Of a stretch of 29,991 bases of DNA, positions 1 through 29,991 are shown in pieces. Source of the stretch: a virus; the IMG/VR virus record IMGVR_UViG_3300006921_000085, positions 1 through 29,991 of that record. One strand, given 5' to 3'. Below the pieces are notes generated by a model, which saw nothing but the letters and a program-made list of their open reading frames with translations, ran no database searches and had not been told where the DNA came from. Positions within the stretch are counted from its first letter, which is position 1; the number at the start of each line of letters is the position of its first letter. The position numbers and the translations under genes were made by a program.

Positions 1-59
1 ATGTCTGTTGATGATAGTGAGCCGTTCGCCTCTATCGGTGTTGTGATGTTGTTGTTCAT
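1..59 (-). CDS. Partial small protein, runs off left edge
   Basis: A minus-strand ATG at 59 opens a frame that stays open to the window edge and begins MNNNITTPIEANGSLSSTD. The sequence just upstream of the ATG (about 60-79) carries the same ATGGTTTTATATT stretch, read on the plus strand, as the leader of the next gene at 341, which is the main reason to believe it. Only 19 residues are visible, so function cannot be judged. A plus-strand frame of 29 codons covers the same bases but has no supporting context. Confidence 0.35.
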   Translation of the reverse strand, partial: MNNNITTPIEANGSLSSTD

Positions 60-86
60 AATGTATGGTTTTATATTTGTGTTAAA

Positions 87-341
87 TTAACAGTATAATG
101 ATGTTGGTATATTCTCTTGTAGCTCTCGTATCTTTTCGATGTGCTTGAACCATGTGTTTGTAGTCTCCGCTTCCTCTACCACACCTTCCCAATCTTTTTC
201 GTTCATACATTCGTGCATGGACTCTCGTAATCCTTGTAGTTGATACAGCATCTCGTCGTTGTAGTCATACCCTCCGTATTCGTGGAAGATATCATAACAT
301 TTTCCAATGAGTTTGTTTACTCTTTCTTTGTGTATATTCAT
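87..341 (-). CDS. Small unknown protein, 84 aa
   Basis: This is the first complete gene of the leftward cluster. The product is acidic and largely helical by eye, with charged residues and two tryptophans (KDWEGVVEEAETTNTWF near residues 49-65). No catalytic motif, signal peptide or membrane segment is visible. The ATG at 341 is preceded by an A/T-rich leader without a Shine-Dalgarno sequence, as expected in Bacteroidetes. It lies 7 bp from the next gene, suggesting co-transcription. I do not recognise the family; small leftward genes of this kind in phages are often early host-takeover genes, but that is inference from position only. Confidence 0.6.
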   Translation of the reverse strand: MNIHKERVNKLIGKCYDIFHEYGGYDYNDEMLYQLQGLRESMHECMNEKDWEGVVEEAETTNTWFKHIEKIRELQENIPTSLYC

Positions 342-348
342 GATGGTT

Positions 349-570
349 TTATATTCTAGGTAAAAAGTGTTCGTCTTCCTGATTCAATCCGCTGATGTCG
401 TGCGCTAAGTCAAACAGCCTCAACGTGTCTTTGTGTGATTCTACGGCTACCCTATGCGCCCATTTCTCGTTCTCCGCACAAACCTTAATTATGGTGTGTA
501 GGTACTTTTTGAAAAGTTCGGGGTGTCTCTCTTGGATAATGTCGATTGTCTTAATTGTTGCCTTGTTCAT
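349..570 (-). CDS. Small unknown helical protein, 73 aa
   Basis: The frame is open further upstream, but I place the start at the ATG at 570. A 26-bp leader lies directly in front of it and is repeated exactly in front of the ATG of the neighbouring gene at 805. The protein begins MNKATIKTIDIIQERHPELF and looks like a compact helical protein with Trp, His and Cys in its middle. No known motif is seen. It belongs to the leftward small-gene cluster and probably shares transcription with its neighbours. Confidence 0.6.
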   Translation of the reverse strand: MNKATIKTIDIIQERHPELFKKYLHTIIKVCAENEKWAHRVAVESHKDTLRLFDLAHDISGLNQEDEHFLPRI

Positions 571-593
571 GATGTTATTGTTTTTATTTATAT
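568..593 (-). repeat. Repeated gene-start leader, copy 1
   Basis: The 26 bases at 568-593 are identical to 803-828. Both copies include the ATG start and the 23 bases upstream of it on the minus strand, which are very A/T-rich with a run of As. Two unrelated proteins follow the two copies, so the identity is not due to gene duplication of the coding part. A shared translation initiation leader is the simplest reading. Confidence 0.75.
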
Positions 594-805
594 CTAAAAT
601 CTTTCTTAAAATACATTGTGGTTGGTAAGCCTTTCTCATTTGACTCAAGACCAACGATGTAGTAAACACCTACATGCTTAGACTTAAAAACCTTTAGCTC
701 ATCTGTACTTAGGTTAAGTGCTATAGCACACTCTAATACTGCTGTACCCATGTGATACATGTGATCAGACAATTGCTGTTTTGTAAACTTAGGTGCTTTT
801 TTCAT
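584..805 (-). CDS. Small unknown protein, 73 aa
   Basis: I choose the ATG at 805 (MKKAPKFTKQQLSDHMYHMG) rather than the upstream start at 847, because the repeated 26-bp leader ends at this ATG and because the upstream extension would overlap the gene ending at 838. The product has a helical first half and a second half that reads as beta strands (GVYYIVGLESNEKG, then TMYFKKDF). No catalytic residues, signal peptide or membrane segment can be seen. Its 3' end reaches 584, inside copy 1 of the leader (568-593) of the next gene. Function is unknown; the context is the leftward accessory cluster. Confidence 0.6.
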   Translation of the reverse strand: MKKAPKFTKQQLSDHMYHMGTAVLECAIALNLSTDELKVFKSKHVGVYYIVGLESNEKGLPTTMYFKKDFRYK

Positions 806-828
806 GATGTTATTGTTTTTATTTATAT
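803..828 (-). repeat. Repeated gene-start leader, copy 2
   Basis: This is the second exact copy of the 26-base leader at 568-593, again ending in the start codon of a small minus-strand gene (ATG at 805). The copies diverge immediately beyond it (C versus T at the next base), so the shared block is sharply bounded. Confidence 0.75.
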
Positions 829-837
829 TCTGTTGTA

Positions 838-1014
838 TTACTTGCATTGAAGGTCACACGCTCTCTCTTTCCAAGCGTCACGCTCGATTGTTAAGTTCGT
901 TATGTTTTTCTCCATTGAATCAGCGTCAGATAATAGTCTTTTTACTACTGCTTGCAGGTCTCTAACCTGCTTTTCTAAACCTCTTGTGTGTTGAAACTTC
1001 TGTGTGTCAGTCAT
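838..1014 (-). CDS. Short coiled-coil protein, 58 aa
   Basis: A 59-codon frame runs from ATG at 1014 to TAA at 838 and is too short for most gene finders. The product begins MTDTQKFQHTRGLEKQVRDL and has hydrophobic residues at heptad spacing (L, V, L, V, L, L) through residues 14-45, so a short coiled coil is likely. It fills what would otherwise be a gap in the leftward cluster. The codon pattern and A/T-rich leader match its neighbours. Function is unknown; it may oligomerise or bind a partner through the coil. Confidence 0.6.
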   Translation of the reverse strand: MTDTQKFQHTRGLEKQVRDLQAVVKRLLSDADSMEKNITNLTIERDAWKERACDLQCK

Positions 1015-1035
1015 AATGTTATATATTAAAATTTA

Positions 1036-1058
1036 GGGCACGGCTTTAGCCGCTACCC
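1036..1058 (-). other. Stem-loop between two small leftward genes
   Basis: Bases 1036-1058 fold as GGGCA/CGGCT against AGCCG/CTACCC, a stem of about ten pairs with one bulged G, one G-T pair and a very short loop. On the minus strand it is followed by TAAATTTTAATATA. It could be a weak terminator after the gene at 1122-1319 or an attenuator or RNA-stability hairpin in the leader of the gene starting at 1014. Confidence 0.45.
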
Positions 1059-1121
1059 GTTATTATCGTTGTGTTCTCCAACTATCCGATGTATTCCAAT
1101 CGGCTCGTATGTTGTCAGTCC

Positions 1122-1319
1122 TTATGCTCTCAGGCTCAAGTTCCTCGCCCTTCGCTCATCTTTTCTCTGCATTGCGTCTGAGTATCTAACGTGTATTGCA
1201 TCCGTGATATTGTGCGCCCTGTTCGATTTCTGACCTTTGCTACTGCTGTAAGTTTTGTTAGAGTACTCACGTCTGTAACGTTTGTCATGTAGTATACTAC
1301 TCTTGATTGTGATGTTCAT
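1122..1319 (-). CDS. Small basic unknown protein, 65 aa
   Basis: This is the first gene of the leftward cluster as read from the control region. It encodes a very basic protein rich in Arg, Lys and Ser (for example SSSKGQKSNRAHN and QRKDERRARN), which suggests nucleic-acid binding or an unstructured partner-binding peptide. There is no recognisable domain. The ATG at 1319 has an A-rich upstream region. The palindromic TGTTAA element at 1385-1417 sits about 70 bp upstream and could control it. Because the protein is short and compositionally biased, it is less certain than its neighbours. Confidence 0.45.
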   Translation of the reverse strand: MNITIKSSILHDKRYRREYSNKTYSSSKGQKSNRAHNITDAIHVRYSDAMQRKDERRARNLSLRA

Positions 1320-1384
1320 TATTTCTATTGATTTGTTTCCTGTTGCTAAGATGGGGGCATCACTTTCACAATACCAAATTAAAA

Positions 1385-1417
1385 GTGTTAACGAATGTTA
1401 AAATTATTTTAACACTT
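1385..1417. repeat. TGTTAA pair with inverted third copy
   Basis: GTGTTAA at 1385-1391 and ATGTTAA at 1395-1401 are spaced 10 bp start to start. The second copy forms a perfect palindrome with TTTTAACA at 1407-1414 around TTA, and the outer AAGTGTTAA/TTAACACTT also pair. This is the copy closest to the first leftward gene and looks like an operator or a protein-binding element. Confidence 0.65.
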
Positions 1418-1430
1418 CCAATGATGTGTG

Positions 1431-1450
1431 CACGCACCCGCACGCACGTA
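1431..1450 (+). repeat. Tandem CACGCAC decamers
   Basis: CACGCACCCG at 1431-1440 is followed directly by CACGCACGTA at 1441-1450. A further CACGCACGTA is found at 1636-1645, and both distal copies are followed by a related GGCAA...ACAGA stretch. The decamer phasing matches one DNA helical turn, as in iteron-type binding sites. Confidence 0.55.
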
Positions 1451-1482
1451 TAGGCAAAGAAGAACAGACTACCAAACGAATA

Positions 1483-1499
1483 CTGTTAACAGATGTTAA
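1483..1499 (+). repeat. TGTTAA pair, second copy
   Basis: CTGTTAA at 1483-1489 and ATGTTAA at 1493-1499 are again exactly 10 bp apart. The first half lies in the palindrome CTGTTAACAG. Confidence 0.6.
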
Positions 1500-1587
1500 A
1501 TTTTGCGAGGTTGCAACATCTCGACTTTTTAATACTATGCTACCAGCGAAGGGGGCAAAGGGCTTAAACACCCCTTAAAACGATTCG

Positions 1588-1604
1588 GTGTTAAAATATG
1601 TTAA
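1588..1604 (+). repeat. TGTTAA pair, third copy
   Basis: GTGTTAA at 1588-1594 and ATGTTAA at 1598-1604 repeat the same 10-bp phasing with an unrelated 3-bp spacer (AAT). Confidence 0.6.
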
Positions 1605-1635
1605 TAGATTTGGATGGTAACTAAATACGTTGTAT

Positions 1636-1665
1636 CACGCACGTACGCACGGGCAAGGGGACAGA
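1636..1665 (+). repeat. CACGCACGTA...GGCAA...ACAGA repeat
   Basis: This is a degenerate direct repeat of 1441-1468, displaced by 195 bp. CACGCACGTA is exact, GGCAA is exact, and ACAGA is exact, with small spacing changes. It marks the control region as built from repeated modules. Confidence 0.5.
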
Positions 1666-2110
1666 TGAACGGGGAGGAGTGGGACACCATAGGAGGGAGG
1701 GAGTAGGTATGTAGTAAATAGGTAGGGGGATTGTTCGGGGTTGAGTTACAACACGTTAACAAAACGAGCGTGAACCTGTACTTAAGTCAACACATGCTAA
1801 GTACTTGATTGTTAATGCTGTACCAAAAAGCTAAAAAGTATGCGCAAATTACGAAAAAAGCTAGGGGAGGGGGTTCGATATATCCGTTTTGGTTTTGAAA
1901 TCGTAGCGTCGTATAATATATATAATCCCCACACTCTATATTTCTGGCATTTTTTTCAAATTGACTCCAGATCTGCCAAAAATCACCGTATTTTAAACTC
2001 AAAAAAAACCACTGTGTCAGCTTATATGCGTTTATCCTGTTTATTTACAGCATTTTAGAGGCTGTCTCTTAAACCTTTACTTTACTCTTGACTTTTAAAG
2101 AAATAGTTTA

Positions 2111-2118
2111 TACCTTTA
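2111..2118 (+). promoter_or_regulatory. Weak candidate promoter for the rightward block
   Basis: TACCTTTA at 2111-2118 differs from the Bacteroidetes -7 consensus TAnnTTTG only in its last base. A TTG lies at 2088-2090, 20 bp upstream, which is the expected -33 spacing. It would give a leader of roughly 100 nt for the gene starting at 2219. Confidence 0.35.
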
Positions 2119-2218
2119 CGGCATCTGCTGTTCAGTAAAACAAAATAAGCATTATAGATGGTTTTTTTGTATGTACTTAATAGTCTGTTATTAGTTTAAA
2201 CGCAAGAATAGTTGTACC

Positions 2219-2812
2219 TTGAAGTTAAATAGATCATATAGAAGCGGGATGGTTGTTAAGGAACCACATAAAGACCCGCCGAAGGGTTATAAGTATACCG
2301 AGAACGGAGACTTAGTTCCTATTGACTGGCAGGAGTTCCATGAGGAGAATGGTTTGGACATGGAAGATCTTATGAGGGGGGTTTCACAAGCGGAGAGTGC
2401 TGGTGGGGAATTAATGATGAACCCATATAGTTCTGCAACGGGGGAATATGGACAGCTTTATAACGAGATTAAAGACTTACCGTTTATGCAAGGTGTAACT
2501 AGAGATCAGTTTGCTGATAATAGAGATCTTCAAAAGAAGGTGTTTCAAATGCGGGTTGATGGTAACTTACCAAACGTACCTTCATTAGAGAAGAATGCAT
2601 ATGACTTAACAGATGAGTATGCTACTCAGCTGGGAGATGCTTGGAACTATACTTTAGATGAGGTGGCTGCTATAAGCAATTATTTAGGTAGGCAAGGTGC
2701 TAGAAACTACTTTGCATCAGTAAGAGATAATACAGAGTATAAACCTGCTGGGGTTAATAAACCAGTAGAAGAGTATTTAGAGATATATAGGGGAGGAAGG
2801 GACTCAAGGTAA
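2219..2812 (+). CDS. Lysozyme/transglycosylase-like virion protein
   Basis: The centre of this 197-residue protein contains VSQAESAGGE followed by NPYSSATGEYGQLYNEI, which resembles the catalytic Glu and downstream Ser/Thr-Gly-x-x-Gly segment of soluble lytic transglycosylases. E58 would be the catalytic acid. Such domains in virion proteins cut host peptidoglycan during DNA entry. I take the TTG at 2219 as start, because the resulting MKLNRSYRSG and following DPPKGYKY align with MKTIKYKKGG and DPPKGFHW of the protein at 24246. The ATG at 2249 is the alternative. It heads a rightward block of probable internal virion proteins. The domain is short compared with full transglycosylases, so the activity is inferred. 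Confidence 0.65.
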   Translation: MKLNRSYRSGMVVKEPHKDPPKGYKYTENGDLVPIDWQEFHEENGLDMEDLMRGVSQAESAGGELMMNPYSSATGEYGQLYNEIKDLPFMQGVTRDQFADNRDLQKKVFQMRVDGNLPNVPSLEKNAYDLTDEYATQLGDAWNYTLDEVAAISNYLGRQGARNYFASVRDNTEYKPAGVNKPVEEYLEIYRGGRDSR

Positions 2813-2826
2813 TAAGTAAAAACCCT

Positions 2827-2834
2827 TATATTTG
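2827..2834 (+). promoter_or_regulatory. -7 promoter box TATATTTG, leaderless type
   Basis: A perfect TAnnTTTG box ends only four bases before the ATG at 2839. With transcription starting a few bases past the box, the mRNA would begin at or beside the start codon. No TTG is found at the -33 position. Confidence 0.6.
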
Positions 2835-2838
2835 TAGT

Positions 2839-4185
2839 ATGGTAACCGCATATACAGACGAATACGGCAGAGAATACTATAAGGATCCCAACACAGGGAA
2901 AAGAATAGGTAAAGACGAGGCTTATTCTAAAGCGGGTACTACTATAGACGCTGAAACTGGTAGGAGTAAAGATATAGGGGACTCAGGCAAAAGGACGTCG
3001 GTTGGAATGTTTGGGGTAAAAGGAGATTTAGCTTCTGCTAAATACGATGTAGGTACTGCGGCTTCTAGAGCTATGTTTAAAGAGGAGGCAGGTATTGGAC
3101 TTGACCAAGAGTTAAAGGGGAAGAAGTTTAGACAAACTAGGAGAAGGCTAGCTAAACAACAAAGGAAGAGAGAAAGAATAGATAAGAGAGCTTCGAGGAT
3201 TCAGCAAAGAGCTGCTGGTAAGAAGGGTAAAGGTGCGGCCCAGTCAAGACTCCGAAAAAAAGCAGATAGAGTAAGGGATAAGTATGAAGGCCCTCGTTTA
3301 GAAGATTTCGATAAAGCTTCACAGTTTTATGAGTACGAGCGTATGGAAGATTACGCTAGAGCTTCAAAAAAACAGGAAGCCTCTAACATAGCGGCCAAAG
3401 CTATTGAGACTGCAGGTAAGGCTATTATGGGGAAAGGTGCTAAACAAGGTCTTGACGCTATAAGAGGCGCTAAAGCGTTAAAAAACGTAGATGAGATATC
3501 TAAAATAGATGAAGGTGCTAGAACTGCTAAACAAGCTAGGCAGCTTTCAAGATCTCAAGGCTTAATAACCAAACAAGCTGGAAAAGCTGCAGATAAAGTT
3601 GCTAAAAAAGCAATTAAAGAAGGTGTTGAAGGTTTAATAGATTCCCCAGTTACGGATACTGTAATAGACGCTACAGCTGATGCAACTAAAGACATGTCGT
3701 TTAAAGAATTGTTTGGGGCGGGTAAAGATGCATTTAAAGCTGGGGATGTTAAAGGAATGTTTAACGTTGGTAAGCAATTTTATGATAAATCTAAACCATT
3801 TATACAAGCCGCACAATCAATAGGAGGTATAGCAAGTGCTGGGGGAGGAGCAGGACAGCCTCAAGGTTCTCCAACGATTCCTGCTCAAATGCCTATGCAA
3901 TCACCCATGATGGCAAATGTATCTAGCACAGGATATACACCTTCTGGCGCTGCTCCTGCTGCAAGCTTACAAATTCCCCAGAGCCTTTCTGGAATGTCTG
4001 CAAGCATGCCGTCTACTCAGATGCAGGGGATGGCAGGAGTTATAGGAGCAACCCCTGAGGGTAATTATGATTTAAGTACCTTTGTGAATCCAACCAGTAT
4101 GCAAAACTTATATGCAGAACAAGGGGGTAGAGTAAAAATAAAAACGAATTACCCAAAACAAGGGGGTAGAACAAAAAGAGTATAA
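2839..4185 (+). CDS. Basic internal virion protein, 448 aa
   Basis: The N-terminal third is strongly basic and helical (dense Arg/Lys runs at about residues 95-145), the middle is Ala/Lys-rich helix, and the last 120 residues are Gly, Pro, Met and Gln-rich and probably unstructured. The C-terminus carries two Gly-Gly-Arg motifs (EQGGRVKIK and KQGGRTKRV), akin to the Gly-Gly-Lys motifs in neighbouring genes. This composition fits proteins packed inside phage heads and ejected with DNA, though no named family is recognised. The ATG at 2839 directly follows a promoter box, and the gene overlaps the next by one base. Function is inferred from composition and position. Confidence 0.65.
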   Translation: MVTAYTDEYGREYYKDPNTGKRIGKDEAYSKAGTTIDAETGRSKDIGDSGKRTSVGMFGVKGDLASAKYDVGTAASRAMFKEEAGIGLDQELKGKKFRQTRRRLAKQQRKRERIDKRASRIQQRAAGKKGKGAAQSRLRKKADRVRDKYEGPRLEDFDKASQFYEYERMEDYARASKKQEASNIAAKAIETAGKAIMGKGAKQGLDAIRGAKALKNVDEISKIDEGARTAKQARQLSRSQGLITKQAGKAADKVAKKAIKEGVEGLIDSPVTDTVIDATADATKDMSFKELFGAGKDAFKAGDVKGMFNVGKQFYDKSKPFIQAAQSIGGIASAGGGAGQPQGSPTIPAQMPMQSPMMANVSSTGYTPSGAAPAASLQIPQSLSGMSASMPSTQMQGMAGVIGATPEGNYDLSTFVNPTSMQNLYAEQGGRVKIKTNYPKQGGRTKRV

Positions 4186-4610
4186 TGGCAAGTTTAAAAG
4201 TAAAAATAACAGAAGATCTTGTAATTAATGGTCAGACCATAAATGGGGAAACTACTGTTACATACACTGTAAGTGATGTATATAGAAGAATAATTTCTGC
4301 GACTACTACAGAACAAACTGTACTATTGTTTGGTGCTGCAGTTGCAGCTGGACAATTAAAAGATGGTGATCTTAAGTACTTGCGTATTACTAATCTCGAT
4401 CAAACTAATTTTGTAACTATAAGAGTTATTGCCGATGCAGAGGCTTACTTTATTAAACTACCGCCTGAGTCTAGCTGGATGCTTTGCGATGACGAAATGG
4501 AGGCTAATGGAGACGGTGTTGCTTTTAGCTCTTTTGAAACAATATCTCAAATAACTATAGACGCAAGTACTCAAACTTGCGACTGTGAAATCTATGCTGC
4601 TACAGCTTAA
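4185..4610 (+). CDS. Small beta-rich virion protein, paralog set A
   Basis: This 141-residue protein is almost all beta strand by eye. It has the order DLKYLRITNLDQTNFVTIRV, then FIKLPPESSWML, then an ending CEIYAATA. The same order is seen in the proteins at 24928 and 25326: a strand with aligned Tyr/Val, a Phe/Trp-rich turn, and a strand near the C-terminus ending in an aromatic stretch. The three look like diverged copies of one fold, probably a virion decoration or fibre-associated protein. It starts at the final base of the preceding stop codon region (TAATG overlap), implying coupled translation. No enzyme motif is present. Confidence 0.65.
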   Translation: MASLKVKITEDLVINGQTINGETTVTYTVSDVYRRIISATTTEQTVLLFGAAVAAGQLKDGDLKYLRITNLDQTNFVTIRVIADAEAYFIKLPPESSWMLCDDEMEANGDGVAFSSFETISQITIDASTQTCDCEIYAATA

Positions 4611-4620
4611 TAAAAAAAAC

Positions 4621-5973
4621 ATGAAAGTTAATAGACATAACAAGATGTATGCCTTAGGGGGGATGCTTAAGAAATTTATGATGGGTGGTAAGATGTATGA
4701 GCACGGTGGGCAATACCATGATGCAAATGGAAACCCCACTAATGAGAAAGGCGAACGTATACCAGATGACTCTACTATAAGGCCCGCATCAAGATTAGAA
4801 AGAGCAGGTGGGCTTGCGGGAGATGACGGAAGCGGACTCACATGGAGAAACAGAGGTAAAACCACAAATGAAACCTCAGATACAGGTAGCACTATAGCTA
4901 CTGGTGATCAAAAGGCTTTAATGAGCGATAGCGATGCAGCAGCAGGAACTATAGCTTCTTTTAATACAGAGGCGGTTTCTCCAGACATGTCTCAAGAGCA
5001 GTTCGAGAAAGCTATGCAGTCTCCGTTTGTTGCTGAGCAGTTTAAAGGACAAGACATTCAAAACCCACAACAGCTTTCGGACGCTTATAAAAGCTTTAAA
5101 AACAGGGCAACTAATGCTATTAGAGAGAACACGCCAGCTGTTGCAAACGCAGCAAGAGAGTTTGCAAACACTAACGATAACTTTAAAATAAAGTTGGACA
5201 AACTTTCTAAAGATTTAGGTAGGGAGCCAACGGATCAGGATATAGCTGATATGATGGTCACTATGAATACTGATGGTTTATTCGGTGATTTACATGGTGC
5301 AGTTGTTAGTCAGTTCTTATCTAAAAATCAATTAAACGCATATACTATTCCTGATGGACCTTTGGTATCAGACCAATATGGCAATGTTATAAGTGAGTTT
5401 ACCGTTGAGGGTCAGAATGTAAAATCAGGCGGTCAGATTTATACTAGCTTCAACGACGCTGGTATAAACGATAATGAAGGAATGAGAAAGTATTTTCGAG
5501 ATGCAACAGAGGCTGGTGTAGATCTAACAGAAGGAACTGCAGCTACAGAAAAATTTATGGAAGAATGGTTTAAGGATCCAGAAAATGAACAATATATTTT
5601 TCTGGGTAAAAATATTCGGCAATCCGCGATAGGAAGAGGTGGTCAAGGTGTTGCAGGATTATACAACTTAATGATGGAGGGGCAAAGAGATTCTTTAAAA
5701 CCTGTAACAGAAAACAGAAGAGCAATCAATGACAGGGCCGAAGAACGCAGAAGGATTGAAGGACAGATTCAAAGGCTCATTGGCGACGTAAACAGAAGAA
5801 ACCCTAGATCAGAAAAAGCTATAGAGCAGAGAAAAGAAATTGCTGCGTTAAGGGAACAATTAAAGTCTATTGTAAACCCCAACGCTCAAGAAATGGCTAT
5901 GGGTGGTAAATTCAAGGTTCTTAAATCAGGTACTGGCGCAATTGGAGCTTTAGAAGGTTTGTTTAAAAGATGA
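4621..5973 (+). CDS. Probable internal virion protein, 450 aa
   Basis: An in-frame GTG at 4585 exists, but I choose the ATG at 4621 because it gives MKVNRHNKMYALGG, matching the N-terminal Met-Lys/basic/Tyr/Gly-Gly signature of five other genes here. Three Gly-Gly motifs follow in the first 40 residues (ALGGM, MGGKM, HGGQY), and one more is near the C-terminus (AMGGKFKVLKSG). The middle is hydrophilic and helical, with a charged coiled-coil-like stretch around residues 370-425 (RAEERRRIEGQIQRLIGDV). No enzyme signature is seen. It overlaps the next gene by four bases (ATGA). A structural or ejected protein is likely from context; this is inference. Confidence 0.65.
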   Translation: MKVNRHNKMYALGGMLKKFMMGGKMYEHGGQYHDANGNPTNEKGERIPDDSTIRPASRLERAGGLAGDDGSGLTWRNRGKTTNETSDTGSTIATGDQKALMSDSDAAAGTIASFNTEAVSPDMSQEQFEKAMQSPFVAEQFKGQDIQNPQQLSDAYKSFKNRATNAIRENTPAVANAAREFANTNDNFKIKLDKLSKDLGREPTDQDIADMMVTMNTDGLFGDLHGAVVSQFLSKNQLNAYTIPDGPLVSDQYGNVISEFTVEGQNVKSGGQIYTSFNDAGINDNEGMRKYFRDATEAGVDLTEGTAATEKFMEEWFKDPENEQYIFLGKNIRQSAIGRGGQGVAGLYNLMMEGQRDSLKPVTENRRAINDRAEERRRIEGQIQRLIGDVNRRNPRSEKAIEQRKEIAALREQLKSIVNPNAQEMAMGGKFKVLKSGTGAIGALEGLFKR

Positions 5974-6434
5974 AGATTTTAAAAAGATATGATGAAGGCG
6001 GTAAGTTCTCTCTAAAAGATCTTATAGCGGCTTACAAAGACACTAAACCTGAAAGAAGTAAAATATCATGGGAGCGTGATGAGCTTGGGCTTACTGAAGG
6101 TAATGCAGCAGGAGATTATGTAACAACATTTCTTAAAAATTTAACACCAGAAGAACAGGATAAATTGCTGAAAAGTGGAGATATAGATAAGGTTACAGAA
6201 AGACGAAATTTTATTACTGACAGTAAAAACTCTCGCGGCGCATCCCCTACTGGAGGCGGAGGTGTTACCATTCTAAAAGGAGAAGGTTTAAGGAGAAAAT
6301 ACAAGGGAACCGATGAGGGCGGTATAGAATTATCTACCAGAAAAGGTACAATAAATCCTTTTAAAAGGTTAAAGGATGCTCTTCAATCACTCAAACCGCA
6401 ACCTAAAAAATACGCCAACCCTCGATTCCTGTAG
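5970..6434 (+). CDS. Small basic virion-associated protein, 154 aa
   Basis: The product opens with MKILKRYDEGGKFSLKD, a clear example of the shared N-terminal signature, and continues as a charged, helical protein with a Gly-rich linker (SPTGGGGV near residue 92) and a basic Pro/Lys tail. A second Gly-Gly is seen in KGTDEGGIEL. The start overlaps the preceding stop as ATGA, so translation is probably coupled. It is the last gene of the rightward internal-protein block and meets a minus-strand gene tail to tail at 6437. No known domain is recognised. Confidence 0.6.
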   Translation: MKILKRYDEGGKFSLKDLIAAYKDTKPERSKISWERDELGLTEGNAAGDYVTTFLKNLTPEEQDKLLKSGDIDKVTERRNFITDSKNSRGASPTGGGGVTILKGEGLRRKYKGTDEGGIELSTRKGTINPFKRLKDALQSLKPQPKKYANPRFL

Positions 6435-6436
6435 GC

Positions 6437-7030
6437 CTATTCAAATTCCCAGCCTAGGTAGGGCTCGTCAGTCCAGCAGTTGTACATGTATGTGTCTTTT
6501 CCAGCTATGCTTACCCCGCAGTGCTTTTGACCAACCCCAAGCTTAATGTTTCTGTTTATACCTAGGCTTCTGCTGTTAGTCTGCTCGAAGCCATTATCAA
6601 TATTAGCAGCTGTAGCGCCTAACAACTCGCCCGTTTCTTTATTGCGAGCATATACGTGGTATATACCAAAGCCATTTCCCTCAAACGTCATAATAATTTG
6701 ACCGTCATGCTTAGCGGTTTGTGCTCTATTGCTTTTTATTGATTTAGCAATAAACTCATCGTCAATTACTGGATCGTATATAAATGAGTAGTGCACTCTT
6801 TCATCGTAAGGAGTTTTCCAGTAGTACGTCTGATCGCAATCTGTACAGTTAGGATCATGAGGCCCATCGTACATAGGATCTTTCCAAACTTCCCACATAA
6901 TTAAAGACCTGTCAACTCCACCTTGATTGAAAGCACAGCTTATAACTACAGTTTTACCTCTTGTTGGTTCGTCTTGCGCATTTACTGTTATGGCTAGTAA
7001 AGCTGCGGCTGATAAAAATAAATTTCTCAT
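6437..7030 (-). CDS. Exported unknown protein with signal peptide
   Basis: This gene runs against its neighbours. The N-terminus (MRNLFLSAAALLAITVNAQD) is a classic signal peptide, with cleavage likely after Ala-Gln or Asn-Ala as is common in Bacteroidetes. The mature 178 residues are beta-rich, with several Cys (for example NCTDCDQ), and are likely disulfide-bonded in the periplasm or beyond. No lipobox is present, and no family is recognised. Its isolated opposite orientation suggests a moron-type gene expressed independently of the late operon, possibly to alter the host surface. It faces the gene at 7228 across a 197-bp intergenic region with promoter and repeat elements. Confidence 0.65.
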   Translation of the reverse strand: MRNLFLSAAALLAITVNAQDEPTRGKTVVISCAFNQGGVDRSLIMWEVWKDPMYDGPHDPNCTDCDQTYYWKTPYDERVHYSFIYDPVIDDEFIAKSIKSNRAQTAKHDGQIIMTFEGNGFGIYHVYARNKETGELLGATAANIDNGFEQTNSRSLGINRNIKLGVGQKHCGVSIAGKDTYMYNCWTDEPYLGWEFE

Positions 7031-7064
7031 AACATATTAAATTAAAGGTTAAAAAATCAAGTCG

Positions 7065-7072
7065 TATATTTG
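7065..7072 (+). promoter_or_regulatory. -7 promoter box TATATTTG
   Basis: A perfect TAnnTTTG box lies in the divergent intergenic region, 155 bp before the start at 7228. The long leader it implies contains the TGTTAA pair and the hairpin at 7138-7155, leaving room for regulation. Confidence 0.45.
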
Positions 7073-7120
7073 ACTTACTGACTACAATAAAAAACAAATA
7101 ATTGACAATTCCAAGTAAAA

Positions 7121-7138
7121 GTGTTAAAAAAATGTTAA
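7121..7138 (+). repeat. TGTTAA pair, fourth copy
   Basis: GTGTTAA at 7121-7127 and ATGTTAA at 7132-7138 recur here with 11-bp phasing, far from the three copies in the 1320-2218 region. It is again intergenic and again beside a minus-strand gene. Confidence 0.55.
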
Positions 7139-7155
7139 AAACTTGAAAAAGTTTT
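7138..7155 (+). other. Hairpin with GAAA loop
   Basis: AAAACTT (7138-7144), loop GAAA, AAGTTTT (7149-7155), followed by ATTTTAAC. The U-rich 3' side makes it terminator-like, and outer bases GTTAAA/TTTTAAC can extend the pairing. It could attenuate transcription from the box at 7065. Confidence 0.4.
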
Positions 7156-7227
7156 ATTTTAACCCAGTACGTAAAAGAAAAGATCACGTTCTAGAAGCTG
7201 AGAAAATCAGACTAAACAAACTTAAAA

Positions 7228-7740
7228 ATGAAATTAGAAGTAATAAGGTTCAACAAAGGAGTGGACTCAACAAACGGAATACTATTTGATATAACAAATG
7301 AAAGAAAATTTTTATGCTATACTCTCGAAGATGAGAGCCGCACTGAAAAAGTGTGGGGAGAAACTTGTATACCTGAAGGAGAGTATTGTGTCGGTCTTAG
7401 GACAGTGGGCGGACACCATGCTAAGTACTCTAAAAGGTTTGCTGACATCCATACGGGGATGCTTCACGTACTTGATGTACCTAATTTTAAATACATTCTT
7501 ATTCATTGCGGCAATACTGACGAAGATACTGCGGGATGTTTACTCTTGGGCGACTCGCAAGAAAACAACAACATTAAAGAAAACGGTTTCATCGGACGCT
7601 CCACACAAGCGTACTTCAGGGTCTACCCGCAAATCGCAAAAGCGCTCGAAGAAGGCGAAGAAGTAACAATTACTTACAGAGATTTTGCTGAGTGCTTGGT
7701 GTTAGACCCAAACTTTGTTTCTCTTGAAGGAGAGGCTTAA
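7228..7740 (+). CDS. DUF5675-type protein, possible lysis function
   Basis: The 170-residue protein matches my memory of the DUF5675 phage family: CYTLEDESRTEKVWGETCIPEGEY, split here as TLEDE, then GETCIPEGEY, LRTVGGHH, RFADIHTGMLHVLDVP, and ILIHCGNTDEDTAGCLLLG. The His-x-Gly-Asn and Thr-x-Gly-Cys pair recalls the His/Cys catalytic arrangement of L,D-transpeptidase-like folds, so action on peptidoglycan is plausible but unproven. The family is of uncharacterised function and often lies near lysis genes. There is no signal peptide. A second reading frame is open inside it (7298-7666). The gene ends 6 bp from a convergent gene. Confidence 0.75.
   Translation: MKLEVIRFNKGVDSTNGILFDITNERKFLCYTLEDESRTEKVWGETCIPEGEYCVGLRTVGGHHAKYSKRFADIHTGMLHVLDVPNFKYILIHCGNTDEDTAGCLLLGDSQENNNIKENGFIGRSTQAYFRVYPQIAKALEEGEEVTITYRDFAECLVLDPNFVSLEGEA
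7298..7666 (+). CDS. Nested open frame, holin-like, speculative
   Basis: A 122-codon frame lies wholly inside the DUF5675 gene in another frame. Its product has an amphipathic N-terminus, one strongly hydrophobic stretch (TYLMYLILNTFLFIAAIL, about residues 57-74) and a very basic tail (KSQKRSKKAKK). Membrane segment plus basic tail is the layout of many holins, and overlapping lysis genes are well known in phages. Against it, a shifted frame through a conserved beta-strand gene can produce hydrophobic runs by chance, and there is no independent start signal. I list it as a candidate only. Confidence 0.25.
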   Translation: MKENFYAILSKMRAALKKCGEKLVYLKESIVSVLGQWADTMLSTLKGLLTSIRGCFTYLMYLILNTFLFIAAILTKILRDVYSWATRKKTTTLKKTVSSDAPHKRTSGSTRKSQKRSKKAKK

Positions 7741-7745
7741 ACACA

Positions 7746-8165
7746 TTAATCTAACTCCCTATAAAAAGACTGAACTAAAAGCCTTGCTTTTTGTGTTAAG
7801 GCATACCTAACTCTATAGTTCATTTTTAACTCATCTCGAAACAAGTGGTCTTCATAATTTTGTGAAGGAGTTAGTTTGTCGAAGTGTTTATATATATACC
7901 CTTCTTTTACTAAAGGGTATATTACTCTTTCTGCTATATGTTTTCTAGAGTACTCATATTCTTTTGATGCATGGTCTATGGTCCAAAATTCTAAGTCATA
8001 AGCCCAAAGCATAAAAAACAATTCTTTCTCAAAAATATCATACCTTTTACAAAACCTTAAAAGTTTAGTTCTAAGATGTTTAAGGAAGTTTCTTTTTACG
8101 TACCTTTGATTTAGTCTAGAACTTTCCCTAAAAAGTTTTTTTTTAGCTACTTTGCTTTTTGGCAT
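7746..8165 (-). CDS. MarR-like winged-helix DNA-binding protein
   Basis: After a very basic N-terminal 45 residues, the 139-residue product shows a winged helix pattern: FEKELFFMLWAYDLEF, then TIDHASKEYEYSRKHIAERV as helix-turn-helix, then YPLVKEGYIYKHF and a wing, and a final helix KARLLVQSFYREL. This resembles MarR-family regulators, including the extended last helix used in dimerisation. It likely binds DNA and controls phage genes. It is divergent from the gene at 8170 with only 4 bp between starts, so autoregulation of both is plausible. Family assignment is by pattern only; the protein lacks any sensory domain. Confidence 0.65.
   Translation of the reverse strand: MPKSKVAKKKLFRESSRLNQRYVKRNFLKHLRTKLLRFCKRYDIFEKELFFMLWAYDLEFWTIDHASKEYEYSRKHIAERVIYPLVKEGYIYKHFDKLTPSQNYEDHLFRDELKMNYRVRYALTQKARLLVQSFYRELD
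8101..8108 (+). promoter_or_regulatory. -7 promoter box TACCTTTG
   Basis: A perfect TAnnTTTG match lies inside the 5' part of the divergent winged-helix gene, 61 bp before the ATG at 8170. A near match TACTTTG (about 8148-8154) lies closer to the start. Either may drive the rightward gene set beginning at 8170, overlapping the regulator gene. Confidence 0.4.
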
Positions 8166-8169
8166 TTAA

Positions 8170-8505
8170 ATGAGATTACTTCGTAAAGATATGGAAGAAC
8201 AGGCATTTTTCTTAGAGATCCAAAGATTATCTATGGAATTAGATGCTATTGTTGATATGTACGGTATGCGAGATAGGGTTGCTTCTATTATGGTTACAGG
8301 CCTAATAGATGAAGACATAATGGGGAACTCTAGATTAAAAGCTATATATAGCTACAGTATTGACTCAAAAGAAGAATTAGATAGTATATTACAATTTATA
8401 AATAGCACTTGGTATGATCCAGATGAAGGCGGCTCAATAGAAGAAGATGGATATAAAGACATTGACGATCTGTTAGATGGTACTGGTGTTGAATTAGAAG
8501 ATTAA
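8170..8505 (+). CDS. Acidic unknown protein, 111 aa
   Basis: The product has a helical N-terminal two-thirds (MEEQAFFLEIQRLSMELDAI and on) and a very acidic C-terminus rich in Asp and Glu (DGYKDIDDLLDGTG). There is no membrane segment, signal peptide or catalytic motif. It begins a rightward run of small genes with 1-2 bp spacing, so it is probably translated with the next gene. Acidic small phage proteins sometimes mimic DNA or act as assembly factors, but nothing here identifies either. Its divergent pairing with the winged-helix gene suggests it marks the start of a regulated operon. Confidence 0.6.
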   Translation: MRLLRKDMEEQAFFLEIQRLSMELDAIVDMYGMRDRVASIMVTGLIDEDIMGNSRLKAIYSYSIDSKEELDSILQFINSTWYDPDEGGSIEEDGYKDIDDLLDGTGVELED

Positions 8506-8506
8506 A

Positions 8507-8746
8507 ATGGAAGGACTTATTAGAAAAATTATAATCGGGGAAGACCCGAAAAACGCTATGGCTTACTACGTAGGTATGAGAGCTGGGCGAGGCGAGGTAA
8601 GCACCATTGTTCTTGATGACAGGCATCTTGTTAAGTACGGAAAACAAAGGTATTTAGTTTATATGCAAAGCGAAGACGATTCTCAAGTTCTTTGGAAATC
8701 TGTTGATTCTATGCCTTGTATAATTGAATACGACTGTAATTTTTAA
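8507..8746 (+). CDS. Small unknown protein, 79 aa
   Basis: One base separates the preceding stop from this ATG. The protein is a mixed alpha/beta sequence with a run of strands (STIVLDD, KQRYLVYMQS, CIIEYDCNF) and no recognisable motif. It ends one base before the next ATG. Its conservation cannot be judged here; the tight spacing and lack of overlap with other sensible frames are the evidence that it is a real gene. Confidence 0.55.
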   Translation: MEGLIRKIIIGEDPKNAMAYYVGMRAGRGEVSTIVLDDRHLVKYGKQRYLVYMQSEDDSQVLWKSVDSMPCIIEYDCNF

Positions 8747-8747
8747 A

Positions 8748-9035
8748 ATGGTAAGAAAAGAGCTATATACATCAGGCGGAGAGCTTAATTTACCAGATGG
8801 TACAAATTATATTGGAGCGTATCATGTACATGTAAATCAAGGGGCTATGGTTGGAGGGTTTCACAAGACAGAAGCTCATGATCGTTTAACACCAGCTAAT
8901 GCTGCTGCTATATTAAAAATAAGAGCAATACAACAAGAGCTTTCTAATGAAGCTGCAGAAAGAAAAAGAAGTTCCCGTAGACCAAGAATAACTACCTCTA
9001 GATCCTCAGGATCTTCTGGATCTTCTGGATATTAA
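8748..9035 (+). CDS. Small phage protein with YHVH/GGFH motif
   Basis: I start at the ATG at 8748 rather than the upstream in-frame TTG, because it follows the preceding stop by one base. The 95-residue product contains YTSGGELNLPDG, then GAYHVHVNQGAMVGGFHKTE and HDRLTPAN. This His- and Gly-rich pattern recurs, in my memory, in uncharacterised structural proteins of marine phages. The end is a Ser/Arg then Ser/Gly repeat (SSGSSGSSGY), likely flexible. It may be a minor virion protein, but no function is known. Confidence 0.6.
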   Translation: MVRKELYTSGGELNLPDGTNYIGAYHVHVNQGAMVGGFHKTEAHDRLTPANAAAILKIRAIQQELSNEAAERKRSSRRPRITTSRSSGSSGSSGY

Positions 9036-9049
9036 ATTAATTAAAATAA

Positions 9050-9637
9050 ATGAAAACTTTAGATATTTTTGTTGTTGAACTTGAGAAACAGTTCAAGGAC
9101 ACAATGACAACAGACTCTGGTTTGGAGTTATATGTAGATAACAGGTTTAATGAGTTTGAGCACAGGACTACAGAAGGCCCAGTAATTTGCTCTCCTTTAA
9201 AGTACGACACAGGTGTAAAGAAAGGTGATACACTATACTTTCATCACTTGGTTGTAATTAATGAAGGTCAAGTATTAACGGGTAATAAAAACCATTATCT
9301 AGTTAGATATGATCCTAATCACACTATAAACAATCAAGCTATAGCTTTTAAAAGCAAAAAAACTGGTAAGGTTAAACCCCTAATGGGTTGGGCTCTTTTA
9401 GAGTTTACAGAGCAAGAAGAGTTAGATATTAAATCAGATTTGATAGAAGTCGTAGACTTATCAGAAAAATTACCCACTAAGGGGCGTGTTGCTTTTGATA
9501 GTCCTTGGTTGGAAGAGCTTGGCGTTAAAGCAGGCGATGTGGTAGGATTTAAACAAAATAGAGATTATCGAATCAAGATAGAGGGGAAGGAGTATTACAG
9601 AACCCGTGCAGAAGACCTTCTTTATGTCGAAGCTTAA
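9050..9637 (+). CDS. Tandem GroES-like co-chaperonin
   Basis: The C-terminal half (about residues 112-195) reads as a GroES/Cpn10 domain: GWALLEF, then TKGRVAFDSP, GVKAGDVVGFKQNRDY, IKIEGKEYYRTRAEDLLYVEA. The N-terminal half has the matching elements DIFVVEL, EGPVICSPLKYDTGVKKGDTLYFHHLVV and VRYD, so the 195-residue protein looks like two GroES folds in series. GroES caps the GroEL chamber during folding. Phage versions such as T4 gp31 help fold the major capsid protein. The mobile GroEL-binding loop is not obvious in the first domain (TTDSGLELYV region) and is short in the second. The fold is well supported by motif order; co-chaperonin activity is inferred. Confidence 0.75.
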   Translation: MKTLDIFVVELEKQFKDTMTTDSGLELYVDNRFNEFEHRTTEGPVICSPLKYDTGVKKGDTLYFHHLVVINEGQVLTGNKNHYLVRYDPNHTINNQAIAFKSKKTGKVKPLMGWALLEFTEQEELDIKSDLIEVVDLSEKLPTKGRVAFDSPWLEELGVKAGDVVGFKQNRDYRIKIEGKEYYRTRAEDLLYVEA

Positions 9638-9914
9638 ATTTACTACAGCCTCAGCAGCTAAAAGATTAATGGCCAGCATGGAGGTGGCTATTGATAACAT
9701 GATAGAAGAGATTAAAAAACCTGTAGATCCAGACATTAGCGGTAGCGCTAGAAAGGCTGAACTTCAGTCTATTAAGCAGACCGCAACTGATTGCAAGGAG
9801 TTAATTATAGAGAGACAAAGACTAGAGCAGATGCTAAAGGACTTAAAGTCTAACGGAGAAATAGGAGAGGTTAAAGATTATTCAGGAGGGTTTGCTGAAA
9901 GATTTTCTAAATAA
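9624..9914 (+). CDS. Helical coiled-coil protein, 96 aa
   Basis: The ATG at 9624 overlaps the end of the GroES-like gene by 14 bases and is preferred over a GTG further upstream. The protein is almost wholly helical with heptad patterns (LMASMEVAIDNMIEEI, then LIIERQRLEQMLKDL) and ends in DYSGGFAERFSK. Its size, helical nature and position upstream of the large terminase would fit a small terminase subunit or assembly cofactor, but no helix-turn-helix is evident, so I leave the function open. Confidence 0.6.
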   Translation: MSKLKFTTASAAKRLMASMEVAIDNMIEEIKKPVDPDISGSARKAELQSIKQTATDCKELIIERQRLEQMLKDLKSNGEIGEVKDYSGGFAERFSK

Positions 9915-10267
9915 TGCCTTATAAAAATCCCGAAAAACAAGCTGCTGCTTCTAAAAGACATTACGAGGCTAACAAAGAAAAAGTAAAATTAAGGTCTAAA
10001 AAAAGAAATAGAAAACAATTAAGTATAAATAAAAAATATGTTGATAAAGTAAAAAGTGAGTCTGGGTGTGTAGATTGCGGTGAAACAAATCATATTGTTT
10101 TAGATTTTGATCATGTAAATGGCAATAAATATAAAAGCGTATCTGCTATGGTTCATGAGTATTATTCCGTAAATGCTATACAAAAAGAAATAGATAAATG
10201 CGAAGTTAGATGCGCTAATTGCCATAGACAAGTGACTCACGAAAGACGAAAAAAAAATAAAAGTTAA
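9914..10267 (+). CDS. HNH endonuclease
   Basis: The 117-residue protein has a basic helical N-terminus and then a complete HNH core: CVDC (C52, C55), the catalytic segment LDFDHVNGNK with H67, and CEVRCANCHRQVTHERR, giving the second pair of zinc-binding cysteines (C100, C103) and the closing His. Such nucleases cut DNA with a single metal ion. Free-standing HNH genes near terminases can be homing nucleases or partners in DNA packaging. Here the gene overlaps its neighbour as TAATG, showing it is integrated in the operon rather than inserted in a gene. Confidence 0.9.
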   Translation: MPYKNPEKQAAASKRHYEANKEKVKLRSKKRNRKQLSINKKYVDKVKSESGCVDCGETNHIVLDFDHVNGNKYKSVSAMVHEYYSVNAIQKEIDKCEVRCANCHRQVTHERRKKNKS

Positions 10268-10269
10268 AA

Positions 10270-10632
10270 ATGAAACAGTTTATATTTATATTAATAATGA
10301 TTGCTAGTTTGCCAGTTTTAGGGCAATGTAATCAGCATGTTTTTAGTTCTGTTGGGGCTGAAAAATGGACTAACTTCCAATATCAAGACTGTGATGGTTT
10401 AAGCCACTATTTTGGGCTTCCTGCTGGAGGTTACACTATTATATATTGTGCTGAAATAACCACAGCTTTTGTTTTAAATGGAGATGGGTTTGTATACCCA
10501 CTTCTTCAAGAGCACCCATCTTATGCTTCTTGTGTTCAATTAGTTTGCCAAGGTGATTTCGATGAAGATGGTATAGTAGGCGTTAATGATTTGCAAGTGT
10601 TTTTATTAAATTATGGATTATGCGAAAATTAA
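10270..10632 (+). CDS. Secreted dockerin-like protein, 120 aa
   Basis: A signal peptide (MKQFIFILIMIASLPVLGQ) ends in the Gly-Gln junction typical of Bacteroidetes. The mature protein has several cysteines and ends with GDFDEDGIVGVNDLQVFLLN, a calcium-loop pattern like half of a dockerin repeat (D-x-D-x-D-G-x-V-x-x-x-D-L). Domains of this type are common in secreted proteins of marine Bacteroidetes. Only one loop is present, so classical cohesin binding is doubtful. It overlaps the following T9SS cargo gene by 13 bases, so the two are probably made together and may act as partners outside the cell. Confidence 0.7.
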   Translation: MKQFIFILIMIASLPVLGQCNQHVFSSVGAEKWTNFQYQDCDGLSHYFGLPAGGYTIIYCAEITTAFVLNGDGFVYPLLQEHPSYASCVQLVCQGDFDEDGIVGVNDLQVFLLNYGLCEN

Positions 10633-11759
10633 TATATCTTTTGGCTTTGTGGGCCCCAATAACATCTGCTCAGTGTGATGTAGCTATAACCAGTTGGGAT
10701 GCCGCTACTGGGGATATTGCTATTGAGGCTATAAATAGTGAAAACTGCGGGTGCAATGAATTTACGTCTGAAGGAAACACCTGCGAAACAAGCGCTAGCC
10801 CTCACGTAAACAATAACACAACAGTAAGCCATTTTGTGTTAGGACTTCATGTAGAAGGGTTAGATTACAACTGGCTAGACTGTCTCACTGGAGTTAATCA
10901 TGAAGGATGGACGTTTAAAGTAGCTTCTCTTTTTGGAAATCAAGTTTTAGAAAGTGGCGACACGTGGGAGGCTAATATCTACGATTATAATGGATCCACA
11001 AACGATTGTTGGACAGAGATACTATCAAATGACACCCTATGTACTGAATTAGTCATATGGCAAATCAACTTGTCTCGAACAGCCTCAACAGAGCAAGGCG
11101 GATGGGCGCTAAATCAAGGGTTTAACCAAACGCAGAACTATCCTGACGTAGATCTTTCTAATAACACGGCTGTAAACTGTGCTTTACCTGCGTGTGACAC
11201 CGTGTATGTAGAAACTATTGAATACATAGATGTCATTGAATACATAAGTGTTACTGAATACGTTACGGACACGTTATATATAGATGTTGAGTGGATAACA
11301 ACTGACACGATATATATAACAGAGACTATTACTGAATACGACACTATTGTATTAACGGAAACTGAATATGTTGATGTTATAATAGATAATTATGTTTACG
11401 TTACAGACACCATAACAGAGTTCGTATCTATTACTACATACATTGATTGTGAAACTGGAGAGGAGTGTGGTGAACTTTCACCTTGTGATGAAACTTCTAT
11501 ATATGCGCCTAATGTTGTTACACCTAATGGAGACGGATGGAATGATACGTGGAAGGTAATTGCAGATGGATCCTGTTGGGACCAATGGGAGGTACGTGTG
11601 TACAACAGGTGGGGAGGTCTTGTTTGGATTAGCGCTTCTTCAATAGATGAGTGGGATGCTAATGTTGCAACAGGAACATATGTGTACACTATTGAGGCAC
11701 ATAGCTCTGTTAATGCTAATGTTTTTCAGTTTAACGGGACTGTTACCGTTGTCTATTAA
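10620..11759 (+). CDS. T9SS type B cargo protein, 379 aa
   Basis: The protein has a signal peptide (MRKLIYLLALWAPITSAQC), a Cys-containing globular region to about residue 190, a Thr/Tyr/Val/Glu/Asp repetitive strand-rich stalk (about 194-275, for example TDTIYITETITEYDTI), and a C-terminal domain from about 293. That domain carries YAPNVVTPNGDGWNDTW, VRVYNRWGGLVW and GTYVYTIEA. This is the CHU_C type B sorting domain known from gliding-associated proteins secreted by the type IX system. It implies export through the host inner and outer membranes to the surface or medium. Such a domain is unexpected in a phage gene. Whether the protein is in the virion or shown on infected cells is unknown. 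Confidence 0.85.
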   Translation: MRKLIYLLALWAPITSAQCDVAITSWDAATGDIAIEAINSENCGCNEFTSEGNTCETSASPHVNNNTTVSHFVLGLHVEGLDYNWLDCLTGVNHEGWTFKVASLFGNQVLESGDTWEANIYDYNGSTNDCWTEILSNDTLCTELVIWQINLSRTASTEQGGWALNQGFNQTQNYPDVDLSNNTAVNCALPACDTVYVETIEYIDVIEYISVTEYVTDTLYIDVEWITTDTIYITETITEYDTIVLTETEYVDVIIDNYVYVTDTITEFVSITTYIDCETGEECGELSPCDETSIYAPNVVTPNGDGWNDTWKVIADGSCWDQWEVRVYNRWGGLVWISASSIDEWDANVATGTYVYTIEAHSSVNANVFQFNGTVTVVY

Positions 11760-11767
11760 AATGTTCT

Positions 11768-11775
11768 TATCTTAG
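11768..11775 (+). promoter_or_regulatory. Weak -7 box TATCTTAG
   Basis: TATCTTAG matches TAnnTTTG in all but one base and lies seven bases before the ATG at 11783. It could give a nearly leaderless transcript for the packaging genes, but a single near match is weak evidence. Confidence 0.25.
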
Positions 11776-11782
11776 CAGAACT

Positions 11783-12046
11783 ATGCGGGTAAAAAAAAGA
11801 AATTACAAAAAAGAATACGATAAGTTCCAATCTTCAACAAAAGAAAAAAGAAATCGTGCTGCTCGAAACAAAAGAAGAAGAAAAGCAGAAAAAGGTGGTA
11901 GGGTAAAAAAAGGTGATGGAAAAGATCTTCATCATTTTACCGTTGGAGGAAAAGTCGTTACTGTTGTAGAGCCTAAAAGTAAAAATCGTGGTAGGTCTGA
12001 AAAATCTAGAGTAAAAGGTTACAAAGGATTAAAAGTAAAAAAATAA
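11783..12046 (+). CDS. Basic HNH-like small phage protein, 87 aa
   Basis: This very basic protein starts NYKKEYDKFQSSTKEKRNRA and continues with ARNKRRRKAEKGGRVKKGDGKDLHH and VEPKSKNRGRSEKSRVKG. I recall a phage family with the frame KGDGKDVDHKDGNP...NL.V.SKSKNRS, a compact HNH-like fold; here the His-containing centre is replaced by a hydrophobic TVGGKVVTVVE stretch. If related, it has lost the nuclease core and kept the DNA-binding surface. It stands directly upstream of the zinc-ribbon and terminase genes. Nucleic-acid binding is likely from charge alone; the rest is inference. Confidence 0.55.
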   Translation: MRVKKRNYKKEYDKFQSSTKEKRNRAARNKRRRKAEKGGRVKKGDGKDLHHFTVGGKVVTVVEPKSKNRGRSEKSRVKGYKGLKVKK

Positions 12047-12057
12047 AATTAAATGAA

Positions 12058-12246
12058 ATGGCAAAGTATAAATGCAGCTGCAACGATGATATTGTAGAAA
12101 AGTCTGGGGTAACAATAAGATTTATTGAAGGTAAGGGAGCTGTGCACGACATAAAGTGCAGTAAGTGTGACGAATACTTAGAGTTAGCTAACCCCAAGTC
12201 TGGGGCTCCCAGCTTTAGGGCAAACAGGTTTGGCCAAACATTTTGA
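12058..12246 (+). CDS. Zinc-ribbon-like protein before the terminase
   Basis: The 62-residue protein has a CSC near residue 6 and CSKC near residue 34, spaced like a small zinc ribbon, and ends with ELANPKSGAPSFRANRFGQ. Proteins of this layout commonly sit immediately before the large terminase gene in marine phages, in my recollection. A packaging-related or DNA-binding role is therefore plausible. The stop codon overlaps the terminase start as TTGA. No enzymatic motif is visible, and the role is not established. Confidence 0.7.
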   Translation: MAKYKCSCNDDIVEKSGVTIRFIEGKGAVHDIKCSKCDEYLELANPKSGAPSFRANRFGQTF

Positions 12247-14366
12247 GTTCTCTCTTACATGTTGAAGGGTATGAAGAGCCAGCTGTTAAGATTTGCCCCA
12301 ATGGTACGGAAGGTGAAGTTATCGAAATCGGTGGGCTACTCATTTGTCTTCCCAAGAAGCCGCCGAAAAAACAAATTTCAGGATTTGACAATTCAAAGTC
12401 GTTGCAAGTGTGGGAAAGAACACATATGCCGAAGGAGCTGTCTCGTATTCGTTCTATGGATGAGTGGGCCGAGATGCCGAGAGAATTTAGAGAAAGGTTT
12501 CGTCCATATATCGAGGAAGAGTTTAGGCGTAGGCGTGAGGGTTTTTGGTTTTATAACAACAGCACAGCTACATATATTACGGGGAGGCACTACATGATGC
12601 TACAGTGGACCAAACTGGACATTGGTTACCCTTACTTTTTAAACTTTCAACGTGAGATATTTTTACACATGGCTGCTTGCGAGACTGATTCTCGTTGTAT
12701 TGGTCAGCTTTATACTAAGTGCCGTCGTTCTGGGTACACCAATATTTGTTCTGCTGTACTTGTCGATGAAGCTACACAGGTTAAAGATAAACTTATGGGG
12801 ATACAGTCGAAGACGGGAAAGGACGCACAAGAAAACATCTTCATGAAGAAGGTGGTTTATATGTTCAGAAACTACCCATTCTTTTTTAAACCTATACAAG
12901 ACGGTACTACTAATCCACGTATGGAGCTAGCTTTTAGAGAGCCGTCAAAACGAATAACTAAAAACAATAAAACTTCCCAAACTGGGGAAGCTCTTAATAC
13001 GGTTATAAATTGGAAAAACACAACTAATAATGCATATGACGGTGAGAAGCTACACTTGTTATATTTAGACGAAGCAGGAAAATGGGAAAGACCTACAGAC
13101 ATAAGAGACGCATGGAGGATTCAGAGGACGTGTTTGATCGTCGGAAGAAAAATCGTGGGGAAAGCTCTGGTCGGAAGCACGGTAAATCCGATGGACAAAG
13201 GTGGAAGTCAGTACAAGGATCTATGGAAGGACTCGAACCCTTTAGAAAGAAACGCCAACGGTAGGACAAGAACAGGGCTATACAGGTTATTTATACCCGC
13301 TTATGAATCTTTAGAAGGGTTTTTTGACGAGTATGGTATGCCCGTAGTAGAAGACCCATCAAGTGTTATAAAAGGTTTGGATGGGGAAGACATAATTTTT
13401 GGTGCAAAAACATATCTTAAAAACGAAAGACAGTCATTAAAAGATGACCCATCAGAATTAAACGAGGTAACTAGGCAGTTTCCTTTTACCACTGATGAGG
13501 CTTTTAGGGATAGTATAGATGGGAGTTTATTTAATATTGGTAGAATATATGAACAGATTCATTATAACGATGAGCTATTCCCAAACCCTGTAGTTGTAGG
13601 TAATTTTGTCTGGAAGGATGGTCAGAAAGACACAGAAGTGGTTTTTAAACCAGATCCAAAAGGAAGGTTTAAGGTGTCTTGGATGCCTCCACCAGAATTA
13701 AGGAATAAAAAAATCCACGAGAAGGGTAAGGTTATGCCAGCAAATATAGCCCTAGGTGTTGGAGGTGTTGACTCATACGATCTTGACGCTACGGTTGATG
13801 GACGAGGCTCAAAAGGAGCACTACACTTATATAATAAATTCCATATGGAGTACCCTTCTAATATGTTTGTTTTAGAGTACGCTTCAAGACCGCCGTTAGC
13901 TAAAATATTTTACGAAGATGTTTTAATGGCTGCGGTTTTTTACGGTTACCCTATATTAATTGAGAACAATAAGTACGGTATTGCAAGGTACTTTGAAACA
14001 AGGGGTTACGACGGATATTTAATGAATAGGCCAGCTCATTTAACTTCAGCAAGTTCTAAAGTTAATGTAAAGACAAAAGGGCTGCCGTCCAATTCTCAAG
14101 ACATTATTCAAGCTCACGCACACGCTATTGAAGCTTATGTACACAACCACATAGGAACTAATCCAGAAACAGGAGAAGTAGGTAATATGTATTTTAACAA
14201 AACTTTAGAAGATTGGATTGGTTTTAATATAAATAATAGAACAAAGTTTGACCTTACTATAAGCTCTGGTTTAGCATTACTTGCTGCTCAAAAATCTAAA
14301 ATAAAAAAGAAGCAATCTAACTTCACGGAGAGGAAATTCTTTAGGAGATATAAGTCTATCTCTTAG
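12243..14366 (+). CDS. terL: Terminase large subunit
   Basis: This is the motor and nuclease that packages DNA into proheads. The ATPase half shows YTKCRRSGYT (157-166) as a deviant Walker A, LLYLDEAGKW (272-281) as Walker B with D276 and E277, and GSTVNP (311-316) as the coupling motif. The nuclease half carries GGVDSYDLDA with D510 and ILIENNKYG with E574, as in the RNase H-like domain of terminases. The length of 707 residues is normal to long. I keep the TTG start at 12243: it overlaps the previous TGA as TTGA, and the first in-frame ATG would remove about 60 residues. The portal gene follows at once. Confidence 0.93.
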   Translation: MSSLLHVEGYEEPAVKICPNGTEGEVIEIGGLLICLPKKPPKKQISGFDNSKSLQVWERTHMPKELSRIRSMDEWAEMPREFRERFRPYIEEEFRRRREGFWFYNNSTATYITGRHYMMLQWTKLDIGYPYFLNFQREIFLHMAACETDSRCIGQLYTKCRRSGYTNICSAVLVDEATQVKDKLMGIQSKTGKDAQENIFMKKVVYMFRNYPFFFKPIQDGTTNPRMELAFREPSKRITKNNKTSQTGEALNTVINWKNTTNNAYDGEKLHLLYLDEAGKWERPTDIRDAWRIQRTCLIVGRKIVGKALVGSTVNPMDKGGSQYKDLWKDSNPLERNANGRTRTGLYRLFIPAYESLEGFFDEYGMPVVEDPSSVIKGLDGEDIIFGAKTYLKNERQSLKDDPSELNEVTRQFPFTTDEAFRDSIDGSLFNIGRIYEQIHYNDELFPNPVVVGNFVWKDGQKDTEVVFKPDPKGRFKVSWMPPPELRNKKIHEKGKVMPANIALGVGGVDSYDLDATVDGRGSKGALHLYNKFHMEYPSNMFVLEYASRPPLAKIFYEDVLMAAVFYGYPILIENNKYGIARYFETRGYDGYLMNRPAHLTSASSKVNVKTKGLPSNSQDIIQAHAHAIEAYVHNHIGTNPETGEVGNMYFNKTLEDWIGFNINNRTKFDLTISSGLALLAAQKSKIKKKQSNFTERKFFRRYKSIS

Positions 14367-14381
14367 AAACGTGTTATTTAG

Positions 14382-14389
14382 TATATTTG
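14382..14389 (+). promoter_or_regulatory. -7 promoter box TATATTTG before portal
   Basis: TATATTTGCA lies 18 bases before the portal ATG at 14408, preceded by TTTAG. A TTG at 14387 inside the box could be misread as a start codon, but it would fall at the edge of or before the transcript. Confidence 0.65.
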
Positions 14390-14407
14390 CATAAATACTA
14401 CCCCCTG

Positions 14408-16870
14408 ATGTATAAAAACGACAATAAAAGTTCAGGCAGCTTTCCCGATCCACTAGCGTCTCAGCAAATAAAAGAAAGTAAGGCCTATGGATTAAAGTAT
14501 GCAAAAGCAATTGAATCTCAGTGGGGAAAAGTCCAAGATTCAGGTTCTCTATACAATAAGAGAAACAAAACTTTTGAAAGAAATAGAGACTACGCTAACG
14601 GAACTCAAGACACAAATATATATAAGCAGATTTTAACAAATCTTGATCCAAACAACTCAGATGGTAGTCTTATTAATTTAGACTATACTCCAGTACCAGT
14701 ACTTCCTAAGTTCGCAAAAATTGTAGCTAATAAGATTTTATCTCGTAATCCTTACCCAAACCTTGAAGCTATTGACCCAATATCTTCTTCTGACAAGAAT
14801 AAAGAAAAACAAAGGATTAAAATTCAGGTCGAGTTAAAGGAGCAGTTAATGCAGCTCAAAAAGGATACTAACGGTTTAGTTTTAGATCAAGATCCTGAAA
14901 TGCTTCCAGACACTTTAGAGGAGGCAGATATATTTTTAGACACAAACATTAAGACTGACGCTGAAATATCAGCTCAGATTGGCACTAATTTAACGCTTTC
15001 TTGGAATAACTTTAATGACGCTATCTACAGAAGGTGTGTTAATGATTTAGTTGCTCTTGGCATGTGTGTTGTTAGACGGACTAACGATCCTAGTTATGGG
15101 ATTAAAACGGAATATGTAGATCCCTGTAACTTTATACATAGCCAAACGGAAGACCCCAATTTTGAGGATCTTGTGTACGCAGGCAACGTTAAAAGGATTA
15201 CTATACAAGAGTTAAAAAGATTAGCAGGGGACAGATTCACAGAGGAGCAGTATAAAGAAATCGCTACTGATTCGGCTAGATCTAAATCACACGATACATC
15301 TAAATTTTCTAGATCTAAGTATGATAATTCCTTAAACAAAAATGCTTATGGGTATGATGACTACACAGTAGAATTACTGGATTTTGAGTTCATGTCTGTA
15401 GACTGCATGCATTTCGAGGAGAAGGAAAATAGACACGGTAATAGAAACTTTTTCTACGAAGGTTTTAACTATAAGGAAAAGACAGGGGGTGTGTTTGAGC
15501 GTAAGCCTCATAGAATGGATATAGTCACCGTTTATGGGGGGTTATATATTTTAGGGACAAAGCATATTTTCGACTACGGGATGAAAACTAATGTTCCTAG
15601 AAATATGCATGACATAGGTAGAACTCGCATGGGTTATTCTGTTGTTGCTACCAACTTTAGAGGGATGATGCCTAAGTCTATGGTAGATGGGTGCGTTGGT
15701 TTTGCTGATATGCTTCAAATAACTCATTTAAAGTTACAGCAATCTATAGCTAAAGCTAAGCCAGATGGTTTAATTATAGATATTGAAGGTTTAGAAAACG
15801 TTCAGCTAGGAAAAGGCGGGGAATTACAACCTCTTGAGCTTCATGACATTTATGAGCAAACTGGTGTTTTTTACTACAGAAGTAAAGACCCAGAGGGCGG
15901 ATTTCAAAACCCACCAGTACGTACTATAGATAATAGTATTAGAAATATAAACGAGCTTATATCTTTATATAATCACTATTTAAGGTTAATTAGAGACACA
16001 ACTGGTATCAATGAAGCTATGGACGCTTCTACACCGAAAGGAGATGCTTTAGTTGGAGTTCAACAACAAGCTATTGCGGCTGGTAATAATGCTATATATG
16101 ATATAACTAACGCTTCTATGATCTTATTTAAAAAGGTCTGTGAGGATGTTGTTAAATGTTTGCAGATCATACCACCAGAATCTGTGCTTATGACTATCTA
16201 CCAAAATGCTATTGGTAAGTCGAACATGGAGGTTTTAAGTTCTTTTAGTGATTTACCTATGTTTAACTTTGGTGTTACTGTTCAGAAAGAAATGGAAGAT
16301 GCTGAAAAAGCATATTTAGAGCAGAATATTCAAATGGCTCTTCAACAGCAGCAAATAGATTTAGAAGATGCAATAGCTATTAGAAATCTAAAGGATGTAA
16401 ATCAAGCTGAAAGATTGCTTATTATCCGTCGCAAAAAGAGGATGGATAAAATGGAGGCTCAGGCTATGCAAAATTCTCAAATGCAAGCTCAACAGGCTCA
16501 ACAGGCTTCTCAAGCAGCTTCGCAAGCTAGGCAACAAGAACTTCAAATGGGAGCTCAACTTGAAGCGCAAAAACTTCAAATGAAGTCTCAACTAGAAATT
16601 CAAGTAGCTCAAGCAAAACACGAGTTGAATAAAGAGATAGAAATGATTAGAGCTGAAGCAACCCTAGGATTTAAGACTGACGACCAAGAGTTTAAAGAGA
16701 AAATTGAAGTTCTTAAAGAGGATAGAAAAGATAGTAGAGTTAAAAAACAAGCTGCTCAACAAAGCAAACTAATGTCTCAAAGAAAAGGTCAAAGAGGCGA
16801 GTTGATAGATCCTGTAGATATGAGTGAAACACAAGAACTAGATGAAACTGTTCAAAACATATTACAATAA
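14408..16870 (+). CDS. Portal protein
   Basis: The 820-residue product follows the terminase and has the layout of phage portals. There is an N-terminal helical region (QIKESKAYGLKYAKAIESQW), an alpha/beta core with an EYVDPCNFIHSQTEDPNF segment typical of portal wing/stem regions, and RDTTGINEAMDASTPKGDAL matching the conserved GIxE...G helix region. A long Gln/Lys/Ala coiled coil occupies the C-terminal 160 residues, as in portals with a barrel. It would form a dodecameric ring at the capsid vertex through which DNA passes. I start at ATG 14408 because the upstream TTG lies inside the promoter box. It overlaps the next gene by one base. Confidence 0.9.
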   Translation: MYKNDNKSSGSFPDPLASQQIKESKAYGLKYAKAIESQWGKVQDSGSLYNKRNKTFERNRDYANGTQDTNIYKQILTNLDPNNSDGSLINLDYTPVPVLPKFAKIVANKILSRNPYPNLEAIDPISSSDKNKEKQRIKIQVELKEQLMQLKKDTNGLVLDQDPEMLPDTLEEADIFLDTNIKTDAEISAQIGTNLTLSWNNFNDAIYRRCVNDLVALGMCVVRRTNDPSYGIKTEYVDPCNFIHSQTEDPNFEDLVYAGNVKRITIQELKRLAGDRFTEEQYKEIATDSARSKSHDTSKFSRSKYDNSLNKNAYGYDDYTVELLDFEFMSVDCMHFEEKENRHGNRNFFYEGFNYKEKTGGVFERKPHRMDIVTVYGGLYILGTKHIFDYGMKTNVPRNMHDIGRTRMGYSVVATNFRGMMPKSMVDGCVGFADMLQITHLKLQQSIAKAKPDGLIIDIEGLENVQLGKGGELQPLELHDIYEQTGVFYYRSKDPEGGFQNPPVRTIDNSIRNINELISLYNHYLRLIRDTTGINEAMDASTPKGDALVGVQQQAIAAGNNAIYDITNASMILFKKVCEDVVKCLQIIPPESVLMTIYQNAIGKSNMEVLSSFSDLPMFNFGVTVQKEMEDAEKAYLEQNIQMALQQQQIDLEDAIAIRNLKDVNQAERLLIIRRKKRMDKMEAQAMQNSQMQAQQAQQASQAASQARQQELQMGAQLEAQKLQMKSQLEIQVAQAKHELNKEIEMIRAEATLGFKTDDQEFKEKIEVLKEDRKDSRVKKQAAQQSKLMSQRKGQRGELIDPVDMSETQELDETVQNILQ

Positions 16871-17295
16871 TGGCAAGTAAAGTAAATTTAGATGTATCAG
16901 AAAAGTTAGATATAACGTGCCGTCAAGGAGACAGCTTTGATCTTACGCTAACTTTAAAAAATTCTTCTGGGACGGCTCTTACGTTATCTACAGATAACTA
17001 TTCCTTCCTTATGCAAGTCTATTCTTCAGGGGGTGCTGGTAGACAAAACACATCGCCTGTTTTAGGCAGCACTAATCTTGGTAAAAAAGTAGACAACTCT
17101 TTTGAGCCTTTTGTGGTTGATGATAGTGGTAATGTCACTATTAGCGCTACCCCTAGCACTATGAGAAACGTTAAGTCTGGTAGATATGTATATGACTTAC
17201 AACAAATTAAACCTACAACATCAGGCGTTGATACTCACACTACTATACTTAGGGGTTCTTTTGTAGTAAATGCTGACGTTTCTAAATCTCTTTAA
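16870..17295 (+). CDS. Beta-sandwich virion protein, 141 aa
   Basis: The protein begins VNLDVSEKLDITCRQGDSF and continues as LTLTLKNSSGTALTL, FLMQVYSS and a final RGSFVVNADVSKSL, all beta strands. This layout, a ligand-free immunoglobulin-like domain that opens with a Gln-Gly-Asp turn, recalls N-terminal domains of baseplate or fibre-base proteins (BppU-like) in other phages. It lies between the portal and the tail fibre genes with a TAATG overlap to the portal, so a role at the tail or adaptor is likely. Assignment is by pattern only. Confidence 0.65.
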   Translation: MASKVNLDVSEKLDITCRQGDSFDLTLTLKNSSGTALTLSTDNYSFLMQVYSSGGAGRQNTSPVLGSTNLGKKVDNSFEPFVVDDSGNVTISATPSTMRNVKSGRYVYDLQQIKPTTSGVDTHTTILRGSFVVNADVSKSL

Positions 17296-17304
17296 CAAAA
17301 CCAT

Positions 17305-18843
17305 ATGAGCGTAGAAGTTACAACGACATCTGGAAATACTGTAACCGCTACGGTTTCGGGAGGTACTGACGTTACATTTTCAACGACGTCTACTTCTGTT
17401 TCTGTAACAGCTCCTTCATCTTCAAGTATTTTTGTTTCTGAAAAGGGGCCTAAAGGAGACACTGGGGTTACTGGAGCTACGGGCTCTACTGGCGCTACGG
17501 GTGCTACTGGAGCTGCTGGACCTACGTATAGTGTTTCTTGTGTAGATGGCGACAATTCAGATGAAGAAAAAATAAGACTAACGGGAAGTGATTCATCTAC
17601 AGATGACGTGGTTTTAGAAGCTGGCACAGGATTAAGTATAGCAAGAAATAGCGATAAAATTACTTTCACTAATACCGTTTCAGATACTAATACTCAGCTA
17701 TCTACTGAAGAGGTTCAAGATATCGTTGGTGGTATGTTTAGCTCTAATACCGAAACTAGGGTTACAGCTACATACGTTGATGGTGGAGATGGAGCTGGTA
17801 AAATAAATGTGGTTGTTGATGATATGACAGCTAATGACAATACTCAGCTATCTACAGAAGAGGTTCAAGATATTGCAGGCCCTTTAGTTGCTACTGGTGG
17901 AACTAAAACTAACATTGCAGTTACATATGATGATGCTAGCGGCAATATGGATTTTGTTGTAGCTTCAGATTTAAACACTACGGGTAACGCTGGCACAGCT
18001 ACTGCTTTAGCCACAGCGAGAGCAATTAACGGCGTAGACTTTGACGGTACTGCTCCTATAACTGTAACAGCTGCGGGGTCTACGTTATCCGATACAGTAA
18101 CTGTAGCTAAAGGCGGCACTGGATTAACAACTGTAGCCGCTAATACAATATTAACGGGAAACGGGACAAGTGCTTTAACGTCTGAATCTAATTTAACTTT
18201 TGGATCAGACCGTTTAATTATTGGAGCTAATGCTGAGATAACACCTCAGTTAAGGCTTACAAACGACGAAAATACTGTTAATATTGGAGTGTCTGACGCT
18301 TCTGACAATTTAATTATCGGTTCGGCAGATGGCGACTTTGTTGTTAATTGTTCGGGGGATCACAACGTTTTATTTGGTCAAAACAATGCAATAGCCGCAA
18401 AAATAGACACTGACGGTAATTTTAATTTTAATCGTAGGTTTACGGTTACGGGGGATACAGATGGAACGTTTGAGGGTGATGTAGTATATTTTGGTGGTAC
18501 AACATCAATGACGGATGGGAGAATATATCACTATAAATCTGACGGCACTTGGGAGGCCGCTGATGCTTCTACGGTTGCTACTTCTGACGGATTGCTTGCT
18601 GTTGCTTTAGGAGCTGCTTCAGACACTAACGGAATGCTTCTAAGAGGGATGGTTACTTTAGACCATGATGCAGGAGCTGTGGGAGATGTTTTATTTATTA
18701 ATACAGCGGGAAACGGAGCTGCAACTTCTACTGCTCCATCTAGTAATAATAATATAGTAAGAGTTATAGGATATTGCTTGCACGCATCTAATGGACAGAT
18801 TTGGTTTAACCCAGACAATACGTTTGTTGAAGTAACAGCGTAA
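17305..18843 (+). CDS. Tail fibre protein with collagen-like segment
   Basis: Domains in order: a beta-rich head; a collagen-like triplet stretch at residues 48-73 (GPKGDTGVTGATGSTG and on); two repeats beginning NTQLSTEEVQDI at residues 129 and 179, exactly 50 codons apart; a GNAGTATALATARAINGVDF and VAKGGTGLTT segment typical of trimeric fibres; a beta-helix-like middle; and a C-terminal domain from about residue 405 (GLLAVALGAASDTNGMLLRG, then GQIWFNPDNTFVEV) often found at fibre tips in marine phages. It should recognise or contact the host surface. Fibre trimerisation is inferred from the collagen and GGTG motifs. Confidence 0.85.
   Translation: MSVEVTTTSGNTVTATVSGGTDVTFSTTSTSVSVTAPSSSSIFVSEKGPKGDTGVTGATGSTGATGATGAAGPTYSVSCVDGDNSDEEKIRLTGSDSSTDDVVLEAGTGLSIARNSDKITFTNTVSDTNTQLSTEEVQDIVGGMFSSNTETRVTATYVDGGDGAGKINVVVDDMTANDNTQLSTEEVQDIAGPLVATGGTKTNIAVTYDDASGNMDFVVASDLNTTGNAGTATALATARAINGVDFDGTAPITVTAAGSTLSDTVTVAKGGTGLTTVAANTILTGNGTSALTSESNLTFGSDRLIIGANAEITPQLRLTNDENTVNIGVSDASDNLIIGSADGDFVVNCSGDHNVLFGQNNAIAAKIDTDGNFNFNRRFTVTGDTDGTFEGDVVYFGGTTSMTDGRIYHYKSDGTWEAADASTVATSDGLLAVALGAASDTNGMLLRGMVTLDHDAGAVGDVLFINTAGNGAATSTAPSSNNNIVRVIGYCLHASNGQIWFNPDNTFVEVTA
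17691..17880 (+). repeat. 150-bp tandem repeat in the fibre gene
   Basis: A nearly identical stretch of more than 30 bases (starting TACTCAGCTATCTAC) occurs at 17691 and again at 17841, an offset of exactly 150 bp or 50 codons. It encodes the repeated NTQLSTEEVQDI segment and could mediate recombination or length change in the fibre. Confidence 0.7.
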
Positions 18844-19502
18844 TGCCTACGATAAATGTAAATAGGCAAGGGTTAGGTACTGGTAGCAGTAGCGGAGCTT
18901 TTGCAACAGCCAGATCAAATGCTGCATCATCCGTTACGGATGGTATCACAGGAGAAACGGACGTTCAGTATTTTAATACTGTAAGAACCAAAAGGTTTAA
19001 AAGAGTTTTTTTACATTTTGACACAAGCGGAATAACTGGAACTTTAAGTGCGGCACATATAGACATCAATGGGGGTGCTGCGGCTGACGCTGATCCTAAT
19101 GACACTATAATGATAAAAAGCACCGCTTTTGGAGGGGACGGGGGGACAGCTTTAGCTACTTCAGATCATTTTAGTTCACTAGATTATAGCACGGCATATT
19201 CTAGCGAGTTAACTACATGGTCAACAGGTAATAATGAATACACTCTGACAGCTGCTGCTTTAGCTGATATAAAAGCTAATGATCACTTTACTTTAGCTAT
19301 AGTAGACCACGACAACGATTATGCTAACTCAGACACTACAGCAACAGCTGATATTACTATAGACTTTGATGTAACAATAACATTAGACTACACTTTAGTT
19401 TCAGGTTATACACACGATGTAATCGGTGTGGCTGCGGCTAGCATAGGTAAAGTCAACACAGTTGCTACAGCGAATATAGGCAAAGTCAACAGCGTTGATT
19501 AA
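18843..19502 (+). CDS. Fibre-associated beta protein, 219 aa
   Basis: This Ser/Thr/Ala/Asp-rich, beta-strand protein starts with TINVNRQGLGTGSSSGAF and contains RVFLHFDTSGITGTLSAAHI, resembling carbohydrate-binding jelly-roll (DNRLRE-like) segments. The C-terminus has a short internal repeat, VIGVAAASIGKVNTV then ATANIGKVNSV, a pattern I associate with the ends of virion proteins in marine phages. It overlaps the tail fibre stop (TAATG), so it is co-translated and probably forms part of the fibre tip or its adaptor. The binding function is inferred from composition and location. Confidence 0.65.
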   Translation: MPTINVNRQGLGTGSSSGAFATARSNAASSVTDGITGETDVQYFNTVRTKRFKRVFLHFDTSGITGTLSAAHIDINGGAAADADPNDTIMIKSTAFGGDGGTALATSDHFSSLDYSTAYSSELTTWSTGNNEYTLTAAALADIKANDHFTLAIVDHDNDYANSDTTATADITIDFDVTITLDYTLVSGYTHDVIGVAAASIGKVNTVATANIGKVNSVD

Positions 19503-19506
19503 TTAG

Positions 19507-19514
19507 TATATTTG
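19507..19514 (+). promoter_or_regulatory. -7 promoter box TATATTTG, leaderless type
   Basis: TATATTTGCAAT directly precedes the ATG at 19519, leaving four bases between box and start codon, the same as at 2827-2839. ATTAG precedes the box, as in the portal promoter. No -33 TTG is present at normal spacing. Confidence 0.65.
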
Positions 19515-19518
19515 CAAT

Positions 19519-21840
19519 ATGAAGAACAAAGTTTATTTATTATTAGTTTTATTTTTTTCTATTACAGGATCTTTGTTTTCTCAGCCAGACAATGCTAGCT
19601 GGTTAAATGTAACAGTGCAAACAGATCAATACGGTGGAGAAACGTCTTGGGAGGTGCTAATGGGTGGAAATGTTGTTGCAACAAGCCCTCCTTATCAAGA
19701 CAATGTGTTAAGCAACGTAACTATCCCTTTACCAGCAGGGGATGATTATCAGTTTATTATTTATGACTCTTTTGGAGATGGTATATGTTGTGATTGGGGA
19801 GCAGGGTGGTATAGCTTAACCAACACGTGTGGATTGGAAGTATTTGACTATGAATTTAACACAGCTTCTGATACGACCTCATTTGATTTAATGCCTTGTA
19901 TGCCAGTTCTTTTAGGATGTATGGATGAATCTTCTAATAACTACAACCCTTGGGCTACTGTAGATGACGGCTCATGTAATGTAAACGAGTGTCCTTCTGA
20001 TGAAACGCTTGTTTCTATGTCTCTCACTCTGGATAATTACCCTAGCGAAACAGGGTTTACTTTAGTAGATTTAGCTGCAGGAGAGTTTTATGAGCAGGTG
20101 CTTCCTCAAGAATTTGATTATGGTGACCAAAACGCAACTTTTACATACAACTTTTGTGTTTCTCTAGGTTTTGAACTTATACTTGTAGATACGTATGGAG
20201 ACGGATTAAGTGCTTCTCAATGGGGAGGGACAGACGGTGCTTGTGTTATCACAGCGTGTCAAGACAGCGTTTTATGGGAATTGGAAGATGTGTCTTTCAC
20301 CAGTTTTGATGATGGCAACACTGTTTATTCTGGAGCTATTTTTACAGAGCCTTGTCCACCAATACCGCCAATATACGGATGCACCGATGACGACTACGTA
20401 GATTACAATCCTTATGCTACTGCGTTAGACACATGTGCAACTTTACATGCTTGGGGGTGCATGGATATCAATGCATTTAACTACGACAGTACAGCAACAA
20501 TATCAGATCTAAATAGCCCCTGTCCCATAACTATTACTCTAGAGGATGACGCTGGTGACGGGTGGGGTATGTCTGGAATTGGTATGGTTCAAGAAAATAA
20601 TCAATGGTTATTTACTGTAGGACCAAATGAGTTTTCGCAATCATGGGACATTATGTTAGATTCCAATGAGGATGTAGATATATATTATTTTCAACAAGGG
20701 GGGCAGCAATCATCTGCACAAGAGCTTGCTTTTCAGACCTTGCATAATTCTATATTAGTAACAAATGAGATGGGGGACACCTTGCTTTCAGAGGGGTCTA
20801 ATCCGTTTTTAAATAACGGACAGGGAGCTTTGCAACCTTTTAAAGCGCCTGAATGGAACGTATACAGCTTTACACCTGAATGTGGAGACAGCTGCGAACC
20901 ATACACATATGGATGTGTTGATGATACAGCTCAAAACTACAACCCTAATGTAAACACGGGGGACGAAAGCTGTTACTACGCAGCTGGTTGTACTCAAGCT
21001 GGATACTTAGAATACTATACTCAAGGGTATGAAGCTGACTACGATAATGGTGATTGTGATGTACTTGCGGTATTTGGTTGCATGGATAGTACGGCGTTTA
21101 ATTACAACGAAGAAGCAAATGTAGAAACAGAATGTACTCCTATAATTATTGGTTGCATGAATAATTTAGCGTTTAACTACGATGCTAATGCTAATACAGC
21201 AGGTGACTGTATGCCTTACATATATGGGTGTACAGACCCTACAGCTTTTAACTACAACCCTGAAGCGAATACTGATAATAGTGATTGTGAGCCAGTAACC
21301 TTAGGATGCACTGATGAACAAGCGTTAAACTACGACCCATTAGCTAATACAGATAACGGTGGTTGCGTTGAAGTATTGGTTGACTGTACGGACCCTATTG
21401 CTGTGAATTACAATGAATTAGCTAACACTCCTAACAACGATTTATGTTTATACGACGCAGGTTGTATTGGCGAGGCTGGCGATCCATACTACTTAAATGA
21501 CTCATGTTACGCTTGGATTATAGATATAGATCCATACTGCTGTGAGGTAGCTTGGGATGGGGCTTGTGTTGAGTTATATGGTTATTGTGAATCTGGATGG
21601 CCATCTGGTGTATACGATGTAGATGGTATATATAATGTTTATCCTAATCCAGTATTAGACATTTTAAACATTCAGACTTCGCTAGACGTAATTACAGAGG
21701 TATATAACGCACTTGGCCAGATTGTAGTGTTAGGGACTAGAGAAAAAAGAATTGACCTTACAAACCTTCCTAAAGGCTTTTATCAGGTTGTTATAAAATA
21801 TAACGATAGAACTTCAATTAAAAAAATAATTAAATCATGA
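19519..21840 (+). CDS. T9SS type A cargo, multi-repeat secreted protein
   Basis: The 773-residue protein has a signal peptide ending GSLFSQ and two or three beta domains with Asp/Gly-rich calcium-type turns (FIIYDSFGDGICCDWG; ELILVDTYGDGLS; DDAGDGWGMSG). It then has about nine or ten Cys repeats of the form GCTDPTAFNYNPEANTDN, spread over residues about 130-650, and a Cys-rich unit DPYCCEVAWDGACVELYGYC. The end (YNVYPNPVLDILNIQTS...GFYQVVIKY...IKKIIKS) is the type A T9SS sorting domain. All of these are hallmarks of large surface or secreted proteins of marine Bacteroidetes. It has its own promoter and is followed by an ATGA overlap with the next gene. How the phage uses it is unknown. Confidence 0.85.
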   Translation: MKNKVYLLLVLFFSITGSLFSQPDNASWLNVTVQTDQYGGETSWEVLMGGNVVATSPPYQDNVLSNVTIPLPAGDDYQFIIYDSFGDGICCDWGAGWYSLTNTCGLEVFDYEFNTASDTTSFDLMPCMPVLLGCMDESSNNYNPWATVDDGSCNVNECPSDETLVSMSLTLDNYPSETGFTLVDLAAGEFYEQVLPQEFDYGDQNATFTYNFCVSLGFELILVDTYGDGLSASQWGGTDGACVITACQDSVLWELEDVSFTSFDDGNTVYSGAIFTEPCPPIPPIYGCTDDDYVDYNPYATALDTCATLHAWGCMDINAFNYDSTATISDLNSPCPITITLEDDAGDGWGMSGIGMVQENNQWLFTVGPNEFSQSWDIMLDSNEDVDIYYFQQGGQQSSAQELAFQTLHNSILVTNEMGDTLLSEGSNPFLNNGQGALQPFKAPEWNVYSFTPECGDSCEPYTYGCVDDTAQNYNPNVNTGDESCYYAAGCTQAGYLEYYTQGYEADYDNGDCDVLAVFGCMDSTAFNYNEEANVETECTPIIIGCMNNLAFNYDANANTAGDCMPYIYGCTDPTAFNYNPEANTDNSDCEPVTLGCTDEQALNYDPLANTDNGGCVEVLVDCTDPIAVNYNELANTPNNDLCLYDAGCIGEAGDPYYLNDSCYAWIIDIDPYCCEVAWDGACVELYGYCESGWPSGVYDVDGIYNVYPNPVLDILNIQTSLDVITEVYNALGQIVVLGTREKRIDLTNLPKGFYQVVIKYNDRTSIKKIIKS

Positions 21841-22037
21841 GCTATAAAACAAATAAAAAAACTAAAACTAAAATAGACAGACTATTAGGTAAAAACGCTA
21901 TTTACCAATCGGAAAACGTTTGTGTAACAAATAGCAAAACCAAAAGGCAAGAAATAAATAGATATTGCCGTGTAAACTTTATAAACCCTATTAAGGAAAT
22001 AGATTTAGATTTTTATAATCAAATAATTTTAGCGTGA
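21837..22037 (+). CDS. Small basic protein, 66 aa
   Basis: The ATG overlaps the stop of the T9SS cargo gene (ATGA), and its own stop overlaps the next ATG (TGATG), so all three are probably translated in series. The product is basic at the N-terminus (NKKTKTKIDRLLGK), has two Cys and ends with hydrophobic residues. There is no signal peptide or domain that I recognise. Its existence is supported mainly by the precise overlaps on both sides. Confidence 0.6.
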   Translation: MSYKTNKKTKTKIDRLLGKNAIYQSENVCVTNSKTKRQEINRYCRVNFINPIKEIDLDFYNQIILA

Positions 22038-22219
22038 TGAAAATAGATTGGATAAACAGCTGGAACGCTGGTAATAAAAAAGAAAAATATGAGATTAGCC
22101 TAAGAATCGGTACATTAACTGTGCTTGAGATTTCATTCTGCCCATGTCCCAACTGTAAAACAAAAGGACATTGTAAGAAATTTAAGTTTATGATTTTAAA
22201 TTTTGGTTTTGAAATATGA
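22037..22219 (+). CDS. Small Cys-rich protein, 60 aa
   Basis: I choose the ATG at 22037, which shares a base with the preceding TGA; a GTG one codon upstream is also in frame. The product begins MKIDWINSWNAGNKKEKYEI and has a cysteine cluster FCPCPNCKTKGHCKKF that could bind zinc or iron, or form disulfides. The surrounding sequence is strand-rich. It overlaps the following membrane-protein gene by four bases (ATGA). The function is unknown. Confidence 0.6.
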   Translation: MKIDWINSWNAGNKKEKYEISLRIGTLTVLEISFCPCPNCKTKGHCKKFKFMILNFGFEI

Positions 22220-23310
22220 TGTCTCCAGAAGCAAACGATATTAAGAATAGGTATAGAGTTTACGAATTAATTCTCTACAGCGTTATAATGCTTGTGGTTT
22301 TTTTATTAGGTACACTTGACATACAAGGACAGACTCTAAAAAAAACATTTAAGTTTGCTACTTTTTATACAGCTTTTAGCGGTGGTAACTCTATTGCAGA
22401 CGATAACGTATATTCTGTTTTAGGCGGTCTCCAAACAGATGTTGTTAAAACTCCATTTGATTATTCCTTTACAGCTGGTGTCCGAAAGATGGCTAGGTTT
22501 GGGTATGAAAACAGAGCTAACACTTTTTACAATGGAACAGAAAGGTCCTACAGCGATGCCGCTACAATAGGTAAGGTAAAAGGATTTGAGTTTTTATTTG
22601 AAACGGATTGGCGTAGACAGCAAGGTAGAAACTTTTTAGATCAGGATCACTTCCTTAGGTATGTGGCTAAAAACTGGATAGCAAAAGTTGAGTACGTGCA
22701 AGATGGGTTTGCAGATGTGGAATACTTTGAGGGGTCTCAGAGATACAGGTTAAACGCTAATGACCGCCTCAGCTTTAACATTGGTATTGTACAACGTATA
22801 TCAGAACCTTACGGCTACGATCCTTTAGAGGAGTGGATGTTATCTAATGGTAACCTACACTACACATCCCTAGCATTGCAAGAGGGTTATACAGTAGACG
22901 TACAAGCTGGAGAATACTTTTCACCTGATAATGAGCTTGTAGCAAACAGCTCAGACGTATGGGAGCAAGTTGTTGTTCCAGATGTTATAGATAATTACGT
23001 AACCCGAAAAAGAAGTGAGCTTCCTAGTCAATGGAATTACTCATTGGTATTAGGTTATGACTATTATAAATTTACCAAAGAGTTTTGGCTGCACAGCTGG
23101 GTAAGTGTAATGCCCTACCATTTAAACACAGGTAGTGATTACTCTTATCATGAGTACACGGGTAGCCAATGGATAGATTACGCTGGAGGCCTTATCTTTG
23201 GGTGGAGATTAAATAAGAGTCTTGGTGTTTTTTTAGAGGGTAAATACAATAAGTATTGGAACCGAGAATGGCACGATTTCTCTGTAGGAATAAATTATGT
23301 AATTTTGTAA
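22216..23310 (+). CDS. Probable outer-membrane beta-barrel protein
   Basis: The 364-residue protein has a long N-terminal hydrophobic segment after a charged lead (YELILYSVIMLVVFLLGTLD, then IQGQ), acting as a signal peptide or anchor. The rest is made of alternating polar and aromatic residues, such as WNYSLVLGYDYYKF, GLIFGWRLNKSLGVFLEG and a final FSVGINYVIL, the pattern of outer-membrane beta strands with a terminal aromatic-rich strand. It would sit in the host outer membrane. Possible roles are blocking other phages, permeabilising the envelope at lysis, or displaying something; none is shown by the sequence. It is co-translated with its neighbours. Confidence 0.65.
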   Translation: MMSPEANDIKNRYRVYELILYSVIMLVVFLLGTLDIQGQTLKKTFKFATFYTAFSGGNSIADDNVYSVLGGLQTDVVKTPFDYSFTAGVRKMARFGYENRANTFYNGTERSYSDAATIGKVKGFEFLFETDWRRQQGRNFLDQDHFLRYVAKNWIAKVEYVQDGFADVEYFEGSQRYRLNANDRLSFNIGIVQRISEPYGYDPLEEWMLSNGNLHYTSLALQEGYTVDVQAGEYFSPDNELVANSSDVWEQVVVPDVIDNYVTRKRSELPSQWNYSLVLGYDYYKFTKEFWLHSWVSVMPYHLNTGSDYSYHEYTGSQWIDYAGGLIFGWRLNKSLGVFLEGKYNKYWNREWHDFSVGINYVIL

Positions 23311-23311
23311 A

Positions 23312-23596
23312 ATGGGACAACAAGTAGGAGAGGATACTAAAGTAACGCTAGACCTAAAAACAATAGGTTTGTTAGCAGCAGGAATTGCCTCCTTAGTGGG
23401 GATGTGGTTTGCTTTGCAAGCAGACATAGCATTAGCAAAAGAATTGCCTGAACCAGTTGCGCCTGAGATAACACGTATGGAGTTTGACATGAAGGATCAG
23501 CTTGTTCGTCAAACTATTATGACAACGCAAGAAGATGTGTTAGAAATAAAAGAAGATTTAAAAAACATCGAGCGTAAAATTGATGAGTTAAAATAA
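23312..23596 (+). CDS. Membrane-anchored coiled-coil protein, spanin-like
   Basis: The 94-residue product has one membrane helix near the N-terminus (IGLLAAGIASLVGMWFAL, about residues 18-35), a Pro-rich hinge (LPEPVAPEI), and a charged coiled coil to the end (LEIKEDLKNIERKIDELK). A single membrane anchor followed by a periplasmic coiled coil is the layout of the inner-membrane spanin (Rz-like), and also of some holins and anchors in marine phages. It lies between an outer-membrane barrel and a thioredoxin-like protein, so a role linking the two membranes is possible. The lysis role is inference. Confidence 0.65.
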   Translation: MGQQVGEDTKVTLDLKTIGLLAAGIASLVGMWFALQADIALAKELPEPVAPEITRMEFDMKDQLVRQTIMTTQEDVLEIKEDLKNIERKIDELK

Positions 23597-23602
23597 TATA
23601 CC

Positions 23603-23965
23603 ATGAAAGGATTTCTTACTGTATGCTTATTAAGTTTATTGTCGACGGTAGTATATGTTTCTATGCCAGAGGCAATTGGCATACCAGATTCAGGAGTCTG
23701 TGTGGTAGAGTTTAACGCAAGTTTTAATTCAAGTAATAGTGTAGATTGGTTAGAAGATTTAAGCGATTGTAAAGGCAAAAGAGTTGATATTGTTGCTAGT
23801 CCTGAGTTACAAAAAAAACATAAGATTGTTGTAGTTCCCACTGTAATAGTGTTTAGTGACGGCGAAGAAATAACAAGGTTTCAAGCTAACATACTAATGC
23901 AACTTGAGGTCAGTAAAAACGATGTACAAGAGGCTGTTGATGAAATTATAATGAGTGCATTCTAA
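23603..23965 (+). CDS. Exported thioredoxin-like protein lacking CxxC
   Basis: A signal peptide or anchor (MKGFLTVCLLSLLSTVVYVS) precedes a thioredoxin-like fold: VCVVEFNASFN, then RVDIVASPELQKKHKIVVVPTVIVFSDGEEITRF. The Val-Pro-Thr at 78-80 fits the cis-proline loop, and the final helix fits the fold. The usual catalytic WCGPC site after the first strand is replaced by a stretch without a CxxC pair (FNSSNS); C33 and C56 are the only mature cysteines. Redox activity by the standard mechanism is thus unlikely, and a binding or scaffold role is more probable. It overlaps the next gene by one base. Confidence 0.75.
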   Translation: MKGFLTVCLLSLLSTVVYVSMPEAIGIPDSGVCVVEFNASFNSSNSVDWLEDLSDCKGKRVDIVASPELQKKHKIVVVPTVIVFSDGEEITRFQANILMQLEVSKNDVQEAVDEIIMSAF

Positions 23966-24246
23966 TGGCAAAGAAAAAAGATTCAAGACTAACAAGAGCA
24001 GGCGTAAGCGGTTATAATAAAGCTAAACGCACTCCCAGTCACCCTAAAAAGTCACACGTTGTTGTAGCTAAAGTGGGGGATAAAATAAAACTTATTCGTT
24101 TTGGTCAACAAGGCGTAAGCACTGCAGGGAAAAAGAAAGATGCAAGATCCAAGGCTAGACGTAAATCTTTTAAAGCTAGACATGGTAAAAATATTGCTAA
24201 AGGTAAAATGAGCGCAGCATATTGGGCTAATAAAGTAAAATGGTAA
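23965..24246 (+). CDS. Basic conserved phage protein, DUF6321-like
   Basis: The 93-residue product matches my memory of the DUF6321 family nearly throughout: RAGVSGYNKAKRTPSHPKKS, HVVVAKVGDKIKLIRFGQQG, and SKARRKSFKARHGKNIAKGK, then AAYWANKVKW. The family is of unknown function, widely carried by marine phages and some large DNA viruses, and strongly basic, so DNA contact in the virion or during packaging is plausible. The start overlaps the previous stop (TAATG), and its stop overlaps the next start. Length is normal for the family. Confidence 0.85.
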   Translation: MAKKKDSRLTRAGVSGYNKAKRTPSHPKKSHVVVAKVGDKIKLIRFGQQGVSTAGKKKDARSKARRKSFKARHGKNIAKGKMSAAYWANKVKW

Positions 24247-24437
24247 TGAAAACTATCAAGTACAAAAAAGGGGGTAAGTTAAAAATTTCTAACAAAAAAG
24301 TTTCTGTTGATCCGCCGAAAGGGTTTCATTGGATGGAAGAAGCTGGACGTTATTACCTTATGTCTGGAGATTATAAACCTCATGCGGGAGCAGTAAAAAC
24401 AGCTTCTTTTAAAACTGCTAATCATTCCAAATCTTGA
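24246..24437 (+). CDS. Small protein with MK..Y..GGK start, 63 aa
   Basis: Two starts are possible, 24240 and 24246; the second fits the TAATG overlap and gives MKTIKYKKGGKLK, the shared N-terminal signature. The remainder has VDPPKGFHWMEEAGRYYLMS, whose DPPKG(F/Y) element recurs in the transglycosylase-like protein at 2219. The motif looks like a short beta hairpin with Trp and Tyr. The family is unknown to me by name. It is translated in a chain with the genes on both sides (TTGA overlap at its end). Confidence 0.7.
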   Translation: MKTIKYKKGGKLKISNKKVSVDPPKGFHWMEEAGRYYLMSGDYKPHAGAVKTASFKTANHSKS

Positions 24438-24580
24438 AGATTAACAAAAAATATTTAAAGGGTAGTAAAAATCCTACTCGCCGTGCAGAGCTTATTCGTA
24501 AGATAGCTGCTATATATAAAAAAGGTAAGCCGTATCCTAAAAATTTAGATGCGCTTATGAAAGAAAGAGATTCGCTATGA
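24434..24580 (+). CDS. 48-residue basic protein, TTG start
   Basis: This gene is easily missed. The TTG at 24434 overlaps the previous TGA as TTGA, and its own TGA at 24578 overlaps the next ATG as ATGA. The product starts MKINKKYLKGSKNPTRRAEL and continues with IRKIAAIYKKGKPYPKNLDA, ending LMKERDSL. The first residues match the MK/basic/Tyr/Gly signature of neighbours, which supports the TTG start. The sequence is helical and basic. It fills exactly the gap between two genes in the same frame structure, so it is very likely real. The function is unknown. Confidence 0.85.
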   Translation: MKINKKYLKGSKNPTRRAELIRKIAAIYKKGKPYPKNLDALMKERDSL

Positions 24581-24894
24581 AAATAAAAAAAGAATACAAA
24601 AAAGGGGGTAAATTTCCAGACCTTACTGGTGACGGTAAAGTTACTCGTGCAGACGTTTTAAAAGGAAGGGGCGTGTTTAAAGGAGGAGGTAAAGTAAAAA
24701 TGTTTAAAAAGGGTGGCATGGCTGGTCTTTCCGCTGCTGAAAAACAAGTATATAAAAGAGGCCTTGCTGCTTATATGAGTTCAGGAAACAGACCAAAGGT
24801 TTCTCAACATGCTTGGGCAATGGCTCGTGTAAAAAGCGCATTCGGTAAGAAAGAAGCTGCTAAGATTAGATCTGGGAAAAGCAAAAAGAAATAA
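24577..24894 (+). CDS. Basic protein with EF-like loop, DUF5872-like
   Basis: The 105-residue product starts MKIKKEYKKGGKFPDLTGDG, combining the Gly-Gly-Lys signature with DLTGDGKVTRADVLKGRGVF, a calcium-loop-like motif frequent in marine phage proteins. After a second Gly-Gly block (KMFKKGGMAG) comes GLSAAEKQVYKRGLAAYMSS, then GNRPKVSQHAWAMARVKSAF, which I associate with the DUF5872 family, though the name is from memory. The tail is Lys-rich. Similar gene order (DUF6321-like, small basic, this one) occurs in other marine phages. Its role is probably virion-related and unknown. Confidence 0.75.
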   Translation: MKIKKEYKKGGKFPDLTGDGKVTRADVLKGRGVFKGGGKVKMFKKGGMAGLSAAEKQVYKRGLAAYMSSGNRPKVSQHAWAMARVKSAFGKKEAAKIRSGKSKKK

Positions 24895-24898
24895 TCAC

Positions 24899-24906
24899 TA
24901 TATTTG
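24899..24906 (+). promoter_or_regulatory. -7 promoter box TATATTTG for the head genes
   Basis: TATATTTGCA ends 21 bases before the ATG at 24928 and follows the stop of the preceding gene by a few bases. It probably drives the small beta proteins, scaffold and capsid genes up to the terminator at 29757. Confidence 0.7.
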
Positions 24907-24927
24907 CATATAAAATAACTATTAATT

Positions 24928-25326
24928 ATGGCAACTACAACCGCAACATTAACACTTTCGAGCTCTGACCTGACTGGTGACGCTCTATCGTTGTCTACTA
25001 CGGCAACACTAACTAAAGCTGGTACAGTTACTGGCTTAAATCAAACTACTGGGGTAGCTAGAAAAACTACATCTGCTTCTTCTCAATATACATTATTTGA
25101 TGGAGATGCTTATGCAAATGGATCTCATAAAGTTTACGTCAAGAATACAAGCACAGTAGCTACAGAGTATGTGACTATAGAGATTAATTCTGAGCAAATG
25201 GGTAAACTTTACGCTGGCGACTGGGCGTTTTTTCCTTGGGAGGCTAACGCTGACACTAACGACATTAAACTTCAACCAAGTGTATCTACAGCATTAACTG
25301 TAGAGTATGCTTTATTCTACGAATAA
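24928..25326 (+). CDS. Beta-rich virion protein, paralog set A
   Basis: This 132-residue Thr/Ser-rich protein has SHKVYVKNTSTVATEYVTIEI, split by a loop from KLYAGDWAFFPWEAN, then a C-terminal strand VEYALFYE. The same three elements, in the same order and similar spacing, are in the proteins at 4185 and 25326. It is first in the head-gene operon and overlaps the next gene by one base. A head decoration, cement or fibre-base role is likely given small size, beta content and location, but the sequence names no function. Confidence 0.7.
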   Translation: MATTTATLTLSSSDLTGDALSLSTTATLTKAGTVTGLNQTTGVARKTTSASSQYTLFDGDAYANGSHKVYVKNTSTVATEYVTIEINSEQMGKLYAGDWAFFPWEANADTNDIKLQPSVSTALTVEYALFYE

Positions 25327-25733
25327 TGGCTACACTTACCGTTAGTTTAACTATAAATTCTCTTGATGTACTGAGCACAAACCTCGGTTTGTCTCTGCAG
25401 AAAAGTATATCTGTAGATAGCGGTAATATCATTAGGGCTAAAGTAAAAGGTACTGCTGCTGACTCTAATGACTTGGCTGTGTACGTTGCAAATCAATGTA
25501 GTGACAGAGCATATCTTTATATTAAGAATTTAGAGCTGGAATTAGAAAACTATATATATGTCCACAACGACACCGATACAGGATTAGTTGCCAAGATTGG
25601 TGGTGGAGAGTTTGCTTTTATTCCTATTAATCCAGACAAGAAGCATGAAGTATATGCTACAAGAGTAGATACTATGATTGAATACGGAGTGTTCGGAAAC
25701 GACAACTCAGCTAACCAGTACGGAGGTACTTGA
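25326..25733 (+). CDS. Beta-rich virion protein, paralog set A
   Basis: The 135-residue product carries RAYLYIKNLELELENYIYVH, then KIGGGEFAFIPINPDKKHEV, and the final VDTMIEYGVF segment, matching the arrangement in the 24928 and 4185 proteins. It is encoded directly after the 24928 gene with a TAATG overlap, so these two look like a tandem duplication that has diverged strongly. It is probably a surface protein of the particle. The short tail NDNSANQYGGT is polar and flexible. Confidence 0.7.
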   Translation: MATLTVSLTINSLDVLSTNLGLSLQKSISVDSGNIIRAKVKGTAADSNDLAVYVANQCSDRAYLYIKNLELELENYIYVHNDTDTGLVAKIGGGEFAFIPINPDKKHEVYATRVDTMIEYGVFGNDNSANQYGGT

Positions 25734-25748
25734 TAATAAAATAAAAAC

Positions 25749-26246
25749 ATGCCATTTGATATAATCACAGTTACACCGACACTCTCTACGAACGAATACG
25801 CTGATAATGAGGTTTTGTTTATCTCTACAGAAATTAAACTACCCTATAATAAGTGCAAGCTTGTTTCTCTTAACGCTATATGGAACGACACTGAAGCTGC
25901 TGCTAAAGAAATGATTGTTATGTTTTTTAAGGAAAACACACATGCATTAGGAACTGTCGCAGATGGAGCTCCTTCAATTTCGGGTGCTCAGATGGCAACC
26001 AATGTTTATTTAGGTGCGGCACGTTTGGTTAATACTGCTGCTGGAGAGGCTGCTCTTGGAACACCTTCGCTTCTTGCTGGACAGCACCTTAATAATGCTG
26101 GCGCTTCAACAGCAAACTTACCAAAGTTGGTTCTTGCTGAAGGTAGCACAAAAAACACTTGCTATATACAAGGTCTTTATGAGGTTGGAGCTGCTGATTC
26201 GTTTGCTGCTGATTCCTTAGTTATAACCCTAGGTGTAGAATATTAA
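25749..26246 (+). CDS. Beta-rich virion protein, paralog set B
   Basis: The 165-residue protein shares its whole length with the next gene: DIITVTPTLS, IKLPYNKCKLVSLNAIW, MFFKENTHALGT, AALGTPSLLAGQ, STKNTCYIQGLYE, and the last strand LVITLGVEY. Proteins with this layout (a central FFxxNxxxLGT strand and ALGxPxL) are frequent virion proteins of marine phages as I recall, possibly of a decoration or head-fibre kind. It has 15 bases from the preceding stop and belongs to the head operon. Confidence 0.7.
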   Translation: MPFDIITVTPTLSTNEYADNEVLFISTEIKLPYNKCKLVSLNAIWNDTEAAAKEMIVMFFKENTHALGTVADGAPSISGAQMATNVYLGAARLVNTAAGEAALGTPSLLAGQHLNNAGASTANLPKLVLAEGSTKNTCYIQGLYEVGAADSFAADSLVITLGVEY

Positions 26247-26249
26247 AAC

Positions 26250-26738
26250 ATGGCTTACGATATAATTACTATAATTCCAACACTCAGCCTTGTAGCGTAT
26301 TCTGCTTCTGATGTTATCTTTACTTCCACGTTAATTAAACTGCCTCATAGTAAGTGTAAGATTATAAACATAGATGCTGTGTGGCAAGATACTGGAGCTG
26401 CTACTGATGAGTTTACTTTAATGTTTTTTAAAGAAAACACACATCAATTAGGGACTATTAACACAGCTGTTGATATTTCGGCTGCTGAAATAAAAGTAAA
26501 CGGTTTTTTAGGGGCAAGCAGATTAGCCAATGTAGGTGAAACAGCTCTTGGAACCCCTTCTTTGTTTGCAAGTCAAACTTTAAATGACATAGGGGCCACC
26601 TCATCGGACAGTCCTGATGTTGTTCTTGTAGGGGGGAGTACAAGAAACACCTGTTTCGTTCAAGGGTTTTTTGAAAACGATACAATTACTGCGGAGAGTA
26701 CAGATCAGTTAGTCATTACTCTACACGTAGAATATTAA
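26250..26738 (+). CDS. Beta-rich virion protein, paralog set B
   Basis: This is the second of a tandem pair: DIITIIPTLS, IKLPHSKCKIINIDAVW, MFFKENTHQLGT, TALGTPSLFAS, STRNTCFVQGFFE and LVITLHVEY align with the 25749 product along its entire length, with about half of residues the same by eye. The conserved Cys-Lys pair in PxxKCK and the NTC strand may form a structural contact. Duplication within the head operon suggests the two proteins are both in the particle, perhaps as a hetero-oligomer. Confidence 0.7.
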   Translation: MAYDIITIIPTLSLVAYSASDVIFTSTLIKLPHSKCKIINIDAVWQDTGAATDEFTLMFFKENTHQLGTINTAVDISAAEIKVNGFLGASRLANVGETALGTPSLFASQTLNDIGATSSDSPDVVLVGGSTRNTCFVQGFFENDTITAESTDQLVITLHVEY

Positions 26739-26759
26739 AAACAATATAATTAAATAATA

Positions 26760-27866
26760 ATGGAAAATAAAGAAAGTATTGGAGGTTTCGAGGTATTCGA
26801 TTCTCCAGAAGCGCTTTCTGCGTCTATGAATGCAGAACCGCAACAAACAGAAACAACAACAGAAGAGGCTCCACAACAGGAGTCTCAATCTGTTCAGGAG
26901 AGTGTGCAACCTGAGCCACAAGTAGAAACTACTTCAGAGCCAGTAGAACAGACTCCACAACAAGATATTCAGCAGGAAACTGCTACACCACAACAAAATA
27001 CTATTGAGTATTCTGACAACGAGGTAGAAGGTGCTGTCTTTAAATATCTAAGCGAGAAGCTTGGTAGAGACATTACTTCTCTTGATGCGTTATCAGAGCC
27101 TCAACAGACTGCTCTTGACGAAAGGATCGAAGCTATTGCTAGATTCGTTGAAGATACGGGCAGGGCTCCAAAAGACTGGTTTGCTTACCAGCAGCTTGAT
27201 ACATCTGAGATGGATGACATGACTGCAATACGAGTAAATATGGCTTCTGAATACCCTGACTTAAATCGAGACGAGTTAGATCTTTTAATAGGGAGTAAAT
27301 ACAAGCTTAATGCTGACGTTAATACGGAAGATGAAATTAAGCTATCTCAGCTTCAATTAAAAATTGATGCTCAAAAGGCTAAAGAAAATATAGAAGGACT
27401 GAGAAGTTCTTACCAAGCCCCAGAGCAGACAGATTCTCAAATTGAAAGCCCAATAAATGATGAGTGGGTGTCTGAAATGTCCAAAGAAGTTAACGCTATG
27501 ACAGGTCTTGAATTTGATCTGGGGGGCGATAAAACTTTTACTTTTGGATTGGACGATAACTATAAGTCAGAAATTATCGAGAAGAACTCGGATCTTGATA
27601 ATTATTTTGATTCTTACGTCCGTCAAGACGGAAGTTGGGATTACGATATGCTGTCCTCTCACAGGGCCGTAATTGATAACGTTGATAAAATTGTTTCGTC
27701 TGCTTACAGACAAGGCATGAGCGACGGTCAAAGAGGCATTGTAAATAAAGCGGCAAACATATCATCGAGTACACCGCAGCCGACACCACAAAATGAAAAC
27801 CCGTTGGCTGATCAGGTGAAAAACATACTTAGAGGAAACTCCTCTAAACTTACTTTTAAAATCTAA
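26760..27866 (+). CDS. Capsid scaffold protein
   Basis: Immediately before the capsid gene lies an acidic, hydrophilic 368-residue protein. Residues about 25-85 are Gln/Glu/Pro/Thr-rich and unstructured (for example TTEEAPQQESQSVQESVQPE), followed by helical regions with coiled-coil character (DEIKLSQLQLKIDAQKAKEN) and a short basic C-terminus (ILRGNSSKLTFKI). This is the classical composition and position of a scaffold that drives prohead assembly and then leaves. The basic C-terminal tail is the usual capsid-binding end. No protease domain is seen. An RNA hairpin overlaps its last codons. Confidence 0.85.
   Translation: MENKESIGGFEVFDSPEALSASMNAEPQQTETTTEEAPQQESQSVQESVQPEPQVETTSEPVEQTPQQDIQQETATPQQNTIEYSDNEVEGAVFKYLSEKLGRDITSLDALSEPQQTALDERIEAIARFVEDTGRAPKDWFAYQQLDTSEMDDMTAIRVNMASEYPDLNRDELDLLIGSKYKLNADVNTEDEIKLSQLQLKIDAQKAKENIEGLRSSYQAPEQTDSQIESPINDEWVSEMSKEVNAMTGLEFDLGGDKTFTFGLDDNYKSEIIEKNSDLDNYFDSYVRQDGSWDYDMLSSHRAVIDNVDKIVSSAYRQGMSDGQRGIVNKAANISSSTPQPTPQNENPLADQVKNILRGNSSKLTFKI
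27829..27847 (+). other. Hairpin at the scaffold/capsid junction
   Basis: TTAGAGGA (27829-27836), loop AAC, TCCTCTAA (27840-27847) form a perfect 8-bp stem at the end of the scaffold gene, 33 bp before the capsid ATG. The downstream sequence is only weakly T-rich, so it may be a processing or stabilising hairpin rather than a terminator. Confidence 0.55.
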
Positions 27867-27879
27867 ATATTAAGAAAAT

Positions 27880-29322
27880 ATGGCTACTACTACTGGGGCT
27901 TCACCTTTGAATGCTGCACCTGCAGATTTAAGGTTAACGCCCGAATCATATACTACGGTTGATGGCTTACTAAAAGCGAATAAAGATTTCGTTATTCCTG
28001 AGCTAGTTCAATCATACGGTGATCAAGGTATCACTGGTTTTTTACGTTTAACTGGAGCTGTTAATAGCGGCGGAACTTCTGACCAAGTTGATTGGTGGGA
28101 GGCAGGCCGTCGTCATACAAAGATTGACGCTGTTACTTTTGCATCTGCTGCTGCTGGTTCTGATGGAGCTGCTGCTGGTACTGTTCAAGCTACAGTTGAT
28201 ACATCTGCTATGGCTGCTGCTGGAGAGCAGTCCGCACACGTTTCTAGCTTCCTGCAACCAAGTGACGTTGTAATGTCTGTAAATACAGGAAGTCGATACA
28301 TTGTTCAGTCAGCTTCTACAGCTACTGATCCTGTAATTGTTCTTGAGCGTCTTGACGGTGGTAACGGAGCTCCTTCTGAAGCTACTACTACTAGTACTGA
28401 GACTCTTATTCACTTGGGAAATATGTATGCTCAAGGAACGGATCAACCTACTAAATTTACTGATCCTGATATTGTGAAAAGAAAGAATCCATTTATGATT
28501 GTTAAAGATCGTTATCAAGTAAATGGTTCTCAAGCTACAAATATTGGTTGGGTTAACATGGGTGGAGGAGATTTCCGCTGGTTTATGTACGGGGAGCAAG
28601 AGGCTCGTAAGCGTTTTGAAGACCGTCGTGAAATGATGATGCTTTTCGCTGAGAAAAACGCTGCTACAGTTGACGACTCTGCTGACTTGTCTGATAACAT
28701 CGCGGGTTCTGAAGGTTATTTCTCTGCTATTGAAAGTCGTGGAATTAACATAAGCAACGCTAACGCTAATCCAATTGATTCTTTTGCTGAGTTTGACGAT
28801 ATTATTATTGAGCTTGATAAGAACGGTGCTACTTCTGAGTACGCTATGTACGTAAACAGAAAGCAAGATTTAGCTATCGACGATATGCTTGCTTCAGGTA
28901 TTTCTACTGGAACTACTGCTGGTCTAGCTGGACAGTTCGGTGCGTTTAACAACGATGCTGACATGGCTGTTAAGCTTGGATTTAAGTCGTTTACTCGTGG
29001 TGGGTACACATTCCACAAGCATGACTGGAAGCTTCTAAACGATCCAACTCTTCTTGGTGCTTCTACTAAGTATCAAGGAGCTATGATCCCTATGTCTCAA
29101 ATTGCAGATGCTCGCACAGGTGTTAAAGCACCTTCTTTAGCAATGTACTACAAAGAGGCTAACGGATATAATCGTGAAATGGAGCACTGGGTAACTGGTG
29201 GAGGAGTTTTAGGACATAATAACAATGGAGATGCTGGTAAGGACGTTGCTACGTTCCACTACCGTTCAGAAATTGCTCTTTGTGTTCGTGCTGCTAACCA
29301 ACACGTAGTTATTAAAGGATAA
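27880..29322 (+). CDS. Major capsid protein
   Basis: The gene right after the scaffold encodes a 480-residue, balanced acidic protein that starts ATTTGASPLNAAPADLRLTP and contains VIPELVQSYGDQGITGFLRL, a typical N-arm/core boundary for HK97-type capsids, and ends in GGVLGHNNNGDAG, TFHYRSEIALCVRAANQHVV. Codon choice is strongly biased (CGT for Arg, GCT, GGT), unlike the AGA-rich neighbours, as expected of the most highly made phage protein. It would form the icosahedral shell. The Gly/Ser-rich insert around residues 65-130 may be an extra surface domain. The identity rests on position, length and codon bias. Confidence 0.85.
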   Translation: MATTTGASPLNAAPADLRLTPESYTTVDGLLKANKDFVIPELVQSYGDQGITGFLRLTGAVNSGGTSDQVDWWEAGRRHTKIDAVTFASAAAGSDGAAAGTVQATVDTSAMAAAGEQSAHVSSFLQPSDVVMSVNTGSRYIVQSASTATDPVIVLERLDGGNGAPSEATTTSTETLIHLGNMYAQGTDQPTKFTDPDIVKRKNPFMIVKDRYQVNGSQATNIGWVNMGGGDFRWFMYGEQEARKRFEDRREMMMLFAEKNAATVDDSADLSDNIAGSEGYFSAIESRGINISNANANPIDSFAEFDDIIIELDKNGATSEYAMYVNRKQDLAIDDMLASGISTGTTAGLAGQFGAFNNDADMAVKLGFKSFTRGGYTFHKHDWKLLNDPTLLGASTKYQGAMIPMSQIADARTGVKAPSLAMYYKEANGYNREMEHWVTGGGVLGHNNNGDAGKDVATFHYRSEIALCVRAANQHVVIKG

Positions 29323-29348
29323 TATTAACAAATAAAAAATTAGAAAAT

Positions 29349-29735
29349 ATGGCTGAAAAATATTTATACTTTAGAACTGCAGCAACCGCTGCTGCTGACG
29401 ATCAGGGTCAAGACTCTGTTTGTTACCCAATGAGTAAATTCAGAGGGTTCTCTATGGGTGCAGCTGGCGACATGGATGCTACTGCAGATGAGGACCTATT
29501 CACAATGGTATTTGAATCACTTCAAAACGACACCGCTGGTGACGATGCGAACTTTGATCTCATTGCTGTGAATATCACTACAGACAACAACGCTAAAGCT
29601 GTTTGGAAAGGACTTGTTGAAGCATTTGCTCACAGTAAGCAAACTTTCCTTGTAGTTGGTGATGATGTTACTGGTGAGTACTTACACTCTGATATTGAAT
29701 CTATTGGTGCAATCACATTGGTTGACGCAGGATAA
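29349..29735 (+). CDS. Head-associated protein after capsid, 128 aa
   Basis: The 128-residue, acidic product starts AEKYLYFRTAATAAADDQGQ and includes PMSKFRGFSMGA, DLFTMVFESLQND and AFAHSKQTFLVVGDDVTGEY. It is alpha/beta in pattern. Its codon usage is similar to the capsid gene, implying high expression. A small protein in this place commonly is a capsid cement or minor head protein. A strong terminator follows 20 bases later. The partial protein starting at 29815 (MEKFFLFRKEE) has a similar opening, so the two may be paralogs. Confidence 0.7.
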   Translation: MAEKYLYFRTAATAAADDQGQDSVCYPMSKFRGFSMGAAGDMDATADEDLFTMVFESLQNDTAGDDANFDLIAVNITTDNNAKAVWKGLVEAFAHSKQTFLVVGDDVTGEYLHSDIESIGAITLVDAG

Positions 29736-29756
29736 TATATCTTATACTATAACAAG

Positions 29757-29780
29757 AAAGGCTCCTTCGGGGGCCTTTTT
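29757..29780 (+). terminator. Rho-independent terminator
   Basis: AAGGCTCC, loop TTCG, GGGGCCTT and then TTTTT form a G/C-rich stem with a stable UUCG-type tetraloop and a T-run. It closes the head operon after the gene ending at 29735 and is the clearest terminator in the window. Confidence 0.9.
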
Positions 29781-29789
29781 TATTTGTTG

Positions 29790-29797
29790 TATATTTG
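29790..29797 (+). promoter_or_regulatory. -7 promoter box TATATTTG after terminator
   Basis: TATATTTGCA follows the terminator by about ten bases and lies 17 bases before the ATG at 29815. It restarts transcription for the next set of genes. Confidence 0.7.
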
Positions 29798-29814
29798 CAA
29801 AGTAATTTAGTACA

Positions 29815-29991
29815 ATGGAGAAATTTTTCTTATTTCGAAAAGAAGAAATAAACGATAACAGCGCGAGAGCGTCGGATACTGGCGTAGGGTTAAGCGTATT
29901 AGCTATACCTACAAAACACGTGTCTTTTATTACAGCTCAGAAAGGTGCTGTAATTATTACTTTTAATGACGCTAGTTTATATGAGCACATA
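29815..29991 (+). CDS. Partial protein after head operon, runs off right edge
   Basis: Fifty-nine codons are visible, starting MEKFFLFRKEEINDNSARAS and continuing with GVGLSVLAIPTKHVSFITAQ and VIITFNDASLYEHI before the window ends. The opening E-K-F/Y-x-x-F-R and the strand order resemble the protein at 29349, so it may be a second small head-associated protein. It has its own promoter and no terminator within view. Full length and function cannot be told. Confidence 0.75.
   Translation, partial: MEKFFLFRKEEINDNSARASDTGVGLSVLAIPTKHVSFITAQKGAVIITFNDASLYEHI

Follow-up and report, generated by a model that had tools for sequence, protein, structure and literature searches.

Co-chaperonins that carry two GroES domains in a single chain are treated as a speciality of plastids, and they pose a puzzle of symmetry, namely how even-numbered lids sit on the seven-fold GroEL. 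The stretch of viral DNA analyzed here (29,991 nucleotides, positions 1 to 29,991 of IMG/VR record IMGVR_UViG_3300006921_000085; hereafter the window) contains a gene that was initially annotated, from its sequence, as encoding such a double co-chaperonin. We asked whether both halves of the protein are GroES domains, and what a protein of this kind may do for a phage. The explanation that we consider best, and likely to be correct, is that of a Cpn20-like lid for GroEL, of either the host or the phage, which would fold phage head proteins.

Table 1. Features of the window discussed in the text (feature, position, strand, basis or remark)
Double-domain co-chaperonin gene	9050..9637	+	ATG start, 195 aa; ORF call
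N-terminal GroES-fold domain, ~residues 1-102	9050..9355	+	AF2 alone, VIA, shuffle test
N-domain mobile-loop region, residues 17-43	9098..9178	+	T..G-L-x-L at residues 21-27 (TDSGLEL)
C-terminal GroES domain, ~residues 103-195	9356..9634	+	Pfam Cpn10, hhalign, VIA
C-domain mobile-loop region, residues 122-142	9413..9475	+	blocks of residues 121-140 with pLDDT 55-57
Terminase large subunit (TerL)	12243..14366	+	phrog_6681, E 9.1e-205; downstream, same orientation
Portal protein	14387..16870	+	phrog_6547, E 3.4e-199
Virion structural (head and packaging) protein	27880..29322	+	phrog_13704, E 4.2e-112

Two predicted GroES-fold domains in one chain

The protein matched PHROG 13932, "co-chaperonin GroES", with residues 1-194 aligned to positions 1-199 of the 200-position profile (E = 2.7e-52). 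When a full-length AF2 model (34 aligned sequences; pLDDT 82.2, pTM 0.79) was compared to the PDB with Foldseek, chain 7ekq_R ranked first, with an alignment spanning the entire protein (E = 8.6e-5, TM 0.56), and was the only match below 0.001; VIA aligned the model to the same chain with Z = 9.8 over 170 residues (rmsd 4.2). This 194-residue chain belongs to an entry titled CrClpP-S2c, a Chlamydomonas ClpP complex, and judging from its length and from the available text of PMC8889267 it is probably the double co-chaperonin CPN20 or CPN23.

Examined separately, the C-terminal half was found to match GroES by sequence, with a Pfam Cpn10 hit (PF00166; residues 155-191, E = 7.1e-5; 23.2 bits, cut-off 21.1) and an hhalign score of 96-98% against a bacterial GroES profile; its domain aligned to 1wnr_A with a VIA Z of 8.5. 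Since a single good domain could fill the list of structural matches of the full-length model, the N-terminal half was also modelled alone (82 sequences). This model reached a pLDDT of 90.6, and its first-ranking Foldseek match was a GroES (E = 0.018, probability 0.99). The first 16 PDB entries in its VIA list were all GroES, Cpn10, gp31 or 7ekq_R (Z 7.3-5.0, alignments of 64-87 residues); alcohol and quinone dehydrogenases came next, with Z of at most 4.8. A VIA Z of about 7 is not high in itself, and the argument for the N half lies in the uniformity of this list and in the near-full coverage of the domain.

The sequence signal of the N half is weak. No Pfam Cpn10 match was found in the N half of the window protein, and among 82 N halves 4 matched Cpn10 at E ≤ 1 (best 2.9e-4). 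Against bacterial GroES, hhalign scored the N halves at 0.3-28%, which is not significant, and at up to 59% with phage single-domain proteins added, the score varying with profile and mode. The profile phrog_3188 matched the N half in relative L099 (residues 14-76, 3.4e-5) and in Elemovirus (residues 14-64, 3e-4), and two Cpn10 stretches within one ORF were found in all six records of the L056 relatives. In a shuffle test with a single-GroES HMM, 12 of 3000 shuffles scored above the N half of the window protein; the N halves of two relatives (L048, L051) exceeded all 3000, and those of three others (L141, L257, L259) were no better than many of the 3000. A search of PDB sequences with the N-half profile retrieved no co-chaperonin (best match a ribosomal protein, E = 0.082), and profile-profile comparison of the N and C halves (18.6% and 31.5% local, 2.1% global) gave no clear internal sequence repeat.

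The model of the N half points to a GroES fold (AF2, Foldseek and VIA), as the initial annotation had claimed for both halves. With the C half recognized by sequence and model, and the N half by model with a weak sequence signal, structure prediction confirms the proposed architecture of two GroES-fold domains in series within one chain: both halves are predicted to be GroES-like, rather than one half alone or a barrel of another kind. The analogy to plastid Cpn20 that had been drawn at the outset likewise stands, with 7ekq_R as a full-length match and the domains in tandem. Chance resemblance was considered as well, and is ruled out by the PHROG 13932 match, the VIA list of the N half and the shuffle test.

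In a tree of individual domains, whose rows span only about 90 residues and which includes no plant sequence, all N halves grouped together (support 87), as did all C halves (79), the support being modest; these groupings would fit one fusion early in the double family. The roof segment was shorter in 78 of 83 N domains, having 5-7 residues (a count that includes one residue more than the lengths of singles) versus 9 residues for the majority of host GroES proteins and 14 for that of E. coli.

Mobile loops of the two domains

The mobile loops had initially been described as degenerate, a description that we revise. The N loop keeps the GroES form T..G-L-x-L, comparable to TASGIII in host GroES and TSSGLYL in the single Cpn10 of Elemovirus, and the pattern T..[GNS]-hydrophobic-x-hydrophobic was found in 77 of 85 family members, the eight others being the L139/L141/L142 group and the L056 group. 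The C loop of the window protein is still long and has a weaker, less regular pattern than the N loop, and its low pLDDT is as would be expected of a flexible loop. A much shorter C loop was found in Elemovirus, ctfjg026 and Panino, and it may be that not every domain binds GroEL.

These observations bear on a possible division of labor, in which the C domain alone would be the active GroES and the N domain would act as a structural spacer, linking the lid subunits to one another. The far better GroES match of the C half agrees with such a division, but the N loop is well conserved, with T21, G24, L27 and D30 nearly invariant over 82 N halves, and the loop that has shrunk in Elemovirus, ctfjg026 and Panino is that of the C domain; we consider a mere spacer role of the N domain unlikely.

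A further segment, GDxxxFHH (or GDxxxxHH; N-domain residues 59-66, window positions 9224-9247), carries both histidines in most N halves, also in the distant groups of Elemovirus, Panino and phi38:1. The pair is not kept in phi19:3, and in the L056 group the second histidine is replaced by tyrosine.

Genomic neighbourhood

The link to head genes that was initially suggested agrees with the position of the gene, as terminase and portal genes lie downstream of it (Table 1). Of the 41 loci with at least 3 kb of downstream sequence, 40 have TerL there in the same orientation, and the same order was seen in phi38:1, Elemovirus, ctfjg026 and Panino. In Gundel, whose terminase and portal are related, there was no double gene before TerL and no phrog_3188 match. 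Because of this gene position, and by analogy with T4 gp31 and gp23, the client of the double would be a head or packaging protein; the head and packaging protein listed in Table 1 is one possible client.

The constant place before TerL could also be explained if the two GroES folds had acquired a new task in head or packaging assembly, for example as a terminase or portal adaptor, with no role at GroEL; the divergent N half, with its conserved GDxxxxHH, hints at a special surface. However, the N loop retains its GroEL-contact pattern in most of the family, the C loop of the window protein is still long and of low confidence in the model, and chaperonin genes co-occur with the double in relatives (see below). 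We regard an assembly factor of this kind as quite unlikely.

Several other genes of the window encode proteins with recognizable features. Positions 9914-10267, which lie between the genes of the double co-chaperonin and the terminase, encode a small Cys/His-rich protein that resembles HNH endonucleases by eye (Pfam HNH 0.091, below the cut-off). Positions 10270-10632 encode a protein of 120 aa that has an apparent signal peptide and, towards the C end, a motif resembling a DxDxDG calcium loop by eye (weak TSP_3 match, 0.089). After the portal gene, positions 17305-18843 encode a 512-aa protein that matches tail-fibre PHROGs and contains a stretch weakly resembling collagen (Pfam 3.8e-4, below the cut-off). 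The proteins encoded at 10620-11759 and 19519-21840 have sorting domains for type IX secretion at their C-terminal ends (Pfam CHU_C 9.1e-15 and Por_Secre_tail 3.5e-11). Such domains are an unusual cargo for a phage and suggest host-dependent export.

Distribution and host

The double gene is widespread in marine viral contigs: one scan of IMG/VR yielded 61 loci of the family, and a profile-based scan at least 459 stretches. Among isolates it was found in the Cellulophaga phages phi19:3, 13:2, 18:3, 46:3, phi38:1, phi40:1 and Calle, with phi19:3 recorded in the Pachyviridae and phi38:1 and Calle in the Pervagoviridae, and further in Elemovirus (68 Flavobacterium records), in Maribacter phage Panino and in the uncultured ctfjg026. 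A tblastn search of the phages collection with the L056 protein gave no match. The notion, implied by the initial annotation, that phage co-chaperonins are only single does not hold, as the double family is already present in PHROGs and in the annotations of Cellulophaga and Flavobacterium phages, which in GenBank read "chaperonin cpn10" or "co-chaperonin GroES".

One scan of genome_contigs retrieved two relatives, both in Bacteroidota MAGs (Ekhidna and Flavobacteriales). Out of 296 Bacteroidota genomes, 25 were matched, 24 of them only across the region of the C half (start at residue 75 or later), representing ordinary GroES; the one full-length match was in an Ekhidna MAG (G022) that holds a terminase-bearing phage contig. 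The double therefore looks phage-borne, and on the same counts a cellular origin in present Bacteroidota genomes was rejected. In many Bacteroidota relatives of this MAG (L102, L133 and similar), the ordinary GroES is joined by another Cpn10-like ORF, about 125-175 aa in length. Because the window encodes type IX secretion sorting domains, and because relatives infect Flavobacteriaceae, its phage very likely has a member of the Bacteroidota as host.

Chaperonin partners in related phages

We searched the relatives for partner genes with the profiles PF00166, phrog_3188 and PF00118. GroEL, a single Cpn10 and the double Cpn10 were found together in five records (phi38:1, Calle_1, Elemovirus elemoF, ctfjg026 and Panino), a set that resembles that of plastids; this co-occurrence is the new part of our findings. 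In another five (phi19:3, 13:2, 18:3, 46:3 and the 72.8-kb contig G351) the single and the double were found and GroEL was not. In 25 larger records belonging to the window's clade and 6 from the L056 group the double was found alone, although most double-only records may be fragments. Terminal repeats were searched in nine records including the window, which has none; exact repeats, of 90 bases in G337 and 91 in G341, were found at the termini of two, and in G339 about 77 bases are shared between the ends. These three are for that reason probably complete genomes. A more sensitive scan of the three revealed no second Cpn10 below E 0.5.

The phage GroELs of L095, L264 and L265 are 37-40% identical to E. 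coli GroEL. All three keep the ATPase positions D52, D87 and D398; several positions of helices H and I differ, and the GGM tail is missing.

That the double caps host ClpP instead of GroEL, blocking degradation during infection, is very improbable: the best structural match, 7ekq, is indeed a ClpP complex, and the accessible part of PMC8889267 describes a CPN11/CPN20/CPN23 heterotetramer capping Chlamydomonas ClpP and cites work on ClpP inhibition, but the matched chain is a plastid co-chaperonin with a known role also at Cpn60, and single Cpn10 and GroEL genes alongside the double in five records fit GroEL better.

A proposed lid for GroEL

We return to the Cpn20-like lid, of which GroEL binding, ring composition and client are what we infer. 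Each of the two GroES domains would fill one lid position, closing GroEL over its client, and the double, made together with packaging and head genes, would redirect GroEL to fold at least one large phage head protein. Phages of the window's clade would use the GroEL of the host, and Elemovirus, Panino, ctfjg026, phi38:1 and Calle the one that they encode. Seven lid positions could be filled by three doubles and one single GroES, the latter supplied by the phage in the relatives and by the host in the window's clade, or three or four doubles could form a ring that is asymmetric. Since no phage single or GroEL was found in the 25 larger records, a 3+1 ring in the window's clade would depend on host GroES.

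Precedents for such lids exist. In the portion of PMC5780408 available, plastid Cpn10 and Cpn20 are described as forming functional hetero-oligomers of seven GroES-like domains, concatamers of six and eight domains also work with GroEL, and T4 gp31/gp23 is touched on; Cpn20 of P. falciparum alone replaces GroES in E. coli, as the accessible text of PMC3542282 reports. Given these precedents, phages with both a single and a double could build 3+1 rings, and double-only phages could either recruit host GroES or use asymmetric lids.

A more far-reaching scenario, which we offer tentatively as possible though doubtful, is that podoviruses of Bacteroidota independently evolved the GroEL/single/double set with a 3+1 lid of fixed order, and that the window's clade then dropped GroEL and the single, leaving a lid that is either chimeric with host GroES or deliberately asymmetric and is dedicated to one head protein.

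The phage doubles represent a second, probably independent, and widespread occurrence of double co-chaperonins. Some of the phages that carry them have culturable hosts (Cellulophaga, Flavobacterium, Maribacter), and the natural series from GroEL with single and double to the double alone makes the symmetry question testable by comparison.

Comparison with known systems

Chaperonin genes of these phages have been noted before. In the available sections of the respective papers, the core genes of the Pervagoviridae include "chaperonin cpn10", with no indication of which cpn10 is meant (PMC8776804), GroEL and GroES are reported in Panino (PMC11590407), and chaperonins are placed near certain phage polymerases (PMC11348598). 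The family itself is thus already known from PHROGs and GenBank; for the tandem architecture and the plastid-like set we found no description in the partially accessible open-licence PMC literature, which is a weak negative.

Among phage proteins, the closest are those of PHROG 13932 (phi19:3, phi38:1 and Calle), full-length homologues in the same place before the terminase, with 25-28% identity to the window protein (phages collection); all three phages also encode a single Cpn10, and two of them, phi38:1 and Calle, a GroEL. PHROG 3188 is in contrast a 96-position family of single-domain phage GroES, encoded as a separate gene in the same relatives; several doubles match it in their C half, and two in their N half. 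T4 gp31 is likewise a phage co-chaperonin with the GroES fold, to which both window halves align (1g31_A; Z 6.6 with the full model over residues 101-195, and 5.3 with the N half), but gp31 is a single domain and its identity in the VIA alignments is 8-9%.

The closest parallel is found in the plastid Cpn20/Cpn21/CPN23 proteins (Arabidopsis, Chlamydomonas, and Pf-Cpn20 of the apicoplast), which likewise consist of two head-to-tail GroES domains in about 195 residues, provide in 7ekq_R the solved structure that comes closest along the entire chain, and are accompanied by a single Cpn10 and Cpn60, as the double is in many phage relatives. The phage protein differs in being encoded by a phage gene, in the shorter roof segment of most of its N domains, and in being no closer in sequence to Cpn20 than to single Cpn10; when the A1 profile was searched against the PDB (E ≤ 1), single Cpn10s were the only co-chaperonins listed, and 7ekq was not among them. 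The likeness between the phage double and plastid Cpn20 is probably convergent.

Follow-up and report, generated by a model that had tools for sequence, protein, structure and literature searches.

A two-gene phage cassette encoding a type B T9SS cargo and a secreted partner, with a putative role in surface display on infected Bacteroidota cells

Results

The window analysed here is the whole of IMG/VR virus record IMGVR_UViG_3300006921_000085, a stretch of 29,991 bases that is classed as linear and therefore may be a fragment. Gene B (10620..11759, + strand) is intact from ATG to TAA and encodes a 379-aa protein with the features of a type B T9SS cargo. Directly upstream, and overlapping B by 13 nt, is gene S (10270..10632, +), which encodes a secreted partner of 120 aa. 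Both genes are housed in an accessory slot that starts at a GroES-like gene and ends at the gene for the large terminase subunit (12243..14366, +; PHROG 6681, E 9e-205). The portal gene follows (14387-16870; PHROG 6547), and a virion structural protein is encoded at 27880-29322 (PHROG 13704), so the phage context of B is real. The original prediction had placed B just before the terminase genes and well away from a type A T9SS gene, and this is what we observe, with two small ORFs separating B from the terminase and the type A gene lying about 7.8 kb downstream. Two further metagenome contigs (L001 and L002) carry B, the genes around it, and the terminase at ~100% identity, so the locus is not an assembly chimera. 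The window terminase is 42–49% identical to those of Elemovirus phages of Flavobacterium and of MW202828; membership in the genus Elemovirus was rejected, since 42% identity to the elemo phages indicates a distant relative. The record represents a marine virus, with Bacteroidota bacteria as its putative hosts.

Elsewhere in the window, the gene at 6437-7030 (−), which runs against its neighbours, encodes a 197-aa secreted protein that has a Q-rule signal peptide and few relatives. Inside the DUF5675 gene at 7228-7740, a second frame (7298-7666, +) of 122 aa is open and would encode a hydrophobic stretch and a basic tail. Across 34 distinct DUF5675 homologues this frame is open for 104 codons on average versus 50 in synonymous-codon simulations, and its start codon is conserved in close relatives only; the frame may be an overlapping gene.

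The B protein begins with a signal peptide (residues 1-17, 10620..10670, +), where cleavage is predicted before Q18 in line with the Bacteroidetes Q-rule and the alignment. The signal peptide is followed by a Cys-rich head domain of about residues 18-190 (10671..11189, +) that carries ENCGCNEF...WQINLS motifs and is apparently restricted to phages. A linker (11190..11474, +) of degenerate D/E/T/Y/V/I repeats comes next, which is very acidic, has no Lys or Arg, varies in length, and is predicted to be disordered. The C-terminal type B sorting domain (CHU_C) occupies 11487..11756 (+), with the profile match at 11505-11711.

This sorting domain had been proposed from the motifs TPNGDGWND, VYNRWGGLVW, and GTYVYTIEA, all of which are found in B, and profile searches confirm it. 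PF13585 (CHU_C) matches residues 296-364 at 55 bits against a cut-off of 27 (E 9.1e-15), and TIGR04131 matches at 36.4 bits against a cut-off of 35, a margin of only 1.4 bits (E 4.2e-9). The CHU_C match in B is not due to chance because all 36 of the 36 aligned B relatives match on their own. In the AlphaFold model, pLDDT is ~82 for the sorting domain, ~57 for the head, and ~26 for the linker. VIA-align places the T9SS-bound sorting domain of NucA first among the matches of the B sorting domain (8glk_D; Z 8.8, rmsd 1.9, 72 residues), and RemZ (8gl8), RemA (8gl6), and RgpB domains are also among the matches; this fold match alone proves little, since middling Z-scores are common for Ig-like sandwiches and unrelated Ig-like chains reach 8.5. 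No known fold was found for the head, whose model is poor and whose sorting domain neighbour filled the match list, and B gave no match among the sequences of solved structures.

Signal peptides were judged by sequence pattern and alignment (Q-rule; PMC5837995). The pattern of Q after a small residue is fitted by 48 of 48 distinct B proteins, 31 of 31 S proteins, and 14 of 14 type A proteins. This bears on whether B and S could instead be virion proteins, i.e., adhesins or tail components that only resemble T9SS cargo. The genes do sit among late and structural genes, and large fibre- or spike-like proteins come after B in two loci (L156 and L010). However, a Sec signal peptide with the Q-rule is kept in every member, B is rich in Cys residues of which many are conserved, tailed phages assemble in the cytoplasm, and the type B domain is conserved, and so we regard a virion role as very improbable.

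The S protein has a signal peptide followed by Q19-C20 and, near its C terminus, a dockerin-like Ca loop (~10555-10590, +; DFDEDGIVGVND). We rejected the C terminus of S as a true dockerin since there is a single D-x-D-x-DG-x5-D loop, no Pfam dockerin match at E 0.1, and no cohesin domain reported in B. Pfam, NCBIfam, and PHROG profile searches recognised no sorting domain in S, and its AlphaFold model has a pLDDT of 69 and a pTM of 0.43.

B is one half of a two-gene cassette with S. A search of IMG/VR with S alone returned 60 loci, which, like the other S-B locus counts given here, are not independent events because contigs overlap and sampling is repeated. In 59 of the 60 loci B adjoins S within 3 kb, the 60th contig ends 7 nt past S, and S was never seen without B. 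B itself was found at 73 loci in IMG/VR, and it occurs without S in 26 loci, some of which are truncated by contig ends. S and B most often overlap by 13 nt (in 28 loci) or 10 nt (in 10 loci), the gene order is reversed (B then S) in seven loci, and six loci have a DUF5675 gene between the two. It is this linkage that suggests an interaction between the two proteins. In one locus (L025:533-1956), S and B have nearly identical signal peptides (MKKLIYLLALWAPATYAQ / MRKLIYLLALWAPITSAQ), which suggests exchange between the S and B genes.

The type A gene, A (19519..21840, +), is an independent accessory gene that encodes a 773-aa T9SS cargo matching PF18962 at 43.7 bits (at 21637-21831) and TIGR04183 at 40.8. 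It was correctly pointed out beforehand that type A and type B domains use different routes, which are published as PorV and PorP/SprF-like, respectively (PMC12618676, PMC9143113). The original prediction further held that one phage carrying both types points to deliberate use of the system, and this is not supported. Both slots are visible in 37 contigs, counted with the window included and near-duplicates kept, and these divide into 4 with A and B, 7 with B only, 7 with A only, and 19 with neither (Fisher p 0.70). Among 50 whole records, a P0001-type B with CHU_C is present in 28, a type A domain in 14, and both in four (G004, G008, G010, and G027), or five when the window is counted; another record (G044) has a type A domain plus an unrelated CHU_C protein. 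We therefore rejected A and B as a selected pair, and their chance co-occurrence means that the presence of both in the window is not evidence of joint use. The linkage of B with S, a gene that had been missed, is a stronger sign of selection than the pairing of A with B.

The S-B cassette is present in several phage lineages, namely the window's clade, a distant clade, and large contigs. Within the window's clade it lies in the accessory slot bounded by the GroES-like gene and the terminase, and this slot is empty or otherwise filled in most relatives. The distant clade (L014 and L036) has a terminase and portal that match the same PHROGs as those of the window, with a terminase that is only 21% identical. 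The large contigs (L044-L048 and L050) are 35–179 kb long, and their S and B proteins are 70–76% and 36–38% identical, respectively. One further contig (L051) has B without a detected S and carries T4-type baseplate wedge genes.

We scanned 84,980 prokaryote genomes for the B head in a single pass with two exact peptide patterns, by which divergent heads could be missed, and this gave one confirmed relative (L156). That relative lies on a 61.6-kb contig (WLWP01000006.1) binned as Pseudomonadales, which carries GroEL, S, B, and fibre-like genes; it is evidently a phage contig, and its assignment to a Pseudomonadales genome appears to be a binning error. In plasmids the sorting domain of B alone matches, in Bacteroidota, and in 50,697 INPHARED records the sorting domain alone matches, in two huge uncultured phages. 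Because the sole genome match is a phage contig and plasmids match the sorting domain only, the head looks phage-restricted within the sensitivity of the scan. A host origin of the whole B gene was rejected, since neither the two-pattern genome scan nor the plasmids gave the head in host DNA, only the sorting domain. A protein of Virus NIOZ-UU157 annotated as "gliding motility-associated C-terminal domain-containing protein" (BFVD A0A7S9STS8) aligns with B over its full length (406 columns, 37% identity) and is probably a member of the B family; we found no publication discussing it.

Purifying selection acts on the B head, whose conservation equals or exceeds that of the sorting domain. Median dN/dS values are 0.10 (head) and 0.30 (sorting domain), where the latter value takes in swapped pairs and comes from few unsaturated pairs. 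Between the window and its relative L003, dN/dS is ~0.1 for head and sorting domain alike. The B gene could in principle have been picked up from a host by accident and do nothing for the phage, as the clear host relatives of its sorting domain might suggest, but the head is not found in host chromosomes, dN/dS is low, and the pairing with S is fixed across phage lineages. We strongly disfavour accidental capture and give it next to no weight. This agrees with the original prediction, which had argued against a single accidental capture: B is present in dozens of phage contigs with a head dN/dS of 0.10, its head was in no bacterial chromosome at the sensitivity of our scan, and we encountered neither a lack of CHU_C matches nor homologs confined to bacterial chromosomes.

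When two B proteins (L132 and L012) are compared with a third (L029), the heads are 94–95% identical and the sorting domains are 36% identical; that is, as judged from these alignments, the address label is swapped under near-identical heads. In F. johnsoniae the shuttle and the destination are set by the type B domain (PMC12618676), and thus swapping could direct one and the same head to different host shuttles.

A porP/sprF gene commonly follows type B genes, and orphan type B substrates also exist (PMC12618676). Beside B, a cognate porP/sprF gene is absent. The PorP family profile TIGR03519 gave no match in the virus records searched (42 IMG/VR records, five more, and one huge phage). As the positive control we used a Persicobacter plasmid, on which porP was detected directly after CHU_C genes, with three CHU_C-type or neighbouring genes lying 5–20 nt from a PorP gene. 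Since no recognisable PorP/SprF is present in the phage records searched, B should depend on a host shuttle. The window also encodes an outer-membrane-barrel-like phage protein (22216-23310, +) that is 34–81% identical across 11 related contigs and has no Pfam or NCBIfam match. We considered it as a candidate phage-encoded SprF/PorP and rejected it on sequence grounds, since it gave no TIGR03519 match and hhalign against the Persicobacter PorP returned a 2.6% probability that covers the signal peptide only.

Dependence on a host shuttle would also fit a scheme in which the sorting domain is the active part, with B competing for host SprF-like shuttles or T9SS translocons and starving adhesins such as SprB, so that phage receptors are lost or gliding is stopped. 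PorP/SprF barrels are indeed bound by type B proteins through their type B domains (PMC9143113), and with no phage shuttle found the host one must serve. However, the head is conserved no less than the sorting domain and evolves under purifying selection, and competition for shuttles leaves the obligate partner S unexplained. We consider this scheme improbable.

Discussion

We think it fairly likely that S-B is a phage-specific two-gene cassette whose products are displayed on the outside of infected Bacteroidota cells via the host T9SS, such that viruses carrying it probably coat the infected-cell surface with their own proteins. To judge from their signal peptides, S and B would be exported by Sec and cleaved before Q. 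The CHU_C domain would then route B through the host T9SS, where one of the host's own PorP/SprF-like shuttles would presumably collect and anchor it, and the head would be held outward on the acidic, probably flexible linker. S, which is without a recognised sorting signal, would most likely ride with B, as suggested by their linkage. Sorting-domain swaps under near-identical heads may re-address the head to other host shuttles.

As to what such display would be for, the likeliest purpose, which we propose tentatively and by analogy, is that the display blocks or remodels the surface of the cell, the SprB-type adhesin layer included, which would keep other phages from adsorbing and released virions from being lost on infected cells. 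A superinfection or receptor role is argued by analogy because the head is poorly modelled and matched no known fold. A broader proposal is that diverse Bacteroidota phages exchange a dedicated S-B display cassette, where the swapped type B label would place the same head on a range of host PorP/SprF shuttles, perhaps with the gliding machinery among them, and thereby exclude competing phages. We regard this broader proposal as possible but doubtful.

Display could instead serve the infected cell rather than phage exclusion, with S-B acting as a scaffold for an adhesin or surface enzyme that alters attachment, aggregation, or nutrient capture during infection. On three phage contigs (L061, L062, and L065), heads of the B family are fused to M43 (pappalysin-like) metallopeptidases plus CHU_C, and on two others (L039 and L064) B is preceded by a gene for an M43 peptidase that has a dockerin-like stretch. 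Another locus (L017) has a gene for a BspA-type LRR protein between S and B, and the type A cargo of Cryophage includes glycoside hydrolases (PMC7468147). However, Pfam, NCBIfam, and PHROG profile searches found no recognisable enzyme or lectin domain in the window's B, and a lytic-type phage would gain little from such a role unless infection is long. We consider a role of this kind unlikely, and we continue to favour surface display that acts against other phages as the purpose of the cassette.

Should S and B indeed be displayed, then phages exploit the host T9SS for a surface display of their own, by the type B as well as the published type A route and in several unrelated lineages. This would be a testable way for Bacteroidota phages to remodel the host surface, and the natural sorting-domain swaps could reveal which part of the type B signal picks the shuttle. 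Annotation libraries overlook B, since no PHROGs family matches it.

Phage T5 encodes a receptor-blocking surface protein, Llp, which is a lipoprotein. S-B would share with Llp the proposed outcome, a host surface altered during infection, by a route and with a receptor binding that are putative for S-B. The Bacteroidota type B substrates SprB and PG1035 resemble B in having a Sec signal peptide and a C-terminal CHU_C/TIGR04131 domain (PMC9143113, PMC12618676). Substrates of this kind usually have a cognate porP/sprF next to them, whereas B has none and resembles the orphan type B substrates; in addition, the B head is absent from the hosts searched. Porphyromonas gingivalis phages, like those with S and B, have Q-rule secreted phage proteins adapted to the host Sec and signal peptidase (PMC10367356), and that paper makes no mention of T9SS.

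The closest precedent is Cryophage, for which phage-encoded type A T9SS cargo has already been published (Bellas et al. 2020; PMC7468147). There, phage proteins carry T9SS sorting domains and vary between Cryophage variants, as in the S-B phages, and the authors propose that such cargo acts in superinfection exclusion or competition. Unlike the window, Cryophage encodes three type A proteins whose cargo domains are enzymatic or PA14, and the portion of that report considered here describes neither a type B domain nor an S partner nor a multi-lineage cassette. We found no published type B phage cargo or S-B cassette in a literature search that covered few subscription journals. Phage T9SS cargo of type A and CHU_C phage proteins in databases were already known, and the type B phage cassette S-B is a new variant.

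Follow-up and report, generated by a model that had tools for sequence, protein, structure and literature searches.

Our in silico analysis indicates that a phage gene of 773 codons probably encodes a genuine type A cargo protein of the type IX secretion system (T9SS), which a tailed phage of Bacteroidota would produce during infection and display on the infected cell as the surface member of a phage-encoded envelope cassette. The phage origin, the sorting domain, the signal-like N-terminus, the conservation, the genetic linkage, the barrel prediction and the co-variation on which this explanation rests were all computed; the actual export, docking and timing, and a role in masking or adhesion, are inferred in the absence of any experiment, expression data or cultured phage. 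Among these inferences, export is strongly supported, docking moderately and the end use weakly.

Bacteroidota phages are abundant in the ocean, and almost nothing is known of the use they make of the T9SS, their hosts' principal route for exporting surface proteins. The data presented here make T9SS export a near-core feature of a large marine phage group and offer a phage-encoded candidate for the anchor of the exported protein. Host-surface remodelling by phages thereby becomes a concrete and testable complex, and the cassette points to an undescribed way in which phages rebuild the host cell surface.

The cargo gene and its product

The cargo gene resides in a stretch of viral DNA of 29,991 nucleotides, the whole of which was analysed and is here called the window. 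Its reading frame is open throughout and lies, as had been proposed, between fibre and virion genes, with a collagen-like fibre upstream and a capsid-type protein downstream (Table 1). Relatives of the terminase are found in Flavobacterium elemo phages and in Cellulophaga phages, and it is from these relatives and from the sorting domain of the cargo that the host of the phage is inferred. No tRNA gene is present in the window. The contig L001, which stems from another metagenome, is 99.93% identical to the window over 15,177 bases, from the terminase to past the cassette, and a protein-level scan of viral contigs returned 84 stretches with relatives of the cargo, of which 80 were kept.

Table 1. 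Position and supporting evidence of the features discussed in the text.
Feature	Position	Strand	Evidence or remark
Second T9SS cargo, 379 aa, type B sorting domain	10620..11759	+	PF13585 55 bits, TIGR04131 36.4 bits; 73 viral loci
Terminase large subunit	12243..14366	+	phrog_6681, E 9e-205
Portal protein	14387..16870	+	phrog_6547, E 3e-199
Collagen-like fibre	17305-18843		Upstream of the cargo gene
TATATTTG, Bacteroidota -7-box-like motif	19507..19514	+	Exactly 12 nt 5' of the cargo ATG
T9SS type A cargo protein (C), 773 aa	19519..21840	+	TIGR04183 40.8 bits, PF18962 43.7 bits; 80 viral loci; 27/27 diverse members match TIGR04183
Predicted signal peptide of the cargo, aa 1-22	19519..19584	+	Hydrophobic N-terminus, 75/75 complete relatives
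Beta-domain D1, aa 23-130	19585..19908	+	AlphaFold2 model; fold weakly similar to carbohydrate-binding modules of family CBM60
Ten GCxDxxAxNYNxxA-type Cys repeats	19915..21453	+	Three between the beta-domains, seven in a block
Beta-domain D2, aa 155-278	19981..20352	+	Secondary structure of the predicted model
Beta-domain D3, aa 330-455	20506..20883	+	Secondary structure of the predicted model
Conserved Cys domain, aa 646-692 (CYAWIIDIDPYCCEVAWDGACVELYGYC)	21454..21594	+	Highest conservation in the cargo; part co-varying with the barrel
T9SS type A sorting domain (CTD), aa 706-773	21634..21837	+	TIGR04183/PF18962 matches; NucA CTD fold match
Small ORF, 66 aa	21837..22037	+	Between cargo and barrel in some relatives; cluster 38, 7 loci
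Small ORF, 60 aa	22037..22219	+	Between cargo and barrel in some relatives; cluster 15, 19 loci
Predicted 12-strand outer-membrane beta-barrel (O), 364 aa	22216..23310	+	Hydrophobic N-terminus, C-terminal beta-signal NYVIL; alignment, AlphaFold2 model
Single-TM protein (M), 94 aa, C-terminal coiled-coil-like tail	23312..23596	+	
Secreted-looking thioredoxin-fold protein (X), 120 aa, without CxxC	23603..23965	+	Alignment; PDB thioredoxin profile match
Virion structural, probable capsid protein	27880..29322	+	phrog_13704, E 4e-112; downstream of the cargo gene

The original prediction had read the gene as one for a T9SS type A cargo protein with a signal peptide, two or three beta domains, about ten Cys repeats and a C-terminal sorting domain, and every sequence and fold test that we ran was in keeping with this reading. 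Residues 707-772 exceed the cut-offs of both TIGR04183 (40.8 versus 23 bits) and PF18962 (43.7 versus 27 bits), a family search of the whole record gave this single match (E 2.5e-13), and all 27 diverse relatives that were tested match TIGR04183 as well. A hydrophobic, signal-peptide-like stretch opens the protein and likewise each of the 75 relatives whose start is complete; these calls rest on hydropathy alone and not on SignalP. The repeats number ten (residues 133-647), with nine of them close to the consensus and one degenerate, and the whole protein contains 37 cysteines. Chance is not a reasonable explanation of these features.

An AlphaFold2 model of medium confidence (mean pLDDT 73, for the cargo as for the barrel described below) contains three beta-sandwich regions, followed by the main repeat block, a helical Cys domain and a beta CTD. 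The predicted CTD superposes best on the CTD of NucA as solved within the T9SS translocon (8glk_D, with 31% identity, a Z of 11.8 and 1.4 A over 70 residues), so that the fold proposed for it is that of a translocon-bound cargo CTD; further matches are 8glj_D (Z 10.5) and the mirolase CTD (Z 10.1), and after NucA the domain superposes on those of FspA, mirolase, RemZ and RgpB. Comparison of the predicted D1 with 2xfd gave a borderline Z of 7.3 over 88 residues. The protein thus shares a signal-like N-terminus, a modular body and the CTD fold with the Bacteroidota type A cargo proteins of the RgpB, NucA and FspA class, from which it differs in being phage-encoded and in having an obligate-looking partner barrel. 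Single modules of the cargo have weak matches in secreted proteins of 54 of 395 genomes of the class Bacteroidia, as would be expected if the cargo had been put together from host-type domains.

The gene had also been credited with a promoter of its own, and this claim is upheld only in part. The -7-like box stands at an exact spacing that is enriched among all genes surveyed in related loci (54 cases, compared with 0-12 at neighbouring spacings). No -33 box accompanies TATATTTG at the customary spacing, and a cargo promoter is therefore only suggested; in a scan for sigma-70-like promoters and terminators, sites were no commoner than in shuffled sequences.

A four-gene cassette in marine Bacteroidota phages

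Clustering of all open reading frames of the first 81 cargo loci revealed a cassette in which the cargo (C) is accompanied by genes for an outer-membrane barrel (O), a single-TM protein (M) and a thioredoxin-fold protein (X). To avoid circularity, we rescanned the viral contigs with the barrel only and scanned them again with a divergent barrel. The barrel is encoded in at least 579 viral contig stretches. When only barrel-found loci with 4.5 kb on both sides were counted, a CTD-bearing protein was present within five genes of the barrel in 67 of 70 (38 of 39 in the barrel scan and 29 of 31 in the divergent-barrel scan). At first, no such protein was seen near the barrel in the loci L148, L242 and L255. 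The first of these does possess a cargo gene with a divergent tail, while cargo is apparently absent from L242 and from the L255 record, no type A tail being found anywhere in the latter.

Among 87 distinct barrel loci with flanks, the order COMX predominates (60 loci), followed by MXCO (11) and OMXC (7), with partial or doubled forms making up the rest; each of the three main orders can be turned into the others by cyclic permutation. All cassette genes lie on the same strand in each of the 87 loci, and the cargo is kept in 86 of them, the exception being L242; in one locus (L193) it is cut short and lacks the tail. We also inspected 35 large records of about 49-156 kb, which are not known to be complete genomes. 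A terminase matching phrog_6681 was found in 34 of the 35 (E 1e-218 to 4e-6), and 34 of the 35 have a detectable type A tail, usually one each, with 33 scoring above the cut-off. The diversity of the terminases, taken together with the presence of the tail in nearly all these records, indicates that the cargo is near-core in this phage group and has been kept together with its partners through rearrangements. The original prediction had missed that the cargo gene, far from being a one-off, is near-universal and mostly present in one copy throughout a large phage group, and that it is tied to the barrel, M and X.

Outside these viral contigs, the cassette proteins are rarely met. Neither the barrel nor X nor M has a match in 50,697 phage records, and a search of sequenced phages with the barrel, the thioredoxin-fold protein and the TM protein found no cultured model of this group. 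A pattern scan for the barrel in 84,980 species genomes yielded four relatives, all of them on metagenome-assembled contigs, and within the class Bacteroidia it occurs in one of 395 genomes, this match being the metagenome-assembled genome (MAG) that had defined the choice of class. In BFVD, a single viral entry resembles the barrel (A0A516LKJ4, E 3e-22). Judged by these sequence searches, the C-O-M-X cassette is phage-specific.

The barrels of relatives are about 344-365 amino acids long, and many end in NYVIF. A signal-like hydrophobic N-terminus was recognised by hydropathy in 68 of 68 barrels and in 55 of 59 thioredoxin-fold proteins. The AlphaFold2 model of O has 12 strands and resembles the barrels of KdgM, EstA, NanC, Tsx and NalP (Z 14-15). 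PorP/SprF proteins are outer-membrane partners linked to type B cargo of the T9SS. The phage barrel is likewise an outer-membrane protein linked to T9SS cargo, but its cargo is of type A and it has no profile relation to this family; an assignment to PorP/SprF was ruled out by profile (hhalign probability 2.4%; one of 36 members matches TIGR03519, with E 0.23). PorV-like or other T9SS barrels were not among the structure matches listed for O, which does not exclude such a relationship. Export of the cargo would require a T9SS in the host. Three MAGs into which barrel-encoding contigs had been binned contain several PorP/SprF genes each, although phage contigs cannot be assigned to bins with certainty.

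X measures about 111-122 amino acids in relatives and its profile matches PDB thioredoxins by sequence with a best E of 6.8e-7; alignment revealed that the CxxC redox motif is absent, the motif region reading FNASFN or similar. M has no Pfam match and no solved relative, and its PHROG matches are weak and of unknown function. None of the four cassette proteins matched a PADLOC model at E 0.1, so that no known anti-phage defence protein was recognised among them, the models covering only systems described by 2023.

Co-variation of the Cys domain with the barrel

The Cys domain stands out within the cargo by its conservation. Mean pairwise identity amounts to 67% over its 47 residues, compared with 32-56% in the other parts of the protein (34% in D1, 45-47% in the next segments and 37% in the CTD with its linker); for the barrel and for M the corresponding figure is about 65%. 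Across 107 distinct cassettes, Cys-domain distances correlate with barrel distances with an r of 0.82, and the partial correlation given X and M is 0.69 (bootstrap 0.59-0.72). For D1-D3 and the repeats, the partial correlation with the barrel is about 0.2-0.35, and a sliding window along the cargo places the peak of co-variation at residues 647-717.

Gene proximity is unlikely to be the sole cause of this co-variation, since the partial correlation of the barrel with its other neighbour M is 0.13 and since the Cys-domain value persists (0.57) in the OMXC loci, where the cargo does not adjoin the barrel and the CTD-barrel value falls to 0.21. The sequence pairs are not independent and the OMXC group is small (n=11), so that linkage is not fully excluded. 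The sequence distances thus favour a contact between Cys domain and barrel over plain linkage, part of the signal possibly being due to linkage. Once the sortase has removed the CTD, the mature cargo would end with the Cys domain at its C-terminus, and docking of this domain on the barrel would therefore make structural sense.

Possible roles at the envelope of the infected cell

Late expression is inferred from the surroundings of the cassette, in which genes for fibre, portal and capsid proteins, and often also for lysis, are found. The host Sec system would bring the cargo into the periplasm, where the T9SS of the host would recognise the CTD and move the body of the protein across the outer membrane, the CTD presumably being cleaved off by the host sortase. 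The Cys domain in front of the CTD would then most likely dock the exported cargo on the phage barrel, leaving the fast-changing outer domains and the Cys repeats to point outwards as a binding surface. M is placed by this model in the inner membrane, X in the periplasm and O in the outer membrane. As a tentative extension, for which we would not claim an even chance, C, O, M and X may form a phage-only trans-envelope machine, in which the barrel serves as a docking site, is linked via X and M to the inner membrane, and is loaded by the host T9SS with an exchangeable binding protein. If this were true, the machine would represent a phage-made surface organelle on infected cells that is near-universal in a major uncultured group of marine Bacteroidota phages.

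The likeliest use of the displayed protein would be an altered binding to the infected cell or its debris, be it that receptors become inaccessible to other phages or to the progeny of the phage itself, or that the cell sticks to glycans or particles. We prefer masking or adhesion because the outward domains vary fast and because of the borderline likeness of D1 to a carbohydrate-binding module. A functional analogy is provided by Llp of phage T5, a small periplasmic lipoprotein encoded next to the receptor-binding gene, which acts on the host receptor and excludes further phages (PMC9586334); no sequence relation is claimed. Receptor masking by the cargo, if true, would amount to a new type of superinfection exclusion. 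The late position and the near-core status of the cassette fit receptor masking, but a function in the virion or in lysis would be compatible with them too.

Help in lysis or egress is the main rival to surface display, although we regard it as unlikely. M, X and O would in that case form a chain from the inner to the outer membrane that helps to disrupt the latter, while the part of the cargo would be to hold or weaken the surface layer; this would be a new way through the outer membrane. A gene for an M15 endolysin, a 3-TM holin-like protein or a DUF5675 protein is present within eight genes of the cassette in 44 of 88 distinct loci, PHROG endolysin and holin matches occur among the neighbours, and the near-universality of the cassette would suit such a device. 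The other half of the loci, the window's own group included, nevertheless has no lysis gene nearby, and it is hard to see what a large repeat protein exported by the T9SS would do in lysis. M, with one TM segment plus a coiled coil (a topology predicted from its sequence), is laid out like an inner spanin, and together with X and O it would bridge the envelope as spanins do; yet the sequence of M matches no annotated spanin or spanin family, and the outer partner would be a 12-strand barrel rather than a small lipoprotein.

It is less likely that the cargo is picked up by virions, that is, that it is released or held at the surface, binds progeny particles and aids their attachment to hosts, particles or mucus. 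The neighbourhood of the gene in the portal-type group, which consists of genes for fibre and capsid proteins, and the occurrence of GCTDP-type repeats in a cyanophage protein annotated as a virion structural protein, lend this improbable reading some support. It has to contend with the signal-like N-terminus and the sorting domain of all complete members tested, which would remove the cargo from the cytoplasm and hence from the site of head and tail assembly, and with a linkage that is to an outer-membrane barrel and not to any one tail gene.

Even less weight can be given to an optional host-fitness gene, that is, an adhesin or scavenging protein that helps the infected host. Such a function was proposed for the variable cargo of Cryophage from cryoconite holes, whose T9SS type A cargo proteins (an endoglucanase, a GH39 protein and a PA14 protein encoded in variable regions of one phage) were read as hijacking the T9SS of the host (Bellas et al., 2020; PMC7468147). 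Phage-encoded type A sorting domains are common to both cases, but the cargo studied here is a repeat protein without a recognised enzyme domain, is near-core in many marine phages and is tied to phage genes for a barrel, a TM/coiled-coil protein and a thioredoxin-fold protein. A variable accessory position of the Cryophage type is not met either (cargo in 86 of 87 loci, tail in 34 of 35 records); the near-universal, usually single-copy and syntenic cargo gene, locked to its three partners, speaks against an optional trait. In the open-access literature we found no other true precedent for a phage T9SS cargo besides PMC7468147, nor any account of the four-gene cassette, its abundance, the phage barrel or the co-variation of the Cys domain.

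The weak resemblance of single cargo domains to bacterial secreted proteins (54 of 395 genomes) might suggest that the segment is a piece of host DNA, the remains of a prophage or a product of misassembly. This reading can be rejected in view of the independent contig L001, which agrees with the window over the whole region, the 79 further viral loci, the terminases of the large records and the occurrence of the barrel in a single genome of the class, so that the phage origin assumed by the original prediction holds.

The window contains a second T9SS cargo gene, of type B (Table 1), which had been overlooked. Of the loci in which the C-terminus is recognisably type B-like and the start is complete, all 61 have a hydrophobic N-terminus. 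Since a type B cargo is present as well, the use of the T9SS by these phages appears to be wider than one gene. The type B gene of the window occupies a variable slot, a placement that lends the host-fitness reading some support.

A second T9SS cargo and variants of the cargo slot

Besides the type A cargo, the window encodes a second T9SS cargo protein carrying a type B sorting domain (see the table below). Its family is represented in 73 viral loci, some of them on contigs of more than 160 kb. Just ahead of its tail, this protein has an unusual segment rich in T, V, E and Y (YIDVIEYISVTEYV...), and its gene is adjoined by that for a 120-aa signal-peptide protein, which is possibly its partner.

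In four related loci (L115, L116, L118, and L121), two proteins with C-terminal sorting domains (CTDs) are encoded side by side directly upstream of the outer-membrane barrel gene, an arrangement that looks like a doubling of the cargo slot. The divergent tail of the cargo from a further viral locus, L148, was not matched by the family-specific CTD model. GCTDP-type repeats are also present in a protein of the cyanophage Synechococcus phage S-CAM3 (H4) that is annotated as a virion structural protein.

Features of the window and of a related locus
Feature	Location	Characteristics
197-aa protein	window 6437-7030	signal-like N-terminus; minus strand, opposite to neighbours
DUF5675 protein	window 7228-7740	PF18925, 94.5 bits; phrog_1501
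HNH-endonuclease-like ORF	window 9914-10267	by eye: CVDCG...LDFDHVNG...CANCHRQVTH
120-aa signal-peptide protein	window 10270-10632	C-terminal dockerin/TSP3-like GDFDEDGIVGVNDLQVFLLNYG motif
Type B cargo, 379 aa	window 10620-11759	PF13585, 55 bits
Cargo with divergent tail	L148 7429-9489	VTDLLGRPITN...FFIYDDGSTERKLIINK

Spacing of the TAnnTTTG box

Across the window (box at 19507-19514) and all related loci, TAnnTTTG was located exactly 12 nt before the ATG at 54 of 2882 starts, while neighbouring spacings were far rarer. This excess at a single distance suggests, from sequence alone, that these phages may use leaderless promoters. In most of the sampled portal genes, the box lies about 26-34 nt upstream.

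Other genes of the window and its relatives

The 197-aa minus-strand protein is present in one other locus. Members of the DUF5675 family, for which a role in cell-wall processes or lysis is possible, are found near the four-gene cassette in other loci. Terminase reading frames are broken by TAG and TAA in the larger records containing the related loci L043 (G411) and L255 (G432); these could represent inserts, frameshifts or recoding. By eye, a methyltransferase-like gene lies within the fibre region of some relatives (L010 8744-9307 and ORF cluster 47).
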